From: Pseudomonas prosekii
Lineage (GTDB): Bacteria; Pseudomonadota; Gammaproteobacteria; Pseudomonadales; Pseudomonadaceae
Direction of reading: 5' to 3'
DNA length: 64,000 nt
Assembly (NCBI RefSeq): GCF_900105155.1
Contig: NZ_LT629762.1
Location: 3,387,001 to 3,451,000 of the forward strand
A model generated the notes under the pieces. That model had not been told where the DNA came from and made no database searches. It was given only the letters and a program-made list of their open reading frames with translations. Positions 1-64,000 of the stretch are shown one piece after another (positions within the stretch are counted from its first letter, which is position 1; the number at the start of each line of letters is the position of its first letter). The position numbers and the translations under genes were made by a program.

Positions 1-1205
1 AAGTGGTCAAGGCCCCGGTGCTGCACGCGCAGAACATCAAAGACCCGAACCAGGCCACGCGGATTCTCGAGGGCGGCTACGTCGACATGGTCGGCATGAC
101 CCGCGCGCACATCGCCGATCCGCACCTGATCGCCAAGATCAAAATGGGTCAGGTCGACCAGATCAAACAATGCGTCGGCGCCAACTACTGCATTGACCGT
201 CAGTACCAGGGCCTGGACGTGCTGTGCATCCAGAACGCCGCGACTTCCCGTGAATACATGGGCGTGCCGCACATCATCGAGAAATCGACCGGAGTCAAAC
301 GCAAAGTCGTGGTGGTCGGTGCCGGTCCGGCGGGGATGGAGGCGGCGCGTGTCTCGGCCGAACGTGGCCATGACGTGACGCTGTTCGAGAAAAAAGAATT
401 CATCGGCGGGCAAATCACTACGGCGTCGAAAGCTCCGCAACGCGACCAGATTGCTGGGATCACGCGCTGGTTCCAACTGGAGCTGGCGCGGCTGAAAGTC
501 GATCTGCGCCTGGGCGTGGCGGCGGATGCGGCGACCATTCTTGATCTGCGCCCGGACGTGGTGGTGCTCGCCGTCGGCGGCCATCCATTCATCGAGCAGA
601 ACGAGCATTGGGGCGCGGCGGAAGGTTTGGTGGTCAGCAGTTGGGACATCCTCGACGGCAAAGTGGCGCCGGGCAAAAACGTGCTGGTCTACGACACCAT
701 TTGTGAATTCACCGGGATGTCGACCGCCGACTATCTGGCCGACAAGGGCTGCCAGGTCGAGATAGTCACCGACGACATCAAACCAGGCGTGGCGATTGGC
801 GGCACCTCGTTCCCTACCTACTACCGCAGCATGTACCCGAAAGAAGTGATCATGACCGGCGACATGATGCTCGAGAAGGTTTACCGCGAAGGCGACAAGT
901 TGGTGGCGGTGCTGGAGAACGAATACACCGGCGCCAAAGAGGAGCGGGTGGTGGACCAGGTCGTCGTCGAAAACGGCGTGCGTCCGGACGAAGAAATCTA
1001 TTACGCGCTGAAGGAGGCGTCGCGCAACAAAGGCCAGATGGATATCGAAGCCCTGTTCGCGATCCAGCCGCAGCCTTCGCTGAAAACTCTTGATGAAAAG
1101 ACGGCGGGCGACGGCTACTTGCTGTTCCGCATCGGCGACTGCGTGGCGCAGCGCAACACGCACGCAGCGATCTACGACGCACTGCGCCTGTGTAAGGATT
1201 TCTGA
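1..1205 (+). CDS. dgcA: Dimethylglycine demethylase subunit DgcA (3' part, cut by window edge)
   Basis: C-terminal 400 or so residues of an old-yellow-enzyme/2,4-dienoyl-CoA-reductase type flavoprotein. The end of the TIM barrel is visible (GGYVDMVGMTRAHIADPHL), followed by the Cys-containing Fe-S loop (CVGANYCID ... CIQNAA) and an FAD/NAD-binding domain with VVVVGAGPAGMEAARV. The full protein is normally about 690 residues, so some 290 N-terminal residues lie outside the window. Known role in Pseudomonas: with DgcB it demethylates dimethylglycine to sarcosine. The assignment is strengthened by dgcB, an ETF pair and the gbc/sox genes that follow. A REP pair separates it from dgcB. Confidence 0.9.
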   Translation, partial: VVKAPVLHAQNIKDPNQATRILEGGYVDMVGMTRAHIADPHLIAKIKMGQVDQIKQCVGANYCIDRQYQGLDVLCIQNAATSREYMGVPHIIEKSTGVKRKVVVVGAGPAGMEAARVSAERGHDVTLFEKKEFIGGQITTASKAPQRDQIAGITRWFQLELARLKVDLRLGVAADAATILDLRPDVVVLAVGGHPFIEQNEHWGAAEGLVVSSWDILDGKVAPGKNVLVYDTICEFTGMSTADYLADKGCQVEIVTDDIKPGVAIGGTSFPTYYRSMYPKEVIMTGDMMLEKVYREGDKLVAVLENEYTGAKEERVVDQVVVENGVRPDEEIYYALKEASRNKGQMDIEALFAIQPQPSLKTLDEKTAGDGYLLFRIGDCVAQRNTHAAIYDALRLCKDF

Positions 1206-1223
1206 CGGATAACCACCATCACC

Positions 1224-1352
1224 GTGGCGAGGGGGCTTGCCCCCGTTGGGCTGCGCAGCAGCCCCGAAATCAGCTGATGCGGTTTTTCAGTAAAACGCGT
1301 TGGACGGTTTACGACTGCTTCGCAGCCGAACGGGGGCAAGCCCCCTCGCCAC
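1224..1352. repeat. REP pair (GGGGGCTTGCCCCC type)
   Basis: Two inverted copies of the gtggcgagggggcttgcccc palindrome face each other across about 75 bp, in the 219-bp gap between dgcA and dgcB. This is one of the two REP types in the window. Confidence 0.9.
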
Positions 1353-1424
1353 AGGTAGGTGCCAGGCCTTCATCGGCACGCACATGAACCCGTGCAAGAC
1401 CCTGAGGTCTTTGGGAGCTTCACC

Positions 1425-3374
1425 ATGTTGAACACCCTTCTTCCAATCCTGTTGTTCGCTGCCCTGGGCCTGGCTGTGCTCGGCGCGTTGCGGCGGATGA
1501 ACATGTGGCGCCGGGGCCGGGCTTCGAAGGTCGATTTGATCGGCGGCCTGCTCGCCATGCCCAAGCGCTACATGGTCGACTTGCACCACGTCGTCGCGCG
1601 CGACAAATACATCGCCAACACCCACGTAGCGACAGCCGGCGGCGCGGTGGCGTCGATTGTGCTGGCGCTGCTGGTTTACGGTTTCGGCCTGCAAAACCGC
1701 ATCCTCGGCTTCGCCCTGTTGATCGCTTCGGCGGTAATGTTCGTCGGCGCGATTTTCATGTTCCTGCGGCGGCGCAATCCTCCCGCGCGCCTGTCCAAAG
1801 GACCGTGGATGCGTTTGCCGAAAAGCCTGTTGGCGTTCTCGGCGAGCTTCTTCCTGCTGACCCTGCCGGTCGCCGGGATCCTCCCGGAAAACTTTGGTGG
1901 CTGGGTGGTCGCGGCGATCCTCGGCGTCGGTGTGCTTTGGGGCGTCTGCGAACTGTTCCTCGGCATGACCTGGGGCGGGCCGATGAAGCACGCCTTCGCC
2001 GGTGCCCTGCACCTGGCTTGGCACCGTCGCGCCGAACGCTTTGGCGGCGGTCGCTCGACCGGTCTGAAACCACTGGACCTGAACGACCCGAACGCGCCGC
2101 TGGGCGTGGAAAAACCCAAGGATTTCACCTGGAACCAACTGCTCGGTTTCGACGCCTGCGTGCAGTGCGGCAAGTGCGAAGCGGCGTGCCCGGCGTTCGC
2201 CGCCGGCCAACCGCTGAACCCGAAAAAACTCATTCAAGACATGGTCGTCGGCCTCGCCGGGGGCACCGATGCCAACTTCGCCGGTAGCCCGTACCCCGGC
2301 AAACCGATCGGCGGACACGCAGGCAATCCCCATCAACCGATCGTCAACGGTCTGGTCGATGCCGAAACCCTGTGGTCGTGCACCACGTGCCGCGCCTGCG
2401 TCGAGGAATGCCCGATGATGATCGAGCACGTCGATGCCATCGTCGACATGCGCCGCCACCTCACACTGGAACGCGGGGCGACGCCGAACAAGGGCGCCGA
2501 AGTCCTCGAAAACCTGATCGCCACCGACAACCCGGGCGGTTTTGCGCCGGGCGGGCGGATGAACTGGGCGGCGGATCTGAACCTGAATTTGATGAGCGAG
2601 AAAAAATCCATCGACGTGCTGTTCTGGGTTGGCGACGGCGCGTTCGACATGCGCAACCAGCGCACCTTGCGCGCCTTCGTCAAAGTGCTGAAAGCGGCCA
2701 AGGTCGATTTCGCCGTGCTCGGTCTGGAGGAGCGCGACAGCGGCGACGTGGCCCGACGTCTGGGCGACGAAGCGACGTTCCAGTTGTTGGCCAAACGCAA
2801 CATTCAGACCCTCGCCAAGTACAGCTTCAACCGCATCGTCACCTGCGATCCGCACAGTTTCCATGTGCTGAAAAACGAGTACGGCGCCTTCGACGGCCAC
2901 TATCTGGTGCAGCACCACAGCACCTACATGGCGGAAATCATTGGCGCTGGCGCACTGAATCTCGGCCAGCACAAAGGCGCCAGCGTGACTTATCACGATC
3001 CGTGCTACCTCGGCCGTTACAACGGCGAATACGAGGCGCCGCGCGAAGTGCTGCGCGCGCTCGGGATCGAAGTCAAAGAGATGCAGCGTTCCGGTTTCCG
3101 CTCGCGTTGCTGCGGTGGCGGTGGCGGCGCGCCGATCACCGACATTCCGGGCAAGCAGCGGATCCCCGACATGCGCATGGACGACATCCGCGAAACCGGC
3201 GCCGAACTGGTGGCCGTGGGTTGCCCGCAATGCACCGCGATGCTTGAGGGCGTGGTCGAACCGCGGCCGCTGATCAAAGACATTGCCGAACTGGTGGCCG
3301 ATGCCCTGCTCGAAGACCAGGCACCGAGCAAACCCGCCACTCCGGCCAAACGTGAACCTGCGGAGGCCCACTGA
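1425..3374 (+). CDS. dgcB: Dimethylglycine demethylase subunit DgcB (Fe-S/HdrD-like)
   Basis: 649-residue membrane-linked iron-sulfur protein that takes electrons from dimethylglycine oxidation. The N-terminal third has several hydrophobic helices (LLPILLFAALGLAVLG; SIVLALLVYGFGL). Two 4Fe-4S motifs follow (CVQCGKCEAACP, near residue 240, and CTTCRACVEECP, near 320). The C-terminal half carries two CCG-type heterodisulfide-reductase-like motifs (DPCYLGRYN ... RCCGGGGG; GCPQC). The start at 1425 is preferred over an upstream in-frame ATG at 1359, because MLNTLLP begins the first membrane segment and the extra 22 residues resemble REP-flank sequence. Its stop overlaps the next start (ATGA), showing translational coupling to the ETF genes. 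Confidence 0.9.
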   Translation: MLNTLLPILLFAALGLAVLGALRRMNMWRRGRASKVDLIGGLLAMPKRYMVDLHHVVARDKYIANTHVATAGGAVASIVLALLVYGFGLQNRILGFALLIASAVMFVGAIFMFLRRRNPPARLSKGPWMRLPKSLLAFSASFFLLTLPVAGILPENFGGWVVAAILGVGVLWGVCELFLGMTWGGPMKHAFAGALHLAWHRRAERFGGGRSTGLKPLDLNDPNAPLGVEKPKDFTWNQLLGFDACVQCGKCEAACPAFAAGQPLNPKKLIQDMVVGLAGGTDANFAGSPYPGKPIGGHAGNPHQPIVNGLVDAETLWSCTTCRACVEECPMMIEHVDAIVDMRRHLTLERGATPNKGAEVLENLIATDNPGGFAPGGRMNWAADLNLNLMSEKKSIDVLFWVGDGAFDMRNQRTLRAFVKVLKAAKVDFAVLGLEERDSGDVARRLGDEATFQLLAKRNIQTLAKYSFNRIVTCDPHSFHVLKNEYGAFDGHYLVQHHSTYMAEIIGAGALNLGQHKGASVTYHDPCYLGRYNGEYEAPREVLRALGIEVKEMQRSGFRSRCCGGGGGAPITDIPGKQRIPDMRMDDIRETGAELVAVGCPQCTAMLEGVVEPRPLIKDIAELVADALLEDQAPSKPATPAKREPAEAH

Positions 3375-4594
3375 TGAGCGACACTATCCGCCGCGACCCG
3401 CGCGCCGAATGGATTGCGCGTAACCGCTTGCACCCGCTGCACGCGGCGATGCAACCGGCGCAACACAGCTGGATGGGGCCGAACGGGGTCATCCGCAAGA
3501 ATTTGCATGGCATCGGTTTTATCGGGCCGAACGGGATCAAGCGCATCGATCGCAGCGGCGCGCAGCAGGGCGGGGCGACCAAACGTTCAGCCGCCATAGA
3601 CGTGCAACTGCCGCTGCATCAAGTGCCGGCTCCGGCGTTTTACATCAGCGTGGTGCCGGACATGGTCGGCGGCCGCTTGAGCAGCCACGACCGCGATCTG
3701 CTTGGCCTCGCGCATCAGTTGGCCGGCAAGGACGGCGCGGTGTTGGCGGTGGTCTTCGGCGAACACAAGGAAAACGCTTTCACCACGGCGGGCGTTGATC
3801 GTTTGCTGGTGCTCGATGGTGAGGAATTCAACGGTTATGCACCGGAGCAACGCGTGCAGGGCTTGCGGGCTGTGGATAACCAGTTCAACCCGCGTCACTG
3901 GTTGCTGCCGGACAGTCGCAGCGGCGGTGGCGAACTTGGTCGGCGCTTTGCCGCGGCGCTCGGCGAACGCCCGGCCACGCGGGTCTGGCAGGTCAAGGAT
4001 GAGCAATGCATCGGCCGTGCTGGCGCTGGGCTGCAAGACCTTGCGCGGCCGGTCGCGCGGTTGATTCTGGGCGCCGCCGAATGCGCCGATCCGGTCAGCG
4101 AAACCCGTCATGAAGCGTTGCCCGTGGAGTTATCCACAAGCGTGGCGCGCAGTTTGTCGCGTATCGAAGATTTGGGCGCAGTCGCGGTGGACCCGGCGGC
4201 GATTCCGATGGCCGAAGCCGAGTTCATCTTCTCCGGCGGCAACGGGGTCAAGGACTGGACACTTTTCCACAACACCGCCGCAGCCTTGGGCGCCACTGAA
4301 GGCGCGTCGCGGGTGGCGGTGGACGATGGCTTCATGGCACGCGATCGCCAAGTCGGCGCGTCCGGCACTTGGGTCACCGCGCGGGTTTATGTGGCGGTGG
4401 GGATTTCCGGGGCAATCCAGCACCTGCAAGGCATCGGCGCCTGCGACAAAGTGGTGGCGATCAACCTTGATCCGGGTTGCGACATGATCAAACGGGCCGA
4501 CCTGTCGGTGATCGGTGAGAGCGCCGACATTCTTCAAGCCTTGATCGACGCGGTAGCGGCTTACCGCAACGACGCCAAGCGCGATGCGGCTTAA
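3374..4594 (+). CDS. Electron transfer flavoprotein alpha-type subunit of the dgc operon
   Basis: 406 residues. The C-terminal domain is the ETF-alpha FAD-binding domain: FSGGNGVKDW (near 280), a WVTARVYVAVGISGAIQH segment (near 340) and INLDPGCDMIKRADLSVIGE (near 370). The N-terminal 75 residues (DPRAEWIARNRLHPLHAA) are an extension not found in housekeeping EtfA. Together with the next gene it should carry electrons from DgcAB-type oxidation towards the quinone pool; that role is inferred from operon position. It starts within the dgcB stop codon. It corresponds in position to PA5400 as I recall. Confidence 0.85.
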   Translation: MSDTIRRDPRAEWIARNRLHPLHAAMQPAQHSWMGPNGVIRKNLHGIGFIGPNGIKRIDRSGAQQGGATKRSAAIDVQLPLHQVPAPAFYISVVPDMVGGRLSSHDRDLLGLAHQLAGKDGAVLAVVFGEHKENAFTTAGVDRLLVLDGEEFNGYAPEQRVQGLRAVDNQFNPRHWLLPDSRSGGGELGRRFAAALGERPATRVWQVKDEQCIGRAGAGLQDLARPVARLILGAAECADPVSETRHEALPVELSTSVARSLSRIEDLGAVAVDPAAIPMAEAEFIFSGGNGVKDWTLFHNTAAALGATEGASRVAVDDGFMARDRQVGASGTWVTARVYVAVGISGAIQHLQGIGACDKVVAINLDPGCDMIKRADLSVIGESADILQALIDAVAAYRNDAKRDAA

Positions 4595-4609
4595 GGGAAG
4601 GAACGCACC

Positions 4610-5380
4610 ATGAGTACAAAAGTCATCAGCTTGGTGTCCATCGGCGCCCACCCGACCTCCGGCCGCCCGCGCCGCGCCGAGCAGGATGCGCGCGCGGTGG
4701 AGCTGGGCCTGCAACTGGCTGGGGATAACCTGCAAGTGCTGCATGCCGGCGATGTCGCGGAACCGGCGTTGCGCGCTTATCTGGGCATGGGCCTGGCGCA
4801 ATTGCACGTGCTCGAGCAACCGGACGGCGCCGACGCGCTGCCGGCGTTGAGCGCGTATTTGCGTGAGGCCGGGGCGCAAGTGGTGCTCACTGGTAGTCAG
4901 GCGGAAACCGGCGAGGGCTCGGGCATGTTGCCGTTCCTGCTCGCCGAAAGCCTTGGCTGGCCGCTGGTGGTGGGGCTGGCCCAGGTTGAATCCATCGACG
5001 GCGGTTCGGCGCTGGTACTGCAAGCGTTGCCGCGCGGTCAGCGGCGTCGCTTGGAAGTGCGATTGCCGTTCCTCGCGACTGTGGATAACGCGGCGCCGAA
5101 ACCTCGGCAAAGTGCCTACGGCCCAGCGCGGCGTGGGGTGCTGGAAGCGGACGAGGTCGAGGTTGTCGATGATGAATTGCTCAGCGTCGCCACTCTGCAA
5201 ACCGCCAAACCACGGCCGAAACGCCTGAAAGTAATCAAAGCCAAAAGCGGCGCCGACCGCATGAAAGCCGCCACGGCCAAGGCCAGCGGTGGCGGCGGGC
5301 AAGTGCTCAAAGGCGTGACCGCGCAAGCCGGGGCCGAGGCCATCCTCAAATTGCTGATCGAAGAAGGCGTAGTTCGCTAA
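4610..5380 (+). CDS. Electron transfer flavoprotein beta-type subunit of the dgc operon
   Basis: 256 residues with the ETF-beta layout: VSIGAHPTSGRPRRAEQDARAVELG at the N-terminus (the family has VKRVP...N..D..A.E.AL here), then a mid-protein VVLTGSQAETGEGSGMLP with LGWPLVVGLAQVE, as in nucleotide-binding ETF beta. The C-terminal 60 residues are a Lys/Ala-rich tail. It starts 15 nt after the alpha gene, with GGAAGGA before ATG, so it is cotranscribed. It is the last gene of the dgc operon; a REP cluster follows directly. Confidence 0.8.
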   Translation: MSTKVISLVSIGAHPTSGRPRRAEQDARAVELGLQLAGDNLQVLHAGDVAEPALRAYLGMGLAQLHVLEQPDGADALPALSAYLREAGAQVVLTGSQAETGEGSGMLPFLLAESLGWPLVVGLAQVESIDGGSALVLQALPRGQRRRLEVRLPFLATVDNAAPKPRQSAYGPARRGVLEADEVEVVDDELLSVATLQTAKPRPKRLKVIKAKSGADRMKAATAKASGGGGQVLKGVTAQAGAEAILKLLIEEGVVR

Positions 5381-5396
5381 ACCCGCACACAAACCC

Positions 5397-5689
5397 CTGT
5401 AGGAGCTGAGCTTGCTCGCGAAGGGGCCATCCCATCCAACATCAATGGCGCCTGACCCACCGCCATCGCGAGCAAGCTCAGCTCCCACAGGCCATCCCAT
5501 CCAGCATCAATGGCGCCTGACCCACCGCCATCGCGAGCAAGCTCAGCTCCCACAGGGCCGGTGGGTGTACACAAAATTTGTGACCACCGAAAACCCCTGT
5601 AGGAGCAAAGCTTGCTCGCGAAGGGGCCATCCCATCCAACATCGATATCGCCTGACCCACCGCTTTCGCGAGCAAGCTCAGCTCCTACA
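5397..5689. repeat. REP cluster (GAGCTTGCTCGCGA type), about three elements
   Basis: Alternating direct and inverted copies of ctgtaggagctgagcttgct / agcaagctcagctcccacag, separated by loops that share ccatcccatccaacatc. One half-unit (about 65 bp from ccatcccatcc through ctcccacagg) is duplicated in tandem at about 5487-5553. Confidence 0.9.
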
Positions 5690-5699
5690 AGAATTTGCG

Positions 5700-6340
5700 T
5701 GGTAGTGGGTTTATGCACAATCCCTGTTAGCGTATCTGTGGATAAGGTGTTCGCGCTTCGCCGCAGCCCTTGTGCTTCGCGCCCTGCAGCCTCTCGTACA
5801 AAAAACAACCAGCCTATCTCACGGTTTTTCCTGGCTTTTTCTTTGGGATAACTCTGCTCGATCATCCACACTTGCCCCCAATCTCTGTTGGCGCTTCTGT
5901 GGATAAGATGTTCGCTGTCCGCTGCACGCCTTATAAATCGGGCCTTACACGTGATCGATCAATAAACAACCAATTCAGCCTTTTCCCTCCGAAAATCTCC
6001 CCCAACCCTGGATTTACCGCCACAGTCAGCGGTTTTCCACAGCCTAGCCAAAGTTGCCCCCAAACTCTGTTAGCCCTTCTGTGGATAACATGTTCGCCAT
6101 CCTCTGCAGGCTATACAAACCGTGCCTTGCAACCTTTCGATCAAAAAACAACCAATCCCGCTGTCAAAGCGTACTTCCGAATAAGTCACGGTTTTTATTC
6201 ACTATTTATCGATCATTTCTCGGGAGCACCCTCAGTTGTCCCCAATAGCTGTGGGTGGTCTTGTGGATAACTTGTTTGCGAAACCCCACAAGCCACGCTC
6301 CGTATAGTCCCAGACGCAATAGATCAAATTTCGTACAGTT
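5700..6340. repeat. Four-fold module with perfect DnaA boxes
   Basis: TGTGGATAA (complement TTATCCACA, the consensus DnaA box) occurs at 5737, 5898, 6080 and 6262, giving spacings of 161, 182 and 182 bp. Conserved sequence lies before each box (TTGCCCCCAA, then CTCTGTTRGC in most copies) and after it (TGTTCGC). An AT-rich word related to GATCAAAAAACAACC begins 59-61 nt downstream of each box start (5798, 5957, 6139; GATCAAATTTC at 6322). No protein-coding ORF is convincing here. The role is unknown. It resembles the box-plus-AT-rich layout of replication origins, but neither dnaA nor rpmH is present. Confidence 0.75.
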
Positions 6341-6570
6341 CTAAAGCACTCCCGCGTCCCGTCTCGCTTCAGTCCGCCAGGACACGCTTGAGCGACAGCA
6401 ACAAAACCACCATGGAAGTTATCGCCAATGGCCCTGAAAATTCTCTAGATAACTCCTTATAAGTCTATAAAGGCACATTGACACATGGTGGCTTCAAGAC
6501 TTAACTGTCACTGGCAAAAAGCACTGGACGGAATACCATTGCGTACTCGCATTTCTCAAGGAGAGAGATC

Positions 6571-6639
6571 ATGGAAACTTACCGCACGACCTTCGTTTGT
6601 CTGCCGCGCTATAACCGATATCTTCTTCGACTGGATTAA
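6571..6639 (+). CDS. Possible 22-residue peptide (METYRTTFVC...)
   Basis: A very good ribosome binding site (AAGGAGAGAGA) sits just before ATG at 6571, opening a 22-codon frame that ends TAA at 6639. The peptide is basic and aromatic (METYRTTFVCLPRY, then NRYLLRLD). It lies 167 nt upstream of the first of the two paralogous orphan genes. It may be a leader peptide or an independent small protein. The overlapping longer frame at 6485-6694 has no comparable ribosome binding site. No homologue is recognised. Confidence 0.4.
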   Translation: METYRTTFVCLPRYNRYLLRLD

Positions 6640-6806
6640 ATCCAAATCTGCCGTTGCACCAACGGCGGGATTCACTGCGTTTATGAATAGATAATGACGC
6701 CTACCAGCGTTCACGTTATTGCGTGCGCGGCTGATCTGTTAAAACAGTCAGCTCGGCGGTGGCAGCCAATCGTGTAACTAACTTCTTAACAATATGGAGC
6801 ATTGTC

Positions 6807-7580
6807 ATGAGTGTTATCGAAAGCCATGTAGAACGTCTGGCCTGGATCTCGAAACTTGAAATTCCAGAAGCACCGGCCGCAGTAAGTTCTCGCGAAAGAT
6901 CAGCAGTGGTGCGTGCCAGTGCCGATGAGAATGGCGCGGCGGTGGTCAAAGGCAGTGTGGTTTCTTTTGTGTCAGGGCTTACTGATCAAGCCCGCGACGA
7001 TGTGCAGAACAGCACGTTGTTGATGCAACTGGCGGCTGACAAGAAGTTTGATCCGGATTCGCAGAAGCAGGAGTGGTTCAAATTTTATACCGAAGGTCTG
7101 GCGAATCTGGGCTGGGGTCGTGTATCAAGTGCTTACTCCGATTATCAGCCAAAGAATACCGATGTCACGATGGACCAGGTGGTGCTGGAAGTTCTCGCAC
7201 AGGTGGTGGCTCCCGAGTCAGCCCTGTATCTAGTGGTGGCGCAAACTTTCGAGGCATTGAAATCCAATCCGAATAATCAAGGCGCGCTGAAACTCTTCGA
7301 CAACAGCAGCACCAAGAGCGGCACCGGCACCTTCCAGATCCTTCCGGTGGCGCAGGACACTGGCGGTAACGTGATTATGGTGCTGACGTGCGTCAACGCG
7401 ACGACGACGGTGCAGTCCGGCAGCTTCCTGTTCTGGCACTGGAGTTCATCATCGTCCCGGATGTACCGGGCGGCGCAACAGATTGTCCTGAACGAATCGG
7501 TGTATAAACAGGTTCGCCAGGCTGTTATCGACAAGCTTGGTGATAACGCCAAAAACTTTGTCAAAGACCTGGATATTTAA
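6807..7580 (+). CDS. Protein of unknown function, paralogue 1 of a tandem pair
   Basis: 257 residues, not recognised. Start at 6807 (MSVIESHVERLAW) because TATGGAGC precedes it; the ORF is open upstream to 6759 without a site. No signal peptide, transmembrane segment or known catalytic motif is visible. It aligns by eye with the next gene: DVQNSTLLMQLAADKKFD near residue 75 versus DVVNSNLLCQLAADKKLT, and VYKQVRQAVIDKLGDN near the C-terminus versus YSAIRQQIIDKLGETN. Both end ...DLDI/...SVDI. Codon use is less GC-biased than in the flanking dgc and gbc genes, which suggests acquisition. A strong terminator follows, so each paralogue is probably its own transcription unit. Confidence 0.8.
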   Translation: MSVIESHVERLAWISKLEIPEAPAAVSSRERSAVVRASADENGAAVVKGSVVSFVSGLTDQARDDVQNSTLLMQLAADKKFDPDSQKQEWFKFYTEGLANLGWGRVSSAYSDYQPKNTDVTMDQVVLEVLAQVVAPESALYLVVAQTFEALKSNPNNQGALKLFDNSSTKSGTGTFQILPVAQDTGGNVIMVLTCVNATTTVQSGSFLFWHWSSSSSRMYRAAQQIVLNESVYKQVRQAVIDKLGDNAKNFVKDLDI

Positions 7581-7593
7581 TTGTCCTGATGCG

Positions 7594-7621
7594 AACCCGG
7601 CACTCAGGTGCCGGGTTTGTC
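7594..7621 (+). terminator. Rho-independent terminator after orphan gene 1
   Basis: Perfect 10-bp stem AACCCGGCAC/GTGCCGGGTT with a TCAG loop, followed by TTGT; 14 nt after the stop codon. Confidence 0.85.
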
Positions 7622-7656
7622 TTCTTCGCGTCATCATTATTCAAGGATGATTCGCC

Positions 7657-8436
7657 ATGAGCTTGCCTGCCGCCGGAACTTACGTCGTATCAGGTAATTT
7701 GCTAGTCGCTGCGCCTTCGGTAACAAACGACACTGTTGTGCAGGATGTAGTCAATTCCAATCTGTTATGCCAGTTGGCTGCTGATAAAAAACTGACATCA
7801 CGTTTTATTGATCCTGCGGCCTGGCTGGATATGTATCGCAGCTCGTTGGGGAAAGTATTCTGGCAAATAACCAACTCCAATACGATCAGCTACCCTGTGC
7901 CACCGCTGATTCGCTCGTTAACCCTTATGAAGATTTTGCAGGCGACATTTTTCAAGACGCTGGATTCCACTTTGGTAGATTGCATTGAGGAGGGCATTGG
8001 TCTTTGGCTGGAACTGCCTGAGTCCAGTGCGCCTGCGCTTTTGTACAATAGCAAAACCCACGTCGAATTCGAGGTAGAAGAAAAAGTACCGCCAGTGCCG
8101 TCGACAATCTCGGTCATTAATCTGCAACTCAGCGTTGTTCACAGCGGCAGTCGATTGTCCGTTTGCAGTATTTATTTCAAGACGCTTGAGTCGGTCGAAG
8201 CGGATTTGTTTAATCAGAAGTTTGCAGTAAAGGATATTTTGGGCAATGTAAGCGTCAGTTCATTCAAGGCTGAATTGATCGAGTCGAACTATTCAGCAAT
8301 TCGCCAGCAGATCATCGACAAGCTGGGCGAAACCAATATCCGCGAAAATATAATGCTTGTTCCAGCCAATCTCGCGCCTGCCGGAATCGAACTTGATACA
8401 GGCACTCGACAGTTTCTGGACAGTGTGGATATCTGA
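7657..8436 (+). CDS. Protein of unknown function, paralogue 2 of a tandem pair
   Basis: 259 residues, not recognised. AAGGATGATTCGCC precedes the ATG. It shares with the upstream gene the motif around LLCQLAADKK (near residue 45), an aromatic segment (AWLDMYRSSLGKVFW versus EWFKFYTEGLANLGW) and the C-terminal IRQQIIDKLGE block. The middle is strongly diverged and contains two or three Cys not matched in paralogue 1. There is no signal peptide. A 20-residue insertion (LVPANLAPAGIELDTGT) lies before the common C-terminal end. GC content is visibly lower than in the surroundings. Function unknown; old duplication followed by divergence is an inference from the alignment. Confidence 0.8.
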   Translation: MSLPAAGTYVVSGNLLVAAPSVTNDTVVQDVVNSNLLCQLAADKKLTSRFIDPAAWLDMYRSSLGKVFWQITNSNTISYPVPPLIRSLTLMKILQATFFKTLDSTLVDCIEEGIGLWLELPESSAPALLYNSKTHVEFEVEEKVPPVPSTISVINLQLSVVHSGSRLSVCSIYFKTLESVEADLFNQKFAVKDILGNVSVSSFKAELIESNYSAIRQQIIDKLGETNIRENIMLVPANLAPAGIELDTGTRQFLDSVDI

Positions 8437-8452
8437 GACGACATAACTGACA

Positions 8453-8475
8453 AAGGGCGCTGAGCGCCCTTCGTT
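8453..8475 (+). terminator. Hairpin after orphan gene 2
   Basis: AAGGGCGC-TGA-GCGCCCTT stem (8 bp) 17 nt after the stop; the T-tract is short, so its strength is uncertain. It also separates this gene from the convergent gbcA. Confidence 0.65.
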
Positions 8476-8504
8476 GTTGATGGTTGGAATCGCTGCCTGA
8501 GCAA

Positions 8505-9800
8505 TCAGCCTTGAACCGGAACCCCTTTGAGGTAGGCCGCAGGCTCGGCCCCCAGATTGTTCAGCAACCGCTCGCTGTACCAATCGACGAAATTCACCAC
8601 GCCGAACTCGTACGTCTTGGAGTAAGGCCCAGGCTGATAAGCCGTTGAGTTGATCCCGCGCTGGTTCTCTTCGGCCAAGCGCCGATCCTGATCATTGGTC
8701 GCGTCCCAGACCTGACGCATGCGGTCGACGTCGTAATCGACGCCTTCAACCGCGTCCTTGTGCACGATCCATTTGGTCGTGACCACGGTTTCCTGCGCAC
8801 TGATCGGCCACACCGTGAAGACGATGATGTGGTCGCCCATGCAGTGGTTCCACGAATGCGGCAGGTGCAGGATGCGCATCGAGCCGAGGTCCGGGTTTTT
8901 GATCCGGCCCATCAGTTTGGCGCAGCCCTGTTTGCCGTCGAGGGTCATCGACACGGTGCCCTTGAGCAGCGGCATACGCACGATACGGTTGCGCAGGCCG
9001 AAACTGGCGTGGGCGTAAGGGATTTTCTCGGCGTCCCACGCGGCGGCGGACGCGGCGACGTGATCCTTGAATGCCTGATCGGCGCGCGGGTCGGTGACGT
9101 CGTCCCATTCCAGCAGGGTTTTCAGCAGTTCGGGGTGCGAGGCGTTGCAGTGGTAGCACTCGCGGTTGTTTTCCAGCACCAGTTTCCAGTTGGCTTTTTC
9201 CACCAGGGTGGTGGTGATGGCCACCTTGGTGTTCTCCATGTCGTACGGTTCCATGTAATGGTTCAGCGTCGACAGGAAGTCATCAATCGCCGGCGGATTC
9301 TCGGCCAGGCTGATGAAGATGTAGCCGCCAGCGGTTTTCACGTTCACCGGTTTGAGGCCGTACTGCTTCATGTGGAAGTCGGCGCCCATTTCGGTGCCGG
9401 CGAACAGCAGGCGACCGTCGAGTTCGTAGGTCCACTGGTGGTAGTGGCAGACCAGTTTGGCGACCTTGCCCTTGTCGCTGGTGCACAGCCGCGAACCGCG
9501 GTGGCGGCAGACGTTGTGGAACGCGTGCACCACGCCTTCGGCACCGCGAATCACGATGATCGGGTTCTTGCCGATTTGCAGCGTCAGGTAGTTGCCCTTG
9601 CCCGGGATCTCGCAGGTCATGCCGGCGATCAACCACTCTTTCTGGAAAATCTCCTGCATGTCGATATCGAACAGCCGCTCGTCAGAGTAAAACGGCTGCG
9701 GCAGCGAGAAAGTGCGCTCGCGTTCTTGCAGCATCTGCGCGGTGGCCTTGCGTGCGGGTTCCAGCGGATCGCCCAAGCTGATTTTTGCGGTGACGTCCAT
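8505..9800 (-). CDS. gbcA: Glycine betaine monooxygenase, Rieske oxygenase subunit GbcA
   Basis: 431-residue Rieske non-haem iron oxygenase. The Rieske 2Fe-2S ligands are CRHRGSRLC...CHYHQW (near residues 95-120). The mononuclear iron ligands lie in ECYHCNASHPELL (near 215). Known role: with GbcB it demethylates glycine betaine to dimethylglycine and formaldehyde. The start at 9800 (MDVTAKISLGDPLEP) has TTGAGGATCAAATCG before it. The reading frame stays open to 10067, but that extension crosses the divergent promoter region. It is transcribed divergently from gbcB, as in P. aeruginosa, where the AraC-type activator GbdR controls the pair; no gbdR lies in the window. Confidence 0.93.
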   Translation of the reverse strand: MDVTAKISLGDPLEPARKATAQMLQERERTFSLPQPFYSDERLFDIDMQEIFQKEWLIAGMTCEIPGKGNYLTLQIGKNPIIVIRGAEGVVHAFHNVCRHRGSRLCTSDKGKVAKLVCHYHQWTYELDGRLLFAGTEMGADFHMKQYGLKPVNVKTAGGYIFISLAENPPAIDDFLSTLNHYMEPYDMENTKVAITTTLVEKANWKLVLENNRECYHCNASHPELLKTLLEWDDVTDPRADQAFKDHVAASAAAWDAEKIPYAHASFGLRNRIVRMPLLKGTVSMTLDGKQGCAKLMGRIKNPDLGSMRILHLPHSWNHCMGDHIIVFTVWPISAQETVVTTKWIVHKDAVEGVDYDVDRMRQVWDATNDQDRRLAEENQRGINSTAYQPGPYSKTYEFGVVNFVDWYSERLLNNLGAEPAAYLKGVPVQG

Positions 9801-10096
9801 CGATTTGATCCTCAAGGCCATTCTGTGTGGCCGGCGAAAGTGGCTAATCAGGGTTGCGACGCAAGGTGCTAATTGAAGATGTAAGGAATGTGTATAGGTA
9901 TGGGGCGAGTGTGGGGCCGGCGCACGCCAGAACCTTATCCATGGGCGACATGGCCCAATCTGTTCCCGACGCGCAACCCCCGGTAGTTGGGGGCTGGTCG
10001 CGATAAGTATGTGAATGTCGCAGATAGGTAAATGGGCGACTCGCGCTATACGCAGAATCGCCAACATAAGGCCGACACACGGCTACGGAGAACAGC
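9801..10096. promoter_or_regulatory. Divergent gbcA-gbcB regulatory region
   Basis: 296 bp without a gene. It contains two GGGCGAC words (in ATGGGCGACATGGCCC at 9939-9954 and again near 10033), a CCCCCGGTAGTTGGGGG hairpin near 9977, and TCGCGATAAG. It must hold both promoters and presumably the activator site; no site is assigned by consensus. Confidence 0.5.
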
Positions 10097-11197
10097 ATGT
10101 CCAACAGCTTCCTGAATCCGGTTACCACCCAGACCTGGGCCAATGGTCGACACATCGTCCGTTGCGTCAAAGTCATCCAGGAAACCTGGGACGTGCGCAC
10201 CTTCTGCTTTATGGCCGATCAGCCGATTCTGTTCTTCTTCAAACCGGGGCAGTTCGTCACCCTGGAGCTGGAAATCGAAGGCGTGCCGATCATGCGCTCC
10301 TACACCATCTCCAGTTCGCCATCGGTGCCGTACAGCTTTTCGGTGACGATCAAACGCGTGCCGGGCGGCAAGGTTTCCAACTGGTTGCACGACACCTTGC
10401 ACGAGGGCCAGGAGCTGGCGGTGCACGGGCCGGTGGGGCTGTTCAACGCCATGGATTTCACCGCGCCGAAAGTGCTCTACCTCAGCGGCGGCGTCGGCAT
10501 CACGCCGGTGATGTCGATGGCGCGTTGGTTTTACGACACCAACGGCAACGTCGACATGGTGTTTATCCACAGCGCACGTTCACCGAAAGACATCATTTAC
10601 CACCGCGAGCTGGAACACATGGCGTCGCGGATCGACAACTTCAGCCTGCACCTCATCTGCGAGAAGCACGGTCTGGGCGAGCCGTGGGCCGGCTATCGCG
10701 GTTACCTGAACCACAAGATGCTCGAACTGATGGCGCCGGATTTCCTTGAGCGCGAAGTTTTCTGCTGCGGCCCGACGCCGTACATGAACGCGGTCAAGCG
10801 CATGCTCGAAGCGGTCGGTTTCGACATGTCGCGGTATCACGAAGAATCCTTCGGCGCGACCCCACCGGAGGCCCGCGCCGATGCGGTAGAACAGGCGGAA
10901 ATCGCTGCGGATGCGCCAGAAGTCGATCTGGCAGACCTGCATCAAGTGGAATTCATTTCTTCGGGCAAAAGCATTCGCGTGGCACCGGGCGAAACCGTGC
11001 ACGCCGCCGCCGCCAAGCTCGGCCTGCTGATCCCGAAAGCGTGCGGCATGGGCATTTGCGGCACCTGCAAAGTGCTGAAACTGGGTGGCGAAGTCGACAT
11101 GGAACACAACGGCGGGATCACCGAAGAAGACGAAGCCGAAGGCTACATCCTGTCCTGCTGCAGCGTGCCGAAGGGCGACGTGCGGATTGAGTTCTGA
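10097..11197 (+). CDS. gbcB: Glycine betaine monooxygenase reductase subunit GbcB
   Basis: 366 residues with ferredoxin-NADP reductase and plant-type ferredoxin domains. The flavin-binding MRSYTIS motif is near residue 74, the NAD(P)-binding GGVGITPVMSM near 135, and CCGPTPYMNAVK near 225. The C-terminal 2Fe-2S cluster has CGMGICGTCKV plus a distal Cys (LSCCSVP), near 315-360. It passes electrons from NAD(P)H to the Rieske centre of GbcA. ACGGAGAACAGC precedes the ATG. A composite repeat begins 23 bp after the stop. Confidence 0.92.
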   Translation: MSNSFLNPVTTQTWANGRHIVRCVKVIQETWDVRTFCFMADQPILFFFKPGQFVTLELEIEGVPIMRSYTISSSPSVPYSFSVTIKRVPGGKVSNWLHDTLHEGQELAVHGPVGLFNAMDFTAPKVLYLSGGVGITPVMSMARWFYDTNGNVDMVFIHSARSPKDIIYHRELEHMASRIDNFSLHLICEKHGLGEPWAGYRGYLNHKMLELMAPDFLEREVFCCGPTPYMNAVKRMLEAVGFDMSRYHEESFGATPPEARADAVEQAEIAADAPEVDLADLHQVEFISSGKSIRVAPGETVHAAAAKLGLLIPKACGMGICGTCKVLKLGGEVDMEHNGGITEEDEAEGYILSCCSVPKGDVRIEF

Positions 11198-11220
11198 TGA
11201 TTCGTTAACTTCAAGAACCA

Positions 11221-11513
11221 CCCCCTCACCCCAACCCTCTCCCCAGAGGGGAGAGGGGGAAAGGGAGCAGATCTTCGTTGTTTTCAAAGCCTGAGTTCGA
11301 CTCTGGATTTCAAGTATCGAGGCTATTCAAAGCCTGAGTTCGACTCTGGATTTCAAGTATCGAGGCTATTCAAAGCCTGAGTTCGACTCTGGATTTCAAG
11401 TATCGAGGCTATTCAATTCCTGAGTTCGACTCGGTTTTTCAGGTCGACGTAGCTCTAAGAGCACCTCGGTCAGTCCCCTCGCCCCTTTGGGGAGAGGGTT
11501 AGGGAGAGGGGTG
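11221..11513. repeat. Composite repeat with inverted termini, copy 1, with 43-bp tandem expansion
   Basis: Bounded by CCCCTCACCCCAACCCTC-type left and imperfectly complementary right termini (GGGGAGAGGGTTAGGGAGAG). Next to each terminus is a small hairpin (CTCTCCCCAGAGGGGAGAG; CCCCTTTGGGG). The interior holds three near-perfect 43-bp tandem units at 11288, 11331 and 11374 (each contains CCTGAGTTCGACTC) and a partial fourth at 11417. A second copy at 20847-21041 has a single unit. Confidence 0.85.
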
Positions 11514-11537
11514 GGCCCAGCTGACACTACAAACCCC

Positions 11538-11898
11538 TCAATCGACAAACAGGTCCGGCATCAGTTTGTCGGTGGCGCCCGGTTCAAACCGATACCCCCG
11601 AAATCCGTCACTCCGCTTTCGCGCAAAACCTCCTCATCAATCAGCAACCGCCCGGTAATGCTGCGGCCAGCGCTGTCCAGAATGATGTGCGCGGCATCCG
11701 CCATGATCGCCGGCGTTCGTGCATGTTTGAAGGACTCCCGCGAGCCCCGAAGATCGTGCCCGGCAACTAGGGATGCCGCTCGGCACTTTTGTCGGCAATC
11801 ACAAAATTTGCCCCATCCCGCGAGGCCCGCGGCGCGATCTCGCGCCCGATGCCACGGCTGGCGCCAGTGATGAACAGGGTTTTGCCTTTTAGGGACAT
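11538..11898 (-). pseudogene. Decayed short-chain dehydrogenase/reductase
   Basis: Reading from 11898, the frame opens MSLKGKTLFITGASRGIGRE, the Rossmann TGxxxGIG motif of an SDR. It continues to ADKSAERHP and then hits TAG at the codon where relatives usually have Lys, so AAG to TAG is likely. Most of the catalytic domain is missing. In another frame a typical C-terminus resumes (TPAIMADAAHIILDSAGRS ... ITGRLLIDEEVLRESGVTDF) and ends MPDLFVD at 11538. Intact relatives run to about 270 residues, so at least a nonsense change, a large deletion and a frame change are present. Non-functional with high probability. Confidence 0.85.
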
Positions 11899-11976
11899 GC
11901 GTGCGCTCCTGATTATTGGTATGTGAGCGGGGGCTCGACAGCTCCTACGGGTCCGTCAGGTCCGGCAGGGGAGGGC

Positions 11977-13017
11977 TCAGCGGGACATGACTTCGCGGAT
12001 GTCGGCGGCGAGTTCGCGCACGCGTTCTTCTTCGGTGTCCCATGAGCACATGAAGCGGGCGCCGCCGTTGCCGATGAAGGTGTAGAAGCGCCAGCCCTTG
12101 GCGGTGAGGGCGGCGATCGCCGGTTCCGAGAGTTGCAGGAATACGCCGTTGGCCTGCACCGGGAACATCAATTCCACGCCTTGAATATCGCTGACCAGTT
12201 CGGCAAGCAATTGCGCGCAACGGTTGGCGTGTTTGGCGTATTTCAGCCAGGCGTCGTTTTCCAGAATGCCGACCCACGGCGCCGAGAGAAAGCGCATTTT
12301 CGAAGCCAGTTGCCCGGCCTGTTTGCAGCGATAGTCGAAGTCTTCCGCCAGTTTATGGTTGAAGAACAGAATCGCCTCGCCCACCGCCATGCCGTTTTTC
12401 GTGCCGCCGAAGCACAGCACATCAACGCCAGCCTTCCAGGTCAGATCCGCCGGCGTGCAGCCGAGGAAGGCGCAGGCGTTGGAGAAACGCGCGCCGTCCA
12501 TGTGCAGGTTCAAACCGAGTTCTTTGCAAGTGACGCTGATCGCGCGGATTTCTTCCGGGGTGTAGACGCTGCCGACTTCGGTGGCTTGGGTCAGCGTGAC
12601 CACGCGCGGTTTCGGGTAGTGGATGTCCTGGCGCTTGAGCGCGACTTCGCGGATCGATTCCGGGGTCAGCTTGCCGTTTTCCGTGCGCGCGACCAGCAGT
12701 TTCGAGCCGTTGGAGAAGAATTCCGGAGCGCCGCATTCGTCGGTTTCGACGTGGGCGGTTTCCGAGCAGATCACGCTGTGGTAACTCTGGCACAGCGACG
12801 ACAGGGCCAGCGAGTTGGCGGCAGTGCCGTTGAAGGCGAAAAACACTTCGCAGTCGGTTTCGAACAATTTGCGGAAATCGTCGGACGCGCGTGCGGTCCA
12901 TTCATCGTCGCCGTAAGCGCGCTGGTGGCCATGGTTGGCCTGTTCCATGGCGGCCCAGGCTTCAGGGCAGATGCCGGAATAGTTGTCGCTGGCAAATTGT
13001 TGGCTCTTATCGGTCAT
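11977..13017 (-). CDS. ltaA: Low-specificity L-threonine aldolase
   Basis: 346-residue PLP enzyme of the beta-eliminating lyase family, which cleaves L-threonine or allo-threonine to glycine and acetaldehyde and can act on serine-type substrates. Visible motifs: FNGTAANSLAL (near 64), HMDGARFSNA (near 172, PLP-binding Asp) and FGGTKNGMAVGEA (near 205, Schiff-base Lys). Length is normal for the family. It sits between gbcAB and glyA-sox, which fits a role in glycine metabolism downstream of betaine breakdown. It is transcribed divergently from the TraX-like gene. Confidence 0.92.
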   Translation of the reverse strand: MTDKSQQFASDNYSGICPEAWAAMEQANHGHQRAYGDDEWTARASDDFRKLFETDCEVFFAFNGTAANSLALSSLCQSYHSVICSETAHVETDECGAPEFFSNGSKLLVARTENGKLTPESIREVALKRQDIHYPKPRVVTLTQATEVGSVYTPEEIRAISVTCKELGLNLHMDGARFSNACAFLGCTPADLTWKAGVDVLCFGGTKNGMAVGEAILFFNHKLAEDFDYRCKQAGQLASKMRFLSAPWVGILENDAWLKYAKHANRCAQLLAELVSDIQGVELMFPVQANGVFLQLSEPAIAALTAKGWRFYTFIGNGGARFMCSWDTEEERVRELAADIREVMSR

Positions 13018-13148
13018 GGCCTGATTCCGTGTGCAAGGCCCTTATGGTGAAGGGCCTCGGGGTCAATGATGGTGCGCACTTTACCGAAGATCGTCCGGGG
13101 AGCACACGCGATGATGCTGTCAGAAAATTACACAATTGACGGGCAATT

Positions 13149-13865
13149 ATGCACATGACGCAAAGGGACGGCGCGCTGGATCTGCTCAAGTGGCTGGCGC
13201 TGATGAGCATGGTGCTCGATCACCTGCGATATGTCGGTTACTCCGTCGATTTTCTGTATGTGCCGGGTCGGCTGGCGTTTCCGTGGTTTTGCCTGGCGAT
13301 GGCGGCGAATCTGGCGCGGGTCAACGCGGCGGCCGCGAACAGCCAGTGGCGTTATCTGGGCTGGTTGCTGCTGTTCAGCGCAATCAGCGAAATCCCCTAT
13401 CGACTGTTTATTCCTGATCCCGACACGCTGAACGTGATGCCGACCCTGGTCCTCGGTCTGCTGGTGGCGCGCGGCTGGCGGCAACCGACGCTGCAATCGC
13501 GATGGCTGGCGGTGGGCGCGGTGGTGATTGCGGCACTTTTTGCACAACGGCTGATGTTCGGGTTTTTCGGCGTGCTGCTGCCGCTGGCGATGCTCCTGGT
13601 GTTTCGCCGGCCATGGTATTTCAGCCTGTTGCCGGGGATCGTCTGTCTGGCGGCCAACCAATGGCAAGTGCTGTACAGCGCGGCGCGTTGGGGCAACGGC
13701 ACGGCGATTGGCGGTTTCGTGATTTGCCTGATTGCGCCAGTGCTGGGAGTGTTCTTGTTGCGACACGCCAAAAACGTCAAGCCGCCACCGATGCGCCGCT
13801 GGGCGTATGCGCTGTATCCGATGCATTTTTTGCTGTTGTTACTCATCCGCGAGCTTGTCGCATAA
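13149..13865 (+). CDS. TraX-like integral membrane protein
   Basis: 238 residues (236 if it starts at the second ATG, 13155). The N-terminus GALDLLKWLALMSMVLDHLRY matches the TraX family, whose founding member acetylates F-pilin. Hydrophobic segments fill the protein, giving about seven or eight predicted membrane helices, and the C-terminus MHFLLLLLIREL is also typical. Chromosomal TraX homologues have no established substrate; an acyl-transfer role is an inference. It stands alone between ltaA and glyA, and the same position is occupied by PA5414 in P. aeruginosa as I recall. Confidence 0.75.
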   Translation: MHMTQRDGALDLLKWLALMSMVLDHLRYVGYSVDFLYVPGRLAFPWFCLAMAANLARVNAAAANSQWRYLGWLLLFSAISEIPYRLFIPDPDTLNVMPTLVLGLLVARGWRQPTLQSRWLAVGAVVIAALFAQRLMFGFFGVLLPLAMLLVFRRPWYFSLLPGIVCLAANQWQVLYSAARWGNGTAIGGFVICLIAPVLGVFLLRHAKNVKPPPMRRWAYALYPMHFLLLLLIRELVA

Positions 13866-13867
13866 CC

Positions 13868-13960
13868 CTGTAGGAGTGAGCCTGCTCGCGATGAGGCCTT
13901 TACAGGCAACACTGATGTTGCCTGGCCTACCGCTATCGCGAGCAGGCTCACTCCTACAGG
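13868..13960. repeat. REP pair
   Basis: ctgtaggagtgagcctgctc and its inverted partner gagcaggctcactcctacag, 3 bp after the TraX-like stop; may act as its 3' end hairpin. Confidence 0.9.
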
Positions 13961-14147
13961 GGATCTCTGTGGTTTGGTGATCTGCCGCGCCAGCCATTTC
14001 AGCGCATGTCGTAAACGCACCTTTGCGTGGCGTCCGTAGGCATTTGACCTGTCTGCGCCGGTCATACCATCGCATCAAAGGGCACTGCCGAAATTGCCAG
14101 GGCCTTACCGAGACGAATGGCGCATAGATGCCGCTGGGAGAGACGCG

Positions 14148-15401
14148 ATGTTCAGCAAGCAAGACCAGATCAAGGGCTACGACGATGCACTGCTGGCGGC
14201 GATGAATGCCGAGGAGCAACGCCAGGAAGATCACATCGAACTGATCGCGTCAGAGAACTACACCAGCAAACGCGTCATGCAAGCGCAGGGCAGCGGCCTG
14301 ACCAACAAATACGCCGAAGGTTATCCGGGCAAGCGCTACTACGGCGGCTGCGAGCACGTCGACAAGGTTGAAGCGCTGGCCATCGAACGCGCCAAGCAAC
14401 TGTTCGGCGCCGATTACGCCAACGTCCAGCCGCACTCCGGCAGCCAGGCCAACGCTGCGGTTTACCTGGCATTGCTCAACGCCGGCGACACCGTGCTGGG
14501 CATGAGCCTGGCCCACGGCGGTCACCTGACCCACGGCGCCAAAGTGAGCTTTTCCGGCAAGCTGTACAACGCCGTGCAGTACGGCATCGACACCAAAACC
14601 GGGCTGATCGACTACGACGAAGTCGAGCGTCTGGCGGTCGAGCACAAACCGAAAATGATCATCGCCGGGTTCTCGGCGTATTCGAAGACGTTGGACTTCC
14701 CGCGCTTTCGCGAGATTGCAGACAAGGTCGGCGCATACCTCTTCGTCGACATGGCTCATGTTGCCGGTCTGGTCGCCGCGGGTTTGTACCCGAACCCGCT
14801 GCCGTACGCCGACGTAGTCACCACCACCACCCACAAGACGTTGCGCGGTCCGCGTGGCGGTCTGATCCTGGCCAAGGCCAACGAAGCGCTGGAAAAGAAA
14901 TTCAACGCGGCGGTGTTCCCCGGTGGTCAGGGCGGCCCGTTGATGCACGTGATTGCCGGTAAAGCGGTGTGCTTCAAGGAAGCGCTGGAGCCAGGTTTCA
15001 AAGCGTATCAACAACAAGTGATCGACAACGCCCAAGCAATGGCCGGCGTGTTCATCGAGCGCGGCTATGACGTCGTGTCCGGCGGCACCGACAACCACCT
15101 GTTTCTGGTCAGCCTGATCCGTCAGGGCCTCACCGGCAAAGAGGCGGACGCCGCACTCGGCCGCGCCCACATCACCGTCAACAAGAACGCCGTGCCGAAC
15201 GACCCGCAGTCGCCGTTCGTGACCTCGGGCCTGCGCATCGGCACCCCGGCGGTGACCACGCGCGGTTTCAAAGTCAGCCAGTGCGTGACGCTGGCCGGCT
15301 GGATCTGCGACATCCTCGACAACCTCGGCGATGCCGACGTCGAGGCCAATGTCGCGCAGCAAGTGTCGGCCCTGTGCGCAGACTTCCCGGTTTATCGCTG
15401 A
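14148..15401 (+). CDS. glyA: Serine hydroxymethyltransferase
   Basis: 417 residues. It interconverts glycine and serine using 5,10-methylene-tetrahydrofolate. The signature [16 protein letters not shown] with the PLP-binding Lys is near residue 230; IELIASENY is near 30 and [14 protein letters not shown] near 50. The start at 14148 ([13 protein letters not shown]) has GGGAGAGACGC before it; the frame is open for 18 more codons without a site. This is the catabolic paralogue: it heads the sox operon and would convert glycine plus the methylene-THF made by sarcosine oxidase into serine. soxB follows 23 nt later. Confidence 0.95.
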
Positions 15402-15424
15402 GCGCGGTTTTGGAGTAAATGACT

Positions 15425-16675
15425 ATGCAACGCTACTCAGGCTTCGGCCTCTTCAAGCACTCCCTCAGCCATCACGAAAACTGGCAGAAGATGTGGCGCA
15501 CGCCGACCCCGAAAAAGGTCTATGACGTGGTCATCGTCGGCGGTGGCGGGCATGGTCTCGCCACGGCTTATTACCTGGCCAAAGAGCACGGCATCACCAA
15601 CGTCGCCGTGGTCGAAAAAGGCTGGCTGGGCGGCGGCAACACCGCGCGCAACACCACCATCGTCCGCTCCAACTATCTGTGGGACGAGTCGGCGCACTTG
15701 TACGAACACGCGATGAAACTGTGGGAAGGCCTGTCCCAGGACTTGAACTACAACGTGATGTTCTCGCAGCGCGGCGTTTACAACCTGTGCCACACCCTGC
15801 AAGACATTCGTGATTCCGAGCGTCGGGTCAGCGCCAACCGCCTCAACGGCGTCGACGGCGAGCTGCTCGATGCCAAGCAAGTGGCCGACGAGATTCCGTA
15901 CCTCGATTGCTCGAAAAACACCCGCTATCCGGTGATGGGCGCCACCGTCCAGCGTCGCGGCGGCGTCGCCCGTCACGATGCCGTGGCGTGGGGTTTCGCC
16001 CGTGCCGCTGACGCACTCGGCGTGGACCTGATTCAGCAGACCGAAGTGATCGGTTTCCGCAAGGAAAACGGCGTGTGCATCGGCGTTGAAACCAACAAAG
16101 GCTTCATCGGCGCCAAGCGCGTCGGCGTAGTGACTGCCGGTAACTCCGGGCACATGGCCAAGCTCGCCGGTTTCCGCCTGCCGATCGAATCCCACCCGCT
16201 GCAAGCGCTGGTGTCCGAGCCGATCAAGCCGATTATCGACAGCGTGATCATGTCCAACGCGGTGCACGGTTACATCAGCCAGTCCGACAAGGGCGACCTG
16301 GTAATCGGCGCCGGTATCGACGGCTACAACGGCTACGGCCAGCGCGGTTCGTACCCGGTGATCGAGCACACCATCCAAGCCATCGTCGAAATGTTCCCGG
16401 TGTTGTCGCGCGTACGCATGAACCGCCAGTGGGGCGGCATCGTCGACACCACGCCGGATGCGTGCCCGATCATCTCGAAAACTCCGGTGCCGAACATGTT
16501 CTTCAACTGCGGTTGGGGCACCGGCGGCTTCAAGGCCACACCTGGCTCGGGCAACGTGTTTGCCGCGAGTCTGGCCAAGGGTGAAATGCACCCGTTGGCC
16601 GCACCTTTCTCCATCGACCGTTTCCACAACGGTGCGTTGATCGATGAACACGGCGCTGCTGCGGTTGCCCACTAA
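15425..16675 (+). CDS. soxB: Sarcosine oxidase beta subunit
   Basis: 416-residue FAD/FMN-containing amine oxidase subunit of heterotetrameric sarcosine oxidase, which oxidises sarcosine to glycine. [18 protein letters not shown] (near residue 36) is the dinucleotide-binding motif. RHDAVAWG (His near 184) is the conserved segment carrying the covalently flavinylated His in characterised homologues. The C-terminal [17 protein letters not shown] is also typical. The start at 15425 ([10 protein letters not shown]) is preferred over ATG at 15419, because GGAG is then 9 nt away rather than 3. Confidence 0.95.
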
Positions 16676-16689
16676 CAGGAGAAATCCCC

Positions 16690-17019
16690 ATGTTGCATAT
16701 CTTCTGTCCTCACTGCGGCGAGCTGCGCTCCGAAGAGGAATTCCATGCATCCGGCCAGGCGCACATTCCGCGCCCACTGGACCCGGCGGCCTGCTCCGAC
16801 GAGGAGTGGGGCGACTACATGTTCTTCCGCGATAACCCGCGCGGCCTGCACCACGAACTGTGGATTCACGCCGCCGGTTGCCGCCAGTACTTCAACGCGA
16901 CCCGCAACACCGTGACCTACGAGATTCTGGAAACCTACAAGATCGGCGCCAAGCCACAATTCACCGACAAGACCGATAGCCCGAAAGCGGCCGCCACGGC
17001 TCTGGGAGAGAAGGTATGA
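16690..17019 (+). CDS. soxD: Sarcosine oxidase delta subunit
   Basis: 109 residues. HIFCPHCGELRSEEEF and a distal HAAGCRQYF give the Cys2-His-Cys zinc site of SoxD. It ends within the soxA start (ATGA overlap), giving the canonical B-D-A-G order. Confidence 0.95.
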   Translation: MLHIFCPHCGELRSEEEFHASGQAHIPRPLDPAACSDEEWGDYMFFRDNPRGLHHELWIHAAGCRQYFNATRNTVTYEILETYKIGAKPQFTDKTDSPKAAATALGEKV

Positions 17020-20000
17020 GCCAGATCAATCGCCTGTCCAACGGCGGACGGATCGACCGCAACAAAGTGCTGAGCTTCACCTTCAACGGCCAGACCTACA
17101 AAGGCTTCGAAGGCGACTCGCTGGCCGCTGCGCTGATTGCCAACGGTGTCGACATCATCGGTCGCAGCTTCAAGTATTCACGTCCGCGCGGCATCTTTGC
17201 CGCAGGTGCCGAAGAGCCGAACGCGGTGCTGCAAATCGGCGCCACCGAAGCCACGCAAATTCCCAACGTGCGCGCCACGCAACAAGCGCTGTATCAAGGT
17301 TTGATCGCGACCAGCACCAACGGCTGGCCGAGCGTCAACAACGACATGATGGGCATTCTCGGCAAGGTCGGCGGCAAGCTGATGCCGCCGGGTTTCTACT
17401 ACAAAACCTTCATGTACCCGCAATCGTTCTGGATGACTTACGAGAAGTACATCCGCAAGGCTGCCGGGCTTGGCCGCTCGCCGACCGAGAACGACCCGGA
17501 CACTTACGACTACATGAACCAGCACTGCGACGTGCTGATCGTCGGCGCCGGCCCTGCTGGTCTGGCGGCGGCATTGGCAGCGGCGCGCAGTGGCGCACGG
17601 GTGATTCTGGCGGATGAGCAGGAAGAATTCGGCGGCAGCCTGCTCGATTCGCGCGAAAGCCTCGACGGCAAACCGGCTATCGAGTGGGTCGCCAGCGTCA
17701 TCGAAGAACTGAAAAACACCCCGGACGTGCTGCTGTTGCCGCGCGCCACGGTCAACGGTTACCACGACCACAACTTCCTGACCATTCACGAGCGCCTGAC
17801 CGATCACCTCGGCGACCGCGCACCGATTGGCCAGGTGCGTCAGCGCATTCACCGGGTCCGCGCCAAGCGTGTGGTGCTGGCCACCGGCGCTTGTGAGCGG
17901 CCACTGGTCTACGGCAACAACGACGTGCCGGGCAACATGCTCGCCGGCGCTGTTTCCACTTATGTGCGCCGTTACGGCGTGGCCCCGGGGAAAAAACTCG
18001 TCCTCTCGACCAACAACGATCACGCCTATCGCGTGGCCCTGGATTGGCTCGACGCCAGCCTGCAAGTCGTGGCCATCGCCGATGCGCGCAGCAACCCGCG
18101 CGGTGCGTTGGTTGAAGAAGCACGCGCCAAAGGCATTCGCATCCTCACTGGCAGCGCGGTGATCGAAGTGCGCGGCACCAAGCGCGTCAGCGCTGCACGC
18201 GTCGCCGCAATTGATGTGAAAGCCCACGCGGTGACCAGTCCGGGCGAATGGCTCGATTGCGATCTGGTGGCGACTTCCGGCGGTTACAGCCCGGTGGTTC
18301 ACTTGGCTTCGCACTTGGGCGGCAAACCGACCTGGCGTGAAGACATCCTCGGTTTTGTACCGGGCGAAGCACCGCAGAAACGCGTGTGCGTCGGCGGCAT
18401 CAATGGCGTCTACGGCCTCGGCGATTCGCTGGCCGATGGTTTTGAGGGGGGCGTGCGCGCCGCCAGCGAAGCCGGTTTCGGGCTGGTCGAAGCGACCTTG
18501 CCGAAAGCCCTGAGCCGTCTCGAAGAGCCGACTCTGGCGCTGTTCCAGGTGCCGCATGAGAAGAACTCGGCGCGTGCGCCGAAGCAATTCGTCGACCTGC
18601 AAAACGACGTCACCGCGGGCGGTATCGAGCTGGCGACCCGTGAAGGTTTCGAGTCGGTCGAGCACGTCAAACGCTACACCGCGCTGGGCTTCGGCACCGA
18701 TCAGGGCAAGCTCGGCAACGTCAACGGCCTGGCCATCGCCGCCCGTTCGCTGAACGTGACCATCCCGCAGATGGGCACCACGATGTTCCGCCCGAACTAC
18801 ACGCCGGTGACTTTCGGCGCCGTGGCCGGTCGTCACTGTGGGCACATTTTCGAACCGGTTCGCCACACCGCGCTGCATCACTGGCACGTGAAAAATGGCG
18901 CCGAGTTTGAAGACGTCGGTCAGTGGAAACGCCCTTGGTACTTCCCGAAAAACGGTGAAGGCCTGCACGCGGCGGTGAAGCGCGAATGCAAAGCCGTGCG
19001 CGACAGCGTCGGCCTGCTCGACGCCTCGACCCTAGGCAAAATCGACATTCAAGGCCCGGATGCGCGCGAGTTTCTCAACCGCATCTACACCAACGCCTGG
19101 ACCAAGCTCGACGTCGGCAAGGCGCGTTACGGCTTGATGTGCAAAGAAGACGGCATGGTCTTCGACGACGGCGTGACTGCATGCCTGGCCGACAACCATT
19201 TCGTCATGACCACCACCACGGGCGGCGCGGCACGCGTGCTGCAATGGCTGGAAATCTACCAGCAGACCGAATGGCCAGACTTGAAGGTGTACTTCACTTC
19301 CGTGACCGATCACTGGGCAACCATGACCCTGTCCGGGCCGAACAGCCGCAAGCTGCTCAACGAAGTCACCGACATTGACCTGAGCAACGAAGCGTTCCCG
19401 TTCATGACCTGGAAAGAAGGCCTGGTCGGCGGTGTGCCGGCACGGGTGTTCCGGATTTCGTTTACCGGTGAGCTGTCGTATGAAGTCAACGTGCAAGCCG
19501 ACTATGCGATGGGCGTGCTGGAGAAAATCGTCGAGGCCGGCAAGCCGTACAACCTGACGCCGTACGGCACCGAGACCATGCACGTGCTGCGGGCCGAGAA
19601 GGGTTTCATCATCGTCGGCCAGGATACCGACGGCTCGATGACCCCGGACGACCTGAACATGGGTTGGTGTGTCGGTCGCACCAAGCCGTTTTCGTGGATC
19701 GGCCAGCGCGGGATGAATCGCGAAGATTGTGTGCGTGAACAGCGCAAACAGTTGGTCGGCTTGAAGCCGATCGATCCGACTCAGTGGCTGCCGGAAGGCG
19801 CGCAACTGGTGTTCAACACTAAGCAGACGATTCCGATGACGATGGTTGGCCACGTCACCTCCAGCTACTTGCACAACTCCTTGGGCTATTCGTTTGCCAT
19901 GGGCGTGGTCAAGGGCGGCTTGAAGCGCATCGGCGAGCGGGTTTTTGCGCCGCTGGCGGATGGCAGCGTGATCGAGGCGGAGATTGTTTCTTCGGTGTTC

Positions 20001-20033
20001 TTCGACCCGAAAGGTGATCGCCAGAACGTGTAA
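17016..20033 (+). CDS. soxA: Sarcosine oxidase alpha subunit
   Basis: 1005 residues, the normal length. Domains in order: an N-terminal ferredoxin-like fold without cluster Cys (FTFNGQTYKGFEGDSLAAAL), an NAD-binding/FAD-like domain (VLIVGAGPAGLAAALAAARSG near 170; VLATGACERPLVYGNND near 290), and a C-terminal aminomethyltransferase (GcvT-like) domain from about 610 that passes the methyl group to tetrahydrofolate (GARYGLM-type segment GKARYGLMCKEDGMVFDDG near 705). It overlaps soxD by 4 nt. A REP pair separates it from soxG. Confidence 0.95.
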   Translation: MSQINRLSNGGRIDRNKVLSFTFNGQTYKGFEGDSLAAALIANGVDIIGRSFKYSRPRGIFAAGAEEPNAVLQIGATEATQIPNVRATQQALYQGLIATSTNGWPSVNNDMMGILGKVGGKLMPPGFYYKTFMYPQSFWMTYEKYIRKAAGLGRSPTENDPDTYDYMNQHCDVLIVGAGPAGLAAALAAARSGARVILADEQEEFGGSLLDSRESLDGKPAIEWVASVIEELKNTPDVLLLPRATVNGYHDHNFLTIHERLTDHLGDRAPIGQVRQRIHRVRAKRVVLATGACERPLVYGNNDVPGNMLAGAVSTYVRRYGVAPGKKLVLSTNNDHAYRVALDWLDASLQVVAIADARSNPRGALVEEARAKGIRILTGSAVIEVRGTKRVSAARVAAIDVKAHAVTSPGEWLDCDLVATSGGYSPVVHLASHLGGKPTWREDILGFVPGEAPQKRVCVGGINGVYGLGDSLADGFEGGVRAASEAGFGLVEATLPKALSRLEEPTLALFQVPHEKNSARAPKQFVDLQNDVTAGGIELATREGFESVEHVKRYTALGFGTDQGKLGNVNGLAIAARSLNVTIPQMGTTMFRPNYTPVTFGAVAGRHCGHIFEPVRHTALHHWHVKNGAEFEDVGQWKRPWYFPKNGEGLHAAVKRECKAVRDSVGLLDASTLGKIDIQGPDAREFLNRIYTNAWTKLDVGKARYGLMCKEDGMVFDDGVTACLADNHFVMTTTTGGAARVLQWLEIYQQTEWPDLKVYFTSVTDHWATMTLSGPNSRKLLNEVTDIDLSNEAFPFMTWKEGLVGGVPARVFRISFTGELSYEVNVQADYAMGVLEKIVEAGKPYNLTPYGTETMHVLRAEKGFIIVGQDTDGSMTPDDLNMGWCVGRTKPFSWIGQRGMNREDCVREQRKQLVGLKPIDPTQWLPEGAQLVFNTKQTIPMTMVGHVTSSYLHNSLGYSFAMGVVKGGLKRIGERVFAPLADGSVIEAEIVSSVFFDPKGDRQNV

Positions 20034-20044
20034 CCACACACCCC

Positions 20045-20136
20045 CTGTAGGAGCAAGGCTTGCCCGCGATGAACGATGACGCGGTGTATCAGCCGAACCG
20101 CGTCGCCCCAATCGCGGGCAAGCCTTGCTCCCACAG
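20045..20136. repeat. REP pair inside the sox operon
   Basis: ctgtaggagcaaggcttgcc and its inverted partner, between soxA and soxG. The hairpin could trim or stabilise the transcript between the two genes. Confidence 0.9.
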
Positions 20137-20167
20137 GTGTGTCGTACGAATTCAGAAAAGGTGCTTT

Positions 20168-20800
20168 ATGACCGCAGCCAATGTTTACCAACAACGCCCG
20201 ACCACCGGGGCCAAAGCCGAGTCGTCGCTGCATCATGCCGACCTCGCCAGCCTGGTGGGCAAGGGCCGCAAAAGCGCCGGCGTGATCGTGCGTGAGAAAA
20301 AACTCCTCGGCCACTTGACCCTTCGTGGCGATGGCCACGATCCGGCGTTCAGTGAAGGCGTACACAAAGCCTTGGGCATCGAATTGCCCGGCGCGCTGGC
20401 CGTCATCATCCAGGGTGAAACCAGCCTGCAATGGATGGGCCCGGACGAGTGGCTGCTGATCGTACCGAGCGGCGAAGAATTCGCCGCCGAGCAAAAACTC
20501 CGTGAAGCGCTGGGCGACCTGCACATCCAGATCGTCAACGTCAGCGGCGGCCAGCAGATCCTTGAACTGAGCGGCCCGAACGTGCGCCAGGTGCTGATGA
20601 AATCCACCAGCTACGACGTGCACCCGAACAGCTTCCCGGTGGGCAAAGCCGTCGGCACCGTGTTCGCCAAGTCGCAACTGGTGATTCGCCACACAGCTGA
20701 AGACACTTGGGAACTGCTGATCCGCCGTAGCTTTTCGGATTACTGGTGGTTGTGGCTGCAGGATGCGGCGGCCGAATACGGGCTTAGTGTTCAGGCTTAG
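20168..20800 (+). CDS. soxG: Sarcosine oxidase gamma subunit
   Basis: 210 residues. ESSLHHADLASLVG near the N-terminus, WMGPDEWLLIVP near 95, VNVSGGQQILELSGPNVRQVL near 125 and a C-terminal RRSFSDYWWLWLQDAAAEYGL are SoxG/GcvT-fold signatures. The start at 20168 has AAAAGGTGCTTT before it; the longer frame runs through the REP pair. It completes the heterotetramer. Confidence 0.93.
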   Translation: MTAANVYQQRPTTGAKAESSLHHADLASLVGKGRKSAGVIVREKKLLGHLTLRGDGHDPAFSEGVHKALGIELPGALAVIIQGETSLQWMGPDEWLLIVPSGEEFAAEQKLREALGDLHIQIVNVSGGQQILELSGPNVRQVLMKSTSYDVHPNSFPVGKAVGTVFAKSQLVIRHTAEDTWELLIRRSFSDYWWLWLQDAAAEYGLSVQA

Positions 20801-20846
20801 AAATGAGCCGGGTTGGCCCTGATATTTGGGGTTGACCTGAAATCGA

Positions 20847-21041
20847 CCCCTCACCCCAACCCTCTCCCCAAAGGGGAGAGGGGGAAAGGGAGCAGATCTC
20901 TAGTGTTGTCGCTATTTGTGTTCGACTTGAAATCGCTTTGAAGAGCCTGAGTTCAACTCGGTATTTCAGGTCGATGTAGCTGCAGGAACAACTCGGTCAG
21001 TCCCCTCGCCCCTTTGGGGAGAGGGCTAGGGTGAGGGGGGG
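20847..21041. repeat. Composite repeat with inverted termini, copy 2
   Basis: Same element as at 11221-11513: left CCCCTCACCCCAACCCTC and right GGGGAGAGGGCTAGGGTGAG are inverted repeats with two mismatches over 23 bp. The interior holds one CCTGAGTTCAACTC unit and the shared CTCGGTCAGTCCCCTC segment. It lies between soxG and purU. Confidence 0.85.
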
Positions 21042-21083
21042 ATTTCCCTGACACCCCGCACAATGAACAGGAGTCACCGCACT

Positions 21084-21941
21084 ATGAGCCGCGCCCCAGA
21101 CACATGGATTCTGACTGCCGACTGCCCCAGCGTGCTCGGCACCGTGGACGCGGTGACGCGCTTTTTGTTCGAGCAGGGTTGCTACGTCACCGAGCACCAT
21201 TCCTTCGATGACCGGCTCTCGGGGCGGTTTTTCATTCGCGTGGAATTCCGTCAGCCCGAAGGCTTCGACGAACAAGCTTTCCGCGCCGGCCTCGAAGAAC
21301 GCGGCGCAAGTTTCGGCATGATCTTCGAACTGACCGCGCCGAACTACCGGCCAAAAGTGGTGATCATGGTTTCCAAGGCCGATCACTGCCTCAACGATTT
21401 GCTCTACCGCCAGCGCATCGGCCAATTGTCGATGGACGTGGCCGCCGTGGTGTCCAACCACCCGGACCTCAAACCGCTCGCCGACTGGCACCAGATTCCG
21501 TACTACCATTTCCCACTCGACCCCAACGACAAGCCGTCGCAAGAGCGTCAGGTGTGGCAAGTGATCGAAGAATCCGGCGCGGAACTGGTGATCCTCGCGC
21601 GCTACATGCAGGTTCTCTCGCCCGAGCTGTGCCGCAAGCTCGATGGCAAGGCGATCAACATTCACCACTCGCTGCTGCCGGGTTTCAAGGGCGCCAAGCC
21701 GTATCACCAGGCTTATAACAAAGGCGTGAAACTGGTCGGAGCGACGGCGCATTACATCAACAACGATCTGGACGAAGGGCCGATCATTGCCCAAGGCGTC
21801 GAGGCCGTGGACCACAGTCATTACCCGGAAGATCTGATCGCCAAGGGGCGGGATATCGAAGGGCTGACGCTGGCGCGGGCCGTTGGTTATCACATTGAGC
21901 GACGGGTGTTTTTGAACGCCAATCGCACCGTGGTTCTTTAG
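21084..21941 (+). CDS. purU: Formyltetrahydrofolate deformylase
   Basis: 285 residues. N-terminal ACT domain (ILTADCPSVLGTVDAVTRFL; ITEHHSF-type VTEHHSFDDRLSGRFFIRVE) and C-terminal formyl-transferase fold with VIMVSKADHCLNDL, INIHHSLLPGFKGAKPY (active-site His) and GATAHYINNDLDEGPII. It hydrolyses 10-formyl-THF to formate and THF, so it recycles the folate loaded by sarcosine oxidase. The start at 21084 (MSRAPDTW) is preferred over 21063 by homology; AGGAG lies about 10 nt upstream. This is the catabolic copy (purU2 in P. aeruginosa usage). Confidence 0.92.
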   Translation: MSRAPDTWILTADCPSVLGTVDAVTRFLFEQGCYVTEHHSFDDRLSGRFFIRVEFRQPEGFDEQAFRAGLEERGASFGMIFELTAPNYRPKVVIMVSKADHCLNDLLYRQRIGQLSMDVAAVVSNHPDLKPLADWHQIPYYHFPLDPNDKPSQERQVWQVIEESGAELVILARYMQVLSPELCRKLDGKAINIHHSLLPGFKGAKPYHQAYNKGVKLVGATAHYINNDLDEGPIIAQGVEAVDHSHYPEDLIAKGRDIEGLTLARAVGYHIERRVFLNANRTVVL

Positions 21942-21947
21942 ATTGCT

Positions 21948-22040
21948 ATCGCGAGCAAGCTCGCTCCCACAGGGGTTGCACTTGGTCGCAGATCTCAGTC
22001 ACACCAAAGATCAACTGTGGGAGCGAGCTTGCTCGCGATG
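21948..22040. repeat. REP pair
   Basis: atcgcgagcaagctcgctcc and its inverted partner between purU and fdhA. Confidence 0.9.
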
Positions 22041-22148
22041 AGGCCATAACAGGCAACACAAGACAAACAAGCACTAACCCTAGCAATCAACGCGCCGCCG
22101 ATCCATGGCGACGCGACCGCTACATAAAAACAACAGCGAGGTGAAAGC

Positions 22149-23348
22149 ATGTCTGGTAATCGTGGTGTCGTGTATCTCGGCAACGGCAAGGTCGAAATAC
22201 AGAAAATCGACTATCCCAAAATGCAGGACCCGCGCGGCAGGAAGATTAATCACGCTGTGATCCTGCGCGTCGTCTCCACCAACATCTGCGGCTCCGATCA
22301 GCACATGGTGCGCGGTCGTACCACGGCGCAAACCGGTCTGGTGCTGGGCCATGAAATTACCGGTGAAGTCATCGAGAAGGGCAGCGACGTCGAAAACCTG
22401 CAAATCGGCGACTTGGTGTCCGTGCCGTTCAACGTTGCTTGCGGGCGCTGCCGTTCCTGCAAAGAGATGCACACCGGAGTTTGCCTGAGCGTCAACCCGG
22501 CCCGTCCCGGCGGCGCTTACGGTTACGTCGACATGGGCGACTGGACCGGCGGCCAGGCTGAATACGCGATGGTGCCGTACGCCGACTTCAACTTGCTGAA
22601 ACTGCCGGACCGCGACCGCGCGATGGAAAAAATTCGCGACCTGACCTGCCTCTCCGACATCCTGCCGACCGGCTACCACGGCGCCGTCACCGCCGGCGTC
22701 GGCCCGGGCAGCACCGTGTACATCGCGGGTGCCGGCCCGGTCGGCCTCGCCGCTGCCGCTTCTGCTCGCCTGTTGGGCGCGGCGGTGGTGATCATCGGCG
22801 ACGTCAACACCGTGCGCCTGGCCCACGCCAAAGCGCAGGGTTTCGAAATCGCCGACCTGTCGCTGGACACCCCGCTGCACGAACAAATCGCCGCTCTGCT
22901 GGGCGAGCCGGAAGTGGATTGCGCGGTCGACGCGGTGGGCTTCGAAGCACGCGGCCACGGCCATGACGGGGTCAAACACGAAGCCCCGGCCACTGTCCTC
23001 AACTCGCTGATGGGCGTGGTCCGCGTCGCCGGCAAGATCGGCATTCCGGGCCTCTACGTCACCGAAGATCCGGGTGCCGTGGACGCCGCCGCAAAAATGG
23101 GCAGCCTGAGCATTCGCTTCGGTCTGGGCTGGGCCAAATCCCACAGCTTCCACACCGGCCAGACGCCTGTGATGAAGTACAACCGCCAACTGATGCAGGC
23201 GATCATGTGGGACCGTATCCACATTGCTGACATCGTAGGCGTGGAAGTCATCAGCCTCGATGACGCGCCACGCGGTTACGGCGAGTTCGATGCCGGTGTG
23301 CCGAAGAAGTTTGTGATCGATCCGCACAAACTGTTCAGCGCGGCGTAA
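22149..23348 (+). CDS. fdhA: Glutathione-independent formaldehyde dehydrogenase
   Basis: 399-residue zinc-dependent medium-chain dehydrogenase. Catalytic zinc ligands lie in TNICGSDQHMVRG and LGHEITGEV; the structural zinc has CGRCRSCKEMHTGVC (near 97-111); the NAD-binding motif is VYIAGAGPVGLAAAA near 190. It oxidises formaldehyde released by betaine and sarcosine demethylation to formate, with tightly bound NAD in the characterised P. putida enzyme. GCGAGGTGAAAGC precedes the ATG. A good terminator follows, closing the one-carbon region. Confidence 0.94.
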   Translation: MSGNRGVVYLGNGKVEIQKIDYPKMQDPRGRKINHAVILRVVSTNICGSDQHMVRGRTTAQTGLVLGHEITGEVIEKGSDVENLQIGDLVSVPFNVACGRCRSCKEMHTGVCLSVNPARPGGAYGYVDMGDWTGGQAEYAMVPYADFNLLKLPDRDRAMEKIRDLTCLSDILPTGYHGAVTAGVGPGSTVYIAGAGPVGLAAAASARLLGAAVVIIGDVNTVRLAHAKAQGFEIADLSLDTPLHEQIAALLGEPEVDCAVDAVGFEARGHGHDGVKHEAPATVLNSLMGVVRVAGKIGIPGLYVTEDPGAVDAAAKMGSLSIRFGLGWAKSHSFHTGQTPVMKYNRQLMQAIMWDRIHIADIVGVEVISLDDAPRGYGEFDAGVPKKFVIDPHKLFSAA

Positions 23349-23366
23349 GGCATTCACGCAATGCAC

Positions 23367-23393
23367 AACGGCGACCTTCGGGTCGCCGTTTTC
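23367..23393 (+). terminator. Rho-independent terminator of fdhA
   Basis: AACGGCGACC-TTCG-GGTCGCCGTT stem (10 bp, UUCG-type loop) followed by TTC; 18 nt after the fdhA stop. Confidence 0.85.
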
Positions 23394-23413
23394 ATGAGCA
23401 AACCAGCAAACCC

Positions 23414-23513
23414 GTGGCGAGGGGGCTTGCCCCCGTTCGTTTTGCCTGATTCACCGCGCAAGATTGTTCAGGGGCCGCTGCGCGACCCGACGGGGGCAAG
23501 CCCCCTCGCCACA
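23414..23513. repeat. REP pair (GGGGGCTTGCCCCC type)
   Basis: gtggcgagggggcttgcccc and its inverted partner; its right arm runs straight into the 43-bp tandem array. Confidence 0.9.
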
Positions 23514-23720
23514 GAGGACAGTGAGTTGCGCAGATGGGGCAAGTCCTCTTGCCACAGAGGAAAGTGAGTTGCGCAGATGGGGCAAGTCCTCTTGCCACAG
23601 AGGCCAGTCAGTTGCGCAGATGGGGCAAGTCCTCTTGCCACAGAGGACAGTGAGTTGCGCAGATGGGGCATGTCCCTTGCCACAGAGGGCAGTCGGTTGT
23701 GCAGATGGGAACAATCCCCC
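23508..23720. repeat. 43-bp tandem array derived from a REP arm
   Basis: GCCACAGAGG recurs at 23508, 23551, 23594, 23637 and 23679, so the period is 43, 43, 43 and 42 bp. Each unit also contains AGTTGCGCAGATGGGGCAAG. The last copy decays. The terminal GCCAC of the adjacent REP is part of the repeat, which suggests slippage starting at the REP arm. No spacers, so not a CRISPR. Confidence 0.9.
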
Positions 23721-23807
23721 GACCTGCCAGTCCAACGCACAGTTTTTCGCCGCGTCTGTTTGCTGGCAAACAGGGCGGACGGTTTTTGCCCAATAGAGGT
23801 TCTCTCG

Positions 23808-24377
23808 ATGAAGATTTCACGCGGTTTTGCATTGGCTACGCTGATGAGTCTGGCGGCCAGTCCGGCCTTCGCCCAGTTCAACCTGAACGACGCGGCCAAT
23901 GCCATTTCCGGCATGAAGGGCAATGACAGTGCGGCCGCGGCGGCGCCGACTTCGGAGACCGCCGGTCTGTTGAGCGCCCTGAGTGCGCTGGACGTCACCC
24001 CGCAACAAGCGGTCGGCGGCACCAGTGCGATGCTCGGCCTGGCGAAGAATCAGTTGAGCAGCACTGACTATTCGCAATTGGCCAAGGAAGTACCGGGCAT
24101 CGACAAGCTCTCCGGCGGCAGCGGCAACCTGGCGGCGCTGAGCGGTTTGCTGGGCTCGTCGGGCAAATCCGCAGGGCTGGAAAATGCCTTGGGCAACGTC
24201 AAGGACACCAACGACCTGAACAACGCCTTCAGCGCGCTGGGCATGGACAGCGGCATGATCGGCCAGTTTGCCCCGGTGATTCTGCAATACCTCGGTCAGC
24301 AGGGCGTCGGCGGTTCGCTGCTCGGCAGTCTGGGCAGCATCTGGGGCACCGGCACCGGCACCGGCACTGGTAGCTGA
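23808..24377 (+). CDS. DUF2780-type exported protein
   Basis: 189 residues with a clear signal peptide (MKISRGFALATLMSLAASPAFA, cleavage after AFA). The mature part is rich in Ala, Gly, Ser and Leu, with TAGLLSALSALDVTPQQAVGG and LALAK-like repeats characteristic of DUF2780 (VcgC/VcgE-like). It ends in a low-complexity GTGTGTGTGS tail encoded by repeated ggcacc. Function unknown; periplasmic location expected. ATAGAGGTTCTCTCG precedes the ATG. The stop is 1 bp from the convergent acyltransferase stop. Confidence 0.8.
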   Translation: MKISRGFALATLMSLAASPAFAQFNLNDAANAISGMKGNDSAAAAAPTSETAGLLSALSALDVTPQQAVGGTSAMLGLAKNQLSSTDYSQLAKEVPGIDKLSGGSGNLAALSGLLGSSGKSAGLENALGNVKDTNDLNNAFSALGMDSGMIGQFAPVILQYLGQQGVGGSLLGSLGSIWGTGTGTGTGS

Positions 24378-24378
24378 T

Positions 24379-25266
24379 TCAACGGCGCTCGTCGCGCAAT
24401 TCGGCGATGCGCCGGTCTTTCTCGATCCAGAGCTGGTTGACCCAGTTCTGGACCGTCTGGCGAAACTGCGGGTCGTTTTCGTAATCGCCACGCCACAACG
24501 CCGGGTCGAGTTCGCGGGTCTGGATGTCGATGATCACCTTCGGCACATTGCCGCTGATCAAATCCCAGAACCCCGGAATCCGCTGCTGCGGATACACCAC
24601 CGTCACATCGAGAATAGCGTCCAGCTGTTCGCCCATCGCCGCCAGTACAAACGCCACGCCGCCCGCCTTGGGTTTGAGCAAATGACTGAAGGGTGATTGC
24701 TGCTGAGTGCTTTTTGCCGAGGTAAACCGCGTGCCTTCCAGGTAATTGACCACGGTCACCGGTTGGCTTTTGTACAGCTCGCACGCGGCTTTGGTGATCT
24801 CCAGGTCCTTGCCTGCCAGTTCGGGGTTCTTCGCCAGAAACGCCTTGGTGTAGCGCTTCATGAACGGGTAATCCAGCGCCCACCAGGCGAGCCCGAGGAA
24901 CGGCACCCAGATCAGTTCTTTCTTGAGGAAGAATTTGAAGAACGGCGTGCGCCGGTTCAACGCCTGGATCAGCGCCGGTATATCCACCCAGGATTGATGG
25001 TTGCTGATCACCAGATACGAGGTGTCGCTGCGCAAGTCGCCGCCGCCGCGAATGTCCCATTGGGTGGGAATGCACAGCTTGAAAATCAGCTTGTCGATTT
25101 CCGCCCAGGTTTCGGCGATCCACATCACCGCCGTCGAGGCGTAAACGCGATAACGACCGGGCAAGACCAGTTTCAGCAGGGCAAACACCATCAGCGGCCC
25201 GATCAGGACCAGGGTGTTGAGCAACAGCAGCAGGGTAACGAAACAGCCGGTGAGCAGGCGGCGCAT
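24379..25266 (-). CDS. PlsC-family membrane acyltransferase (YihG-like)
   Basis: 295 residues. N-terminal membrane anchor (LLTGCFVTLLLLLNTLVLIGPLMVFALL), the HX4D acyltransferase motif in ISNHQSWVDIP (near 90), then YLEGTRFT (near 170) and KPKAGGVAFVL. This is the 1-acyl-glycerol-3-phosphate acyltransferase superfamily, YihG branch. Exact substrate (lysophosphatidate or other) is not certain. It converges with the DUF2780 gene, with only 1 bp between stops. Confidence 0.85.
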   Translation of the reverse strand: MRRLLTGCFVTLLLLLNTLVLIGPLMVFALLKLVLPGRYRVYASTAVMWIAETWAEIDKLIFKLCIPTQWDIRGGGDLRSDTSYLVISNHQSWVDIPALIQALNRRTPFFKFFLKKELIWVPFLGLAWWALDYPFMKRYTKAFLAKNPELAGKDLEITKAACELYKSQPVTVVNYLEGTRFTSAKSTQQQSPFSHLLKPKAGGVAFVLAAMGEQLDAILDVTVVYPQQRIPGFWDLISGNVPKVIIDIQTRELDPALWRGDYENDPQFRQTVQNWVNQLWIEKDRRIAELRDERR

Positions 25267-25386
25267 AAGTAACTCTTGAAAACAGTTGGGCGCGCCATGA
25301 TAAGCAGCTTCGGCCGGCAGGCCAAATCCGCGTCGACGAATGTTTCACCTTTCAACAGTTATGCTTCGCGCCTCATGAAGATCCCT

Positions 25387-25644
25387 GTGGCGAGGCGGCT
25401 TGCTGTGGATAGGCGGCTTGCTCTGGAGAGGGGGCTTGCTCTAGAGAGGGGGCTTGCTGTGGCGAGGGGGCTTGCCCCCGTTGGGCTGCGAAGCGGCCCC
25501 AAAACCATGCGCCGCGTAGTTTCAGGCGGACCGTGTGAGCCGGGTTTACGACTGCTGCGCAGCCGAACGGGGGCGAGCCCCCTCGCCACAGCAAGCCCCC
25601 TCGCCACAGCAAGCGGCCCCGCCACAGCAAGCTCTCCCGCCACA
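25387..25644. repeat. Dense REP cluster with partial tandem copies
   Basis: Six or seven truncated arms of the gtggcgagggggcttgc type stand in tandem on each side of an inverted pair. On the left are cggcttgctgtggataggcgg, cttgctctggagaggg and cttgctctagagaggg; on the right, ccccctcgccacagcaag is repeated. A nested tandem growth of the outer REP arm is likely. It fills most of the 460-bp gap before the protease gene. Confidence 0.85.
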
Positions 25645-25729
25645 AGGCAGCGGCAGCCTAACTATCGCTGGTTTTTGCGGTCTAGAATTCGGTCTCTGCG
25701 CCCTCCATTTCCCAAGGAAAACCCATCAC

Positions 25730-26236
25730 GTGAAATCCCTCCTTGCACTGCTGACCCTCGTGGCCCTGCCGGTCATGGCCGCCGAGCCGACCCTGTACGG
25801 GCGTTACGAATACATCGCGCTGCCGGAAATCGGCGGTGAAGTCCTCAAGGCGAAAATGGACACCGGCGCCCTGACCGCGTCGCTGTCGGCCAAGGACATC
25901 GAAATGTTCACCCGCGATGGCGACGAGTGGGTGCGCTTCCGCCTCGCCACCAAAGACGCGAGCAACAAGGTCTACGAACACAAGATCGCCCGGATCAGCA
26001 AGATCAAGGCACGCTCCGAAGAAGATGAAGACGACAAGGACGAAGCCGCGCCGACCAAGCGTCCAGTGGTCGATCTGGAATTGTGCCTCGGCAACGTCAA
26101 GCGCACGGTCGAGGTCAACCTTACCGACCGCAGCAGCTTCAATTACCCGCTGCTGATCGGCGCCAAGGCCTTGCGCGAATTCAACGCCGCAGTGAACCCG
26201 GCACGTCGTTACACCGCCGACAAACCCGACTGCTGA
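25730..26236 (+). CDS. Retropepsin-like periplasmic protease (RimK/LysX-associated, PF05618-like)
   Basis: 168 residues from a GTG start at 25730, chosen because it opens the signal peptide (MKSLLALLTLVALPVMAAEP) and AAGGAAAACC precedes it. The motif MDTGALTASLSA (near residue 43) is the aspartic-protease-like D-T-G-A of the family often labelled ATP-dependent zinc protease. YPLLIGAKALREF near the C-terminus matches the second family motif. An acidic insertion (EEDEDDKDE) is in the middle. It lies directly upstream of creB, as PA0462 does in P. aeruginosa as I recall; cotranscription is possible but a 59-bp gap separates them. Confidence 0.8.
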   Translation: MKSLLALLTLVALPVMAAEPTLYGRYEYIALPEIGGEVLKAKMDTGALTASLSAKDIEMFTRDGDEWVRFRLATKDASNKVYEHKIARISKIKARSEEDEDDKDEAAPTKRPVVDLELCLGNVKRTVEVNLTDRSSFNYPLLIGAKALREFNAAVNPARRYTADKPDC

Positions 26237-26295
26237 TTGACGCGATGCGAGGCTTGCGCCACCGTTGCGCAACTTAACTGTTGGGCTCGGATGCC

Positions 26296-27006
26296 ATGCC
26301 TCATATCCTGATTGTCGAAGACGAAGCGGCCATTGCCGATACGTTGATTTTTGCCTTGCAGGGCGAAGGCTTCACCACCACTTGGTTGAGCCTCGGCGCC
26401 GCCGCGCTGGAGCATCAGCGCGAGACCCCGGCCGACCTGATCATCCTCGACATCGGCCTGCCCGATATCAGTGGCTTCGAAACCTGCAAGCAACTGCGCC
26501 GTTTTAGCGAAGTGCCGGTGATTTTCCTCAGCGCCCGCGACGCCGAAATTGACCGGGTGGTGGGCCTGGAGATCGGCGCCGACGATTACGTGGTCAAGCC
26601 GTTCAGCCCACGCGAAGTGGCGGCGCGGGTCCGCGCGATCCTCAAACGCATGGCGCCGCGCGCGGTGGCCGAGGTCGCAGCAACTTCAACTCAAACCCCA
26701 GCCCCGACCCCAATGCTGTTTCGCATCGACAGCGAACGCGTGCAGATCAGCTATCGCGGCCAGTTGCTGAGCCTTACCCGCCACGAATTCCGGCTCCTGC
26801 AATGCCTGCTCGAACAACCCGAACGTGTCTTCAGCCGCGAACAATTGCTCGACGCGCTGGGCGTTCCGGCCGATGCCGGTTACGAGCGCAGCATCGACAG
26901 CCACATCAAAAGCGTGCGAGCCAAATTACGCCTGGTGCGCGCCGAGGCCGAGCCGATCCAGACCCATCGCGGCCTCGGCTACAGCTACAGCCCGGGACAC
27001 AGCTGA
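26296..27006 (+). CDS. creB: Response regulator CreB
   Basis: 236-residue OmpR-type regulator. The receiver has EDE near 9, phospho-Asp in ILDIGLPD (near 52) and the conserved KPFSPRE (near 102). The C-terminal winged helix contains LTRHEFRLLQCLLEQPERVFSREQLL and YERSIDSHIKSVRAKL. The start at 26296 (MPHILIVEDE) is chosen because the receiver begins there; a TTG frame extends five codons upstream. It overlaps creC by 1 nt (TGATG). Known role: control of creD and of stress and beta-lactam responses. Confidence 0.93.
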   Translation: MPHILIVEDEAAIADTLIFALQGEGFTTTWLSLGAAALEHQRETPADLIILDIGLPDISGFETCKQLRRFSEVPVIFLSARDAEIDRVVGLEIGADDYVVKPFSPREVAARVRAILKRMAPRAVAEVAATSTQTPAPTPMLFRIDSERVQISYRGQLLSLTRHEFRLLQCLLEQPERVFSREQLLDALGVPADAGYERSIDSHIKSVRAKLRLVRAEAEPIQTHRGLGYSYSPGHS

Positions 27007-28424
27007 TGCCGTTGGGAATCCGGATTTTCCTGGTCTATGTGCTGTTCATCGGCCTGACCGGCTACTTTGTGCTCAACACCGTGATGAAGGAAGTCCGCCC
27101 CGGCGTGCGCCAATCCACCGAAGAAACGCTGGTGGATACCGCCAACCTGATGGCAGAAATCCTGCGCGACGATTTCAAGGCCGGCACGCTCAACCAGAAC
27201 CGCTGGCCGCAACTGCTCAAGGCCTATGGCGAGCGCGAGCCGAAGGCGAGCATCTGGGGCTTGCCGAAAAATCAGGTCAGCCACCGCATCTACGTGACCG
27301 ACGCCAAAGGCATCGTGGTTCTGGATTCCAGCGGCGTGGCGCTGGGCCAGGATTACTCGCGCTGGAACGACGTCTACCTGACCTTGCGCGGTGAATACGG
27401 CGCGCGCTCGACCCGCAGCATTGCAGAAGATGCGACCACCTCGGTGATGCACGTCGGCGCGCCAATCCGCGACAACGGCAAGATCATTGGCGTGGTCACC
27501 GTGGCCAAACCCAACAGTTCGCTGCAGCCCTACGTCGATCGCACGGAGCGGCGCTTGATCGCTTACGGCGCCGGGATGATTGTCCTGGGTCTGCTGTTCG
27601 GCGCGCTGTTGTCGTGGTGGTTGAGCGCGGCGCTGCGGCGCTTGACCGCTTACGCGCAGGCCGTCAGCGAAGGGCGCCGGGTCGAGGTGCCGCATTATCG
27701 CGGCGGCGAACTTGAGCAACTGGCGAGCGCCGTCGAGCAGATGCGCACGCAACTGGAAGGCAAGGCCTACGTCGAGCGCTACGTGCACACGCTGACCCAT
27801 GAATTGAAAAGTCCGTTGGCGGCGATTCGCGGTGCGGCGGAACTGCTGCAAGACGAGATGCCGTTGGCGCAGCAACAGCGTTTCGTCAGCAACATCGACA
27901 GCGAAAGTGCGCGGATGCAGCAGTTGATCGAGCGCTTGCTCAATCTGGCGCTGGTCGAGCAGCGCCAGGGTCTGGAGGAACGGGTCGCGGTGCCGCTGGC
28001 GGCGCTGGTCGAGCAAGTGCTGGCGGCGCAAACGGCGCGCATTGAAGGCAAACAGTTGCGCGTCGAACAAGCGATTGCACAGGACCTGAGCGTGATCGGT
28101 GAACCGTTTTTGTTGCGTCAGGCATTCGGCAACCTGCTGGAAAATGCGCTGGATTTCACCCCGGTGGGCGGCGTGTTGCGCTTTAGCACTGAGAGGGCCG
28201 GGGCGCGCGTCGAATTCAAACTGTTCAACCAGACCGAGGCGATTCCCGATTACGCGTTGCCGCGATTGACCGAGCGTTTTTACTCATTGCCGCGACCGGA
28301 CAGTGGGCGCAAAAGCACCGGGTTGGGGCTTAACTTCGTCGAAGAAGTGGTCAAGTTGCATGGTGGGGACATGAGTGTGGGCAACGTTGAGGGTGGGGTT
28401 GAGGTGATGTTGCGCCTGGCTTAG
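27006..28424 (+). CDS. creC: Sensor histidine kinase CreC
   Basis: 472 residues. First membrane helix IRIFLVYVLFIGLTGYFVL, periplasmic sensing region to about residue 180, second helix YGAGMIVLGLLFGALLSWWL, HAMP-like linker, and the H-box HTLTHELKSPLAAIRGAAELL (near 260). The ATPase domain has GNLLENALDFTP (N-box) and STGLGLNFVEEVV (G2). It partners CreB and is translationally coupled to it. Confidence 0.93.
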   Translation: MPLGIRIFLVYVLFIGLTGYFVLNTVMKEVRPGVRQSTEETLVDTANLMAEILRDDFKAGTLNQNRWPQLLKAYGEREPKASIWGLPKNQVSHRIYVTDAKGIVVLDSSGVALGQDYSRWNDVYLTLRGEYGARSTRSIAEDATTSVMHVGAPIRDNGKIIGVVTVAKPNSSLQPYVDRTERRLIAYGAGMIVLGLLFGALLSWWLSAALRRLTAYAQAVSEGRRVEVPHYRGGELEQLASAVEQMRTQLEGKAYVERYVHTLTHELKSPLAAIRGAAELLQDEMPLAQQQRFVSNIDSESARMQQLIERLLNLALVEQRQGLEERVAVPLAALVEQVLAAQTARIEGKQLRVEQAIAQDLSVIGEPFLLRQAFGNLLENALDFTPVGGVLRFSTERAGARVEFKLFNQTEAIPDYALPRLTERFYSLPRPDSGRKSTGLGLNFVEEVVKLHGGDMSVGNVEGGVEVMLRLA

Positions 28425-28439
28425 GACCGAGTTGCGGGC

Positions 28440-28467
28440 CATCGCGAGCAGGCTCACTCCTACAGGG
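28440..28467. repeat. Single REP arm
   Basis: One unpaired copy (atcgcgagcaggctcactcc...) directly after creC; it could serve as a 3' hairpin only weakly. Confidence 0.75.
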
Positions 28468-28482
28468 TTATGTAGATGAGTC

Positions 28483-28520
28483 TCCACACACTCTCCACAT
28501 TTTCCCCACAAAACCCTCAC
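28483..28520 (+). promoter_or_regulatory. Four-fold 11-bp direct repeat, putative CreB-binding cre/blr tag
   Basis: TCCAC (28483), TCCAC (28494), CCCAC (28505) and CTCAC (28516) stand exactly 11 bp apart, 45-82 bp before creD. The described CreB tag is TTCAC-N6-TTCAC, also with an 11-bp period, so these look like degenerate half-sites in the same geometry. Confidence 0.65.
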
Positions 28521-28564
28521 ACGCCGCCGCCAGACTCTCCCTCATTCGAACAGGGAGAGACCTC

Positions 28565-29935
28565 ATGAACCGTAGCCTGGCCATAAAACTCGGGGCGATT
28601 GCCCTGCTGATTCTGTTATTGCTGATCCCGTTGATGATGATCAACGGCGTAATCCAGGACCGTCAGCAATTGCGCGACGGCGTGCTTGAAGACATTGCCC
28701 GCAGCTCCAGTTACAGCCAGCAATTGAGCGGGCCGGTGATGGTGGTGCCGTATCGCAAAGTGGTGCGCACCTGGAAACTCAACGAAAAAACCAACGAGCG
28801 TTATCAGGAAGTCGGCGAAGAGCGCGGGCGGATGTTCTTCCTCCCTGAGCGCTTCGAACTGGACGGCAACGTGCAGACCGAGCTGCGTGCGCGGGGCATT
28901 TATGAAGCGCGGCTGTTCCACGCCGACAACCGCATCAGCGGCAACTTCGCGATTCCCGAGCAACTCGGCATCACCGAAGATTTCGCCGATTACCAGTTCG
29001 ATCAGCCCTTCCTCGCGGTCGGCATCAGCGATATTCGCGGTATCGAAAACGCGCTGAAACTGGAACTCGACGGCCAACGCCTGGACTTCGTGCCGGGCAG
29101 CCAAGTGAGCTTTTTGGGCGAGGGCGTGCACGTCATGCTGCCAGCGCTGGACCCCGGCAAAGCCACGGAACTGGCTTTCGGGTTTGACCTGCGTTTGCAA
29201 GGCACCGGGCAGTTGCAAGTGATCCCGGTCGGCCGCACCAGCAAGGTCTCGTTGTCCGCGAATTGGCCGCATCCAAGCTTTATCGGCAACTACTTGCCGG
29301 CTCAGCGGGAAGTCAGCGATCAGGGTTTCAGCGCCCATTGGCAGACCTCGTTTTTCTCTACCAACCTCGAAGAGGCGCTGGACAGCTGCGTAGTCGCCGA
29401 CAAGTGTGAAGCGTTCAATGCGCGCAGTTTCGGCGTGAGTTTTATCGATCCGGTGGACCAGTACCTGAAAAGCGATCGGGCGATCAAATATGCGCTGTTG
29501 TTCATCGTCCTCACGTTCGCCGGGTTCTTCCTCTTCGAAGTGCTGAAAAGCCTGGCGGTGCACCCGGTGCAATACGCGTTGGTCGGTGTGGCGCTGGCGT
29601 TCTTTTACCTGTTGCTGCTGTCGCTGTCCGAACACATCGGTTTTGCCTTGGCGTACCTGGTGTCGGCGAGCAGTTGTGTGTTGTTGATCGGCTTCTACGT
29701 CTGCCACGTGCTGCGCAGCGTGCGCCACGGCTTGAGTTTTTCGGCGGGATTGGCGGCGTTGTACGGCTTGCTTTACGGCTTGCTCAGCGCCGAGGATTAC
29801 GCGCTGCTCATGGGCTCGCTGCTGTTGTTCGGCCTGCTCGGGGTGTTCATGGTGCTGACGCGCAAACTCGACTGGTACGGGATCGGGCAAAAGTCGGCCA
29901 AGCCATTGGCGTTTGATATTGGAGCGGTGCAATGA
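28565..29935 (+). CDS. creD: Inner membrane protein CreD
   Basis: 456 residues. An N-terminal helix (LGAIALLILLLLIPLMMING) is followed by a long extracytoplasmic domain. From about residue 305 there are five or six closely packed helices (YALLFIVLTFAGFFLFEVL; YALVGVALAFFYLLLLSL; LVSASSCVLLIGFYVCHVL). VPYR and FFLPERFELDG are CreD-family segments. It is the main CreBC target in other bacteria and affects envelope integrity and beta-lactam response. CAGGGAGAGACCTC precedes the ATG. It has its own promoter region with the repeat described above. Confidence 0.92.
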   Translation: MNRSLAIKLGAIALLILLLLIPLMMINGVIQDRQQLRDGVLEDIARSSSYSQQLSGPVMVVPYRKVVRTWKLNEKTNERYQEVGEERGRMFFLPERFELDGNVQTELRARGIYEARLFHADNRISGNFAIPEQLGITEDFADYQFDQPFLAVGISDIRGIENALKLELDGQRLDFVPGSQVSFLGEGVHVMLPALDPGKATELAFGFDLRLQGTGQLQVIPVGRTSKVSLSANWPHPSFIGNYLPAQREVSDQGFSAHWQTSFFSTNLEEALDSCVVADKCEAFNARSFGVSFIDPVDQYLKSDRAIKYALLFIVLTFAGFFLFEVLKSLAVHPVQYALVGVALAFFYLLLLSLSEHIGFALAYLVSASSCVLLIGFYVCHVLRSVRHGLSFSAGLAALYGLLYGLLSAEDYALLMGSLLLFGLLGVFMVLTRKLDWYGIGQKSAKPLAFDIGAVQ

Positions 29936-30026
29936 GCCGGCGGTTGGGGTTGCGGGAGGATCAATGCTGGAGGGAAAACCTGGTGACGCGGATTGTCGAG
30001 TTATTGCCTGTTGAACCGCGTTGGTG

Positions 30027-30123
30027 CCATCGCGAGCAAGCTCGCTCCCACATTGGATTTCTGGTGTCACCGCAATGGCATGAACAACCGAAAAACCCTG
30101 TGGGAGCGAGCTTGCTCGCGATG
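30027..30123. repeat. REP pair
   Basis: ccatcgcgagcaagctcgct and its inverted partner, about 90 bp after creD. No gene is seen in 29936-30196. Confidence 0.9.
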
Positions 30124-30196
30124 GGGGCCGAACAGTCGGCGAAGCATTAAGGCTTAGGCTTCGTTAAACCCTTTTTTTGTTAAACCCCGGGCGTCG

Positions 30197-30826
30197 TTAA
30201 ATCTTTGGCATCGTCGCCAGCATCGACGCCCGCTGACTTACCGCAAAAAACCACTCGGCCAGCTTCGGATTAGCCACGCGCCATTGCAGATCGGGATGGC
30301 GCAAATCCAGGTAACCCAAGGCACACGCCACGCTGATCGCCGCGACATCGAAATGGCTGGTCAATTCGGCAATCGCATCGGCTTCCAACAGCGCCAGCGC
30401 ACGACGAATCTTCTCGCGTTGGCCCTCAAGCCACTCGTCCCACTGCTTCTCCGGGGCGCGCAACGCTTGTTCGTAACGGATCATCACCGCAGCGTCCATG
30501 ATCCCGTCGGCCAGCGAGGCCAGGGTCAAGCGCCGCCAGCGCGCCGGGCCTTCGCGAGGGATCAGCGGATTGCCGACGTGCTGCTGATCGAGGTAATCGA
30601 GGATCACCCGGCTGTCATGGATGACATTGCCATCGGCCAGGCGCAGGGCCGGGATTTTGCCCAGCGGGTTGTCTTCGCACAGCGCCAGGTCAGGGCTGAC
30701 CGGCGTCAGTTGGCTGGCTTGCAACGCCACGCGCGCGGTTTGCCCAGTCTCGTGCAGCAGCACCATGACTTTGCGAACGAACGGCGAAGCGGGATTGTGA
30801 AACAGGGTCATGCTCGGGGCGGACAT
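30197..30826 (-). CDS. Glutathione S-transferase family protein
   Basis: 209 residues from MSAPSMTLFHN. The thioredoxin-fold domain has SPFVRKVMVLLHETG and NPLGKIPAL with HDSRVILDYLD (glutathione-binding Asp/Ser-Arg segment); the helical C-terminal domain follows, with SVACALGYLDLR. The Ser in ASPFVRK is the likely catalytic residue position. Substrate unknown. The upstream in-frame extension to 30916 lacks a ribosome binding site. It corresponds in position to the GST near the fiu locus of P. aeruginosa. Confidence 0.85.
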   Translation of the reverse strand: MSAPSMTLFHNPASPFVRKVMVLLHETGQTARVALQASQLTPVSPDLALCEDNPLGKIPALRLADGNVIHDSRVILDYLDQQHVGNPLIPREGPARWRRLTLASLADGIMDAAVMIRYEQALRAPEKQWDEWLEGQREKIRRALALLEADAIAELTSHFDVAAISVACALGYLDLRHPDLQWRVANPKLAEWFFAVSQRASMLATMPKI

Positions 30827-30910
30827 GGCAGCGTCTCGGTCAGTGGCAGAGTGGGGCAGGATAGCTGATCGCGAATCCAGACCGGGAAGATCGGTGTTGC
30901 GCACAAAACC

Positions 30911-31300
30911 CGGCATCCACTGAAGATTCCTGTGGGAGCCGAGCTTGCTCGCGATGGCGGTGTGTCAGCCTACATCGATGTTGAATGATCAATTGCTATC
31001 GCGAGCAGGCTCGCTCCTACAGGGGATCGGTGTTGTCCACAAAACCCGGCATCCGCTGGAGATTCCTGTGGGAGCCGAGCTTGCTCGCGATGGCGGTGTG
31101 TCAGCCGACATCGATGTTGAATGATCAATTGCTATCGCGAGCAGGCTCACTCCTACAGGGGATCTGTGTTGTCCACAAAATCCGGCATCCACTGAAGATT
31201 CCTGTGGGAGCCGAGCTTGCTCGCGATGGCGGTGTGTCAGTCAACATCGATGTTGGATGATGAATAGCTATCGCGAGCAGGCTCGCTCCTACAGGGATTG
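30911..31300. repeat. 136-bp tandem array of REP pairs, about 2.9 units
   Basis: GATTCCTGTGGGAGCCGAGC recurs at 30925, 31061 and 31197, exactly 136 bp apart. Each unit is one complete REP pair plus the linker ggtgttgtccacaaaacccg. The copies differ by only a few bases, so amplification is recent. Confidence 0.92.
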
Positions 31301-31312
31301 GGGGCGGGGATA

Positions 31313-31492
31313 TCAGCGGCGTCGCAGCAGGCCGCGCATGCCGAGCACTGCGGGAACGCCGAGCCCCAGCCAGCTCAGCGCATCCCACAAGCCATCGCCC
31401 AACAGTGCGGCGAACAACCCGGCGGCGCTCAGCAGCGCGATCACTGTCGGCGTGGCGAAGACTTTCCAGAAGTTCGACTGGCGCGGCCTCAT
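31313..31492 (-). CDS. Small two-helix membrane protein
   Basis: 59 residues starting MRPRQSNFWKVF, with TPTVIALLSAAGLFAALLGD and LSWLGLGVPAVLGMRGLL as two membrane helices and a C-terminal LLRRR. It starts inside the stop codon of the PepSY gene (ATGA overlap), so it is translationally coupled. Function unknown; it is commonly found behind PepSY iron-related genes in Pseudomonas, by recollection. Confidence 0.75.
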   Translation of the reverse strand: MRPRQSNFWKVFATPTVIALLSAAGLFAALLGDGLWDALSWLGLGVPAVLGMRGLLRRR

Positions 31493-32631
31493 GCCGTTTG
31501 CTCCGCGATTTGCTCGACGTTTTGCGCGAGGCGTTTTGCCGCTTTGCGCCGCACCACCCACAGATAAACACCGCTGCCGAGGACGATAATCGTCAGCACA
31601 TCGAGCACCGCCCAAAGGATCTTCATCGGCATGCCGCCGTAATCACCAAAGTGCAGCGGCTGCGACATGCCCATCGCGTCCATGTACCACGGGCGTTGCG
31701 CGACCGCCGTGACTTGCAGCGTGCTGGCGTCGATCAACACCGGCGTCAGCAAGTGCGAAGTCAGGTGCGTGCTGCCCTTCATGAACACCGCGTAATGGTG
31801 TTCGCTGGAGAAGCGCGTGCCGGGGAACGCGATAAAGTCCGGCTGCATGCCCGGCGCCACGTCTTTGGCGATGTCGAGCAACCGCGTGGCCGGGGCCAGT
31901 TGCGTCAGCGGTGGCTTGTCGCGGTACGGCGCGATCATCGCGTTGAGGCTTTCATAACGCCACGCGGCAATCAGCAGATCGGCGCAGGCACTGATCACCC
32001 CGGTCACGCCGACCACCAGCATCCACGTCAACGCCACTACGCCGAGCAAATTGTGCAAATCGAGCCAGCGCAGCCGCGTGGATTTGTCCTGGCGTACCGT
32101 GCCGAACTTCAAGCGGCGCATGAACGGCAAGTACAGCACGGTGCCGGAAACCAGCGCCGCGATGAACAACAACCCCATGAACGCCAGCAGCAATTTGCCC
32201 GGCAGCCCGGCAAACATGTCCACGTGCAGGCGCAGCATGACCATCATCAGCCCGCCGTTGGCCGAGGGCATTTCCAGCGCTTCGCCGGTGCGGGCGTCGA
32301 GCATGAAGGTGTGCGACGAGTTCGGTTCGGTGTCGGCGGTGGGCGCCATGATCGCGAACATGCCGTTGGGGTCTTCCTCGTCGTAGCCGGCGTATTGCAC
32401 AACTTCGCCGGGACGATGTTTTTCCGCCGCTTCGATCAACTGCTGCAAATTCAGCTGCGGCGTGTCGGCCGGCATCTGCTTCAATTCCGGCGCGTCGCCC
32501 AGCAAATGGTCGATCTCGTGATGGAAAATCAACGGCAGGCCGGTCAGCGCCAGCATCAGCAGAAACACTGTGCAAATCAGGCTGGTCCAGGTGTGGACAA
32601 AGGACCAGCGACGAATTGTTTTACTTTTCAT
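31489..32631 (-). CDS. PepSY-associated transmembrane protein (iron-regulated, PiuB-like)
   Basis: 380 residues with four main membrane segments: VHTWTSLICTVFLLMLALTGLPLIF at 13-37, a pair in the middle (LLLAFMGLLFIAALVSGTVLYL; LLGVVALTWMLVVGVTGVIS) and ILWAVLDVLTIIVLGSGVYLWV at the end. HHEIDHLLG and the PepSY-TM arrangement are seen. Such proteins act at the inner membrane in siderophore-iron handling, probably reduction. It follows fiuA by 77 bp with a small hairpin between them. Confidence 0.85.
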   Translation of the reverse strand: MKSKTIRRWSFVHTWTSLICTVFLLMLALTGLPLIFHHEIDHLLGDAPELKQMPADTPQLNLQQLIEAAEKHRPGEVVQYAGYDEEDPNGMFAIMAPTADTEPNSSHTFMLDARTGEALEMPSANGGLMMVMLRLHVDMFAGLPGKLLLAFMGLLFIAALVSGTVLYLPFMRRLKFGTVRQDKSTRLRWLDLHNLLGVVALTWMLVVGVTGVISACADLLIAAWRYESLNAMIAPYRDKPPLTQLAPATRLLDIAKDVAPGMQPDFIAFPGTRFSSEHHYAVFMKGSTHLTSHLLTPVLIDASTLQVTAVAQRPWYMDAMGMSQPLHFGDYGGMPMKILWAVLDVLTIIVLGSGVYLWVVRRKAAKRLAQNVEQIAEQTA

Positions 32632-32659
32632 TTCATTTCATAGCGTTCAGAAATACCAA

Positions 32660-32680
32660 AGCCGTCCACGGAGGACGGCT
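32660..32680 (-). terminator. Hairpin between fiuA and the PepSY gene
   Basis: AGCCGTCC/GGACGGCT 8-bp stem just downstream of the fiuA stop; no T-run, so probably a processing or attenuation hairpin rather than a full terminator. Confidence 0.45.
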
Positions 32681-32708
32681 CAGTAATTGGGCGTATCAGC
32701 TCAAGCTT

Positions 32709-35135
32709 TTACCATTTGTAGGACGCGCTGGCGACGACGCTGCGCTGGTCGCCGTAGTAGCAGTAAAAGCTGTCGCAGGTCGAGATGTAATCCTTGTCCA
32801 GCAAGTTGGTGGCGTTAAGTGCCAACGATGCGCCTTTGAGGCTGTTGTCGAGTCGGCCGAGGTCGTAATGCAGCGCCGCGTCGAACACCGTGTAGGCGTT
32901 GGCCTTGCCCAGCCAGGTGTTGCCTTGGTCGCCATAAGTGTTGCCGGTGTAGCGGGCGCCGGCGCCGATGCCGAACCCGTCGAGCACGCCGTTGTGCCAG
33001 GTGTAATCGGCCCACAACGAGGCTTGTTGGTTGGGCATCAGTTGCAGGCGGTTGCCTTTGTTGTCGCCCTTCTGCACTTCGGATTTGGCCAGGGTGTAAG
33101 CGGCGATGATTTTCAGGTTGTCGGTGACGTCGGACACCGCTTCCAGCTCCAGGCCCTTGACCTTCACTTCGCCGGTTTGGCTGGTGATGGGCGTGGCGCC
33201 GACGGTGGTGGAGACCGAAACGTTTTTCTGCGTCAGGTCATACACCGCAGCGGAGAGCAAAGTCTTGCTGCCCGGTGGCTGGTATTTGATGCCCAATTCC
33301 CACTGCTTGCCTTCGGTCGGCTTGAAGCTTTCGGTGCTCGAAGCCGTGGCGCCAGTGGTTGGCTGGAAGGATTCGGCGTACGACAGGTACGGCACGAAAC
33401 CGGAGTCGAAGACATAACTGATCGCCGCGTTGCCGCTGAATTTCTTGTCACGCTCGGTGTTGGTCGCGTCGCCCTTGTTGAAGAACTTGGTGCCGGTGTG
33501 CACCCAGTCTTCACGCCCGCCGAGGGTCAGGCGCCATTGGTCGAGGGCCATCTGGTCCTGAACGTAGAGGCCGGTCTGGTAGGTTTTCTGATCGAGGTCG
33601 TAGAAAGCGGTGGAGCGGTCCGGGCGCGTGATCGGCAAACCGTGCACCGGATTGTTTACATTGATCGTCGGCGCGGTGCCGAAGATCGAGGTGTAGTTGG
33701 TGTTGCTGCGCTGGTGATCAAGGCCCAGCAGCAAGGTGTGGCGCACCTCGCCAGTATTGAAATCGGCCTGGAAGTTGTTATCCACGGCGAACTGGCTGAT
33801 GTCTTCGTCGACGATGGTCGTGCTGCGCCCGACGTTGCCGGCGTTGTCCACTTGAGTGGACGGATACGAACCGACGGTAATGCCCTGAAACGACAAATCC
33901 GACTTGGTGTAACGCAGGTTTTGCTTGAACTGCCACACGTCATTCAGACGATGTTCGAACGCGTAGCCCAGCGCGTAGTAGGTGCGGTCGTAGTATTCCC
34001 AGTCCGGATCACCGAGGTTTTTGTGATGCGAGACGTTGCCGAACGGCATGTCGATCTTGGTGCCTTGCACCGGCAGGAACTGGCTGGTGATGCCGGTATC
34101 GTCGCGGGTGAACTGCGTGAGCAAGGTGAATTTGGTGTCTTCGTCGATGTTCCAGGTCAGGCTCGGCGCGATGTTGTAGCGCTTGTTGTCGACGTGGTCG
34201 ATTTGCGTGCCGCTGTCGCGCACCACGCCGCTGAGGCTATAGAGGAACTGACCCTCTTCATCGATTTTGCCGGTGCTGGCGAAATTGATCTGGCGGTGGT
34301 TGTCGCTGCCGTACTGCAACTCGATTTCGCTGCTCTGCTCGGCGCTCGGGCGGCGGCTGACCATGTCCAGCAAACCGCCCGGCGGAGTCTGGCCGTAGAC
34401 GGACGAAGCCGGGCCGCGCAGCAGGGCGAGACGGTCGAGGTTCCAGGTTTCCTGTTTCGGGTTGGCGTACGTGCCGCGCGGCAATGGCAGGCCGTCGAGG
34501 AATTGCGTCGGTTCGAAACCGCGTACGCGCAGCCAGTCGGCGCGGGTATCGCTGCCGTAGCTGCTGGCGGTGATGCCCGGCATGTAGCGCACGGCGTCGT
34601 CGAGGTTTTGCACGCCGCGATCTTCCATTTGCTGGCGCGTGGCAACCGAAATCGAGCGCGGCGCTTCGACCAGCGCGGTGTCGGTTTTAGTGCCGGCGGC
34701 GGTGCGCGTGGCGACGTAACCTTCGACCGGGCTCCAGGCGGTTTCGTAGTTTTCGACGCCAATGACCGCCGTTTCCGGCAGCGCCATTACGCCATCCGGC
34801 ACCGCGACCAGGCTGTAGGTGCCGGTGCCGCTCTGTTCCAGTTGCAGCCCGGTGCCGCGCAGCGCCTCACGCAATGCGCCGGTCGCGTCGAACTGACCGT
34901 TGACCGGCGCCGAGGTTTTGCCCGCCGCCAGCGAAGGATTCAGCGACAGCGCGAGGCCAGCCTGGCTGGCGATCTGGTTCAACGTGCTGGCCAGTGGCGC
35001 GGCCGGCAAGTTGTAGGCGCGAACGCTCGACGCCTGTTCGGCAGCCAACAGCGGACTGCTGGCCAGCGGCGCACACAGGGCAATGGCAATCGCGAGCAAA
35101 CTGGGGCGCAGCACGGTATCGAGCGAACGGGTCAT
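32709..35135 (-). CDS. fiuA: TonB-dependent ferrichrome-type siderophore receptor with signalling domain
   Basis: 808 residues. Signal peptide (ending PLLAAEQ), then an N-terminal STN signalling domain (VRAYNLPAAPLASTLNQIASQ, residues about 39-105). The TonB-dependent plug has MPGITASSYGSDTRADWLRVRGF-type sequence and LLRGPASSVYGQTPPGGLLDMV near 230. The barrel ends in CDSFYCYYGDQ...SASYKW, a FhuA-like C-terminus with terminal aromatic. The STN domain means it signals ligand binding to the anti-sigma FiuR next door. Order fiuI-fiuR-fiuA matches PA0472-PA0470. Ferrichrome as ligand is inferred from that match. Confidence 0.85.
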   Translation of the reverse strand: MTRSLDTVLRPSLLAIAIALCAPLASSPLLAAEQASSVRAYNLPAAPLASTLNQIASQAGLALSLNPSLAAGKTSAPVNGQFDATGALREALRGTGLQLEQSGTGTYSLVAVPDGVMALPETAVIGVENYETAWSPVEGYVATRTAAGTKTDTALVEAPRSISVATRQQMEDRGVQNLDDAVRYMPGITASSYGSDTRADWLRVRGFEPTQFLDGLPLPRGTYANPKQETWNLDRLALLRGPASSVYGQTPPGGLLDMVSRRPSAEQSSEIELQYGSDNHRQINFASTGKIDEEGQFLYSLSGVVRDSGTQIDHVDNKRYNIAPSLTWNIDEDTKFTLLTQFTRDDTGITSQFLPVQGTKIDMPFGNVSHHKNLGDPDWEYYDRTYYALGYAFEHRLNDVWQFKQNLRYTKSDLSFQGITVGSYPSTQVDNAGNVGRSTTIVDEDISQFAVDNNFQADFNTGEVRHTLLLGLDHQRSNTNYTSIFGTAPTINVNNPVHGLPITRPDRSTAFYDLDQKTYQTGLYVQDQMALDQWRLTLGGREDWVHTGTKFFNKGDATNTERDKKFSGNAAISYVFDSGFVPYLSYAESFQPTTGATASSTESFKPTEGKQWELGIKYQPPGSKTLLSAAVYDLTQKNVSVSTTVGATPITSQTGEVKVKGLELEAVSDVTDNLKIIAAYTLAKSEVQKGDNKGNRLQLMPNQQASLWADYTWHNGVLDGFGIGAGARYTGNTYGDQGNTWLGKANAYTVFDAALHYDLGRLDNSLKGASLALNATNLLDKDYISTCDSFYCYYGDQRSVVASASYKW

Positions 35136-35252
35136 ACACAGGCTCCTGAATGGAAATATTTCTCAATTGCCTAGGTGCCGAACGAGAATGCAAAAGTGAT
35201 AGGGCTGGATGAAAATAATTTTGATTCGTGATTTGCGGTGTGGCTGCTGGCC

Positions 35253-35323
35253 TCTTCGCGGGCAAGCCTCGCTCCTACAGGGGGAGCGTATTTCTAATGT
35301 AGGAGCGAGGCTTGCCCGCGAAG
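35253..35323. repeat. REP pair (short loop)
   Basis: cttcgcgggcaagcctcgct and its inverted partner with only about a 15-bp loop, between fiuR and fiuA. Confidence 0.9.
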
Positions 35324-35347
35324 GCGTCCGACCAGACACCGCAAATC

Positions 35348-36319
35348 TCAGGGTTTGACGTCAGCCTTCGCCACGGTCACCCACCACGGCGTGCGCTGTT
35401 CGATCTGCACCGGCAAGGTAGGCAGCAGGGCGCTCAATGCTTTGTCGGTGTCGTGCAACGGAAAGCTGCCAGTGATGCGCAAATCGGCAATCTCCGGCGC
35501 CACGCCCAAATGCCCGCGCCGATAGCGCGCCAGCTCATTCACCAAGTCTTCCAGCCGCGCGTTGTCCACCACCAGCATCCCGCGCGTCCACGCATCGGCG
35601 CCGCTGTTGAGCGCCACAATCGGCCCCAGACCGTTGCTGCGCATCAGCACTTGCTGGCCTTCGTGCAAAATCTGTTCTTCCGGGCTCGACTCGGGATGCG
35701 CCGCCACCGCCGACTTCAGCACACTCAACCGCGTGCCTTGTTCTTCACGTTTGACCAAAAACCGCGTACCGAGCGCCCGCATGCTGCCTTCGCGGGTTTC
35801 GACGATAAATGGCCGGGCATCGCCATGAGCGGTTTCGACGAGGATTTCGCCTTCCTGAAGAATGATCAGCCGCTGCTTGTCATCGAAACGCACGTCCACC
35901 GCGCTGTGGGTGTTGAGGTTGATCTGCGTGCCGTCGGCGAGGTGCAAGGTGCGTTGCTCGCCGGTGGCGGTGCGCTGATCGGCCAGCCAATAGTCGAGCG
36001 GCAGATAACGCTCGCCGGCAAACAGCGCCAAACCAAACACCGCAACCACGCTGGCCAGACCGCTGCCGAGCTTGCGCACGCGCCGCCGAATGCTTTCACG
36101 CGATTGCAGCAACGCCGCGCGGGCCGGGCCGTTGGCGACACTGAAGCGTTGGTCGAGCATGCCCAACTGGCGCCAGGCGCGGGCGTGTTCTTCGTGGGCG
36201 GCGTGCCATTTGGCGAACTCTTCGCGCTCGATCGGGCTGGCGCAATCCAGCGACAATTGCCAGGCAATCGCCGCGTCCAGCACATGCGCCGAAACCGGTT
36301 TGGAACTGGCCGGGCTCAT
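35348..36319 (-). CDS. fiuR: FecR-family anti-sigma factor
   Basis: 323 residues. N-terminal cytoplasmic sigma-binding part (DAAIAWQLSLDCASPIEREEFAKWHAAHEEHARAW), a single membrane helix (ASVVAVFGLALFAGERY near 90) and a periplasmic FecR domain (LADGTQINLNTHSAVDVRF; ILQEGEILVETAHG) ending in a secretin/STN-like fold. The start at 36319 overlaps the sigma stop by 4 nt (ATGA). It holds FiuI inactive until the receptor signals. Confidence 0.87.
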   Translation of the reverse strand: MSPASSKPVSAHVLDAAIAWQLSLDCASPIEREEFAKWHAAHEEHARAWRQLGMLDQRFSVANGPARAALLQSRESIRRRVRKLGSGLASVVAVFGLALFAGERYLPLDYWLADQRTATGEQRTLHLADGTQINLNTHSAVDVRFDDKQRLIILQEGEILVETAHGDARPFIVETREGSMRALGTRFLVKREEQGTRLSVLKSAVAAHPESSPEEQILHEGQQVLMRSNGLGPIVALNSGADAWTRGMLVVDNARLEDLVNELARYRRGHLGVAPEIADLRITGSFPLHDTDKALSALLPTLPVQIEQRTPWWVTVAKADVKP

Positions 36320-36834
36320 AGCGGTTCTCCGTACAGCGCGATGTAGCACTGGCGAATTCCCTGGGCCAGGTATTGGCGCACACGCGGCACCGAAACCCCG
36401 AGTTTGCTGGCGATTTCGCCATGGCTGAGGCCGTCGAGACGGTTATAAAGGAACGCCGCGCGGGCCTTGCTCGAGAGTTTGCCGAGCAAGCGGTCGATGG
36501 CTTTGAGGTCTTCGAGGATCATTTGCTGCTCTTCCACCGACGGTTGCTCGCCCTCGGGGATCAGCATCAGTTCGTTGAGGTAGGCCTGTTCCAGCGCAGC
36601 GCGGCGGAAGTAGTCGAACAGCAGGCCTTTGGCGATTGCCACCAGAAACGCGCGAGGCTCGCGCGGCTCTTTCAATTGATCGCGGCCGAGCAGGCGCACG
36701 AAGGTGTCCTGGCTGAGGTCTTCGGCCCGTTGCGGGCAGGCCACATTGCGTCGCAACCACGCCAACAGCCAACCCCGATGGTCGCGGTATAACGCACCGA
36801 CGAGGTCGCTGTGAGGGCCTGGAATTGACGACAA
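36316..36834 (-). CDS. fiuI: ECF sigma factor, iron-starvation type
   Basis: 172 residues. Region 2 has LYRDHRGWLLAWLRRNVACPQRAEDLSQDTFVRLL; region 4 has LSSKARAAFLYNRLDGLSHGEIASKLGVSVPRVRQYL. Length and order with fecR and a TonB receptor fix the FecI class. Presumably directs transcription of fiuA when ferrichrome is bound. A Fur-box candidate lies 27-45 nt upstream of its start. Confidence 0.88.
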   Translation of the reverse strand: MSSIPGPHSDLVGALYRDHRGWLLAWLRRNVACPQRAEDLSQDTFVRLLGRDQLKEPREPRAFLVAIAKGLLFDYFRRAALEQAYLNELMLIPEGEQPSVEEQQMILEDLKAIDRLLGKLSSKARAAFLYNRLDGLSHGEIASKLGVSVPRVRQYLAQGIRQCYIALYGEPL

Positions 36835-36860
36835 GAAGCTTCACCGATTAGGAAGTGTTA

Positions 36861-36879
36861 ACTAACGAGAATTGTTCGC
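36861..36879 (-). promoter_or_regulatory. fiuI: Candidate Fur box upstream of fiuI
   Basis: ACTAACGAGAATTGTTCGC matches the 19-bp Fur consensus at about 11 of 19 positions, including the central GAGAAT. Position and target fit iron repression of FecI-type sigma genes. Confidence 0.5.
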
Positions 36880-36995
36880 GATTGTGTCAGGAGCGGCAGA
36901 GGTAAGCAATTGGCGTTGGTCGGGAGGTTTCGGGGGGTGAAGTGAAACAACATCCTCTGGTGAAGGACGCTTGCCTGTGTTGAGGGGATCGCCTT

Positions 36996-37114
36996 GTGGC
37001 GAGGGGGCTTGCCCCCGTTCGGCTGCGCAGCAGTCGTCAACTCGCACAACGCGGTCTGACTGGAAAATGCTGGGGGCCGCTTCGCGCCCCAACGGGGGCA
37101 AGCCCCCTCGCCAC
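36996..37114. repeat. REP pair (GGGGGCTTGCCCCC type)
   Basis: gtggcgagggggcttgcccc and its inverted partner in the gap between fiuI and the exonuclease gene. Confidence 0.9.
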
Positions 37115-37167
37115 AAGGCAAGCGCCCTGGCCACTAAAGCTCTGCTGACGCGACATTGGGGACGGTT

Positions 37168-37875
37168 CTAAAACGAGGGCGCTCGTTGCCGGCGTTTCCA
37201 CTGGTTGATCCGCTGCTGCAGTTCCAACGGGCTATCGATCTGCTGCTGGCGCGCGCGGCTGAACAGGATCAACGCCAGTTCCGCCGTGGCCAGCGCATCG
37301 GCACTGGCGTTATGGCGCTCGAACACTTCGAGCTTGAACCACTCAATCCACTCATCCAGCCCCGCCTCACGGATATTCGCCTGCGGGCACAGCAGCGGCG
37401 CGATATCTGCCACATCCAGAAACACATGCTGCAACTTGTAGCCCAGATGATCTTTCAGCGAGCGCCCAAGCATGTGTTGATCGAACGGCGCATGAAACGC
37501 CAGCAGCGGACTGTCGCCAACAAACTCCATGAACTCCAGCAACGCCTGCGCCGGGTCGCTGCCCGCGGCAATCGCGCTGGGCGCCAAGCCATGAATCAAC
37601 ATGCTCGGCGCGCGTTTCAGGTCGGCGCATTGCAGCGTGCGTTCAAATTGCTGGCTGAAATCAATCGCGCCATCCTCGATCACCACTGCGCCGATCGACA
37701 ACACCCGATCCTTGTTCAGGTTCAGCCCGGTGGTTTCCAGGTCCAGCACCACCCAGCGCTGCTCGCGCAAGCTGCATTGCGCCAGTTCCGCGCCCAGCGG
37801 CAAGCGCGTCAGACGTTGTTGCAGCGCCTCGGGCAACAGCGGCGACGCCGGGCGCAACCACGAAAACAGGCTCAT
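37168..37875 (-). CDS. DnaQ-like 3'-5' exonuclease
   Basis: 235 residues of the DEDDh class: VVLDLETTGLNLNKDRVLSIGAV gives the first Asp-Glu pair (near 44), AFHAPFDQHML the second Asp (near 125) and ERHNASADALATAEL the His and last Asp (near 190). It resembles the epsilon proofreading subunit but is shorter and not dnaQ itself. It overlaps the upstream DUF294/CBS gene by 4 nt, a pair conserved in Pseudomonas (PA3232-PA3233 as I recall), so a joint role in nucleotide or nucleic-acid turnover is inferred. Confidence 0.85.
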   Translation of the reverse strand: MSLFSWLRPASPLLPEALQQRLTRLPLGAELAQCSLREQRWVVLDLETTGLNLNKDRVLSIGAVVIEDGAIDFSQQFERTLQCADLKRAPSMLIHGLAPSAIAAGSDPAQALLEFMEFVGDSPLLAFHAPFDQHMLGRSLKDHLGYKLQHVFLDVADIAPLLCPQANIREAGLDEWIEWFKLEVFERHNASADALATAELALILFSRARQQQIDSPLELQQRINQWKRRQRAPSF

Positions 37876-39857
37876 AGCTGATACCGCAACGTCAGGCTGC
37901 TTTGCAGGCGTTGGGCCTGGCGCAGGGATTCACGCAAGATGCGCCGGTCCAGATGATTGAGGCTGTCGGGATCGACGCGATTGGAATAGGGCAGGTTTTC
38001 GCGGGTCTGCAGCTGATGTTGCTGCATGCGCGTTTGCTGGATGAAGTGATACGCCTCTTCGTACGCGGCGCCGTCGAGTCGATCAATCAGCTCTTTTTCG
38101 ACCAATTGGCGGAAGCGTTCCTGGGTATTGTTGGCCTCGATGCCATTGGCCAACGCGAGCAAGCGCGCGCCATCAACGAACGGCGTCAGGCCTTGGACTT
38201 TGAGGTCCAGCGTGGCTTTCTCGCCATTCTTGCGCGCCAGCACGAACTCGCGGAAACGTCCCACGGGCGGCCGATTGCGCAGCGCGTTTTCGGCCATCAT
38301 GCGCTGGAACAAACGGTTGTCGGCGACTTGCTCGAGAATCCCCCGGCGCAGTTGCTCGCAGCTTTGCTCGTCGCCCCAGACCACGCGCAAGTCGAAATAA
38401 ATGCTCGAAGCCAACAGGTTCTCCGGCGTCGCCTCGCGAATAAACGCCGCAAAGCGCCGCGCCCATTCGGCCCGCGACAAACACAGCTCGGGGTTGCCGG
38501 CCATGATGTTGCCCTTGCACAGGGTAAACCCGCACAGCGCCAGGCTCTGGTTGATGTGCTGCGCGATCGGCAGCAGCTTGCCGCGAATCTCGGCGGCATG
38601 CGCGGCGTCGCGTGCTTCGAACAGAATGCCGTTGTCCTGATCGGTGTGCAGCGTCTGCTCGCGCCGGCCTTCGCTGCCGAAACACAGCCAACTGAACGGG
38701 ATGCCGGGGTCGCCTTTCTCGGCCAGCGTCAGCTCGATCACCCGGCACACGGTGTGGTCGTTGAGCAGGGTGATGATGTGAGTGATCTGCGTCGAGGATG
38801 CGCCGTGAGCGAGCATGCGCTCGACCAATTGGCCGATCTCGCCGCGCATCGCCACCAGGTTTTCCACTCTCTGCGCGCTGCGGATAGTCCGCGCCAGGTG
38901 CACCAGATCGACCCGTTGCAGGGAAAACAGATCGCGCTCCGAGACCACGCCGCACAAGCGCTGATCCTTGACCAGGCAGACGTGGGCGATGTGCCGTTCG
39001 GTCATGGCGATGGCTGCGTCGAACGCGCTGTGATCCGGCGTCAGGAAAAACGGCGCGCGGGTCATGTGCTGGTCGATGGCCTGATTGAAATCATTGGTGC
39101 CGCCAGCAACGACTTGGCGCAAATCGCGCAGGGTGAAAATCCCCAGCGGCGCTTTCTGCTCATCGACGATCACAATGCTGCCGACCTGCTGCTCGTGCAT
39201 CAGCGTCACTGCTTCGCGCAGCGGCGTCTGCGGGCAGCACGTCACCGGGTGGCGCATGGCCAATTCGCCCAGCCGGGTGTTCAGCGAATATTGCGTGCCG
39301 AGGGTTTCCACGGCTTTTTGCTGAACTTGCTGATTGACCTGATCCAGCAAACTGCTGACCCCGCGCAGGGCGAAATCGCGGAAGGTGCTGGAGAGCGCGA
39401 ACAGTTTGATGAACGCCAGTTTGTTCAGTTGCAGGCAAAAGGTGTCTTCGGCCGCCAGGTGCTCGGTGCGGGTCGCCCGTTCGCCCAGCAGCGCGGCGAG
39501 CGGAAAGCATTCTCCGGTGGTGATTTCAAACGTGGTTTCGGTGCCGCCCTTGGCCGTGTGCGGGCGTTCGCCAACCACTCGGCCCTGTTTGACGATGTAG
39601 AAGTGCGCAACCGGGCCATCGGCAGGCTTGATGATGCTTTCGCCGGGACCATAAAAACGCAGCTGGCATTGCTCCACCAGATAAGCCAGGTGGGCATGTT
39701 CCATGTGATTGAAGGGCGGGAAACGCTGGAGGAATTGCAAAGTGCCCTGAATGTTCTGCAATACCGCGGTTTTCCCTGCCTGGGTGAACGCGTCCGCTTT
39801 ACTCATAACTATTACCGCAGTCTTTTTCGAATTATTGTTGTCGGATCGTTCAGCCAT
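37872..39857 (-). CDS. Cyclic-nucleotide-binding / CBS / DUF294 nucleotidyltransferase-like regulator
   Basis: 661 residues. Domains in order: cNMP-binding domain (about 40-165, with YGPGESIIKPADGPVAHFYIVKQG), two CBS domains (about 195-320; TPLREAVTLMHEQQVGSIVIVD, and RLCGVVSERDLF), then DUF294 with a GSEGRREQTLHTDQDNGIL nucleotidyltransferase motif (near 395) and the DUF294 C-terminal domain. The start at 39857 has AGGGGCCGACC before ATG; MSKADAF at 39806 is a weaker alternative. It likely senses a nucleotide and controls its partner exonuclease or a transporter; the true target is unknown. Confidence 0.85.
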   Translation of the reverse strand: MAERSDNNNSKKTAVIVMSKADAFTQAGKTAVLQNIQGTLQFLQRFPPFNHMEHAHLAYLVEQCQLRFYGPGESIIKPADGPVAHFYIVKQGRVVGERPHTAKGGTETTFEITTGECFPLAALLGERATRTEHLAAEDTFCLQLNKLAFIKLFALSSTFRDFALRGVSSLLDQVNQQVQQKAVETLGTQYSLNTRLGELAMRHPVTCCPQTPLREAVTLMHEQQVGSIVIVDEQKAPLGIFTLRDLRQVVAGGTNDFNQAIDQHMTRAPFFLTPDHSAFDAAIAMTERHIAHVCLVKDQRLCGVVSERDLFSLQRVDLVHLARTIRSAQRVENLVAMRGEIGQLVERMLAHGASSTQITHIITLLNDHTVCRVIELTLAEKGDPGIPFSWLCFGSEGRREQTLHTDQDNGILFEARDAAHAAEIRGKLLPIAQHINQSLALCGFTLCKGNIMAGNPELCLSRAEWARRFAAFIREATPENLLASSIYFDLRVVWGDEQSCEQLRRGILEQVADNRLFQRMMAENALRNRPPVGRFREFVLARKNGEKATLDLKVQGLTPFVDGARLLALANGIEANNTQERFRQLVEKELIDRLDGAAYEEAYHFIQQTRMQQHQLQTRENLPYSNRVDPDSLNHLDRRILRESLRQAQRLQSSLTLRYQL

Positions 39858-39945
39858 GGTCGGCCCCTGTGCGCAGGGTGCCCATTGGACGTAAGTCTAG
39901 GTAAGCGTGCATTTGCTTGAATTCGGAGAAGTCCGGCGCCGGCGT

Positions 39946-39992
39946 GGGATTTATCTCTTAATCGCCAGTGCGGGATTTATCTCTCAATTGCC
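39946..39992. repeat. 21-bp direct repeat
   Basis: GGGATTTATCTCTTAATCGC and GGGATTTATCTCTCAATTGC stand 26 bp apart, in the divergent gap between the DUF294 gene and the receiver gene. It may be a regulator site; nothing else is seen in this 232-bp gap. Confidence 0.7.
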
Positions 39993-40089
39993 CTCTAGGA
40001 AAATTATCCGACGAAGTGCACATTGAAGGCCTGCTTAGCGATGTCTGACCACTGTGCTAGGGGATTGAATTGAACACGTAGAGAAAGCC

Positions 40090-40536
40090 ATGTCCGACCA
40101 CGATATTTTGAGTGACGCCGAGCGCGAGGCGCTCAGTGCGATCATGCTGGAACCCGATCTTCCGCCGCAGCGGGTCTTGATCGTTGATGACGATAAGGAC
40201 GCCCGGGAGTTGTTGTCGGAGATTCTTGCGCTGGACGGCATTCGTTGCATGACCGCCGCCAGTGGTGAGACAGCGCTCAAAATGCTCGACGAGAAACCTT
40301 CGATTGGACTGGTGATTACCGATCTGCGCATGGGCCATGTCGATGGCCTGGAGCTGATCCGCCAAGTCCGCGAGTCAGTCCGCGCAGCGATGCCGATTAT
40401 CATCGTGTCCGGTGATGCCGACGTCAAAGACGCCATCGCCGCGATGCATTTGAGCGTGGTGGATTTTCTGCTCAAGCCGATCGATACCGGCAAATTGCTC
40501 GAATTGGTCAAGCATGAATTGGGGATGGAGCCTTAG
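40090..40536 (+). CDS. Stand-alone response regulator receiver protein
   Basis: 148 residues: a 25-residue N-terminal extension, then one CheY-like domain with VLIVDDDKDARELL (Asp pair 33-35), phospho-Asp in LVITDLRMG (D78), the Ser/Thr switch position in IIIVSGDADV and the conserved LLKPID Lys-Pro. There is no output domain, so it acts by protein contact or as a phosphate relay. No kinase gene is adjacent. TAGAGAAAGCC precedes the ATG. Confidence 0.87.
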   Translation: MSDHDILSDAEREALSAIMLEPDLPPQRVLIVDDDKDARELLSEILALDGIRCMTAASGETALKMLDEKPSIGLVITDLRMGHVDGLELIRQVRESVRAAMPIIIVSGDADVKDAIAAMHLSVVDFLLKPIDTGKLLELVKHELGMEP

Positions 40537-40562
40537 CGCAAGCCGTGAGCCCGGCATATTCC

Positions 40563-40653
40563 CTGTGGGAGCGAGCTTGCTCGCGATGAGGCCATCACTG
40601 CCAACATCGAGGTGACTGACACACCGCCATCGCGAGCAAGCTCGCTCCCACAG
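40563..40653. repeat. REP pair
   Basis: ctgtgggagcgagcttgctc and its inverted partner, between the receiver gene and the bidirectional terminator. Confidence 0.9.
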
Positions 40654-40671
40654 GGGACCGAGTTTGCAGAT

Positions 40672-40709
40672 AAAAAAAGGCCCTGATCTCGCGATCAGGG
40701 CCTTTTTTG
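40672..40709. terminator. Bidirectional terminator between receiver gene and glcB
   Basis: A-run, stem GGCCCTGATC-TCGC-GATCAGGGCC, T-run: works on both strands for the convergent genes. Confidence 0.92.
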
Positions 40710-40727
40710 TCCGGCATCAGCGCTCAG

Positions 40728-42905
40728 TTACAGACCATTGGCAGCCTTGAACTCGCGACGACGACGGTGCAGCACCGGCTCGGTATAACCGTTCGGTTGC
40801 TTGGTGCCTTCGACCACCAGTTCGACCGCTGCCTGGAAGGCAATGTTGCGGTCGAAATCCGGAGCCAACGGGCGATACAGCGGGTCATTGACGTTCTGAC
40901 GGTCAACCACCGGCGCCATGCGCTTGAGGCTTTCCATCACTTGTTCTTCGGTGACGATGCCGTGGCGCAGCCAGTTGGCGATGTGCTGGCTGGAAATCCG
41001 CAGCGTCGCACGGTCTTCCATCAGGCCGACGTCGTTGATGTCCGGCACTTTCGAGCAACCCACGCCTTGGTCGATCCAGCGCACCACGTAACCGAGAATG
41101 CCCTGGGCGTTGTTGTCCAGTTCGTTCTTGATCTGCTCTGGCGTCCAGTTCGGATTGACCGCCAGCGGGATGGTCAGAATGTCGTCCACCGAAGCGCGCG
41201 CCCGTTTGGCCAATTCGGCCTGACGGGCAAACACGTCAACCTTGTGATAATGCAGCGCGTGCAGCGCCGCGGCGGTTGGCGATGGCACCCAAGCCGTGTT
41301 GGCGCCGGCCATCGGGTGGGCGATTTTCTGTTCGAGCATCGACGCCATCAGGTCGGGCATTGCCCACATGCCTTTACCGATTTGCGCGCGACCTTGCAGG
41401 CCAGTGCTCAAGCCGATATCGACGTTCCAGTTTTCATAAGCGCCGATCCACTTCTCAGCTTTCATGTCAGCCTTGCGCACCATCGGGCCGGCTTCCATGG
41501 AGGTGTGAATTTCGTCGCCGGTGCGGTCGAGGAAACCGGTGTTGATGAACACCACGCGCTCGCTGGCCGCCTGAATACACGCCTTGAGGTTGACCGTGGT
41601 GCGGCGTTCCTCGTCCATGATCCCGACTTTCAGCGTGTTGCGCGGCAGCTCGAGCACATCTTCGATGCGCCCGAACAGCTCGTTGGTGAACGCCGCTTCT
41701 TCCGGGCCGTGCATCTTCGGTTTAACGATGTAGACCGAACCGGTGCGGCTGTTCTTGCGCGAGTTGTGGCCATTGAGGCTGTGGATCGCCGCGAGGCAGG
41801 TCACCAGACCATCAAGAATGCCTTCCGGCACTTCGTTGCCCTGGCTGTCGAGGATCGCGTCGATGGTCATCAAGTGGCCAACGTTGCGCACGAACAGCAG
41901 CGAACGACCGTGCAGGCTCAGTTCCTTGCCATCGACGCCGGTGTAGGTGCGGTCGGCGTTCATGGTGCGGGTAAACGTCTGACCGCCCTTGGAGACTTCT
42001 TCCGACAGGTCGCCCTTCATCAGGCCGAGCCAGTTGCGGTAGATCACCACTTTGTCATCGGCGTCGACAGCGGCGACCGAGTCTTCGCAGTCCATGATGG
42101 TGGTCAGCGCGGCTTCCATCAGGATGTCTTTGACGCCGGCCGCGTCGGTCTGGCCGACCGGAGTGCTGGCATCGACCTGGATTTCGAAATGCAGGCCGTT
42201 GTTCTTCAGCAGGATCGCGGTTGGCGCGGCGGCGTCACCGTGGAAACCGATCAACTGCGCATCGTTGCGCAGGCCACTGTTGCTGCCACCCTTGAGGGCG
42301 ACCACCAGTTTGCCGTCGACGATTTTGTAAGCGCTGGAATCGACGTGGGAGCCGGCGGCCAATGGCGCCGCTTCGTCGAGGAAGGCGCGGGCGAAGGCAA
42401 TGACCTTGTCGCCGCGAACCTTGTTGTAGCCTTTGCCTTTTTCCGCGCCGTCAGCTTCGCTGATGGCGTCGGTGCCGTAGAGCGCGTCGTACAACGAGCC
42501 CCAGCGAGCGTTCGAGGCATTGAGCGCGAAGCGCGCATTCATCACCGGCACCACCAGTTGCGGGCCGGCCATGCGGGCGATTTCGTCATCGACGTTTTGC
42601 GTCGTTGCCTGGAAATCAGCCGCTTCTGGCAGCAGATAACCGATGTCTTGCAAGAAGGCTTTATAGGCCACGGCATCGTGTGCTTGACCGGCACGGGATT
42701 GGTGCCAGCTATCGATACGAGCCTGGATATCATCGCGTTTGGCGAGTAGGGCTTTGTTCTTCGGCGCCAGGTCATGGATGACCTTGTCGGCACCGGCCCA
42801 GAACTTATCGGCGGTGAGGCCGGTACCGGGAATGGCTTCGTTGTTCACGAAGTCGAACAGGACTTTGGCGACCTGCAGGCCACCGACTTGAACGTGTTCA
42901 GTCAT
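40728..42905 (-). CDS. glcB: Malate synthase G
   Basis: 725 residues, normal for isoform G. It condenses glyoxylate and acetyl-CoA to malate. Signatures: [17 protein letters not shown] (near 265), [28 protein letters not shown] (near 385) and [17 protein letters not shown] with [22 protein letters not shown] in the C-terminal half. The start at 42905 ([14 protein letters not shown]) follows GAGTGAGGCAAGC; four further codons upstream are unlikely. It is monocistronic, ended by the bidirectional terminator. Confidence 0.95.
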
Positions 42906-43327
42906 TGCTTGCCTCACTCTGCTCAGCTATTTCGCTTTTCAGCTCTTCAATTATGACAATGAAGCCTCTGGCCATTTAAACCACAAACCGGTCTACCAGT
43001 ACATGCCATTGCGGGCGGCTGGGTTGGGTCCAATCAACGGCTTGGAGGCCTTGCTGACGGGGCTTTGCGGGTTGCGAGTGGGCCTTGGCAGACATCGATC
43101 CAACGTTATGTAGTGCGCGCAGCGGCATACTACATGATGAATTGCGCTTGTGAAAATCAGACTAATTACGTCGTTCTGCGACCCCATGACGCATTGCAGT
43201 CATGTCGGGGAACGGGATGTTCTCAAAAAACTATTGGATTGTTCCAGTTAAATATAAAAACTTGTACACATAATCTTCGATGCACTGCAATGTGGCCCTG
43301 CATTTTTGGGCTGAATGCTGATCTTTT

Positions 43328-43445
43328 GTGGCGAGGGGGCTTGCCCCCGTTGGGGCGCGGAGCGGCCCCGATGATTTTCAGATCAATCAGATTGGCCGAT
43401 TCTGCGACTGCTTCGCAGCCGAACGGGGGCAAGCCCCCTCGCCAC
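43328..43445. repeat. REP pair (GGGGGCTTGCCCCC type)
   Basis: gtggcgagggggcttgcccc and its inverted partner, 50 bp before gcvR. The rest of 42906-43495 is AT-richer DNA, presumably holding the glcB promoter, with no gene seen. Confidence 0.9.
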
Positions 43446-43495
43446 AAACAACCCGTGCCTATACTTCTTTTTCTATAACAACAGAGGGCTGCGCC

Positions 43496-44014
43496 ATGGA
43501 CCACCTCGTACTCACTGTATTCGCACCGGACAAAGCAGGGCAGGTCGAGCGCATTGCCCAATGCATCGCCGAGCACGGCGGCAACTGGCTGGAAAGCCGC
43601 ATGTCGCGGATGGCCGGGCAGTTCGCCGGGATTCTTCGCGTCGGCGTACCGGCAGAGGCCTATGACGAACTGGTCGATGCCCTGCAAGCGCTGTCCACTC
43701 ACGGCATTCGCGTATTGATCGCCGAAAGCGGCATCGAGCAATCCTGCACCTGGAAGCCGATTGCCATGGAACTGGTCGGCAACGACCGTCCGGGCATCGT
43801 CCGCGACATCACTCGGCTGCTGAGCGAGCAAGGGGTGAATCTCGAACGTCTGGTCACCGAAGTGCGCCCGGCGCCGATGAGCAGCGAGCCGTTATTCCAC
43901 GCCGAAGCAATTCTCGCGGTGCCGCTGACCTTGTCGCTGGACGTGCTGCAATCGCGGCTGGAAACCCTCGCCGATGACTTGATGGTCGAATTGGTCCTGC
44001 GCAGCGAGCCATGA
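43496..44014 (+). CDS. gcvR: GcvR-like ACT-domain regulator of the glycine cleavage system
   Basis: 172 residues made of two ACT domains: DHLVLTVFAPDKAGQVERIAQ at 2-75 and WKPIAMELVGNDRPGIVRDITRLLSEQGVNLERL at 88-170. In E. coli GcvR binds GcvA and represses gcv genes with glycine. The start at 43496 has AGAGGGCTGCGCC before it. The ORF upstream runs through the REP and is not coding. A glycine-responsive role fits the betaine-to-glycine genes elsewhere in the window, but no gcv operon is here. Confidence 0.82.
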   Translation: MDHLVLTVFAPDKAGQVERIAQCIAEHGGNWLESRMSRMAGQFAGILRVGVPAEAYDELVDALQALSTHGIRVLIAESGIEQSCTWKPIAMELVGNDRPGIVRDITRLLSEQGVNLERLVTEVRPAPMSSEPLFHAEAILAVPLTLSLDVLQSRLETLADDLMVELVLRSEP

Positions 44015-44033
44015 GCCGACAGCGCCAGCAGGG

Positions 44034-44180
44034 TTATCCAAGTTAAACGTGCACCTGCCTGTGGATAACCTGTAGAGATGCGCCGCCAGACCACGGCGGC
44101 CGGGCTTCTTCAGGATCTGATCAAAAAACCAGCAGTTTCAACAAGTTGCGCACAAACGGCGGGGATCACGCTGTGGATAA
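44034..44180. repeat. DnaA-box region after gcvR (fifth copy of the box module)
   Basis: Perfect TGTGGATAA at 44060 and 44172 and a near box TTATCCA at 44034. GATCAAAAAACC begins at 44119, 59 nt after the start of the first box, the same geometry as the four modules at 5700-6340. Confidence 0.7.
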
Positions 44181-44199
44181 CCTTGGGAAGGATTGATGC

Positions 44200-44220
44200 A
44201 GGCCACGAGGGACGTGGCCT
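44200..44220. terminator. Hairpin between gcvR and rarD
   Basis: AGGCCACG-AGGGA-CGTGGCCT stem between the convergent stops; no strong T-run. Confidence 0.45.
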
Positions 44221-44243
44221 GTAGAGGTTTGTACGTTTTCTGA

Positions 44244-45131
44244 TCAGCTGCGCCGACGCAAACTGATCACCGCATCGACGCTGTAAATCGCCAATCCCGC
44301 CCAGATAAAGATGAACGCCACCAGCGTGCTGGATGACATGTGTTCGTCAAACAGCAGGACAGCTTGCAGCAGCACCAGGGTCGGCGCCAGGTATTGGAGA
44401 AATCCCAGCGTGGTGTAGGGCAAATGCCGCGCGGCAGCGTTGAAACAGACCAGCGGGATCAACGTTACCGGCCCGGCCGCCACCAGCCACCACGCCTCGG
44501 AAGTGGTCCAGAACGCCGGTTGTGCGCTGGCCGCCGCCGGGTTGAACAGCAACCACGCAATGGCAATTGGCACCAGCATCCAGGTTTCCACCACCAGCCC
44601 CGGCAACGCTTTGACCGGCGCTTGTTTGCGGATCAGCCCGTAGAAACCGAAGGTCAGCGCCAACACCAGCGACACCCACGGCAAACTGCCGACCTGCCAC
44701 ACCTGCTGCGCCACGCCCACCGCCGCCAGACCCACCGCCAGCCACTGCATGCGCCGCAGCCGTTCGCCGAGGATCAACATCCCCAGCAACACGTTGATCA
44801 GCGGGTTGATGTAGTAACCGAGGCTGGCTTCAAGCATCCGCCCGTTGTTCACCGACCACACATACGTCAGCCAGTTGGCCGCAATCAGCGTGCCGCTGAG
44901 CGCCAGAATCGCCAGGCGTTTGGGGTTGTCGCGCAACTCGCGCCACCAGCCTGGGTGCTTCCACACCAGCAACAGCAAACTGCCGAACAACGCCGACCAG
45001 AGCACGCGATGAATGATGATTTCTACAGCCGGCACCGAGGCGATGGCTTTGAAGTAGATGGGGAAAAGTCCCCAGATGATGTAGGCAGTAAGGCCCAGGA
45101 TGTACCCGCGACGCGGGTTGGCGGCTTGCAT
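44244..45131 (-). CDS. rarD: EamA/RarD drug-metabolite transporter
   Basis: 295 residues, ten hydrophobic segments in two EamA repeats. RarD-specific start GYILGLTAYIIWGLFPIYFKAI, then HRVLWSALFG, NWLTYVWSVNNG and ASLGYYINPLINVLLG. Inner membrane exporter with chloramphenicol-sensitivity annotation in E. coli; natural substrate unknown. Confidence 0.9.
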   Translation of the reverse strand: MQAANPRRGYILGLTAYIIWGLFPIYFKAIASVPAVEIIIHRVLWSALFGSLLLLVWKHPGWWRELRDNPKRLAILALSGTLIAANWLTYVWSVNNGRMLEASLGYYINPLINVLLGMLILGERLRRMQWLAVGLAAVGVAQQVWQVGSLPWVSLVLALTFGFYGLIRKQAPVKALPGLVVETWMLVPIAIAWLLFNPAAASAQPAFWTTSEAWWLVAAGPVTLIPLVCFNAAARHLPYTTLGFLQYLAPTLVLLQAVLLFDEHMSSSTLVAFIFIWAGLAIYSVDAVISLRRRS

Positions 45132-45189
45132 GCAGAATCCTTGCTTAGGCAGCTAACAAAGAGGGGATTGTATAGATGTGTTTCGGTTT

Positions 45190-45265
45190 TTGTAGGAGCG
45201 AGGCTTGCCCGCGAAGGGGACCTTGAGGCCGCCAAAAGCTTCGCGGGCAAGCCTCGCTCCTACAG
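45190..45265. repeat. REP pair (short loop)
   Basis: tgtaggagcgaggcttgccc and its inverted partner between rarD and srkA. Confidence 0.9.
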
Positions 45266-45277
45266 GGGTTGCGGTGT

Positions 45278-46252
45278 TTAAAAGAGTTTCAGGGGTTCTT
45301 CATTGAGCGCAGACAGCTGCTCACGCAATGCCAACACTTGATCGCCCCAATATCGCTCGCTGCCAAACCACGGGAAGCTGTGCGGGAACGCCGGGTCGTC
45401 CCAGCGTCGGGCGAGCCAGGCACTGTAGTGCATCAGGCGCAACGCGCGCAGTGGTTCGATCAGCGCCAGTTCGCGCGGGTCGAAGTCGTGAAACTCGTTG
45501 TAGCCGTCCATCAATTCCGACAATTGGCCGAGGCATTCCTGGCGATCCCCTGCGAGCATCATCCAGATGTCCTGCACCGCCGGGCCCATGCGGCAGTCGT
45601 CGAGGTCGACGATGTGGAACATCTCGTCGCGACACATCATGTTGCCGGGGTGGCAATCGCCGTGCATGCGGATGTTCTGGTGCGGCGTGGCTTTGTAGAC
45701 TTCTTCGACGCGCTTGAGCAGGTCGCGCGCTACGGACTCGTAGGCCGGCAGCAGGCTTTTGGGGATGAAATTGCCTTCGAGCAAGGTGTTCAGCGAATCC
45801 TGGCCGAAGTTTTTCACGCCCAGTGCTTCGCGGTGCTCGAACGGCTTGGTCGCGCCGACCGCGTGCAGGCGCCCGAGCAATTGGCCGAGGCGATACAGCT
45901 GATCGAGATTGCCCGGCTCTGGCGCGCGGCCACCACGGCGCGGAAACAGGGTGAAACGAAACCCGGCGTGTTCGTGCAGGCTGACGCCGTTGTGAATCAT
46001 CGGCGCGACCACCGGCACGTCGCACTCGGCGAGTTCGAAGGTGAATTGGTGTTCTTCGAGGATCGCTTCGTTGGTCCAGCGCTGTGGGCGGTAGAACTTG
46101 GCGATCAGCGGCTCGGAGTCTTCGATGCCGACTTGATAGACGCGGTTTTCGTAGCTGTTCAGCGCCAGAATGCGCGCGTCGCTGAGGAAGCCGATGCTTT
46201 CGACGGCATCCAGCACGAGATCGGGGGTGAGGGTTGCAAACGGGTGGGCCAT
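45278..46252 (-). CDS. srkA: Stress response kinase SrkA (YihE-type Ser/Thr kinase)
   Basis: 324 residues. Start MAHPFATLTPDLVLDAVES at 46252, with GCAGGAGTCAGC before it; the longer frame passes through a REP pair. ALNSYENRVYQVGIED and LIAKFYRPQRW (ATP-binding Lys), HGDCHPGNMM (catalytic Asp) and HIVDLDDCRMGPAVQD (metal Asp) define the aminoglycoside-phosphotransferase-like kinase fold. In E. coli it opposes MazF-linked cell death during oxidative or Cpx stress. Confidence 0.9.
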   Translation of the reverse strand: MAHPFATLTPDLVLDAVESIGFLSDARILALNSYENRVYQVGIEDSEPLIAKFYRPQRWTNEAILEEHQFTFELAECDVPVVAPMIHNGVSLHEHAGFRFTLFPRRGGRAPEPGNLDQLYRLGQLLGRLHAVGATKPFEHREALGVKNFGQDSLNTLLEGNFIPKSLLPAYESVARDLLKRVEEVYKATPHQNIRMHGDCHPGNMMCRDEMFHIVDLDDCRMGPAVQDIWMMLAGDRQECLGQLSELMDGYNEFHDFDPRELALIEPLRALRLMHYSAWLARRWDDPAFPHSFPWFGSERYWGDQVLALREQLSALNEEPLKLF

Positions 46253-46356
46253 GCTGACTCCTGCGCGCAGCAGGCTGCCGCGTCCGGCCAAGCATGGTAG
46301 CGCAGACGAGGCTTCTTTAGTGGTTGGGCTTGTGCTGTGTGTCGTTTCAGCTGGCG

Positions 46357-46453
46357 CCATCGCGAGCAGGCTCACTCCTACAGGGATCTTGGGTGTACAC
46401 ATTATCTGTGTCACCCAGACGATCAACTGTGGGAGTGAGCCTGCTCGCGATGA
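46357..46453. repeat. REP pair
   Basis: ccatcgcgagcaggctcact and its inverted partner between srkA and phoX. Confidence 0.9.
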
Positions 46454-46460
46454 GGGCCGA

Positions 46461-48362
46461 TCAGGCGCCGACGATCCCGCCATCCTCGCGGGTAATCGCC
46501 ATCACCGATGACCTTGGCTTGCCGTTCGGCAAATGCTCGGGGAAGGTCGAACCACCGTTTTCCCCCGGATGCTGGATCCCGACAAACAGGGTTTTCTGGT
46601 CCGGAGAAAAACTGATCCCGGTCACTTCGCAACCAATCGGCCCGACCATAAACCGCCGAATCTCCCCGGTCGCAGGATCGGCGCAGAGCATCTGGTTATT
46701 GCCCATGCCGGCAAAGTCCCCGGCATTGCTCGAATCGCCATCGGTGAGAATCCACAGACGCCCAGCCTTGTCGAAACCCAGACCATCCGGGCTGTTGAAC
46801 ATGTTCTGCGCGGTGATGTTCGACGAGCCGCCCTTCGGCGTGCCGGCATGCACGCCGGGGTTGCCGGCGACCACAAACAAGTCCCAGGCAAAGCTTTTCG
46901 AACCGTGATCATCGCGGTCGGTGCGCCAGCGCAGGATCTGCCCGTAAACGTTTTTCTCCCGTGGGTTCGGGCCGCCGACCGGTTGACCGTCTTCGCCGCG
47001 CTTGGCGTTGTTGGTCAGCGTGCAATAAACCTGGCCATCCTTGGGGCTGACGACGATCCATTCCGGGCGATCCATGCGCGTCGCATTCACCACACTGGCG
47101 GCGAGGCGCGCGTGGATCAGCACTTCGGCCTGATCGGCAAAACCGCTGCTGGCGTCGATGCCATTCTTGCCGTGAGTCAGCTCGATCCACTGGCCCTGGC
47201 CCTTCGGATGATCAGCATTGCCATCGCCGGCGTCGAAGCGCGCGACGTACAAAGTGCCGTGATCGAGCAGGTCACGGTTGGCTTTGGCGTTCTTGTGATT
47301 GATCTTGTCGCGGCTGACGAATTTGTAGATGAATTCGCCGCGCTCGTCGTCGCCCATGTACACCACGGCGTGGCCGTCGCGGGTTTCTGCCAGTGCCGCG
47401 TTTTCATGCTTGAAGCGCCCCAGCGCCGTGCGTTTGACCGGGGTCGATTGCGGGTCGAACGGGTCGATTTCCACCACCCAGCCGTGACGGTTGAGCTCGT
47501 TGGGATTCTTCGCCAGGTCGAAACGCGGATCGTGTTGATGCCAGTTGATCTCTTTGCTCGCGGCGACCGCGCCGTAGCGTTTTTGCGCGGCGTCGAAGGT
47601 CTGCGCGGCGTCACTGCTGCCGAAACAATCGGTGAAGTTTTCTTCGCAGGTCAGGTACGTGCCCCACGGCGTTTTGCCGTTGGCGCAGTTTTGGAAGGTG
47701 CCCAGAACGCGCGTGCCTTGCGGGTCGGCGCTGGTCTTCAGCAAAGCGTGGCCGGCGGCCGGACCGCCAACGCGCAACGGCGAGTTGCCATGAATGCGCC
47801 GGTTGTAGCGCGAGCCCTGGACGAACTGCCAATGGCCGTTCTTGCGCCGCACTTCGATCACCGAAACGCCTTCGCAGGCCAGTGCCTTGCGCACTTCTTC
47901 GGCCGATTGCGGCATGCCGCCGTGCGGGTAGAGGTAGCGATAGTTGGTGTATTCGTTGTTGATCGCCATCAGCGCCCGGTCTTTCTCGCCGGGAAACTCG
48001 AACAGGCTCATGCCGTCGTTGTTGTCGCCGAATTGCACTTCCTGCGCCTGTGCGCTGCCGTTGCCGCTGGGGTCGAACGCCGGACCGTTTTTCTGCAGTG
48101 GCTGGCCCCAACTGATCAATACCGAAGAGGTGTAACCCTTGGGCAGCGTGATCGCGTCGCTGGTGGCGGCGGCGATGCTGTCGAACCCCAGCAATTTGCT
48201 GGTGCCGGTGCTGACACTGTCGGCCAGCACGCTGCGGCTCAGCAGGTTGCCCCCGAGAAACATCGCCGCGCCGCACAGGGCGCCGGCACTGATGAAGCCA
48301 CGACGGCTAAGGCCGACCATTTTTTCCAGGTCGGTGGATTGGTGTTCTTTTAATAGGCTCAC
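46461..48362 (-). CDS. phoX: PhoX-family alkaline phosphatase, Tat-exported
   Basis: 633 residues from a GTG start at 48362 (MSLLKEHQSTDLEK), chosen because CAGGGAGCCTGAC stands 8 nt before it. A twin-arginine signal follows: LSRRGFISAGALCGAAMFLGG (near 30-50). The mature enzyme is the calcium/iron PhoX beta-propeller: GDNNDGMSLF, MAINNEYTNYRYLYPHGG, TYLTCEENFTDCFG and AVVYMGDDERGEFIYKFVS are typical segments. The structural work on PhoX used P. fluorescens protein. Periplasmic phosphate release from esters is expected under phosphate limitation; no convincing Pho box is seen by eye in the 106-bp upstream gap. Confidence 0.9.
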   Translation of the reverse strand: MSLLKEHQSTDLEKMVGLSRRGFISAGALCGAAMFLGGNLLSRSVLADSVSTGTSKLLGFDSIAAATSDAITLPKGYTSSVLISWGQPLQKNGPAFDPSGNGSAQAQEVQFGDNNDGMSLFEFPGEKDRALMAINNEYTNYRYLYPHGGMPQSAEEVRKALACEGVSVIEVRRKNGHWQFVQGSRYNRRIHGNSPLRVGGPAAGHALLKTSADPQGTRVLGTFQNCANGKTPWGTYLTCEENFTDCFGSSDAAQTFDAAQKRYGAVAASKEINWHQHDPRFDLAKNPNELNRHGWVVEIDPFDPQSTPVKRTALGRFKHENAALAETRDGHAVVYMGDDERGEFIYKFVSRDKINHKNAKANRDLLDHGTLYVARFDAGDGNADHPKGQGQWIELTHGKNGIDASSGFADQAEVLIHARLAASVVNATRMDRPEWIVVSPKDGQVYCTLTNNAKRGEDGQPVGGPNPREKNVYGQILRWRTDRDDHGSKSFAWDLFVVAGNPGVHAGTPKGGSSNITAQNMFNSPDGLGFDKAGRLWILTDGDSSNAGDFAGMGNNQMLCADPATGEIRRFMVGPIGCEVTGISFSPDQKTLFVGIQHPGENGGSTFPEHLPNGKPRSSVMAITREDGGIVGA

Positions 48363-48468
48363 GTCAGGCTCCCTGCAGGTTTTTGCAGTCACCTTAATCA
48401 TGGTCGATGAAGCTTTTGTTGCAGTTGTCTTGCCACGATCGGTGTAACAAAGGTTGCGCAGGCGCTGG

Positions 48469-49233
48469 CTAGAGCGGGGTGCCGAGCAAAACGTTGGACG
48501 GGGAAAACTGCACGAGCACCGGTTTTTCGGCGGTCAGGCCTTGGGTTTTCAAGTGCAGAGGCTCAGCGAGGGCGCAGAGCGTCTGGCCGTTGGGCAAACT
48601 GATGCGCACTTCGCTGGGGCCGTCTTCGGCGTCGAGGATTTCTTCGATGAGGCCTCGCAGGCAATTGTCGCCGGGTGTTGCGCTGTGCTCGGGCGCCGAC
48701 AATTCCAGCCAGCCAGCCTTGATCAGCGCGACGACTTCGGTGCCGATTTGCAGCTCCAGGCGCAGGGTGCTGTCGTGGGTGATTTGCGCGTCGATGCTCA
48801 AGTCTTCCGCCAGGCGCAACTGAATGCGGTCGTTGCGCCCCTGGGCTTCAATCGCCATGACTGTGCCGTGCAATTGATTGCGCGCGCTGGTGCGCAGCAT
48901 CAACCGCCCGAGCAAGTCCAGGTCGCTGGCATCTTCTGCCGCTTCCAGCACCTGGGCCTGTAACGCTTGCAGCTTTTGATACAGGCGCAAGACCCTTTCG
49001 CCCTCGCTGGTCAACCGCGCACCGCCGCCGCCCTTGCCGCCGACGCTGCGCCCGACCAAGGGCTTTTGCGCGAGGTTGTTGAGCTCGTCGATGGCGTCCC
49101 ACGCGGCTTTGTAACTCAGCCCCGCGCTCTTCGCAGCGCGGGTGATCGAGCCTTGTTCGGCGATGTGCTGCAGCAACGCGATGCGCTGCGGGCGACGAAC
49201 GATGTGCTGGGACAACAACGTGGGCAAGGACAT
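48469..49233 (-). CDS. modE: Molybdenum-dependent transcriptional regulator ModE
   Basis: 254 residues. N-terminal winged helix (RRIALLQHIAEQGSITRAAKSAGLSYKAAWDAIDELNNL-type region) with the loop SVGGKGGGGARLT, followed by two TOBE/Mop molybdate-binding domains (about 120-185 and 195-254). It represses the molybdate transport operon when molybdate is bound; no mod genes lie in the window. Start at 49233 by homology (MSLPTLLSQHIVRRP); the upstream extension is REP-derived. Confidence 0.87.
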   Translation of the reverse strand: MSLPTLLSQHIVRRPQRIALLQHIAEQGSITRAAKSAGLSYKAAWDAIDELNNLAQKPLVGRSVGGKGGGGARLTSEGERVLRLYQKLQALQAQVLEAAEDASDLDLLGRLMLRTSARNQLHGTVMAIEAQGRNDRIQLRLAEDLSIDAQITHDSTLRLELQIGTEVVALIKAGWLELSAPEHSATPGDNCLRGLIEEILDAEDGPSEVRISLPNGQTLCALAEPLHLKTQGLTAEKPVLVQFSPSNVLLGTPL

Positions 49234-49311
49234 GGCGAGGTGCTTTTGGGCGGTCGTGATGGCAGGCAAGTTGGCGGCTTGGAGCGCGGGAGTCAAGTCA
49301 CCGAGTAATCC

Positions 49312-49402
49312 CTGTAGGAGTGAGCCTGCTCGCGATGGCGATCTGTCAGTCACCGGTTTTTTGACTGGAAGACCGCCATCGCGAGCAGGCTCACTCCTAC
49401 AA
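49312..49402. repeat. REP pair
   Basis: ctgtaggagtgagcctgctc and its inverted partner between modE and comF. Confidence 0.9.
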
Positions 49403-49417
49403 GGGGTTTTGTGTGGT

Positions 49418-50158
49418 TTAGATGACATCGCCAGGTTTGGGCGTGCGGGCCAGGCAGTAGACGTCGACCCGTGCGGCGCCGGCGTTGATTAGCAGCTTGG
49501 CCAAGGTTTGCACGGTGGCACCGGTGGTCAGCACGTCATCGATCAGTGCCAGATGCCGGCCGGCGACTGATGCATTCGGCGCCAGCGCAAAGGCGTGGCG
49601 CAAGTTGCGTTTGCGCGCCTCGGCATTCAGATCCTGCTGCGCGCTGGTGTCCTGAACCCGCAGCAACAACGATTCATCGCAGGCGATCTGCAGCTGTTCA
49701 CTCAACCAGCGCGCAAGCAGGGCAGCCTGATTAAACCCGCGCCTGCGCAAGCGTTGATTCGCCAGCGGCACCGGCACCAGGGCATCCGGTCGTGGCAGGT
49801 CTTCATCGAAGCGATGTTGCAGGTATTGCCCGAGAAGTTCGCCGAGCAGGCGGCCAAACGGCCACTTCGCGCCGTGTTTGAAGCGAGTGATCAGCGTGTC
49901 CACCGGAAAGCTGTAACTCCACGGCGCTGCGACCTGTTCAAACGCGGGCGGTTGCCGCAGACATTGCCCGCACGTCAGCCCGGACGTGGGCAGCGGCAGG
50001 GCGCAGGTGCGGCATTGCTCGCCGAGCCAGGGCAGCTCGGTTTCGCAGGCTGAACAGATTGCTGAAGCCTCCTCGGCGACTTCCGAACATAACAAACACT
50101 GCTGTTTGTTTTTTAACCAGATGTAAACCAGTCCTTTGTATCGTGGTTGACAGCGCAT
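49418..50158 (-). CDS. ComF family phosphoribosyltransferase-like protein
   Basis: 246 residues. The N-terminal zinc ribbon has CLLC...CSACE and CRTCALPLP...CGQC. The C-terminal phosphoribosyltransferase fold has [19 protein letters not shown] (PRPP loop, near 205). ComF proteins act in DNA uptake in naturally competent bacteria; the role in Pseudomonas is unclear. The ATG at 50158 lies 4 bp from the right half-site of the bioB BirA operator, so the operator overlaps its first codons. No later in-frame ATG precedes the first Cys pair. Confidence 0.85.
50122..50152 (+). promoter_or_regulatory. bioB: BirA-type biotin operator with bioB promoter
   Basis: TGTAAACC (50122-50129), a 15-bp spacer, then GGTTGACA (50145-50152): an inverted repeat matching the BirA operator pattern. 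A sigma-70 -35 TTGACA (50147) overlaps the right half and a -10 TAAATA stands at 50169 with a 16-bp spacer. It is 95 bp before the bioB start, overlaps codons of comF, and would repress bio transcription when biotin is sufficient. Confidence 0.82.
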
Positions 50159-50247
50159 CGCTCTTCCTTAAATATGCCGAACATCCGTGTCGCGCCTGTG
50201 GGTATTCCATTCCCCGGCGCCAGCCAAGCATAAACAAGGAAACACCC

Positions 50248-51303
50248 ATGAGCGCCAGCACCTTTGCAAACCTGCGTCATGACTGGTCTTTGGCCGAAGT
50301 CAGAGCACTCTTCGTTCAGCCATTCAATGACCTGCTGTTTCAGGCGCAGACGGTGCACCGCGCGCATTTCGACGCCAATCGCGTGCAAGTCTCGACGCTG
50401 CTGTCGATCAAAACCGGCGCCTGCCCGGAAGATTGCAAATATTGTCCGCAGTCCGGCCACTACAACACTGGGCTGGAAAAAGAAAAACTGATGGAAGTGC
50501 AGAAGGTCCTCGAAGAGGCTGCGCGCGCCAAGGCCATTGGCTCGACGCGTTTCTGCATGGGCGCGGCGTGGAAACACCCGTCGGCCAAAGACATGCCTTA
50601 CGTGCTGGAAATGGTCAAAGGCGTGAAAGCCATGGGCCTGGAAACCTGCATGACCCTCGGCCGCCTCGACCAGGACCAGACCGAAGCGCTGGCCCAGGCC
50701 GGCCTCGATTACTACAACCATAACCTCGACACCTCGCCGGAGTTCTACGGCAGCATCATCACCACGCGCACTTACAGCGAACGCCTGCAAACGCTGGCCT
50801 ACGTGCGTGAATCAGGGATGAAGATCTGCTCGGGCGGCATCCTCGGCATGGGCGAATCGCTCGACGACCGCGCCAATCTGCTGATCCAGTTGGCCAACCT
50901 ACCGGAGCACCCGGAATCGGTGCCGATCAACATGCTGGTGAAAGTCGCTGGGACGCCGCTGGAAAACGCCGATGACATCGACCCGTTCGACTTCATCCGC
51001 ATGCTCGCGGTCGCGCGCATCCTCATGCCGCAATCTCACGTGCGCCTGTCCGCCGGCCGCGAAGCGATGAACGAGCAGATGCAGGCGCTGGCGTTTTTCG
51101 CCGGGGCCAACTCGATTTTCTACGGCGACAAACTGCTGACCACCGCCAACCCGCAGGCTGACAAGGACATGCAACTGTTCTCGCGCCTGGGGATTTTGCC
51201 GGAAGCCCGCGAAGAACACGCCGATGAAGTGCATCAGGCCGCTATCGAGCAAGCGTTGGTCGAGCAGAAAAGCAGCGAGCAGTTCTATAACGCCGCTGTT
51301 TGA
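50248..51303 (+). CDS. bioB: Biotin synthase
   Basis: 351 residues. Radical-SAM cluster [14 protein letters not shown] (near 61-68), [10 protein letters not shown] near 160, and conserved Arg/Cys positions of the 2Fe-2S site (e.g. CMGAAWK, CMTLG). It inserts sulfur into dethiobiotin. The start at 50248 ([14 protein letters not shown]) follows AAGGAAACACCC. First gene of bioB-F-H-C-D; a REP pair separates it from bioF. Confidence 0.96.
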
Positions 51304-51335
51304 CCCGACACATTCCTCTGATGGAATACAAATCC

Positions 51336-51427
51336 CTGTGGGAGCGAGCTTGCTCGCGATGACGGAGTGACATTCAACATTGATGTTGACTGAGCCGCCG
51401 CCATCGCGAGCAAGCTCGCTCCCACAG
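51336..51427. repeat. REP pair inside the bio operon
   Basis: ctgtgggagcgagcttgctc and its inverted partner, between bioB and bioF. Confidence 0.9.
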
Positions 51428-51474
51428 GAGACTGTGTAGTTTTCGCACTCTGTGATCTGACCTTCGAGGCCTGC

Positions 51475-52653
51475 ATGTCTTTCGATCTCGCCGCACGCCT
51501 TGCTGCCCGTCGTGCCGACAATCTCTACCGCCAGCGCCCACTGCTCGAAAGTCCGCAAGGCCCGGAAGTGGTGGTCGATGGCCAGCCATTGCTGGCGTTC
51601 TGCAACAACGATTACCTGGGCTTGGCCAATCACCCGCAAGTCATCGAAGCCTGGCGCGCCGGTGCATCGCGTTGGGGCGTCGGTGGCGGCGCTTCACACT
51701 TGGTGATCGGCCACAGCACGCCGCATCATCAACTGGAAGAAGCGCTGGCCGACCTCACCGGGCGCCCGCGTGCGCTGCTGTTTACCACCGGCTACATGGC
51801 CAACCTCGGCGCGGTCACCGCGCTGGTCGGGCAGGGCGACACGGTGCTCGAAGACCGGCTCAACCACGCTTCGCTGCTGGATGCCGGCCTGTTGTCGGGG
51901 GCGCGGTTCAATCGATACCTGCACAACGACGCCGAAAGTCTGGCCAAGCGTCTGGAGAAAGCCACCGGCAATACGCTGGTGGTCACCGACGGCGTGTTCA
52001 GCATGGACGGCGACATCGCCGACTTGCCAGCGCTGGCCCGCGAAGCCAAAGCCAAAGGCGCGTGGCTAATGGTCGATGACGCTCACGGCTTCGGTCCGCT
52101 GGGCGCCAATGGTGGCGGCATCGTCGAGCATTTCGGCTTGAGCCAGGAGGATGTGCCGGTGTTGGTCGGCACCCTCGGCAAGGCGTTCGGGACGGCTGGC
52201 GCGTTTGTCGCCGGCAGCGACGATCTGATCGAAAGCCTGATCCAGTTCGCCCGTCCGTACATCTACACCACCAGTCAACCGCCGGCGCTGGCCTGCGCGA
52301 CGCTGAAAAGTCTCGAATTACTGCGCAGCGAGCATTGGCGGCGCGAGCACCTTAATGTGCTGATCCATCAATTTCGTCGAGGCGCCGATCAGATCGGCCT
52401 GGAACTCATGGACAGCTTCACCCCGATCCAGCCGATCATGATCGGCGATGCCGGCCGCGCCGTGCGCCTGTCGCAGATGTTGCGCGAACGCGGCTTGATG
52501 GTCACCGCGATCCGCCCGCCCACCGTGCCCGCCGGCAGCGCACGTTTGCGCGTGACCCTGAGCGCCGCGCACAGCGAGGCGCAGGTGCAGCTATTGTTAG
52601 ATGGACTGGCCGACTGTTTTGCACAACTGGGACCGGAGCCAAGCCATGCGTGA
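51475..52653 (+). CDS. bioF: 8-amino-7-oxononanoate synthase
   Basis: 392-residue PLP enzyme joining pimeloyl-ACP and alanine. [13 protein letters not shown] (near 42), [23 protein letters not shown] (PLP Asp, near 200) and [14 protein letters not shown] (Schiff-base Lys near 236) are visible. Its end overlaps bioH by 8 nt. Confidence 0.95.
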
Positions 52654-53377
52654 TCGTCTGATTTTGCTGCCCGGCTGGGGCCTCGGGATTTCGCCGCTGG
52701 AGCCATTGGCCGCAGCGCTGCAAGGGCTCGATGAACATTTGCACGTGGAAATCGAGCCGTTGCCGGAGCTGCAATCGGGCGATCTCGAAGAATGGCTCGA
52801 CGAGCTCGATTCGAGCGTGCCGCAGGATGCCTGGCTCGGCGGCTGGTCGCTGGGCGGCATGCTCGCCTCCGAGTTGGCGGCGCGGCGCGGCGATCGTTGC
52901 TGCGGTTTGCTGACGTTGGCGAGCAATCCTGCATTCGTCGCCCATGAGCAATGGCCGAGCGCGATGCCCGGTGAATCCTTCGATGCTTTCCTCGCCGGTT
53001 GCAGCGCTGATCCGCGCATGACCCTGAAACGCTTTTCGCTGCTTTGCGCGCAAGGCGCCGATGACCCGCGCGGGTTGTCGCGGTTGGTGCTCGGCGGCGC
53101 GCCGCACGCCTCGGCGCAGGTGTTGATGAGCGGTCTGGAGATTCTCGCGCAACTGGATACCCGCCAGGCGTTGCAGGCGTTTCGTGGCCCGCAGTTGCAT
53201 TTGTTCGCCGGCCTCGACGCTCTGGTTCCCGCAGAAGCAGCAAGCGAACTGCTGGCGTTGCTGCCGGATGTCGAAATCGGCCTGATCGAACAGGCCAGCC
53301 ACGCGTTTCTCCTGGAAGACCCTCACGGCGTGGCCGGGGCGATCCAGGCTTTTTTGCATGAGTGCGGTGATGACTGA
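52646..53377 (+). CDS. bioH: Pimeloyl-ACP methyl ester carboxylesterase BioH
   Basis: 243-residue alpha/beta hydrolase. [12 protein letters not shown] near the N-terminus (oxyanion region), nucleophile GWSLGGMLA (Ser near 70), the Asp in FAGLDALVP and the His in [11 protein letters not shown] (near 218). It demethylates pimeloyl-ACP methyl ester made by BioC. The start at 52646 is inside the bioF end; GGAG lies 7 nt before AAGCC-ATG. Confidence 0.9.
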
Positions 53378-54182
53378 TTTATCCAATCCACGGCTGCCCG
53401 GCGCTTTGCCGGACAAGCGCCAGGTCGCGGCGTCCTTTTCCCGCGCGGCGGGCAGTTACGACAGCGTCGCGCAGCTGCAACGCGATGTTGGCAACCAATT
53501 GTTGAGCCGTTTGCCGGAGGATTTTTCGCCGCAGCGTTGGCTGGATCTGGGCTGCGGCACCGGTTATTTCAGCCGGGCGCTGGCGCAGCGTTTTGCGGCG
53601 GCGCACGGCGTGGCGCTGGACATTGCCGAGGGCATGCTTGAGCACGCCCGGCCATTGGGCGGCGCCACGCATTTCATCGCGGGTGATGCCGAGCGTCTGC
53701 CGCTGCAGGATTCGACCTGCGACCTGATCTTCTCCAGCCTCGCGGTGCAGTGGTGTGCGGATTTCGCCTCGGTGCTCAGCGAAGCGAACCGGGCGCTGAA
53801 ACCGGGCGGGATTTTTGCGTTTGCTAGTCTGTGTGTCGGCACGCTCTACGAATTGCGCGATAGCTGGCGGCAGGTGGATGGGCTGGTGCATGTGAACCGT
53901 TTCCGCGAGTTCGCGACGTATCAACAACTGTGTGCGGCCAGTGGCTTGAGGGTTGTGAGCCTGCAAAACACTGCGCATGTGTTGCATTACCTGGACGTGC
54001 GCAGCCTGACCCATGAGCTCAAGGCCCTCGGCGCGCACAATTTGAATCCCGGGCGGCCCGGTGGTTTGACTGGCCGGGCGCGGATCCTCGGTCTGATCGA
54101 GGCGTATGAGCCGTTTCGTCAGGCGCAGGGATTGCCGGCGACTTATCAAGTGGTTTACGCCGTGCTGGAGAAACCCCTATGA
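53370..54182 (+). CDS. bioC: Malonyl-ACP O-methyltransferase BioC
   Basis: 270 residues if it starts [11 protein letters not shown] at 53370, or 274 from ATG at 53358. [21 protein letters not shown] is the BioC N-terminus, [15 protein letters not shown] the SAM-binding motif I and [12 protein letters not shown] motif II. It starts biotin synthesis by methylating malonyl-ACP. It overlaps bioH and bioD. Confidence 0.92.
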
Positions 54183-54859
54183 GCGCAGCTTATTTCATCA
54201 CCGGCACTGACACTGACGTCGGCAAGACCACGGTCGCCGCCGGTTTGCTGCACGCCGCGCGGTCGGCTGGTTTAAGCACTGCGGCGGGGAAACCGGTGGC
54301 GTCTGGCTGCGAGGTGACGCCGAAAGGTTTGCGTAACGCCGACGCGTTGGCGTTGCTGGCGCAGTGTTCGCTGCCGCTGACGTATGCACAGGTCAATCCG
54401 GTGGCGTTCGAGCCGGCAATCGCCCCGCATCTGGCGGCGCGCGAGGCGGGCGTAGCGTTGACTGTGCAATCGTTGCTGACGCCGATGCGTGAAATTCTCG
54501 ATCTGCAGGCCGATTTCACTTTGATCGAAGGCGCCGGCGGCTGGCGCGTGCCGCTGGCCGATCAGGACAATCTGTCGGACCTGGCGATGGCGCTGAATCT
54601 GCCGGTGATTCTGGTGGTCGGCGTGCGGCTGGGCTGCATCAACCATGCGCTATTGACGGCTGAAGCGATTGCCAATGACGGGCTGCAGTTGGCCGGATGG
54701 GTGGCCAATATCATCGAGCCGAAGACTTCGCGGCTGGAGGAGAACCTCGCGACACTGGCCGAGCGCATCCCCGCGCCGTGCCTGGGGCGAGTGCCGAAAC
54801 TCAAGGCGTTATCGGCGGAAGCGGTGGCGGAGCATCTGCAACTGGACTTGCTCGATTAA
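54179..54859 (+). CDS. bioD: Dethiobiotin synthetase
   Basis: 226 residues. P-loop [19 protein letters not shown] (near 8-16), KPVASGC, the [10 protein letters not shown] segment (near 118) and [24 protein letters not shown]. It forms the ureido ring of dethiobiotin with ATP and CO2. It overlaps bioC by 4 nt (ATGA). It ends the bio operon. Confidence 0.95.
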
Positions 54860-54967
54860 TGTTTTTGCCTATGGCAAGGCACTGTGCCATTAGTGTTTTT
54901 GTCGGGTGTTTTGCCGGTGCGTCTGGTTCAATGGCCGCTGTTGTTCCTTCACAGGACGAGTTCTCCC

Positions 54968-55264
54968 ATGGAAATCTCAGGTAACAGCGCTTTTTATGCC
55001 GGTCTGAACACTATCCAGACCGGGCAGAACCGTATCGATCAGGCTGCCGGCCAGATCGCCGGTGCTGCTGTCGAACGGGTGCCGGTCGGTCAGTCTTCGG
55101 ATGTGCAGGTCGATCGCCTGCGTTCGGTTGATCGCAGTCAGCGCTCGGACTTCGCCAGCGATATGGTCGAGATGTCTCAGGGCAAGTTGCAGGTCGAGCT
55201 TGGAGCGAAAGTCGCCAAGGCTTCCGATGAAGTGCTCGGCACGTTGATTGATACTTACGCCTGA
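54968..55264 (+). CDS. Small flagellar-rod-like protein of unknown role
   Basis: 98 residues, soluble, no signal peptide. The N-terminus (SGNSAFYAGLNTIQTGQNRIDQAAGQIA) resembles the start of flagellar rod/hook proteins, and the C-terminus (MVEMSQGKLQVELGAKVAKASDEVLGTLI) resembles their closing helix, with the middle almost gone. ACGAGTTCTCCC precedes the ATG. Its position after bioD matches PA0505 as I recall. Function unknown; the resemblance is by eye and may be only coiled-coil similarity. Confidence 0.75.
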   Translation: MEISGNSAFYAGLNTIQTGQNRIDQAAGQIAGAAVERVPVGQSSDVQVDRLRSVDRSQRSDFASDMVEMSQGKLQVELGAKVAKASDEVLGTLIDTYA

Positions 55265-55287
55265 TTATTTGCTCAATCCGCTTCCCC

Positions 55288-55316
55288 AACGCCGCGAATC
55301 TTCGCGGCGTTTTTCT
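55288..55316 (+). terminator. Rho-independent terminator
   Basis: AACGCCGCGAA-TC-TTCGCGGCGTT stem followed by TTTT, after the rod-like gene. Confidence 0.9.
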
Positions 55317-55467
55317 GCGTAAGTCTTTCTTCCTCAACTAATCTTTTGTCTGTGGCATGGCGCGATGTCGGCGGCGGTTCGCGGCTGTGTGGCCGTTATG
55401 AATGCGAGCGTGATGACGAACGGCAAAAGATCGGCGCTTGACAAGATTTGGGCGTAAACGTATGTTT

Positions 55468-55481
55468 CAAACAACTGTTTG
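55468..55481 (+). promoter_or_regulatory. PsrA-type fatty-acid operator
   Basis: CAAAC-AACT-GTTTG, 62 bp upstream of the first acyl-CoA dehydrogenase, fits the known PsrA motif (G/C)AAAC-N2-4-GTTT(G/C) exactly. Confidence 0.8.
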
Positions 55482-55542
55482 ACCGTCACAACAAATCAAT
55501 GCGGTCGTTCATTCCCGGTTACATCAGCAGAGGTTTATCGCT

Positions 55543-57348
55543 ATGCCTGACTACAAGGCCCCCTTGCGTGATATTCGCTTCGTTTGTGACGAGCTGCTCG
55601 GCTACGAAGCGCATTATTCGAGCCTTCCGGCTTGCGCAGACGCAACTCCGGACATGGTTGACGCCATTCTCGAAGAAGGCGCCAAGTTTTGTGAGCAGGT
55701 GCTGGCTCCGCTGAACCGCGTGGGTGACACCGAAGGCTGCACCTGGAGCGAGTCCGGGGTTAAAACCCCGACTGGCTTCAAAGAAGCCTACAAGCAATTT
55801 GTCGAAGGCGGCTGGCCGAGCCTGGCGCACGACGTCGAGCACGGCGGCCAGGGCCTGCCGGAGTCGCTGGGTCTGGCCGTGAGCGAAATGGTTGGCGAAG
55901 CCAACTGGTCGTGGGGCATGTACCCAGGCCTGTCGCACGGCGCGATGAACACCATTTCCGAGCACGGCACGCCTGAGCAACAAGACGCGTACCTGACCAA
56001 ACTGGTGTCCGGCGAATGGACCGGCACCATGTGCCTGACCGAACCGCACTGCGGCACCGACCTGGGCATGCTGCGCACCAAGGCTGAACCTCAGGCCGAC
56101 GGTTCCTACAAGGTTTCCGGCACCAAGATCTTCATCTCGGCCGGTGAACACGACATGGCCGACAACATCGTCCACATCGTCCTCGCCCGTCTGCCGGATG
56201 CACCGGCCGGCACCAAAGGCATCTCGCTGTTCATCGTGCCGAAGTTCATGCCGAACGCTGACGGTTCGATCGGCGAGCGTAACGCCGTGACCTGCGGTTC
56301 CCTGGAACACAAAATGGGCATCCACGGTAACGCCACGTGCGTGATGAACTTCGACGCGGCCACCGGTTACCTGATCGGCCCGGCGAACAAAGGCCTGAAC
56401 TGCATGTTCACCTTCATGAACACCGCGCGTCTGGGCACTGCGTTGCAAGGTCTGGCGCACGCCGAGATCGGCTTCCAGGGCGGCCTGAAATACGCTCGCG
56501 ATCGTCTGCAAATGCGTTCGCTGACGGGCCCGAAAGCGCCAGAAAAAGCCGCTGACCCGATCATCGTGCACCCTGACGTACGTCGCATGCTGTTGACCAT
56601 GAAGGCGTTCGCCGAAGGCAACCGCGCGATGGTTTACTTCACCGCCAAGCAGGTCGACATCGTCAAATACGGCGTGGACGAAGAAGAGAAGAAGAAAGCC
56701 GACGCACTGCTGGCCTTCATGACTCCAATCGCCAAAGCCTTCATGACCGAAGTCGGTTTTGAATCCGCCAACCACGGTGTGCAAATCTACGGTGGCCACG
56801 GTTTCATCGCCGAGTGGGGCATGGAGCAGAACGTTCGCGACAGCCGCATTTCGATGCTGTACGAAGGCACCACCGGCATCCAGGCACTCGACTTGCTGGG
56901 CCGTAAAGTGTTGATGACTCAAGGCGAGGCCCTGAAAGGCTTCACCAAGATCGTCCACAAGTTCTGCCAGACCAACGAAGGTAACGAAGCCGTTCAGGAA
57001 TTCGTTACGCCGCTGGCTGCACTGAACAAGGAATGGGGCGAGCTGACCATGAAGGTCGGTATGGCCGCCATGAAAGATCGCGAAGAAGTCGGCGCGGCGT
57101 CGGTGGATTACCTGATGTACTCCGGTTACGCCTGCCTCGCTTACTTCTGGGCTGACATGGCACGTCTGGCAGCCGAGAAACTCGCGGCCGGCACCTCCGA
57201 AGAAGCGTTCTACACCGCCAAGCTGCAGACTGCGCGCTTCTACTTCCAGCGCATCCTGCCGCGTACCCGCACCCACGTGGTGACCATGCTGTCGGGCGCC
57301 AACAACCTGATGGACATGAAAGAAGAAGACTTCGCCCTGGGTTACTAA
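55543..57348 (+). CDS. Acyl-CoA dehydrogenase, large FadE type, copy 1
   Basis: 601 residues, about 220 more than ordinary acyl-CoA dehydrogenases, because of an N-terminal extension starting [19 protein letters not shown] and an acyl-CoA-dh C-terminal domain. Core motifs: [13 protein letters not shown] (near 165), [29 protein letters not shown] and [18 protein letters not shown] (catalytic Glu near 447). First step of beta-oxidation, FAD-dependent. Under a PsrA-type operator, so induced by long-chain fatty acids. Paralogous to the two genes downstream. Confidence 0.92.
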
Positions 57349-57371
57349 GCCCGCCGCGGTCGCTTCAACCG

Positions 57372-57403
57372 GCCGCTGCTCTTTCGAGAGCAGCGGCTTT
57401 TTT
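57372..57403 (+). terminator. Rho-independent terminator of acyl-CoA dehydrogenase 1
   Basis: GCCGCTGCTCT-TTCG-AGAGCAGCGGC stem and a six-base T-run, 24 nt after the stop. Confidence 0.93.
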
Positions 57404-57543
57404 GTGCCTGCGCAAAACGTCGAGTGCTGCGCTGAATAATTCCCGACTGCAACACTAAGAAATCGCCGAAACCTGCCGTTATAGAGTGGGCGGTGTGACA
57501 GACATCACATTGCATGTGCTTAACTGCGCCAATTGCAGGCACA

Positions 57544-58866
57544 ATGCCATCTTTGTTTGCCGGGTCGGAGCTTTACCCCTTGCCGCGTTCTTCCGCTGTA
57601 CGTTTCAGCCACTTCCTGCCTTCACTCCTGCTGCTGCTCGCAGGGCTTTCGGCTGCGTATATCAAGGATCTCAACGTCTTTTTCACCTCGCTGTTCAACG
57701 TGCTGCCGACCTTGGTGCTGTTGCTCGGCGGCGCGTATTGCGCGGTTTACCGACGTCAGCGCGAACTGTTTCTGATGGTCACGGTGTACATCGCCTACTT
57801 TTTGCTCGACACCCAGACCGACTATTACCGCGACAACGGCAAGGTTCGCGAAGACGCCGCAGTGGTGTTCCACCTCTGTTGCCTGCTGCTGCCGCTGTTG
57901 TTCGGGCTGTTCGCGGCGTGGCAGGAACGCACGCATTTGTTTCAGGACATGGTGGCGCGTTTCGCCGTGTTGCTGGCGTTCGGCAGCGTGGCGCTGGGCA
58001 TCGAGCAGAGTTATCCGCAGGCGTTGCTGATGTGGTTATCGGAGATTCGCTGGCCGGCGTTGCACGGCGCGTGGATGAGCCTGATCCAGTTGTCCTATCC
58101 GGTGTTCATCGCCGCGTTTGTACTGCTGGCCTGGCAATACTGGCGCCATCCGCGACCGCTGCACGCTGCGCAACTGGTCGGTTTGCTCGGGTTGTTCTGG
58201 ATGTTGCCGAAAACCTTCATCCTGCCGTTTACCCTGAACATCATGTGCAGCCAAGTGATGTTGATGATTGCCTCGGCGGTCGCTCACGAAGCCTACCAAA
58301 TGGCCTTCCGTGACGAACTCACCGGTTTGCCAGGCCGCCGCGCCTTGAACGAGCGCATGCAGCGGCTGGGGCGCAATTACGTGCTGGCGATGAGCGACGT
58401 CGATCATTTCAAGAAATTCAACGACACCCACGGCCACGATGTTGGCGATCAGGTGCTGCGATTAGTCGCCAGCAAACTGTCGAAAATCAGCGGTGGCGGT
58501 AGGGCATATCGCTATGGCGGCGAGGAATTCGCCCTGGTGTTTGCGGGCAAGACGCTCGAAGAGTGCATGCCGCACCTGGAAGTCATCCGCGAGTCGATTG
58601 CGACCTACAACATTCAACTGCGCAACCCCGACCGGCCGCAAGACGACCAACAGGGACGTCAGCGTCGAGCCGGCTCCGGCGCGTCCAGCGTTTCGGTGAC
58701 GGTCAGCATCGGCGTCGCCGAGCGTCTGGAGCAGCGCACCCCTGAACAAGTGCTCAAGTCGGCTGACGAAGCGCTCTACAGCGCCAAGGGTGCCGGGCGA
58801 AATTGCGTCGTTGCGTTCGGCCAGAGCCGCCGTGGCGCCGTGCGCATGGACGCCGCTGCGGGTTGA
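57544..58866 (+). CDS. Membrane-bound diguanylate cyclase (GGDEF)
   Basis: 440 residues from MPSLFAGSELYPLP (57544); 57514 is an alternative. The N-terminal half has seven or eight membrane segments (FLPSLLLLLAGLSAAYI; LVLLLGGAYCAVY; VAVLLAFGSVAL-like). The GGDEF domain starts near 270 (AFRDELTGLPGRRALNERM) with the intact active loop YRYGGEEFALVF. The RxxD inhibitory site five residues before GGEEF is absent (the sequence there is GGGRAYR), so product inhibition is probably missing. It makes cyclic di-GMP. It stands alone between two acyl-CoA dehydrogenase genes. Confidence 0.87.
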   Translation: MPSLFAGSELYPLPRSSAVRFSHFLPSLLLLLAGLSAAYIKDLNVFFTSLFNVLPTLVLLLGGAYCAVYRRQRELFLMVTVYIAYFLLDTQTDYYRDNGKVREDAAVVFHLCCLLLPLLFGLFAAWQERTHLFQDMVARFAVLLAFGSVALGIEQSYPQALLMWLSEIRWPALHGAWMSLIQLSYPVFIAAFVLLAWQYWRHPRPLHAAQLVGLLGLFWMLPKTFILPFTLNIMCSQVMLMIASAVAHEAYQMAFRDELTGLPGRRALNERMQRLGRNYVLAMSDVDHFKKFNDTHGHDVGDQVLRLVASKLSKISGGGRAYRYGGEEFALVFAGKTLEECMPHLEVIRESIATYNIQLRNPDRPQDDQQGRQRRAGSGASSVSVTVSIGVAERLEQRTPEQVLKSADEALYSAKGAGRNCVVAFGQSRRGAVRMDAAAG

Positions 58867-58956
58867 GTGATGATGGCGCATTCAGCGTCTGGACTGTGAT
58901 TGTGAGGCGTGGTGCGCGGCAGTAGGTTTGGCTGATCTGCTGCCGGAGAAACGACC

Positions 58957-60753
58957 ATGCCCGAGTACAAAGCCCCCCTGCGCGACATGCGCTTTCTGAT
59001 CGACCACGTCTTCGACTTTCACCACAACTACGCCGCGCTGGGGGCGACTGACGCCAGCCCGGACATGGTCAACGCGATCCTCGAAGAAGGCGCGAAATTC
59101 TGTGAAAACGTCCTCGCGCCGCTCAATCGCAGCGGTGACGAAGAGGGCTGCCATTTCGACAATGGCGTGGTAACAACGCCTACAGGCTTCAAGCAGGCTT
59201 TCGCACAATACGTCGAAGGTGGCTGGCATGGTCTGGCGGCGGATCCGCTGTACGGTGGCCAAGGTTTGCCGAGTTCGCTGGGGCTGGTCATCAGCGAAAT
59301 GGTCGGTTCCAGCAACACCTCCTGGGGCATGTACCCCGGCCTGACCCACGGCGCAATGTCGGCGATCCACGCCCACGGCACCGAAGAGCAGAAAAACACC
59401 TACCTGAGCAAACTGACGGCCGGCCAGTGGACCGGCACCATGTGCCTGACCGAAGCCCATTGCGGCACTGATCTGGGCATCATCAAGACCCGCGCGGTGC
59501 CTGACGCCGATGGCAGTTACGCGATCACCGGCAGCAAGATCTTCATTTCCGCCGGCGAGCACGATTTGAGCGACAACATCATCCACTTGGTGCTGGCGAA
59601 ACTGCCGGATGCTCCCGCAGGCACCAAGGGCATTTCGCTGTTTATCGTGCCTAAATTCCTACCCGACGCCGAGGGCGCTGCGGGTGAGCGCAATGGCGTT
59701 TCCTGCGGTTCCATCGAGCACAAAATGGGCATCAAGGCCTCGGCCACCTGCGTGCTCAACTTTGATCAGGCAAAGGGCTTTTTGATCGGCGAGGCCAATA
59801 AAGGCCTCAATTGCATGTTCACCATGATGAACCACGCGCGCCTGGGCACCGGCATGCAAGGCTTGTGTCTGGGTGAAGCGAGCTTCCAGGGCGCGATCAA
59901 ATACGCCAACGATCGCCTGCAAATGCGCTCGCTGACCGGCGCCAAAGCCCCGGAAAAAGCCGCTGACCCGATCATCGTCCACCCCGACGTGCGGCGCATG
60001 TTGCTGACCATGAAAGCCTTCAACGAAGGCAACCGCGCGCTGACTTATTTCACCGCGCAATTACTCGATGCCGCGCATCTGAGCGCCGACGCGACCGCGC
60101 GGCAGGACGCCGAGGACTTGTTGGCGTTTCTCACGCCGATCTGCAAAGCGTTCATGACCGACACCGGCCTGGAAGTGACCAACCACGGTATGCAGGTCTT
60201 CGGCGGCCACGGTTTTATCCGCGAATGGGGCATGGAGCAACTGGTACGCGACTGCCGGATTGCACCGATTTATGAAGGCACCAACGGCATTCAGGCGCTG
60301 GACTTGCTCGGGCGCAAAGTGCTCGGCAGCCAGGGCAAACTGCTGCGCGGGTTTACCAAAATCGTCCATAAGTTTTGCGCGGCGAATGCCGAGCATCCGC
60401 AACTGGGCGCGTTCGTCGCGCAGCTCAATGGCTTGAACCAGCAGTGGGGCGAAGTCACTACGCAGATCGGCATGGCGGCGATGAAGAATGCCGACGAGGT
60501 CGGCGCCGCGTCCGTGGATTATTTGATGTACAGCGGCTACATCATCCTCGGCTACTTGTGGCTGCGCATGGCGCTGACGGCGCAGCAACAGTTGGACGCG
60601 GGCAGCGGCGATGCCGATTACCTGCGCGGGAAACTGGCGACGTGCGAGTTTTACTTCAAGCGATTGCTGCCACGCACCGCTGCGCATCGGGCGGCGATCG
60701 AGGCCGGGAGTGATTGTTTGATGAAATTGCCGGCGCAGATGTTTGCGCTTTGA
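58957..60753 (+). CDS. Acyl-CoA dehydrogenase, large FadE type, copy 2
   Basis: 598 residues, colinear with copy 1 ([65 protein letters not shown]). Closest to copy 1 by eye: it shares [24 protein letters not shown] sequence and an AANAEHPQ-type C-terminal region. GCCGGAGAAACGACC precedes the ATG. No PsrA motif is seen in the 90-bp gap after the cyclase gene. Confidence 0.92.
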   Translation: MPEYKAPLRDMRFLIDHVFDFHHNYAALGATDASPDMVNAILEEGAKFCENVLAPLNRSGDEEGCHFDNGVVTTPTGFKQAFAQYVEGGWHGLAADPLYGGQGLPSSLGLVISEMVGSSNTSWGMYPGLTHGAMSAIHAHGTEEQKNTYLSKLTAGQWTGTMCLTEAHCGTDLGIIKTRAVPDADGSYAITGSKIFISAGEHDLSDNIIHLVLAKLPDAPAGTKGISLFIVPKFLPDAEGAAGERNGVSCGSIEHKMGIKASATCVLNFDQAKGFLIGEANKGLNCMFTMMNHARLGTGMQGLCLGEASFQGAIKYANDRLQMRSLTGAKAPEKAADPIIVHPDVRRMLLTMKAFNEGNRALTYFTAQLLDAAHLSADATARQDAEDLLAFLTPICKAFMTDTGLEVTNHGMQVFGGHGFIREWGMEQLVRDCRIAPIYEGTNGIQALDLLGRKVLGSQGKLLRGFTKIVHKFCAANAEHPQLGAFVAQLNGLNQQWGEVTTQIGMAAMKNADEVGAASVDYLMYSGYIILGYLWLRMALTAQQQLDAGSGDADYLRGKLATCEFYFKRLLPRTAAHRAAIEAGSDCLMKLPAQMFAL

Positions 60754-60771
60754 TGGCGAGCCCATGAAAAG

Positions 60772-60861
60772 CATCGCGGGCAAGCCTTGCTCCCACAGGT
60801 TCAGTGCCGTTCGCAAGTCTGCATTGGCTGAACGCTTGTGGGAGCAAGGCTTGCCCGCGAT
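60772..60861. repeat. REP pair
   Basis: atcgcgggcaagccttgctc and its inverted partner between acyl-CoA dehydrogenase copies 2 and 3. Confidence 0.9.
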
Positions 60862-61009
60862 TGCGATTCAGCAGACAAATCGCAGTGACTAAAGATTACA
60901 AATCGGTCATGAGCTGACCCTATGTGTCGTAAAAGTTGTTGGGTTACACTCGGGCCCAACGAAAACACATTTCCTGTGAATCACCTGTTTAGATCCTGCG
61001 AGGTTTGCC

Positions 61010-62788
<1,779 letters not shown>

Positions 62789-62801
62789 CCATGTAAAGTC
62801 A

Positions 62802-62819
62802 TGTAAGCAATCTCTTACA
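62802..62819 (+). promoter_or_regulatory. rsmY: GacA upstream activating sequence of rsmY
   Basis: TGTAAG-CAATCT-CTTACA, an exact match to the UAS TGTAAG-N6-CTTACA, within a 9-bp perfect inverted repeat (TCATGTAAG/CTTACATGA), about 60 bp before the likely -10 TAATCT at 62864. Confidence 0.93.
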
Positions 62820-62876
62820 TGACGTGCTGCTGTTCTCCCATTGGCGCCGATTGGATCCACAGTTAATCTACTTCAC

Positions 62877-62998
62877 ATGGACGTCGCGCAGGAAGCGCAA
62901 AGCAACAACAGGGACACGTAGGATTCTGCCAGGACGGCGGAGTGAAATGGATGTCAGGGAAACAGTCTGCAAAGCCCCGCTTCGGCGGGGTTTTCTTT
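62877..62998 (+). ncRNA. rsmY: RsmY regulatory small RNA
   Basis: About 120 nt. Eight GGA motifs occur (62879, 62891, 62912, 62921, 62932, 62939, 62949, 62958). The 5' hairpin CGCGCAGGAAGCGC is characteristic, and the RNA ends in a strong terminator (GCCCCGCTTCGGCGGGGTTTTC, 62974-62996). RsmY sequesters RsmA/CsrA-type proteins and so relieves repression of secondary-metabolism and biofilm genes. Perfect GacA site upstream. The transcription start is inferred from the -10 position. Location between acyl-CoA dehydrogenase copy 3 and a LysR gene. Confidence 0.92.
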
Positions 62999-63027
62999 TG
63001 CCTGCAGAAAAGTGCCCGGCCCAGCCA

Positions 63028-63948
63028 TCAGGCCGGTTTCGCCGGGCCGACTAAGCGATCTTCCGGTCCGTTCAGCACTTCCTCCAGCAACGTCTGCAAT
63101 AGCGCCAACGAGGCCTGCTGCCGTTGCACATCTCGACAGACCAATCCGACGTTCAGCGGCACGCGCGGTTCGGTAATCGGTTTCCACAGCAGTTCATGGT
63201 TGCCCAAAGCTTTTTGCGAGCGCCCCGGCAGCACCGTCGCCAGCCGGGTATGCGGCAAGCTGTCGAGAATGCCCGCCATGTTGTTCAATTCAGCTTGCAC
63301 CTGCGGCCGCCGGCCGAGGTTGGCCAGTTGCGTTTGCCAGATCTGCCGCAGCTGAAATTCCTCGCCCAGCAGCAACATCGGCAGCTCGGCCGCCTGACTC
63401 ATCGAGACTTTCTTGAATTCCCGCAACGGATGCTCCGCCGGGATGACAAGCGTCAGTTCATCTTCGTACAGCAGCACGCCATGCAGCCCCGGCTGACGTG
63501 GCGGCAGGTAGCTGATGCCGATGTCCAGCGAACCGTTGAGCAGGCGCCGCTCGATCTCCAGACCCGTCAATTCGTAGATCTGCACGACAAGATGCGGCTG
63601 CGCCTTGCGCACCCGTTCGAGCATTTGCGGCACCAGACTGGTGTGCACCGTTTGCAGCACGCCAATCGCCAGTGTGCGCAACGCCTGGCCCTTGAAATTG
63701 CCCAGCGCTTCGCGCGCCCGCTGCATCCCATCCAGCAGCGGCAGCGCGTGGTTGTACAGCGTGTGCGCGGCCAACGTCGGCAACAACCGTTTGCTGCTGC
63801 GCTCGAACAGGCTGACATCGAGGTTTTGTTCGAGATGGCGGATTTGCTGCGACAGCGCCGGTTGCGAGATCGACAGTCGCTCGGCAGCCCGGCCGACATG
63901 GCCCTCTTCGTAGACCGCGACGAAATAACGCAGTTGCTTGAAATCCAT
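63028..63948 (-). CDS. LysR-family transcriptional regulator (CynR/CbbR-like)
   Basis: 306 residues. Winged HTH at the N-terminus (LRYFVAVYEEGHVGRAAERLSISQPALSQQIRHLEQNLDVSLFER) and a periplasmic-binding-like effector domain with LAIGVLQTVHTSLVP and GSLDIGISYLPP. Start MDFKQLRYF at 63948; MLL three codons earlier also possible. It converges with rsmY. Target and ligand unknown; its promoter lies in 63949-64000 with the inverted repeat noted separately. Confidence 0.9.
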   Translation of the reverse strand: MDFKQLRYFVAVYEEGHVGRAAERLSISQPALSQQIRHLEQNLDVSLFERSSKRLLPTLAAHTLYNHALPLLDGMQRAREALGNFKGQALRTLAIGVLQTVHTSLVPQMLERVRKAQPHLVVQIYELTGLEIERRLLNGSLDIGISYLPPRQPGLHGVLLYEDELTLVIPAEHPLREFKKVSMSQAAELPMLLLGEEFQLRQIWQTQLANLGRRPQVQAELNNMAGILDSLPHTRLATVLPGRSQKALGNHELLWKPITEPRVPLNVGLVCRDVQRQQASLALLQTLLEEVLNGPEDRLVGPAKPA

Positions 63949-63961
63949 AAGTAACACTTAT
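63947..63961 (-). promoter_or_regulatory. Inverted repeat at the LysR gene start
   Basis: ATAAGT-AAC-ACTTAT, a perfect 6-bp inverted repeat overlapping the start codon; a candidate autoregulatory site. Confidence 0.5.
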
Positions 63962-64000
63962 CGAAAATGCTGTGAAATCGAAATGGCTCACGGCCGTGCC

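Follow-up and report, generated by a model that had tools for sequence, protein, structure and literature searches.

A non-coding segment of the 64-kb stretch of Pseudomonas DNA analysed here (the window) carries four copies of a module of about 100 bp, in which three DnaA-box-like 9-mers, spaced as in E. coli DARS elements, are followed by an A-rich word that fits the Fis consensus. We think it probable, though far from certain, that this four-copy array is a DARS-type element by which the chromosome controls DnaA. The case for this assignment is structural and comparative, and draws on the anatomy of the modules, their conservation, their mostly ori-proximal distribution and a sequence match to E. 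coli DARS1.

Anatomy of the array

The four perfect DnaA boxes (TGTGGATAA, all on the + strand) that a preliminary description had placed 161, 182 and 182 bp apart are present at exactly these spacings, and each is part of one copy of the module (Table 1). Box I points rightward, and boxes II and III, 14 nt and a further 12 nt on, point leftward. An A-rich 15-mer starts 59 or 60 nt past the start of box III. That description had located an A-rich word 59–61 nt after the box start; the placement holds (59, 59, 59 and 60), but the fourth word departs from the consensus word it gave. Its lead, TTGCCCCCAA/CTCTGTTRGC, is exact in units 2 and 3 only, with the variants TTATGCACAA/CCCTGTTAGC in unit 1 and TTGTCCCCAA/AGCTGTGGGT in unit 4. 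The weak boxes I and II of each unit, the two further modules at 44034–44245 and the conservation of the array had been missed.

Table 1 Positions of the DnaA-box modules in the window. Arrows give box orientation.
Feature	Span (strand)	Box I	Box II	Box III	A-rich word	Basis
Unit 1	5711..5810 (+)	TTATGCACA 5711 (>)	TGTTAGCGT 5725 (<)	TGTGGATAA 5737 (<)	Fis-consensus word GTACAAAAAACAACC 5796-5810	sequence and model matches
Unit 2	5872..5971 (+)	TTGCCCCCA 5872 (>)	TGTTGGCGC 5886 (<)	TGTGGATAA 5898 (<)	Fis-consensus word GATCAATAAACAACC 5957-5971	sequence and model matches
Unit 3	6054..6153 (+)	TTGCCCCCA 6054 (>)	TGTTAGCCC 6068 (<)	TGTGGATAA 6080 (<)	Fis-consensus word GATCAAAAAACAACC 6139-6153	sequence and model matches
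Unit 4	6236..6336 (+)	TTGTCCCCA 6236 (>)	TGTGGGTGG 6250 (<)	TGTGGATAA 6262 (<)	Fis-consensus word GATCAAATTTCGTAC 6322-6336	sequence and model matches
Further module A	44034..44133 (+)	TTATCCAAG 44034	CGTGCACCT 44048	TGTGGATAA 44060	Fis-like word GATCAAAAAACCAGC 44119-44133 (6/7 key positions)	
Further module B	44146..44245 (+)	TTGCGCACA 44146	CGGGGATCA 44160	TGTGGATAA 44172	Fis-consensus word GTACGTTTTCTGATC 44231-44245 (7/7 key positions)	

All four A-rich words fit the Fis core consensus GNNYRNNWNNYRNNC, which is present at 147 of the 64,000 window positions. The motif TTATCCACA, with at most one mismatch, occurs at 26 window sites, against a mean of 5.2 and a maximum of 13 in 100 shuffles. 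Scored against what we take to be the DnaA-box consensus, boxes I of units 1–4 match at 8, 6, 6 and 7 of 9 positions and boxes II at 3, 4, 3 and 6, these being match scores rather than affinities of Pseudomonas DnaA. The pair of further modules sits between two converging open reading frames (43328–44014, + strand, and 44244–45131, − strand).

REP-like inverted repeats (5391–5689) lie directly upstream; they belong to another repeat family and stop short of the array. A search of Rfam over 5300–6900 gave no match in the array; its three weak hits, to microRNAs, fall on the REP hairpins. A dyad centred at +38 is the top-scoring one in units 1–3 (0.50–0.56) and tied for top in unit 4 (0.36). It is weaker in outgroup loci (0.34), and E. 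coli DARS1 scores 0.50, a value reached in 61 of 2000 shuffles. We do not claim a hairpin here, because many of the pairs are broken in many genomes. A consensus fold of the array gave 10 pairs, 2 of them with changes on both sides, but it says little since two of its 15 rows are misplaced and some are shortened. With no Rfam match in the array and the pairs of the dyad often broken, an RNA reading was rejected.

Conservation across Pseudomonas

Segment 5690–6760 matched 47 of the 95 genomes searched, that is, 47 of 59 from the same genus and none of 36 from other genera. Within 1.5 kb of 30 such loci, including the window's own, etfB was found in 21 and gbcA in 15, with at least one of them in 28. 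All 36 etfB and gbcA matches (29 relatives' loci plus the window locus) have their 3′ ends toward the array. In the window the neighbours are etfA, etfB, two unfamiliar genes and gbcA. The unfamiliar genes, adjacent between the array and gbcA (6807–7580 and 7657–8436), are distantly related to one another (25% identity over 226 aa, E 2e-9); they had no match in Pfam, NCBIfam or PHROG, nor in the 29 relatives' loci read.

When the 30 arrays are aligned, boxes, leads and A-rich words are mostly 80–100% identical and spacers often 30–60%. An exact 28-base module pattern was found in at least 119 stretches, and the 80 matches listed are all from Pseudomonas. Alignment A2 keeps 39 of the 48 rows of A1; unit 4 of L010, which has a 12-nt deletion, and eight other rows were dropped.

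The layout was quantified over 120 units (30 loci × 4, arrays with a fifth close box being counted as four units). The forward DnaA-box match peaks 26 nt before box III at 6.67 of 9 (all offsets: mean 2.23, standard deviation 0.89). The reverse match 12 nt before box III averages 4.53 of 9, exceeded among reverse offsets only by those at 0 and +56. At the same two offsets, 62 perfect boxes elsewhere in the own genome, 4 of which are module boxes, average 2.69 and 2.66. The preliminary description had suggested scanning relatives for the box and A-rich word as a pair, and this pairing recurs: the Fis consensus starts at +59 in 87 units and at +60 in 29 (116 of 120), the next most frequent offset having 5. 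In 95 of the 120 units the consensus has an all-A/T centre.

A site for IHF between core and Fis site would be expected of a DARS2-like element. Using what we take to be the IHF consensus, no match of 8/9 or better lies in the window array, and no full-score IHF site is conserved across the array loci. An 8/9 match, AATCCGTGACTTA, is present in 17 of the 30 loci, after unit 3 (13) or unit 1 (4). A block like TAAGTCACGGTTTTT, strongly conserved in relatives, follows units 1 and 3 in the window (5817–5830 and 6184–6198). Read as an IHF-like site, it fits 8/9 positions in those 17 loci, though not in the window.

Spread of the module

A sequence-only model of the module, R1, matched all 149 same-genus genomes, with 3–14 matches each (E up to 1e-3). 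In a sample of 194 genomes from the order (96 genera), it matched 86 (49 genera); 78 of these belong to other families, and most of the 78 have one or two matches each. Our outgroup set consisted of 22 of 29 new loci, with L239–L242, L244, L247 and L250 omitted as belonging to the own genus or family. Boxes I, II and III reach at least 7/9 in 21, 20 and 20 of these loci, and the Fis consensus occurs at +57 to +61 in 18. Outgroup triples of at least 7/7/7 number 24 at the 14/12 spacing and none at any other spacing from 9 to 30, in loci picked by R1, whose training contains the layout. Most R1 training rows have a weak box II, and the strong box II of the outgroups therefore supports the layout independently. 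Neighbour genes differ among the outgroup loci examined. Within the genus, four more genomes outside the R1 training gave 16 triples after filtering (box III at least 7, sum at least 18), and all 16 have the Fis consensus at +59.

A second model, R2, was built from 19 outgroup loci only, all from other Pseudomonadales families (alignment A4; L255, L256 and L263 left out of the 22). It scores the four window modules at 32.5, 31.6, 28.2 and 21.7 bits. E. coli DARS1 scores 26.0 bits with 90 of 110 positions aligned (E 6e-7 over 102,587 bases, a rough value from a shortened calibration). The DARS2 core scores 10.3 bits, another stretch of the DARS2 region 16.5, and a piece of datA, the only part of it matched, 12.6; R1 searches of the DARS1, DARS2 and datA stretches reported no match. 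Searches with either model favour matches having the layout used to build it.

Chromosomal positions

In 15 closed genomes, R1 gave 152 matches (141 in 14 relatives and 11 in the own genome), which form 72 clusters. Measured from dnaA, 65 of the 72 lie within 35% of the replichore and 67 within 50%; for the most part the clusters are loci that recur from one related genome to the next, and the lengths of several genomes were rounded. We give these positions as counts rather than as a test because clusters are shared by descent. The four-module cluster lies at 0.16–0.19 of the replichore from dnaA in 9 of the 15 genomes, and the own genome has three clusters on one arm (0.29, 0.20 and 0.19) and two on the other (0.23 and 0.28). 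As the preliminary description had noted, dnaA is absent from the window; the genome's single full-length DnaA match is at C1:2823409–2824908, about 568 kb off. Perfect DnaA boxes crowd around oriC, with at least 38 of the genome's 143 in C1:2790000–2865000 (38 among the 100 matches listed).

Five genomes have single ter-proximal modules with the 14/12 core (L272–L276) at 0.70–0.94 (E 4e-8 to 1.5e-4). In L272, a Fis-like word lies about 47 nt after box III by hand count. A seven-module array, L277 (G041 C1:1113300–1115100), has two kinds of unit that apparently alternate.

The best R2 match in 14 of the 15 closed genomes, and the second best in the remaining one (G032), is a single mid-replichore site, at 0.50–0.67 of the replichore (0.81 in G014). 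Its boxes score 7/9/7 in 12 of 15 genomes, including the own site at C1:917580, and 8/9/8, 8/9/6 and 7/9/6 in the others. No Fis consensus (at least 6/7 key positions) was found at +45 to +69 in 14 of 15. A second high-scoring R2 match lies 15–21 kb from this site in 7 of the 15 genomes. The own genome has two more canonical DARS-like sites near mid-replichore, about 19 kb apart, at C1:917580–917680 (7/9/7) and C1:898334–898439 (9/9/6). The former keeps the word GACGATTTTTTCACC at +60, which does not fit the Fis consensus.

Proposed function and alternatives

The DARS-type reading would work as follows. In each unit the three boxes, arranged like the core of an E. coli DARS with box I facing II and III, would seat a DnaA complex. 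Fis, whose gene is present in the own genome, would bind 59–60 bp past box III, where it would bend the DNA and place the complex under growth-phase control. DnaA would then most likely give up its ADP, as at a DARS, and be recharged with ATP for the next initiation. Binding of both proteins, nucleotide exchange and an effect on initiation timing are predictions from sequence comparison. The direction of the effect on DnaA is the weakest step: because boxes I and II are weak, the array may recharge, titrate or inactivate DnaA.

The preliminary description had proposed a locus of the datA/DARS class, away from oriC, that titrates or reactivates DnaA. That class appears to be right, and the layout points to DARS through the 14/12 core and the DARS1 cross-match. 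The kind of locus, which it did not recognise, has a core of known type; the tandem, multi-locus, ori-proximal form with a Fis word at +59/60 is, however, absent from the literature searched.

Several findings count against a DARS. Beside a perfect box III, box I is a weak match (mean 6.67 of 9) and box II a weaker one (4.53). R2 ranks the DARS2 core (10.3 bits) below a piece of datA (12.6) and below another stretch of the DARS2 region (16.5), R1 matches neither DARS1 nor DARS2, no full-score IHF site is conserved, and the array is placed where datA sits in E. coli. Pseudomonas also has the more canonical mid-replichore sites, 14 of 15 without a Fis consensus, which leaves room for a different role of the arrays.

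A datA-like locus for titration or inactivation is a serious rival, given the weakness of boxes I and II and a location matching that of datA in E. coli, although we consider it less likely than the DARS-type reading. We call the array DARS-like and do not classify it as a DARS. On the rival view the perfect copies of box III, doubled shortly after initiation at oriC, would soak up DnaA or promote its ATP hydrolysis, and the DARS layout would be a legacy that has lost its role in nucleotide exchange. In its favour, every unit has a perfect box III, the array lies at 16–19% of the replichore in 9 of 15 closed genomes, compared with 20% for E. coli datA on the oriC coordinate we assume, and these genomes have further sites of more canonical DARS type at other places. 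Simple titration would not, however, need weak boxes and a Fis word conserved across 30 genomes. The boxes of datA also lack the 14/12 layout, and no full-score IHF site is conserved in the arrays, a site that datA requires according to PMC5742627.

It is less likely still that the boxes bind DnaA while the palindrome-like 15-mer belongs to a regulator other than Fis. Many of the 15-mers are near-palindromic, for example GATCAATAAATGATC; the separate +38 dyad in units 1–3 suggests that other proteins may bind; and the DARS1-like mid-replichore sites carry a different conserved word at this place. Yet the key Fis positions 1, 4, 5, 11, 12 and 15 (as given in PMC4278767) are kept in 116 of 120 units while others vary, and work on P. 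putida Fis placed its sites by the E. coli consensus.

We regard a DnaA- and Fis-controlled promoter region for neighbouring genes as very improbable. DnaA is also a transcription factor (PMC8203912), and the next window gene, 6807–7580, lies downstream on the + strand. That gene was not seen beside the array in 29 relatives' loci, however, and all the etfB and gbcA matches face the array with their 3′ ends. Modules elsewhere have other neighbours, some of them named by eye.

A decayed replicon, which the preliminary description had entertained, or a secondary origin would fit DnaA boxes repeated in direct orientation as in plasmid origins, but can practically be dismissed: the array is conserved in place across the genus (47 of 59 genomes, with etfB and/or gbcA beside 28 of 30 loci) with its boxes among the most conserved letters, module copies occur at several loci per genome, and no replication gene is among the neighbours examined, dnaA lying elsewhere.

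Returning to the DARS-type reading, we tentatively extend it, with less confidence than we place in the array itself, to a Pseudomonas DnaA cycle run as a distributed network from one DARS-type module. Canonical single sites near mid-replichore would be joined by several ori-proximal clusters on both arms, in which modules have multiplied, box III has been strengthened and a Fis site fixed at +59/60. If so, E. coli would have no class of element like the ori-proximal arrays, which would pair a DARS layout with the position of datA and with gating by Fis, and initiation would be tied to growth phase and to the passage of both forks.

Significance

A non-coding array kept by many Pseudomonas species may help to set the time of chromosome copying. 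Control of DnaA after initiation is largely an open matter outside enterics, DARS work having been done in E. coli and close relatives as far as the sources consulted indicate. DARS-like sites are mentioned for V. cholerae in PMC6090056. For Pseudomonas, the titles and abstract openings searched contained no report of DARS or DnaA-box clusters of this kind, although the original DARS paper (Fujimitsu 2009) or the 2019 DARS1 study may mention the genus. The tandem, multi-locus, ori-proximal arrangement was likewise not found in the literature searched.

The arrays suggest that the DARS1-type module is older than enterics, and they may link replication control to Fis, the loss of which reportedly appears to be lethal in Pseudomonas (PMC4278767). 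They offer defined targets for deletion in laboratory Pseudomonas strains, and their layout around oriC would allow the titration-versus-switch question of DnaA control (raised in PMC12371093) to be asked in a second organism. PMC5612765 and PMC10218098 were also consulted.

Comparison with known DnaA-control elements

For E. coli, the oriC coordinate behind the replichore fractions and the places of DARS1, DARS2 and datA are those we assume. Among related systems, Bacillus subtilis has several oriC-proximal DnaA-box clusters thought to limit free DnaA. Like the array, datA groups DnaA boxes away from oriC (0.20 of the replichore, on the assumed oriC). Unlike the array, it has no 14/12 triple among its boxes, and it requires one IHF site (PMC5742627).

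Both DARS elements of E. coli (sequences from NC_000913.3) share the core of the array. Boxes at L064:1608, 1622 and 1634 in DARS1 (bioD–uvrB intergenic) and at L063:2136, 2150 and 2162 in DARS2 (rppH–mutH intergenic) are spaced 14/12 with box I opposed. PMC5742627, a review, agrees that the spacing is identical at both and that box I lies opposite II and III. In E. coli, boxes I score 8 and 7 and boxes II 9 and 8 of 9, making II the strongest, whereas III is the perfect box in the Pseudomonas array. DARS1 also resembles the array in its dyad at +38, but it is a single copy at 0.66 of the replichore (on the assumed oriC) and lacks the Fis consensus at +59/60.

DARS2 needs IHF and Fis according to PMC4245941 and PMC8682772. 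Its use of Fis is a likeness to the array, though its Fis consensus lies at +119 from box III instead of +59/60, and its essential IHF sites set it apart. DARS2 is, furthermore, a single copy at 0.41 of the replichore beside mutH, whereas the array stands beside etfB/gbcA at 16–19%; for this reason we call the array DARS-like and do not file it as DARS2.
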